Source: an uncultured Ignavibacteria bacterium (GTDB taxonomy: Bacteria > Bacteroidota > Ignavibacteria > Ignavibacteriales > Melioribacteraceae). Taken from it: a DNA stretch of 15,325 nucleotides. The notes under the pieces were generated by a model. The model was given only the letters and a program-made list of their open reading frames with translations, was not told where the DNA came from and made no database searches. The DNA lies in assembly GCA_937930275.1 (NCBI GenBank), contig CALGLM010000302.1, forward strand, positions 1 to 15,325. The letters run 5' to 3'. The position numbers were made by a program, and so were the translations under genes. Numbering within the stretch: position 1 is the first letter of the stretch; every line of letters starts with the position of its first letter. Shown in pieces: positions 1 through 15,325 of this stretch.

Positions 1-35
1 TTCAATCCTTGTTTTAATGGAAGATGTAAAAGAAC
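1..35 (-). CRISPR. First (leader-proximal) CRISPR repeat, cut by the window edge
   Basis: Read on the minus strand this ends in GGATTGAA, which matches the start of the ATTGAAAC-type 5' handle of type I-B crRNAs; the last one or two bases lie outside the window. On the plus strand it begins TTCAATCCTTGTTTTAATGG, a form typical of type I-B repeats. It lies directly after the cas operon and an AT-rich leader, in the same transcription direction. Only one copy is visible, so the repeat identity rests on motif and position, not on repetition. The array would run leftwards out of the window. No second copy was seen elsewhere in the window. Confidence 0.8.
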
Positions 36-249
36 TCCTCTAATTTAATTATTTAACCAATAATTTGCAAGAAAAAAATGCAATAATTACTTCAAAAAAA
101 ATAAAATAGTTGGTAGTAATTACTTAAAATACAACAAGTTGCAATAAAAATATTTGTTTCTGCTTATTATTATTTTAGTAACTTAGAAGTTACTAAAAAC
201 TTATAATTATTCCATTTCTCATAAGCCGTTTTTTAAAGGTGTTTTTGGT
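36..249 (-). promoter_or_regulatory. CRISPR leader
   Basis: This is a very AT-rich, gene-free stretch between the cas operon terminator and the first repeat, where a CRISPR leader is expected. It should hold the array promoter and the sequences that direct Cas1-Cas2 integration at the first repeat. Visible elements are a 9-bp direct repeat TAATTACTT at 84-92 and 117-125 (33-bp period), TTGCAA at 65-70 and 139-144, and a perfect palindrome at 173-198. I could not assign a confident -10/-35 or Bacteroidota-type promoter by eye. Confidence 0.65.
173..198. repeat. Perfect 26-bp palindrome in the CRISPR leader
   Basis: Two exact 12-bp arms, TTTTAGTAACTT and AAGTTACTAAAA, flank a 2-bp centre. No T-run follows on either strand, so it does not look like a terminator. 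The tight symmetry suits a site for a dimeric DNA-binding protein, or a cruciform. It lies about 140 bp upstream of the first repeat, where it could control array transcription or spacer acquisition. The function is inferred. Confidence 0.75.
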
Positions 250-286
250 AAAAAAACACGCAAAAAGGGGAATGCGGCGTGTTTTT
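250..286 (-). terminator. Factor-independent terminator of the cas operon
   Basis: On the minus strand AAAAACACGC (286-277) pairs exactly with GCGTGTTTTT (261-252) across a 15-nt loop. The 3' arm runs on into a T7 tract (256-250). The GC-rich core is ACACGC/GCGTGT. It lies about 90 bp past the cas4 stop, so it would end the cas mRNA before the leader and leave the CRISPR array to its own promoter. The 287-376 stretch before it is AT-rich 3' untranslated sequence with nothing else recognised. Confidence 0.75.
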
Positions 287-376
287 CCGCAAAAAATACC
301 CTATTTAACTTATTATAAATAAAAGAATTATAAAAACTATACCCAGTTTTAAAAATAATTTTTGCCCCGGAAATGG

Positions 377-967
377 TTATTGCACGCAAATATTTCTATA
401 AATGCAGTGGCTACATTTACTTTTACTAACTTTTACTTTAGGAAAAACATTTGTTTCAATAATGTTCAATATATCTTTACAGCTATTATAAATTAGTTCT
501 TTACTTTCTTTAGGTACTGTAACTTCAACTAATTTATTATTGCTACGCGTAAATACCAAAAATCCCTTATTCACTTTTACGTTAAAATTATCTTCTATTA
601 AAACGGCATAACAGTAAATTTGATACTTAAGCGCTTTATAAATAACATCTTTATATTCGGCAAATTTATAATCTAACGGTGCAAAAGTGCCGTCTTTTAG
701 TTCAATAACCTCATCTACTTTTCCCCGTAAAAACTTATTTGACATGTAAACTTCAAAGTATTTAGATTTTGCACCTATTTTTTTTCTAAGATAGTCTTTG
801 TTTAGGTTTAATTTTTCGGTATGTACCATTCTGCCCAGCATTACTTTAAAATCGTACTCTTCAAATTGGGGAATATCCAGTACGTTCATAAAGTATATAA
901 ATCTTGGACAGAATAAAAATTCTATTACTGTTGAAGGGGTAATTGAAAAAGAATCGGTTTCGCTCAT
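377..967 (-). CDS. cas4: Cas4, RecB-like iron-sulfur exonuclease
   Basis: Cas4 trims prespacers and helps Cas1-Cas2 select PAM-proximal DNA and orient it for integration. The 196-residue protein has the expected layout: Cys20 in FCPRFIYF near the N-terminus, and a C-terminal cysteine group C185, C188 and C194, which together would hold a 4Fe-4S cluster. Nuclease core residues are visible as H49 (GRMVH), D85 (GKVDEV), D99/K101 (PLDYKF) and Q116 (QIYCYA). Length is normal for the family. The ATG start overlaps the cas2 stop as ATGA, so translation is probably coupled. It is the last gene of the operon, after cas2; in many I-B loci cas4 precedes cas1. Confidence 0.96.
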   Translation of the reverse strand: MSETDSFSITPSTVIEFLFCPRFIYFMNVLDIPQFEEYDFKVMLGRMVHTEKLNLNKDYLRKKIGAKSKYFEVYMSNKFLRGKVDEVIELKDGTFAPLDYKFAEYKDVIYKALKYQIYCYAVLIEDNFNVKVNKGFLVFTRSNNKLVEVTVPKESKELIYNSCKDILNIIETNVFPKVKVSKSKCSHCIYRNICVQ

Positions 968-1254
968 ATAAATAAAGCCTTTACTTTATCGGTAATTAAT
1001 TTTTTATCAAAAGCTTGTCCTAATAATACGGTATCACGTAGTTCGTCTTTACTCATAGGAAAAATATAAACCGAGTCGGTTTCTTCATTAATAATCTGCT
1101 GACATTTAAGCATTAAAACATCTTTTTCGTTTGATTCCAGTTGACCCAAAAACACTGAATACTGAACCCGATTTAATCCGCTTTGAACACAAAATTTACT
1201 AACCTTTGTTCTTATACGGTCTTCTTTAATATCATACATCACCCAACAAATCAT
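964..1254 (-). CDS. cas2: Cas2, spacer-integration subunit
   Basis: Cas2 forms the central dimer of the Cas1-Cas2 integrase that inserts new spacers at the leader end of the array. The 96-residue product begins MICWVMYDIKED, the usual first beta strand ending in the conserved aspartate, followed by GLNRVQYSVFLGQL, a standard Cas2 core segment. I chose the ATG at 1254 because Cas2 proteins begin right at this strand. A TTG at 1263 would add three residues and sits very close to the GAGG in the upstream sequence. The start lies inside the end of cas1 (23-bp overlap), and the stop overlaps the cas4 start. Confidence 0.95.
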   Translation of the reverse strand: MICWVMYDIKEDRIRTKVSKFCVQSGLNRVQYSVFLGQLESNEKDVLMLKCQQIINEETDSVYIFPMSKDELRDTVLLGQAFDKKLITDKVKALFI

Positions 1255-2272
1255 ATTTTTCAAAGTCCTCTTCTTTAATTTTCCTGTTAATTAATCTGCC
1301 GGCAAATTCAAAAGCCATTAACTGAATATAATGACTGTTAGAATAATTTTTTCCTTTATACTTAATAGTTTCTTCATCCAAAACGTTAGTAAATAAATTA
1401 ACTAATAAAGTTTTCCCTTCTTTATTTAACGATACTCCTTTTTCAAGTTTATCAACATGAATTCCGGATACTTTTTTGCCGCTGAACAATTTAAATACCG
1501 TTTCGTCTGCTAAAATCCTAAACGGTTCAATAAAATCAAAAACCATGCTTTTTTGGTTATAATCATCACGGTGCAAAAAACCGAGATAAGGGTCAATACC
1601 GGCAATAATTAGTGCTTTTTCAATTCTTCCGTATAAAATGCCGTAAGCGTAATTTAAAAAAGCATTAAATGAATCCATAGCCGGACGTTTACTTCTACCA
1701 CCAAATTTATATTCATCCGGTAAAAGTTCGCTAAGGGTTTCAAAATATATCCTGCCCGCAACTCCTTCATTGCCTCTAATTAAATCTGCAATATCATCAA
1801 TCGTTTCCGCTTCTGCTTCTTTGATATTGTTAATGCAACCTAATATTGTTTGAATTTGAAAGTCGATATAATTTGCTTTTTCACTTCTGTGTTTTTTTAA
1901 CTTTACTAAAAATTCTTCTTGGTTAGTAAGCTTATTTATAATCCATTCTTTTATAAAATTTACACCGGTTACGGTTGCACCGGCAATAAGTTGAGCTCTG
2001 CGTATTTTAACTGTACTGCCTAATTTACCGTGCCAAACCCTGCCCAACGGCATTCCGTCATACTCAACAAATAATATATCAATATTATTTATAAGTGCAA
2101 GTTTAACGGCATCGGAACTTAAACTTACTCCGCTACCAAGCAGCATATTGTTGATTTTGCTTGGCGGAATAATGTATTTTTTCTTTTCGCCGTTTTCCTG
2201 CGGAACGATAATTTCAAACATTTGATCTTTAACGTGTAAAAATGTACCGAAAGTATCAATAAATAGTTGCAT
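1232..2272 (-). CDS. cas1: Cas1, CRISPR integrase
   Basis: Cas1 is the metal-dependent integrase that joins prespacers to the first repeat, in complex with Cas2 and here probably Cas4. The 346-residue protein has an N-terminal beta domain (about 1-85) and a helical catalytic domain. The three catalytic positions are clear: E169 in RGNEGVAGR, H234 in YLGFLHRDD, and D246/E249 in FDFIEPFR. Also typical are the RRAQL segment near 91 and the NAFLNYAYGILYG helix near 203-215. It starts 2 bp after the cas6b stop and overlaps cas2. The protein appears full length with no lesion. Confidence 0.98.
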   Translation of the reverse strand: MQLFIDTFGTFLHVKDQMFEIIVPQENGEKKKYIIPPSKINNMLLGSGVSLSSDAVKLALINNIDILFVEYDGMPLGRVWHGKLGSTVKIRRAQLIAGATVTGVNFIKEWIINKLTNQEEFLVKLKKHRSEKANYIDFQIQTILGCINNIKEAEAETIDDIADLIRGNEGVAGRIYFETLSELLPDEYKFGGRSKRPAMDSFNAFLNYAYGILYGRIEKALIIAGIDPYLGFLHRDDYNQKSMVFDFIEPFRILADETVFKLFSGKKVSGIHVDKLEKGVSLNKEGKTLLVNLFTNVLDEETIKYKGKNYSNSHYIQLMAFEFAGRLINRKIKEEDFEKYDLLGDV

Positions 2273-2274
2273 AA

Positions 2275-2940
2275 TTATGCCTTTATAATGGTTCCGAATC
2301 CTCGTGATACTGACTTACCAATACCAATATAACTGGGTAAAAGAGCATTTGTTATAAAAGTAACCGCCATCCCAAGCATATTTTTGTCTTTAAACTTAGT
2401 CTCTTTTTCGCGATATACTATTTTTGCCAATATTTTATCTTCGGCAGTATAATTAACTGCTTTATAAAAACTAAGGATATTGCCAATCAATATTTTTTCA
2501 AGCATTTGTTCTTTTTCTTCTTTGCTTTCCAATGCCTGATAAATTTTATGGTTTTTTTGGTTTAATGCCATCCATAAAGTTAATGTTGTATAGTAATTTA
2601 ATTTGTTTTCTACATCAACTATAAAAGTATTGGTGTAAATATTTTTATTGTTTATAATGTACTCTCTATCATCCAATATCATTTTATCTATTTTTAAAAA
2701 TAAGTCGTTTAATAACTCCGCACCTTCGTTTAATCCTACCAAAGTCGGTACTTTTTCGATAACTTTATATTGCACCATTGGGTATTTATAAATGTTAGTT
2801 CCGTCATCGTAATGATTATGCAATAACGGTGAAACATCTTTAAAATAATTTCCAAAAAAGCCACGTATTTTGTGACTATCCCTAATAAATAAATCTAATT
2901 CGGGGAATTTAATAATTGTTTGTTTTACTTTTACATGCAT
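2275..2940 (-). CDS. cas6b: Cas6b-type crRNA-processing endoribonuclease
   Basis: This 221-residue RAMP protein would cut the precursor crRNA inside each repeat and leave the 8-nt 5' handle. It ends in the glycine-rich RNA-binding loop YIGIGKSVSRGFGTI (204-218), the Cas6 signature. Other family features are IRGFFGNYF (25-33), a candidate catalytic histidine pair H41/H43 in LLHNHYDDG, YPMVQYKV, LWMALNQ (122-128) and ILIGNILSFYK (150-160). I recognise this pattern as the Cas6b family (Cas6b N- and C-terminal domains). It overlaps the end of cas3 by 10 bp and is followed by cas1 after 2 bp. A different Cas6 heads the operon, so this is the second of two. The gene name is from recollection of the family, not a search. 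Confidence 0.85.
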   Translation of the reverse strand: MHVKVKQTIIKFPELDLFIRDSHKIRGFFGNYFKDVSPLLHNHYDDGTNIYKYPMVQYKVIEKVPTLVGLNEGAELLNDLFLKIDKMILDDREYIINNKNIYTNTFIVDVENKLNYYTTLTLWMALNQKNHKIYQALESKEEKEQMLEKILIGNILSFYKAVNYTAEDKILAKIVYREKETKFKDKNMLGMAVTFITNALLPSYIGIGKSVSRGFGTIIKA

Positions 2941-5312
2941 TGGCTTTTGTCCTCTTTTCTAATAAATCCGGTTTTAGTTTTATAAAAATAATCTATTATT
3001 TCATTTTTCACGTAATATAAATTTTTCCCTTTCCCTTTAAGGTCGTTTCTATCAATTAACGTTTTGGGAATACTTATAACATATTTGTTAAACAGTTTAA
3101 CATATTTGGCAAATTCTTCCTTAGTTATCTTTTTATCTATAAAATCGCAATATTTTTGATAGATTTCGGTAGCGGGAATTTCTTTTTTTCCTTTCTTTTC
3201 ATCATCAGGGTCTTTATCTAAATATTCAATAAAAACGGAATTTTCAAAAACATCATCTTCAATCAGTTTAAAGTCTGAAACTCCTTTTTTATCATTGTTT
3301 GAGTGATACTTAAGGTTTAACATTGCATCATAAATTTCTGAAGAGTCGGAAAATGATTTTTTATCGTTCAAAATTGTAAAATAATTGTTAATGGTTAATA
3401 AATAATCTTGCTCGGTAATTTCAGTTTTGTCCTTTAATAAATTGGAAGAAGTAATTTGAGCAATTGCTCCATAAATACGGGGGCAAGTTCCTAAATCGAA
3501 AATATAAACCGGTGCTGCTTCCTCTAAGTTATAATTACGGTTAACTCTTCCTGCTGTTTGTATAATACTATCAATTGGACTTAATTCCCTAAAAGCCATG
3601 TCAAAATCTAAATCAACACCCGCTTCAATTACTTGAGTACTTACCAAAATTGGCTTTTGCTTATCTTTAGTGTTTAATCTTTCATTAATCGCTTTCAGTA
3701 CTTTTTCTTTTTGCAAAGGAATTATATTAGTTGAAAGATAAAACAAATTATTCTCGCCAAATTCTTTTTCAAGAAAATTATGTATAAGTATTGAATTGTT
3801 AACCGTATTACATACAACAAGGCACGATTTTGAAGGATCATATTTAGATTTAAAGAAATCAAGAAACTCTTCAACTTTTAACTCAGATTTAATTAACGGA
3901 ATTAATTTTGTGCGGTTAAATTTATTAAAATATTTTTCGTGGTCGTTTAATAATTCGGTAAATTTAATTTCATTATGATTACCCAACAAATATTTATCTG
4001 CAAGTTCAAAAATAAAAGGACGTGTAGCGGTAGAAAAAATTATTTTGCAGTTTAAAAATTTGGTTAAATAATATAATGCCGCACCAATTAAAGGTAAATA
4101 CTCGGCTTTTAGTGCCTGAACTTCATCTAAAATAATAATAGAATTGGCGAGGTGATGAAATTTTTTTAAGAATTTGTTTCTGTTACCTATTAATGTTTGC
4201 AATAATTGTACAAATGAAGTAATAATAATATCCGATTGCCAAGTTTCCAAAATTTGAATTCTGTTACTGTACGTAATGTTTTCGTTATCGGCAAAATCGG
4301 GGTCAAAAGTGTCGGAAAATTGATAATGTGCCAATATTTTTGCGTTATTCCCCAGTACTTCTTTAATTACTTGTTCGGTTTGCTCAATAATGCTAATAAA
4401 CGGTAAAGAATAAATAATTTGGGGTAAGTTACCCGTCTCATTTTTAAGCACGTCCCTTAATTGCAAAGCAAATTCCAAATTAAGAAAAGTTTTACCGCTG
4501 CCTGTCGGGGCAGTTAAAGTAAATATATTGTTAGAAAGCAAATAATCTTTTGTTAGTTTTGTTTTAACTTCGTTTCTAATTTCGCTACGGATTTTGTTAA
4601 TAAAATTATCATCACGTTTTTTACTTTTAATATGTGTGCTAACGCTTTCTTTATCAATTTCAATTCTTGTATATTGTTCTGTATTACTTGCATCAAGTTT
4701 ATCTGCTTCAATTAATAAAGAAAATAAGTAGTTAATTAAGTAGTAGTTTTGGATGGACTTTTCTTTATCAATTTGTCTTATTTTATAAAATAAAGCTTTT
4801 TCGGGAACGCTAATATATTCTTTAATGATATTTGTATTTAAATCGTTTTCTATATCTTTTAAGTTTTTTTCTAAATCTAAATACTGATGGTTAAGTTTTT
4901 CTTTTAGAAGAATTCTTTCGTTAGGTAAATAAATTGGGTCATCGCTAAAATCATTAAAATTGCCATGGTGGTTTTTAATAATATAATAACCTAATAATGC
5001 AAGTTTGGGATTGTCGGTAATATACTTATTAAAAATGTAATAAGCTCCAATATGCGAGTGGTTACTTAATACGCTATCTTTATTTTTTCCGAGTAAATAA
5101 TTTTGAAAAAATGAAGTATATTTACCAAAATCGTGAAAGATAACAATATCATTTAAAAACGAACTTAATAAGTTGTTAGAATAAGAAAAATTTAAATTAT
5201 CGGGCAAATTACTTTTAGCAATTAAAGCGGCATTAAACAAATGCCGCCTTAATGGTTTAGTATCGGTAATTTTGTTATCCCCTGATTTATAAATGTGGGA
5301 ATAGAAATCCAT
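2931..5312 (-). CDS. cas3: Cas3, HD nuclease-helicase
   Basis: Cas3 is recruited by target-bound Cascade, unwinds DNA in the 3' to 5' direction and cuts the displaced strand. In this 793-residue protein the HD nuclease domain comes first: H24, H60-D61 (HDFGK), H85/H87, H115-H116 and D204. The SF2 helicase follows: Walker A APTGSGKT (268-275), motif II DEVQ (396-399) instead of DEAH/DEVH, motif III STAT (427-430), STQVIEAGVD (558-567) and motif VI QTAGRVNR (585-592). A shorter C-terminal region follows. All catalytic residues appear intact and the HD and helicase parts are fused. A GAGGT ribosome site (5319-5323) overlaps the cas5 stop. The stop overlaps cas6b. Confidence 0.97.
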   Translation of the reverse strand: MDFYSHIYKSGDNKITDTKPLRRHLFNAALIAKSNLPDNLNFSYSNNLLSSFLNDIVIFHDFGKYTSFFQNYLLGKNKDSVLSNHSHIGAYYIFNKYITDNPKLALLGYYIIKNHHGNFNDFSDDPIYLPNERILLKEKLNHQYLDLEKNLKDIENDLNTNIIKEYISVPEKALFYKIRQIDKEKSIQNYYLINYLFSLLIEADKLDASNTEQYTRIEIDKESVSTHIKSKKRDDNFINKIRSEIRNEVKTKLTKDYLLSNNIFTLTAPTGSGKTFLNLEFALQLRDVLKNETGNLPQIIYSLPFISIIEQTEQVIKEVLGNNAKILAHYQFSDTFDPDFADNENITYSNRIQILETWQSDIIITSFVQLLQTLIGNRNKFLKKFHHLANSIIILDEVQALKAEYLPLIGAALYYLTKFLNCKIIFSTATRPFIFELADKYLLGNHNEIKFTELLNDHEKYFNKFNRTKLIPLIKSELKVEEFLDFFKSKYDPSKSCLVVCNTVNNSILIHNFLEKEFGENNLFYLSTNIIPLQKEKVLKAINERLNTKDKQKPILVSTQVIEAGVDLDFDMAFRELSPIDSIIQTAGRVNRNYNLEEAAPVYIFDLGTCPRIYGAIAQITSSNLLKDKTEITEQDYLLTINNYFTILNDKKSFSDSSEIYDAMLNLKYHSNNDKKGVSDFKLIEDDVFENSVFIEYLDKDPDDEKKGKKEIPATEIYQKYCDFIDKKITKEEFAKYVKLFNKYVISIPKTLIDRNDLKGKGKNLYYVKNEIIDYFYKTKTGFIRKEDKSQCM

Positions 5313-5321
5313 TTTTTTACC

Positions 5322-6071
5322 TCAAATAAATTGAATGTTCCTATTATCTGCCAGTTTGCAATAATTACCGGTAAACTTAACTAATAAACCAATATTATCA
5401 AAAGTGTATAAAATCCTTTTAATTTCTTTAAGTTTACGATTATAGTTGCCCATAAAATCAACGGGTAATAAGTCTTCTTCCACAAAGTCAAAATCTTTTT
5501 TATTGTTAAAGCAAATTTTTGAAATACAATCGGAAATTACGGCAGAATCGAAACAAATAATCTCATTATTGGCAGTTTCCTCGTAACCATCAATTACGGC
5601 AAAATTAGTAATAGATGCAGAAAACTGTGCAACACCAAATGATAAATTATAAGTATTCTTTTTGGCAATTAGTTTTTGTTTCAATTCATTTCTAAAAGCG
5701 GGTTCAACCGCAAACAAAAATATTTTATAAACCAATTTACCTTCATTTAAGCTATCAGGTGTAAGTATTTCAAAAGGGGATTGGGTATGTTTTTTCTTTC
5801 CCATAAAATCATCCCAAGCCCTGTTTTTAATCATCAGATTATTAACTCTATGAAACGACTTTTTTAACGAGTTCTTTATACCTACTGCAATGTAAAGTTT
5901 GCTTTTAGATAAATCTTCATAATAAGAATCTCGCGGGTAACCCATAATTGCAGCAATTATACCCATAACCGTAGTTCTTGGTGGAATGGAATAAGATAAT
6001 GCTGTAGAATTAGAAAAATACTTTCTAAAATGGGCAAATTTACCAACTAAGTCAAAAGTTATTATTTCCAT
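5322..6071 (-). CDS. cas5b: Cas5, type I-B Cascade subunit
   Basis: Cas5 binds the crRNA 5' handle and caps the foot of Cascade next to Cas8. The 249-residue RAMP protein begins with the Cas5 N-terminal pattern: a beta strand EIITFDLVGKFAHFR, then YSIPPRTTVMGIIAAIMG (about 27-44), typical of the I-B (Hmari) subfamily. It has no visible catalytic histidine array, as expected where a separate Cas6 exists. It starts 4 bp after the cas7 stop and ends 9 bp before cas3, so it is plainly in the same transcript. Length is normal. Confidence 0.93.
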   Translation of the reverse strand: MEIITFDLVGKFAHFRKYFSNSTALSYSIPPRTTVMGIIAAIMGYPRDSYYEDLSKSKLYIAVGIKNSLKKSFHRVNNLMIKNRAWDDFMGKKKHTQSPFEILTPDSLNEGKLVYKIFLFAVEPAFRNELKQKLIAKKNTYNLSFGVAQFSASITNFAVIDGYEETANNEIICFDSAVISDCISKICFNNKKDFDFVEEDLLPVDFMGNYNRKLKEIKRILYTFDNIGLLVKFTGNYCKLADNRNIQFI

Positions 6072-6075
6072 AGCG

Positions 6076-7113
6076 TTAAATATTTAAATTAATATCCGGT
6101 GAGCTTTTTACAATAACGTTATTAATAACCTTATCATCACCTTTATTGTTTTTAATCAGGTTAATTAAATCGCTTAAATCTAATTGTAAATCGTCAAACT
6201 TACGAACCGCATCGTTATCAATACCATTTTTGGGTGTGCATTTAATGAAGTTACGTAAATCGCCAAATTGGCCGTTGGCATAACCGTTGTTATATTCAAA
6301 TTCTACATATAATTTGGGATATTGATTTAACTTACTGCGTGTTGGAGTTGCACTAATAGAGTTCCAAATAGCATTACGGAAGGTCTCTTTATCTTCTTCT
6401 GTTAAACCGGTGCTAACGGAAGCTGCTTTATTTATAGTTCCGTGAAAAGCAATTAAACTATAATAAAGTCTATAATCTTTTCCGAAAGTAGAATTGTCAT
6501 CGTTCATAATAGTTACAATAGCAGAAGTATCAATAAGTTTTACTTTATTTAATGAATAACCCCAAGTAAGCTGAATAGGTCCTGTATATGCTTTGGTAAA
6601 ACCTTTAATTGCAAAAGCACTGCCAAACATTCTTACGTCAATCATTTCTTCTTTAACAAACTGTTGTAATAATAAAATATTTAAATCTTTAATTTCTAAA
6701 TCGGGGATATTTAAATCTTTTAATACTTGGTCTTTAGCTTTTTCTGTCTGCAAAATATCTATTAATTTTTTGCTTCCTTTATTATTTAGAATTGATAAAA
6801 GGGCATCTTTTTCTTTGGTATAATCAGCTAATAGTTTGTTAATATCATCAGCGGTAATGTTAGTAATAATATTTTTTAATCTGGTATCGGGGCTTACTTT
6901 TTGTTCGTCTTCCAAATCAACAAAAATATCTTTGCCAATAGTTTTTAGATAATCGCGAATATAACGTTTTAATCTTACATCTGTAACCAAGTTTGTATTG
7001 GTGTCGTAATCCATACGTGGTTTATTTTCCATATCCGGATCGCCATTAGGGTTACAATTAATTGCTTCGTAAATAAATACAAAATCGCTATTGTTTTTAA
7101 TTAAATCAGCCAT
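6076..7113 (-). CDS. cas7b: Cas7, type I-B Cascade backbone (Csh2 family)
   Basis: Cas7 polymerises along the spacer part of the crRNA to form the Cascade backbone. The 345-residue protein carries Csh2 family signatures: CNPNGDPDMENKPRMD (20-35), VTDVRLKRYIRDYL (43-56), DVRMFGSAFAIKG (159-171), GPIQLTWGYSLNKV (178-191) and the late FGDLRNFI (283-290). A charged, helix-rich stretch at about 85-150 may be an inserted domain. It starts 1 bp after the cas8b stop. The last codons of cas8b create a strong GGAGGAG ribosome site at 7118-7124, which suits the high Cas7 copy number needed in Cascade. Confidence 0.95.
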   Translation of the reverse strand: MADLIKNNSDFVFIYEAINCNPNGDPDMENKPRMDYDTNTNLVTDVRLKRYIRDYLKTIGKDIFVDLEDEQKVSPDTRLKNIITNITADDINKLLADYTKEKDALLSILNNKGSKKLIDILQTEKAKDQVLKDLNIPDLEIKDLNILLLQQFVKEEMIDVRMFGSAFAIKGFTKAYTGPIQLTWGYSLNKVKLIDTSAIVTIMNDDNSTFGKDYRLYYSLIAFHGTINKAASVSTGLTEEDKETFRNAIWNSISATPTRSKLNQYPKLYVEFEYNNGYANGQFGDLRNFIKCTPKNGIDNDAVRKFDDLQLDLSDLINLIKNNKGDDKVINNVIVKSSPDINLNI

Positions 7114-7114
7114 T

Positions 7115-7534
7115 TTACTCCTCCGTGTTGTTTGTTAATTGAATAGTTTCATTTTGGTCGTTATCTTTAGAACCAACATAAAAAGAATACCCGTTTAATA
7201 AAAAGAAAAGAGCCTCGTTGGCGGGTAAATTCCAATTGTTATAATTAAATAATTTTGCAAACTTACCGTCTAAAAACGATAAATCTTCTTTGTACTGTCT
7301 TGCTTTTTCGTAAAGTTCGCTTCTCAATTTTACAATTTCTCGTAAACCCATGCCGTTGAAGTTGATTTTTTGTAAAATCGGTTTTTGTTCGTGTCCTTTA
7401 GTAAATTGTGCATAACCTATCATACTAACCATTCTGCCCAAATAAAACATAGCTTTTTGCAGGTCAGTATAACCGTGTTGTGCAAATAGTTCTTCTTCTT
7501 TGGCACTGTAAGTGTTTGTCGGTTTTTCTTCCAT
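7115..7534 (-). CDS. cas11b: Cas11b small subunit from an internal start in cas8b
   Basis: An in-frame ATG at 7534 (Met504 of Cas8b) would yield a 139-residue protein covering only the helical C-terminal region of Cas8b. It is preceded by GGAGGG with four bases between, a much better ribosome site than that of cas8b itself. In several type I-B, I-C and I-D systems the small subunit Cas11 is known to be made this way from within cas8 or cas10d, and it lines the inner face of Cascade. The start also falls in a low-complexity linker (EGKMEEKPTNTYSAKEEE), just before the predicted helices. The sequence evidence for the start is direct; production of the protein is inferred. Confidence 0.8.
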   Translation of the reverse strand: MEEKPTNTYSAKEEELFAQHGYTDLQKAMFYLGRMVSMIGYAQFTKGHEQKPILQKINFNGMGLREIVKLRSELYEKARQYKEDLSFLDGKFAKLFNYNNWNLPANEALFFLLNGYSFYVGSKDNDQNETIQLTNNTEE

Positions 7535-9043
7535 TTTTCCCTCCATAAAATTATGGTTTGTTAATTGATTAAGGTCTAATAATGTTTTTATTAAAATTAA
7601 ATAGTTATTAATTGCATCTTTTATAAAAAAATCAAAATATTTAGTTTCGCTATAAGGATATACGTTTTTGTAACACCCTTTTACTTTTTTCCTATCTAAA
7701 AAATAATATAAAGCCAGCTCTTTAAAGTGAGCATAGATATTTTGAATATCAATAATCTTGTTTTCTAATATGGCATCAATTAAATCTAATGCAGGATTTT
7801 TACTCGTATCAGGGCTTTTTATAGGAATAATATTATAAATGGTTCGGAAATTATAAGTATATTTTGGTGCTTTACCCAATATTTTAATAGAATTATCAAT
7901 AAACAGTTTGCTAATATTAAGTAGTTTTGCGCTGTTTACGTCTTTTATTCTATTAACCAATTTAAAACTTGCTTTATCGGATTCAAAACCAAAATAATTA
8001 AACCAAAAAATGTTTTCTTCCAATTCGTTTGCTTCTTTAAAGTAATTAACAGCGTATTCAAATTCCTTTGAATTAAAAGCAATATCGTTAATTTTTTTTA
8101 ACTCTTCTACTTCATATATTAAATCTTTATCAAAACCATATGGAAATTCGGGGATTAAAATATGAGGTGTTCCCGCAATATTAATTTTAAGATTTTTTAT
8201 TAAAAAATTAGAAGCAAATTCAACTATTTCTTTCGATTTTTTACTTAAACTATAATTAATGCCAAAGTTCTCTTTTTGAAAATAACTGGCGTAATTAATT
8301 TTGTCAGTAATAAATATTTTGGATAGATCATTTGCGGAAAAATCACCACCGGCTAATAAATTCGGTTCATCTTTTCCTGCAACATAACAAAACCCGCTTT
8401 CATCAGATTCTTGTGGTAATAATTCACGTTTAACTAAGTCGGTATATCCGTCAATTGAAGCTGCTAAAGTTGGTTCGTTAATTCCAAGCTTTTCGGCTTT
8501 AATCAATAAATAATAAAGCATTACGCTATTTTTACTTTTAAGCCCCAATAACTGCTGAATACCTTTAATAAAGACATCTTTATTAAACTCTAATACCTGC
8601 TCTTTAACCAAAACGGGGTTATAAAGGTTTTCGTAATTAAATTGTTCAAAGTTTTCTTCAATTAGTTCGGCAACTTTAAAAATTAAACGTTCTTTAAAAA
8701 GATCGTTGTGTTGTAAAAGTCTAATTTTTAAGTCGCAAGAACTTTTATCGTTGTGTAAAGTTCCGACTAACTTACCGTATCCTTTGCCATCTACGGTAAG
8801 ATAAAATTTGCGTTGGTTGCCTATAATTGATTTGGTGGCTAAAAACTTTTTAATTGAGTTAGCTCCGTCATACTCGCTTAAATATTGTGGGTCTAAAACC
8901 ACCTTGTTTTGATCCAAGTCAATCAAAATACCAACATTGTAATACTTAACGTCTTTTTCCTCTTTAGGAGGGTCGATAAGTATTTTTTCTAAATCATCAC
9001 TTTGTTCAAGCTTCAGTCCAAATTTGTAAAGTAAATTTAACAT
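7115..9043 (-). CDS. cas8b: Cas8b, type I-B Cascade large subunit
   Basis: Cas8 recognises the PAM and recruits Cas3. The 642-residue protein resembles the TM1802/Csh1 group of Cas8b. I recognise it mainly from its C-terminal region, with the helical block KAMFYLGRMVSMIGYAQF (530-547), LREIVKLRSELYEKARQY (567-584) and ANEALFFLLNGYSFY (608-622), and from its place before cas7 and cas5. The ATG at 9043 is preferred over a TTG at 9085: an AAGGA element precedes it, and the extra 14 residues look like untranslated sequence. The central region has FCYVAGKDEP (218-227), where relatives I recall have a CxxC zinc motif; here only one cysteine remains. The C-terminal 139 residues can also be made separately as Cas11b. 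Confidence 0.9.
   Translation of the reverse strand: MLNLLYKFGLKLEQSDDLEKILIDPPKEEKDVKYYNVGILIDLDQNKVVLDPQYLSEYDGANSIKKFLATKSIIGNQRKFYLTVDGKGYGKLVGTLHNDKSSCDLKIRLLQHNDLFKERLIFKVAELIEENFEQFNYENLYNPVLVKEQVLEFNKDVFIKGIQQLLGLKSKNSVMLYYLLIKAEKLGINEPTLAASIDGYTDLVKRELLPQESDESGFCYVAGKDEPNLLAGGDFSANDLSKIFITDKINYASYFQKENFGINYSLSKKSKEIVEFASNFLIKNLKINIAGTPHILIPEFPYGFDKDLIYEVEELKKINDIAFNSKEFEYAVNYFKEANELEENIFWFNYFGFESDKASFKLVNRIKDVNSAKLLNISKLFIDNSIKILGKAPKYTYNFRTIYNIIPIKSPDTSKNPALDLIDAILENKIIDIQNIYAHFKELALYYFLDRKKVKGCYKNVYPYSETKYFDFFIKDAINNYLILIKTLLDLNQLTNHNFMEGKMEEKPTNTYSAKEEELFAQHGYTDLQKAMFYLGRMVSMIGYAQFTKGHEQKPILQKINFNGMGLREIVKLRSELYEKARQYKEDLSFLDGKFAKLFNYNNWNLPANEALFFLLNGYSFYVGSKDNDQNETIQLTNNTEE
7118..7124 (-). 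promoter_or_regulatory. Strong Shine-Dalgarno site for cas7
   Basis: GGAGGAG lies four bases before the cas7 ATG and is encoded by the terminal codons of cas8b (Glu-Glu-stop). It is far closer to consensus than most starts in this window. Translational coupling to cas8b and a high Cas7 level are the likely results. Confidence 0.7.
7539..7544 (-). promoter_or_regulatory. Internal ribosome binding site for Cas11b
   Basis: GGAGGG on the minus strand lies inside the cas8b reading frame, four bases before the in-frame ATG at 7532-7534. It encodes Glu-Gly of Cas8b. This is one of the two best Shine-Dalgarno matches in the operon; the other precedes cas7. Confidence 0.75.
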
Positions 9044-9090
9044 GGTGCACCCGTCCTTATTTATATTAAATATAATTAAAACCAAATTTT

Positions 9091-9111
9091 GGGGCAGTAA
9101 TAAACTACCCC
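9091..9111 (-). promoter_or_regulatory. Hairpin between cas6 and cas8b
   Basis: In the minus-strand RNA, GGGGUAGU pairs with ACUGCCCC around a UUAUU loop. This is an 8-bp stem with one U-G wobble; on the plus strand the same position would be a mismatch. It sits in the 98-bp gap (9044-9141), the only real spacer inside an otherwise packed operon. No T-run follows in the direction of transcription, so it is not a clear terminator. It may be an RNA processing, stability or attenuation element that lets cas6 be expressed at a different level from the Cascade genes. Confidence 0.5.
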
Positions 9112-9141
9112 TTTTAAAATCTCAAACTATAAAGAACAAAA

Positions 9142-10110
9142 CTATTTAAATATAATAGTATATTTACCGTACCCTGAAAGTATGCTTTTTCCTATTCCTA
9201 AAAACGAACCGATATGAAGAATTATTCCGATTTTAGAAAAATCACCAAATAGAATTAAATTACCAAGCATAGCGGAACTATCGTGTAGTTTCTTTTTATT
9301 CTTTTTAGCTTTTTCCGTTTCGACAAATTTTAAAGTATTACTTATTATTTGAGGTAAATCTCCGCTTTTATCCAAAATGCTTAAATTACCCAAATTTTTG
9401 TTGTCGCAAAACAAATATGCACACGAAAGGTATCTTCTTTCAATTGCTTCCAAAAGTAATTTCAAATTAACTTCGTCATTATTAGTTACAACCTTCCCTT
9501 TATTCATTAATTGCAAGGGAGTATTAAAATCCAAAACCGCTTTATTATATTTGGCGTAATTTAATTTGCTAAGTGTTTCGATATTAACGCTTGGTAAATT
9601 TTGTTCAAGCAAATCGGTTTCTTTATTTATGGCAGCAGTTCGTTTGTCTTTGTAATCGGCTACAAATATGTTAGTTATGCTAAATTTTGCTTTTTCTCTT
9701 CCAAAACCGTCATTTCCCCAATTATTTAGGGCTGTTCTAACATCGTTAAAATAGAGATTATAATCGCCAAAAATAGTAATCATTAACTCCAGTCTATCGT
9801 TTGCAAAAAATTTGCGTTTACTTGTTTCCGGTTGGTGAATAATAAACGGGAACGGAAATTTTTTAATCGATTTTAAATAATAATAATCCGGATACTGTTG
9901 AATCTCTTCAAACATTTTATAATATTTACAACTGTCCTGAAGATTACAATCATCGCAGTAATCTAAATTTTCGGAACATAATAAATTTCTATAAGCCTTC
10001 AAAAACTCCGTTTTAAGCATATTTCCCCAAAAAATAGGGAAACTTACCCCGTTAATGAATTTAATTTCAAAAACAAACCTTGTAAAGTACAAATTAGGTA
10101 AAGGGGTCAT
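9142..10110 (-). CDS. cas6: Cas6, second-type RAMP endoribonuclease at operon head
   Basis: This 322-residue RAMP protein fits the Cas6 family with a cysteine-rich N-terminal region. C45, C52, C55 and C61 lie in LLCSENLDYCDDCNLQDSC, followed by KYYKMFEE, a pattern I associate with the PF10040-like Cas6 group. It ends in a glycine-rich loop HIGSFLGIGKSILSGYGKY (299-317), with H299 a possible catalytic residue. It would cut precursor crRNA at the repeat. I chose the ATG at 10110; the longer reading frame to 10140 needs a TTG and adds an untypical FHFFNGLLF stretch. It shares little with the 221-residue Cas6b between cas3 and cas1 beyond the G-rich loop. It may process this array, or serve another system in the genome such as type III. 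Confidence 0.85.
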   Translation of the reverse strand: MTPLPNLYFTRFVFEIKFINGVSFPIFWGNMLKTEFLKAYRNLLCSENLDYCDDCNLQDSCKYYKMFEEIQQYPDYYYLKSIKKFPFPFIIHQPETSKRKFFANDRLELMITIFGDYNLYFNDVRTALNNWGNDGFGREKAKFSITNIFVADYKDKRTAAINKETDLLEQNLPSVNIETLSKLNYAKYNKAVLDFNTPLQLMNKGKVVTNNDEVNLKLLLEAIERRYLSCAYLFCDNKNLGNLSILDKSGDLPQIISNTLKFVETEKAKKNKKKLHDSSAMLGNLILFGDFSKIGIILHIGSFLGIGKSILSGYGKYTIIFK

Positions 10111-10450
10111 GAATAATAATCCGTTAAAAAAATGAAACAACTAAATACAAAGGAGCACAAATTTTCCTTAATTTCCAAAATGAATTGAAAATTTTTATAA
10201 AGAGCTTAATAATTCGCTCAGTTTCCTTTGAACCGTAAAAACAGAAAAAACAATAATTTGTAAACATTAAAAATAATTTTCCTCTCAAAATAACCCATAT
10301 ACTAAATACAAGTTAGTAATAATTTTTTATTAAGTCAAGTGAAAAAAGGTTTAATCCACATATTATGGGGTACGTTTAATTTTAAAAACCGAACCGATTG
10401 CTAAAATGATTAAATAAGGGGTTGTAACCAAAGGGCAAATTTTTATGAAA

Positions 10451-10652
10451 AGTTGCGAACACTCACCCCCTAACACTTACACTAAGTTCATAAAGAGGGG
10501 GAATATTATCCTATTCTAAAGAGAAACTATTTATGATAACGTACCGATTACCAAAGTTTAACGTATTAAAAAACAACGGGTTGTGAAGTGCCGTCAGCCC
10601 TTTTATAGAGGTTAGAGAAAGGGACGGGGGATGAGTGTATTTGCAAGCAACT
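10451..10652. repeat. Imperfect inverted-repeat element of about 200 bp
   Basis: The left end AGTTGC-GAAC-ACTCACCCCC (10451-10470) is matched in inverted form by the right end (10626-10652). The right end reads, when reversed, AGTTGC, then eight extra bases, then ACACTCATCCCCC. Inside, CCCCCT (10466-10471) pairs with AGGGGG (10496-10501). No open reading frame lies within. The shape fits a decayed non-autonomous (MITE-like) element or an intergenic repeat family. No clear target-site duplication was seen. Confidence 0.45.
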
Positions 10653-10780
10653 GAGGAATAATACAATTCATATAAAGCAAGGAATTTTCAACAAAATTCA
10701 AAACAAGACTGTTTTAATACAACCCGGAGTATTTTTGCAATTATTCTAAATAATTAAAAAAATTCACAAGTAACCTAAAC

Positions 10781-10865
10781 GTGCACTTTTTTTGCTTCCA
10801 ATTCTTTAACCTACTTAGAAGAAATAACTGTATATTAAGTAAGTTAGAAAGATGTATTTGTGCAC
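10781..10865 (-). repeat. Nested inverted repeat downstream of kimA
   Basis: Outer GTGCAC hexamers (10781-10786 and 10860-10865) enclose inner 11-bp arms TAACCTACTTA (10807-10817) and TAAGTAAGTTA (10836-10846). In minus-strand RNA the inner stem pairs fully, with one U-G wobble, and has an 18-nt loop. It lies 38 bp beyond the kimA stop, so it may stabilise or end the kimA mRNA. It lacks a T-run directly after the stem, so a standard intrinsic terminator is not supported. Confidence 0.45.
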
Positions 10866-10902
10866 GATAAATTGTAGCAATTAATAAGGTGCGGTTGGTT
10901 AT

Positions 10903-12867
10903 TTATAATTTAACGGGGAGAATTAAAAAAGGTAATCCCAACGAATACAGTCGTTTTTGAATGGTAAAAACAATGTAATTGTGCAAAAATTTAGTTGCAA
11001 AATTTTCTTTTTTAAGTACAATTTGACCTCCGAAAAAAACAGCGTTCGGGAATTTTTGTGTAATTAACGGCAGCATTTTATCTACTTCTTCAACAACATC
11101 AATACCCAAAGCCGTATAAGATTCCGCATAATATCCTCTGTTAGCCATAAGATTTACATATTTTTCGGTTTCCTCTTTAACATGCTTTTCAAGATTACCC
11201 ACTTCGGTGCTTCCTTTAAAGTTACCGGTATCCAGAATACCTATTTGAACAAATACATAGTTTTTAAATGTTTTACCGAACATTCTAAAAATTGATAATA
11301 ATGCGTGCAGTCCGAGACCGTTAAAATCGTTTACAAGCAAAACGGCAGTTTTATCAGTGTTTTTAATAATTTCTTTGGGTGTATCATTTTTAATTGTATA
11401 ATCGTACATTGATGAAGAAACCGAATCTACAATTACATCCAGCGATTTAAATAATTTGAAGGTATTATTGTAGTGTTTTTTTATGGTAAAAGATAATGCA
11501 ATAATTATGCTTGTTATAATTAAAGTAATCCAACCTCCTTCGGAAAACTTTAATATTATTACGGAAAATAAAATAAAAATGGTTAAAACAAGTCCGATAC
11601 CGTTAATAATTAACTTGGTAATTACATGTTTATTTTTAGGTTCACCCCACCAATGTTTAACCATGCCAAGTTGCGATATTGAAAAAGTTACAAAAACATT
11701 AATGCTGTATAATACAACTAAAAGTTTTACATTTCCGTTAGTAATAAGCATAATAGTAAAAGCGATTGCACTCATAACCAAAATTCCGTTTTTGGTAACA
11801 AGTCTATCACTAAGCATTGCAAACCGAGAAGGAAGCCACCTATCTACCGCCATATTTGCTAAAACGCGGGGACCATCCATAAATCCGGCTTGTGCCGCAC
11901 TAAAAAGTAGAATTGCTTCGGAAAGTAAAATTGCAAAAATAAAAATTGATGCTAAATTAATATTCCATCCCGAAGAAATAGTAACAAATAAAACTGCGTT
12001 TAAAGTTTTACCGTGTTGATGCTTGACATCAAATAGCAAATAAGCAAGCATTAAACCGATAACGGTAAAAGCCAACGAACTTGCCATATAAATCATAGTT
12101 CTTTTACCTGTTTCCACTTTAGGTTCACGCAAAATAGGAATACCGTTACTAACAGCTTCAATGCCGGTAAAAGTACCTGCTCCCATACTGTACGCCCTAA
12201 GAATAAGAAAAATTACTCCAAAAATTCCAAGTTGATTTACTGAATTAGAAACCTCGTTAGTAGTATTATTGTAAACATTTCCTATGTCCGAAAAATGTGA
12301 GGATAAAGCGTAAATAATAGCAAAAAGGTGTAAAACGACAAACGAAATAAAAATAGGTACTAAAGGAAGTACGGCTTCTTTAATTCCGCGTAAGTTTAAA
12401 ATTGTTAGAACAAACAATCCGGCTACTGCAAAATAAAGCTTAAATTCAAGAAATTTTTGCGGTAAAAAGCTAAACAACGCATCTGCACCGCTTGCAATAG
12501 AAATTGTGATTGTAAGAACGTAATCAATAAGCAACGCACTACCGGATATCATTCCTACAGTAGGTGAAAGCAGTTTGCTTGCAACTAAATAACCGCCGCC
12601 GCCCGAAGGGAATAATTCAATAATTTGAATATAGCTTAATGAAATAATAAACACTGTTAAACTGGAAGCCAATGCAACAAAAATACCTAAATAGGTATGT
12701 TCGCCTAAAGCTAAAAATGCTTCTTCGGGACCGTAACAAGACGAAGATAAACCGTCTGCACCAAGTCCTACCCAAGCTAAAAATGCAACTAAAGATAAGT
12801 GTTTAAAAACATGTATGTCTTTTGGGTCTTTTGCTTTCCCAATAAAAAATCTTTTAATTTTTTCCAT
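10903..12867 (-). CDS. kimA: KimA-type high-affinity potassium transporter
   Basis: This is a 654-residue APC-superfamily membrane protein with about twelve transmembrane helices (roughly 25-460) and a cytosolic C-terminal domain of about 185 residues. It begins KIKRFFIGK, like Bacillus KimA (KRFLIGK). Residues I recall forming the KimA K+ sites all align: D38, Y45, D115, T119, S123, T234, E237 and Y387, in GADGLSSSCYG, IDYVLTITIS, FTGIEA and LYSINVF. The FPSGGGGYLV motif is typical. In KimA the cytosolic domain mediates dimerisation and c-di-AMP control; whether that holds here is unknown. It is 28 bp downstream of the kinase gene, probably in the same operon. Automatic annotation would likely call it an amino-acid permease. 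Confidence 0.82.
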   Translation of the reverse strand: MEKIKRFFIGKAKDPKDIHVFKHLSLVAFLAWVGLGADGLSSSCYGPEEAFLALGEHTYLGIFVALASSLTVFIISLSYIQIIELFPSGGGGYLVASKLLSPTVGMISGSALLIDYVLTITISIASGADALFSFLPQKFLEFKLYFAVAGLFVLTILNLRGIKEAVLPLVPIFISFVVLHLFAIIYALSSHFSDIGNVYNNTTNEVSNSVNQLGIFGVIFLILRAYSMGAGTFTGIEAVSNGIPILREPKVETGKRTMIYMASSLAFTVIGLMLAYLLFDVKHQHGKTLNAVLFVTISSGWNINLASIFIFAILLSEAILLFSAAQAGFMDGPRVLANMAVDRWLPSRFAMLSDRLVTKNGILVMSAIAFTIMLITNGNVKLLVVLYSINVFVTFSISQLGMVKHWWGEPKNKHVITKLIINGIGLVLTIFILFSVIILKFSEGGWITLIITSIIIALSFTIKKHYNNTFKLFKSLDVIVDSVSSSMYDYTIKNDTPKEIIKNTDKTAVLLVNDFNGLGLHALLSIFRMFGKTFKNYVFVQIGILDTGNFKGSTEVGNLEKHVKEETEKYVNLMANRGYYAESYTALGIDVVEEVDKMLPLITQKFPNAVFFGGQIVLKKENFATKFLHNYIVFTIQKRLYSLGLPFLILPVKL

Positions 12868-12895
12868 TAAAAATACCGTGCATTAAAAAGAGTGA

Positions 12896-14731
12896 TTAAA
12901 AATTTTCGTAAACAGGCAAACAAAAAGTAAATACAGTTCCTTTGCCTAAAGTACTTTCAACAGTAATAGTACCGCCTTGCGATTCTACAAATTCTTTTGC
13001 AATTGCCAAACCTAAACCGCTTCCTTTCCGTAAGATGTTTTTTGTTGCCGTAAACTTATCAAATATTCTTTCCAAAATTTCGGGCTCAATTCCTTTCCCA
13101 AAATCTTGTACGGAAAAATGGATGAATCGATTTTTTTCCCAGGCTTTAATTACAATTTTAGACTCGACATCAGAATATCTAATTGCATTATTCAGTAAGT
13201 TAACCATTACCCAAGTGCTTTTTTCCAAGTCGGCTTTTGCTTTAGATAAAAAGTTATCAGCTTCCACATCAATTTGAATCTTTTTTTCGTTAATTTGCAT
13301 TAATAAAGCAAAAACCGAAAGCTCAATTACTTGATAAGGCTCGATATCGGCAATGTGTAAATCAATTTTGCCTGTTTCAACTTTTGCGTATTCCAAAAGC
13401 TCGTTTACAAAATTTATCAATCTTTTTGTCTGATATTTCATTGAGTCTATTAGCTTTATCTGTTCGGCATTCATATTTCCTATTCTGCTATCTTCAAGCA
13501 ATTTAATACTAAGATTTAAAGACGAAATGGGGGTCTTTAATTCGTGAGATACCGTAGCCAAAAGTTTTGTTTTATCAATATTTCGTTGTTCAAACTGAGT
13601 AATGTTTTTAAGTACTATAACTTCTCCGATTTTTTGAATAATACCTAATTCATTTTTTTGCGTTATTATTATTGATTCTACTTTTATATATTCGGTTATA
13701 TCGTTATTTTCCAATTTAAAGGGAATGGGGTTAAGTGAGTTGTTATTATCTTCAATGTGTTTTATTATTCGTTTTAAAATCGGATATTTTTCTACAAGTT
13801 CGTTAGTTTTTTCTCCTATTACGCTTGGTTCATCAAGGTTTAAAAGGTTTTGGGCATATTTATTAATAATTATTATATGGTTTGCTTCGTCCATAACTAA
13901 TACGCCGTCTTGTAAACTATGTACAATACCTTCAATTCGTTTCTTTTCTAACAGTAATTGGTTATAATGATGTTTTTCGTATTCTTGAAGTTTTATTGCC
14001 ATATTATTAAAAGAATTTATTAATTCACCCAGTTCGTCATTTGCCGTAAAATTAATACGTTGATTAAACTCTTTTGAAGAGATTTGTTTAAGTTTTGTAA
14101 TTAATTCTTTAATTGGGGAATAAATATATTTGGGGAAATAAATGATAAAGATAAATGTAATTAAACTACTAACAATACCTATAATTGACATGTATAGCGT
14201 AACATTTACTGCCGTATTTTTTGCTATTTTATTTTTTGAAAGTACGGCATCCATGTTTAAATTGTAAATTGATTGAATTGTGCTTCTTATTCTTTCAAAA
14301 CGTAGCTCAATTTCGCCAAATTCAATGCTTTTGTTGCTAAACTGAAGCTGTGCAAGTTTAATAAAGTTGTTATATTCAAAATTAAGTTCGTTAACGTACA
14401 AGTTTTCGCCTTGTTCGGTTATATTGTTTTTTTCAAGTTCTAAGTTTTTTTCAAATTCTGTTTTGTTTTCAAAAAACTCGTCTTTTAATGCGTCAAATTT
14501 AAATTTTGTTATTTTTTCGGAAGTATATAGTTTTGTTTGCGCCGAAAACATAGCATCTAACGCTTTTAACATTTTAGTTGAATAATCAATTGTGTTATAA
14601 TTTTCTTTTATAATTGCGCGTGAATCGTTAGCAAGCTGATTGATAAAAACTATGCTTCCTATACTTAATATTAGAACTACGACAAATAAAAACCCTAAAC
14701 CTAAAAATATTTTTGTTCGTAAATTGTTCAT
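12896..14731 (-). CDS. Membrane sensor histidine kinase, KinB-like layout
   Basis: The 611-residue protein senses a signal outside the inner membrane and would phosphorylate the NtrC-type regulator encoded upstream. Layout: TM1 (about 8-31), a helical periplasmic domain (32-176), TM2 (177-200), HAMP (about 200-250), PAS (about 262-380), HisKA with phospho-acceptor H396 in SHELKTP, and HATPase with N box NLLNNAIRYS (511-520), G1 DFGKG (543-547) and G2 GSGLGLAIAKEF (570-581). It is intact. I chose the ATG at 14731: it has an AAGGGA ribosome site, and the longer frame (TTG at 14827) would run across a sigma-54 promoter. The layout resembles KinB, partner of the sigma-54 activator AlgB. Its place before kimA suggests K+ or osmotic sensing. 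Confidence 0.92.
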   Translation of the reverse strand: MNNLRTKIFLGLGFLFVVVLILSIGSIVFINQLANDSRAIIKENYNTIDYSTKMLKALDAMFSAQTKLYTSEKITKFKFDALKDEFFENKTEFEKNLELEKNNITEQGENLYVNELNFEYNNFIKLAQLQFSNKSIEFGEIELRFERIRSTIQSIYNLNMDAVLSKNKIAKNTAVNVTLYMSIIGIVSSLITFIFIIYFPKYIYSPIKELITKLKQISSKEFNQRINFTANDELGELINSFNNMAIKLQEYEKHHYNQLLLEKKRIEGIVHSLQDGVLVMDEANHIIIINKYAQNLLNLDEPSVIGEKTNELVEKYPILKRIIKHIEDNNNSLNPIPFKLENNDITEYIKVESIIITQKNELGIIQKIGEVIVLKNITQFEQRNIDKTKLLATVSHELKTPISSLNLSIKLLEDSRIGNMNAEQIKLIDSMKYQTKRLINFVNELLEYAKVETGKIDLHIADIEPYQVIELSVFALLMQINEKKIQIDVEADNFLSKAKADLEKSTWVMVNLLNNAIRYSDVESKIVIKAWEKNRFIHFSVQDFGKGIEPEILERIFDKFTATKNILRKGSGLGLAIAKEFVESQGGTITVESTLGKGTVFTFCLPVYENF

Positions 14732-14763
14732 TTCTATAAATCCCTTAAGTTGACTATTTATAC

Positions 14764-14778
14764 GCATATATTGTGCCA
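14764..14778 (-). promoter_or_regulatory. Sigma-54 (-24/-12) promoter of the kinase-kimA operon
   Basis: On the minus strand TGGCAC (14778-14773) is followed after five bases by ATGC (14767-14764). This places GG and GC at the exact sigma-54 spacing with one mismatch to TGGCAC-N5-TTGC. The predicted transcript would begin near 14752, giving a leader of about 21 nt that includes the AAGGGA ribosome site (14746-14741) of the kinase. A sigma-54 activator is encoded directly upstream. Confidence 0.8.
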
Positions 14779-14987
14779 GCTGATAAAATATAAAAGTGAG
14801 TAGGCAATTGATAGGGGATATTAACAAGCCGATCCCAATAGATGCGGGCTAAATTATAAATATGATTTATTGATTGTTTTGATTATATAAAATATATTGG
14901 ATTTGTTTTTATTTGCCGATTTTATGTTATTGCAATATTAGGTTTAAAATATAGCTAATTCCATTAGGGATTGAACGACTTAAAAAT

Positions 14988-15023
14988 ATTTTCAAAACGG
15001 AAAACTGATTTTCAAAATGAAAA
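14988..15023. promoter_or_regulatory. Tandem dyads, possible upstream activator sites
   Basis: ATTTTCAAAA occurs at 14988-14997 and again at 15008-15017, exactly 20 bp apart (about two helical turns). Each copy is part of a dyad: TTTTC-N6-GAAAA (14989-15004) and TTTTCA-AAA-TGAAAA (15009-15023). They lie about 210-240 bp upstream of the sigma-54 promoter, near the range where NtrC-type activators bind. The sequence is AT-rich, so chance is possible. Confidence 0.4.
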
Positions 15024-15024
15024 A

Positions 15025-15325
15025 TTATTCAATTCCGTAATGTTGAAGTTTGCGGTATAATGTTGTTAAACCAATACCGAGCAGTTCGGCAGTTTTTACT
15101 TTGTTTTTATCGGTGGATAAGTATATTGCCGCTATATGCTCTTTTTCGGTCTCTTCAAGCGATATATTTTTACTAATTGATGAAGCAATATTAACAAAAA
15201 GGTCTTCCGGTAAATTGGTTTTATCGATGGTGTTTCCGTCTGCTAATAAAATAGTTCTTTCAATTATATTTTTTAGCTCACGTACATTACCCGGGAAAGA
15301 GTAATTTGTTAAAGCCGAATAAAAG
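15025..15325 (-). CDS. NtrC-family sigma-54 activator, C-terminal end only
   Basis: The last 99 residues of a sigma-54-dependent regulator are present; the gene starts beyond the right edge. The fragment begins in the end of the AAA+ domain, FPGNVRELKNIIERTI (residues 10-25 of the fragment), a form of the WPGNVREL motif. It finishes with a Fis-type helix-turn-helix, EHIAAIYLSTDKNKVKTAEL then LGIGLTTLYRKLQHYGIE. It would bind upstream activator DNA and use ATP to open sigma-54 promoters. It precedes the histidine kinase on the same strand, so it is very probably the partner response regulator, although its receiver domain is not in view. The TAA stop is at 15025-15027. Confidence 0.93.
   Translation of the reverse strand, partial: FYSALTNYSFPGNVRELKNIIERTILLADGNTIDKTNLPEDLFVNIASSISKNISLEETEKEHIAAIYLSTDKNKVKTAELLGIGLTTLYRKLQHYGIE

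Follow-up and report, generated by a model that had tools for sequence, protein, structure and literature searches.

Genes of the locus

The minus strand of the window, by which we mean the whole stretch of 15,325 nucleotides analysed here, carries a type I-B cas operon of the Cas8b1/TM1802 branch, in which all expected cas genes are present. On the basis of the open reading frame list and profile matches, it comprises a cas6-like gene (weak match), cas8b, cas7, cas5, cas3, cas6b, cas1, cas2 and cas4; the features relevant to this study are collected in Table 1. The TIGR02591 (Csh1) profile gave a score of 59.4 with the window cas8b, which is below its cut-off of 104.05. No stand-alone cas11 gene was found in the operon: the minus-strand reading frames of at least 80 amino acids all match other cas or flanking genes, the one at 9142-10140 being assigned weakly, as Cas6.

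Table 1. Coordinates of the features discussed in the text
Feature	Position	Strand	Basis
cas8b, parent gene, TM1802/Csh1 family, 642 aa	7115..9043	-	PF09484, 150 bits (cut-off 25.1)
proposed cas11b, 139 aa, in frame within cas8b	7115..7534	-	sequence, helical model, PDB fold matches
GGAGGG, Shine-Dalgarno-like (SD)	7539..7544	-	spelled by end of Met500, Glu501 (GAG) and Gly502 (GGA)
inner start ATG (Met504)	7532..7534	-	conservation in homologues
disordered linker, codons 505-512, directly after the inner start	7508..7531	-	pLDDT <50
cas7 start region GGAGGAGTAAAATG with its own GGAGG, spelled by the final cas8b codons	7111..7124	-	
cas7 (Csh2), gene after cas8b	6076..7113	-	TIGR02590 above cut-off
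cas5	5322..6071	-	TIGR02593 above cut-off; TIGR02592 below its own cut-off
cas3 (HD and helicase)	2931..5312	-	TIGR01587, TIGR01596
cas6b	2275..2940	-	PF17262, PF17955

Several minor features of the region may be mentioned. The second Cas6-like gene, located upstream of cas8b, gave a weak PF10040 match below cut-off, and the assignment of cas6b is clear. The cas5 start lies a few bases past the cas7 stop and is devoid of any SD (+1.7 kcal/mol); perhaps it is translationally coupled. No CRISPR repeat array was seen in the window, where two-copy repeat families were the only ones detected, and no Rfam family matched it at gathering scores. Among genomes of the Ignavibacteria-like class (that of genome G001), 20 of 149 contain relatives of the flanking permease, up to 61% identical, and the 149 from the Bacteroidia-like class (that of G004) yielded none at E 1e-100; database relatives reach 72% identity, besides one identical entry. 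The host is likely to lie close to Ignavibacteria and not within Bacteroidia.

The proposed start codon inside cas8b

Around the inner start the minus strand reads TTTTATGGAGGGAAAAATGGAAGAAAAACC, that is, GGAGGG followed by AAAA and by an ATG corresponding to Met504, counting from the cas8b ATG at 9043. The frame opened by this codon has 139 codons and ends at the stop common with cas8b; the predicted N-terminus of its product is MEEKPTNTYSAK. The arrangement described in the earlier note, with GGAGGG four bases before an in-frame ATG and a product of 139 residues, is thus present in the sequence.

By itself, the GGAGGG-ATG motif is weak evidence, hardly beyond chance. The window contains two copies of the pattern GGAGGN{3,8}ATG, one at Met504 and the other at the cas7 start; 0.64 would be expected on both strands, and 23 of 200 shuffled windows had at least two. 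When the Cas8b amino acids were fixed and codons resampled, Met504 acquired an equal or stronger SD in 15.5% of the draws under the codon usage of the window and in 22.9% under that of cas8b itself. Such frequencies speak for the possibility that the C-terminal domain works only within full-length Cas8b, with Met504 and GGAGGG being by-products of the peptide Met-Glu-Gly-Lys-Met, as does the fusion of the small subunit to the large one reported for types I-F and I-G. We nevertheless regard this explanation as unlikely, in the light of the comparisons presented below.

Calculated energies of the duplex with the 16S rRNA tail were -10.5 kcal/mol for cas8b Met1, -9.8 for Met504, -9.5 for cas7 and -7.0 for cas3, the other starts being weaker. 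The inner SD had been proposed to be stronger than that of the parent gene, which was not borne out; it is better only as an unbroken GGAGG. The accompanying statement that most starts of the operon have weak ribosome sites holds generally, with cas7, whose GGAGG is equally good, as an exception. The idea that a strong SD is confined to the multicopy subunits, Cas7 and Cas11, was also considered, and it was dropped because the duplex energy of cas8b Met1 equals theirs. Since the motif alone is not rare and the parent start is not weaker, the case for the inner start must rest on comparison.

One could also imagine that an internal promoter produces a separate cas11-cas7 message, in which the inner start would be an ordinary 5' gene start. 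A promoter-like match does lie at 7578-7550 on the minus strand, but it is one of four on this strand between 7000 and 9200, and such matches on both strands are fewer than in shuffled sequences (6 vs 10.9). Moreover, the same ATG and SD would still be used, so that the message would be altered and the product unchanged. Of the alternatives weighed here, this one appears the least credible.

Conservation of the inner methionine and predicted structure

In an alignment of the window Cas8b with 11 homologues of 38-98% identity (P0002-P0013, which are metagenomic, being known as proteins), Met504 and Glu501 are invariant in all 12 sequences and Gly502 is found in 11 of them; the linker beyond varies. 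The broader alignment, A1, excludes two of the 77 matches (P0049 and P0064); P0008, ending before the linker, was not counted. Of 75 aligned homologues, 73 carry a Met within the linker, against 34-40% expected from Met frequency. At the DNA level the linker ATG is present in 64 of 67 loci, with the window counted, repeats of other loci (L037-L043, L061, L075) dropped and two loci (L055, L056) giving no profile match; the loci without it are L031, L035 (truncated) and L074. As to DNA of close relatives, a scan of genome contigs with the window protein revealed no relative, viral contigs scanned with A2 contained none, and a 395-genome sample of the phylum of G001 contained only three, at 32-35% identity.

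The few sequences departing from the rule deserve a comment. A linker Met is missing only from the homologues P0074 and P0075; both read Glu-Glu-Glu-Glu-Gly-Val at this site, a peptide whose codons could form an SD and a GTG start. L031, from Hymenobacter arizonensis, has a full-length cas8b without the linker ATG, and L021 of the same genus has one, so that a loss of the inner start is possible. The next Met downstream (in the motif FFxKM) was considered as the true start and rejected, since it shows no synonymous signal and is replaced by His in the window.

The AlphaFold2 model of full-length Cas8b (pLDDT 86.3) contains two stretches with pLDDT below 50, namely residues 505-512 and the C-terminal tail, 626-642. 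The former stretch sits between a helix ending at residue 490 and the helical C-terminal domain starting at 514, which agrees with the boundary between linker and helices described in the earlier note. As the linker following Met504 has such low pLDDT, no structural need for the Met is seen. Preservation of this residue in nearly all homologues inside a disordered linker argues against its being a by-product of the peptide.

When residues 504-642 were modelled separately, as the earlier note had suggested, a helical bundle with a mean pLDDT of 85.4 was obtained, and its five best PDB matches were all chains of type I-C Cascades (8dex, 8g9t, 8dfa, 8g9s, 9jhc). These chains were taken as Cas11 or the Cas8c C-terminus from their length and range, without a label; they share 3-9% identity with the window product over the aligned parts and belong with a different Cas8 family. 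Thus, the 139-residue product is predicted to be an alpha-helical bundle resembling other Cas11 proteins. Type I-C Cas11c is likewise made from inside cas8 (PMC7684278).

A disordered linker after residue 504 would also suit proteolysis, by which a small subunit could arise without inner translation; indeed, small Cas8b species of two I-B systems were first taken as products of fragmentation (PMC11899642). Cleavage, however, needs neither a Met nor the GAG choice, SD or unstructured leader described below, and in Haloferax the small product is abolished by a change of the Met (PMC11899642). This explanation therefore seems very improbable.

Initiation signals and host class

An SD was called when the sequence preceding the linker ATG paired with the 16S tail at an energy of -8 kcal/mol or lower. 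Class names were inferred from reference loci (L036, L019, L022), named loci being classified by their own names. So defined, an SD precedes the linker Met in 10 of 12 clostridial loci by a rule blind to the SD (11 of 12 with L072 counted at its SD-bearing Met), in 4 of 13 loci of the Ignavibacteria-like class (five others being intermediate and four having little or none), in none of the 29 Bacteroidia loci and in none of nine mixed or unassigned Bacteroidota-like loci, of which L006, L007 and L077 share one stretch and L001 and L002 are near copies.

This gradation parallels the use of SD at gene starts, which amounts to 0.68 and 0.62 in two sampled clostridial genomes (background 0.07-0.09), 0.04-0.36 in eight Ignavibacteria-like sets (background 0.04-0.18) and 0.06 at 17 Bacteroidia loci (background 0.10); the window, with 10 genes only, has 0.20 against a background of 0.03. 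The start of the next gene, cas7 in the window, has an SD in 12 of 13 Clostridia, 4 of 12 members of the Ignavibacteria-like class and 0 of 30 Bacteroidia. Energies at the linker Met and at the next gene correlate over 53 loci (rho 0.66; a set without the window, the nine mixed loci or any locus lacking the linker ATG) but not inside any class, which indicates that the difference lies between classes. One locus from the Ignavibacteria-like sample, L054, carries a linker of the Bacteroidia type (LNLINM) and lacks an SD at both cas11 and the next gene; either a recent transfer or a binning error may be responsible.

The SDs of individual loci are spelled by quite different peptides (MEG, KEA, KED, KEV, KGG, LGG, ERG), which is difficult to reconcile with a by-product of one conserved peptide. 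Nine of 26 SD-type loci carry Glu at the third codon before the Met, encoded by GAG in every case, although gene-wide GAG usage is 0.13-0.40. At Glu three codons before other Mets, GAG was found in 4 of 13 cases (Fisher P 0.0014). This position was picked after the pattern had been seen, and the independent cases are fewer than nine, given the similarity here between L066 and L068 and among L049, L051 and L052. The GAG preference again argues against the by-product explanation. Jointly, clostridial SDs exceed what synonymous draws would give (combined statistic 49.1, 24 df), with the lowest single P being 0.048 and several loci being near copies; the excess in the Ignavibacteria-like class (37.1, 26 df) does not reach significance.

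The earlier note had named loss of GGAGGG-ATG in close relatives as a finding that would count against an inner gene. The SD is indeed absent from Bacteroidia; the ATG, on the other hand, is kept there, with signals suiting an SD-independent ribosome. It thus appears from the aligned loci that the element conserved across the Cas8b family is not the SD but the inner ATG. Ribosomes of Bacteroidia are reported to fail to recognise SD, the 16S tail being held by bS21, bS18 and bS6, and low structure is reported to aid initiation (PMC9976891, PMC8710568).

Bacteroidia-type loci, 36 in all (the 29 Bacteroidia plus seven of the nine mixed ones), were compared with their synonymous versions: the leader before the linker ATG has less structure in 32 of them, a lower number of G in 34 and a higher number of A in 29. 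A control set of 312 further in-frame Mets from these genes gave corresponding numbers of 152, 150 and 166. The effect was retained when near relatives were removed (6 of the 9 mixed loci were taken in this comparison): representatives below 80% identity showed less structure in 26 of 32 and fewer G in 28 of 32 cases, and those below 60% in 20 of 23 for both measures, against 100 and 95 of 199 other Mets. Below 50% identity it was weak (structure 12/15, P 0.033; fewer G 11/15, P 0.056). The next Met downstream, compared with 7 of the 9 mixed loci included, showed no leader signal (structure 19/31, G 16/31). No clear excess of the A-3/A-6/A-12/A-13 pattern of F. johnsoniae was found at 29 Bacteroidia loci (1.83 vs 1.64 in synonymous draws). 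Synonymous signals of this kind in the leader are a further point against the by-product explanation.

Interpretation and comparison with known systems

Taking these results together, it is very probable, as judged from sequence comparison and structure modelling, that cas8b encloses a second gene in its own frame, Met1 giving Cas8b and Met504 independently giving a Cas11b of 139 residues. Ribosomes starting at Met1 would synthesise the large subunit, and those starting at Met504, positioned by pairing of GGAGGG with the 16S tail, would produce a protein identical to the C-terminal domain of Cas8b. By analogy with solved type I Cascades, several copies of Cas11b may line the inner face of the complex and hold the displaced DNA strand. 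We infer the production of Cas11b, its copy number and its role; the hidden gene proposed in the earlier note is supported by the Met conservation, the GAG choice and the helical-bundle model.

Synthesis of Cas11 by internal translation is established for types I-B, I-C and I-D, in line with the earlier note and as documented in published work (PMC11899642, PMC11096372, PMC7684278, PMC10212523), so that the window adds one more member. The less ordinary aspect seems to be that the signal of the inner start follows the initiation mode of the host. We consider it somewhat favoured that the intragenic cas11 start is rebuilt for this mode: the inner ATG would be the element fixed family-wide, and the signal ahead of it would be swapped according to the host, with an SD in SD-using bacteria (Clostridia, the window and part of the Ignavibacteria-like class) and, in Bacteroidia, a leader that is unstructured, poor in G and devoid of an SD. 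If true, this would be a case of SD-free internal initiation in Bacteroidia, undescribed as far as our searches show, and would account for the failure of SD-based searches to detect Cas11 in this class. Among the matches listed in searches of the open literature, no paper on an SD-free Cas11 start in Bacteroidia was found. The Bacteroidia loci are natural candidates for studying how SD-blind ribosomes choose an AUG within a translated gene. As a practical rule, unannotated Cas11 should be sought by a kept Met in the disordered linker of Cas8b rather than by an SD.

One of the closest known systems is the I-B1 of Thermotoga maritima, which is of the same type, with Cas8b1 containing cas11 in its 3' end (PMC13199841), and whose genome matched the PF09484 profile as a control. 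Its inner start is reported as predicted, giving no product in E. coli and thought to be suboptimal, whereas the window has a full GGAGGG. In the same report, T. maritima Cas8b1 did not co-purify in the absence of Cas11 (PMC13199841). Rebuilding the window system elsewhere would require a separate cas11 or an intact inner start.

In Haloferax volcanii, whose genome also matched PF09484 as a control, I-B Cas11b is translated from an in-frame ATG inside cas8b, preceded by an SD-like GGATG; this archaeal protein is larger (28.9 kDa) than the window product (PMC11899642). Type I-B Cas11b of Synechocystis PCC 6714 (PDB 8H67/8IP0) likewise derives from the 3' end of cas8b and is identical to the C-terminal portion of Cas8b, in a Cascade of the composition Cas8b1-Cas7b7-Cas5b1-Cas6b1-Cas11b3 (PMC11096372), but the Cas8b in question belongs to a different branch (Cmx8/Myxan) from that of the window. 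Synechocystis Cas11 gave no sequence match in PDB searches and was absent from the fold matches, an absence that excludes nothing.

Stand-alone Cas11-like proteins were considered as evidence and rejected. We found 95 of them, 60 of which begin 15-50 residues before the anchor motif; they were not counted because 84 of the 95 occur on contigs shorter than 10 kb at the longest, and many are possibly cut genes. Four stand-alone proteins of the Cas8b C-terminal family (P0203, P0206, P0245 and P0250; 145-158 residues) come from longer contigs, the longest ones being 94-843 kb. These are possibly natural two-gene splits of cas8b, or frameshifts; P0203 and P0206 begin, as judged by eye, at the linker Met.
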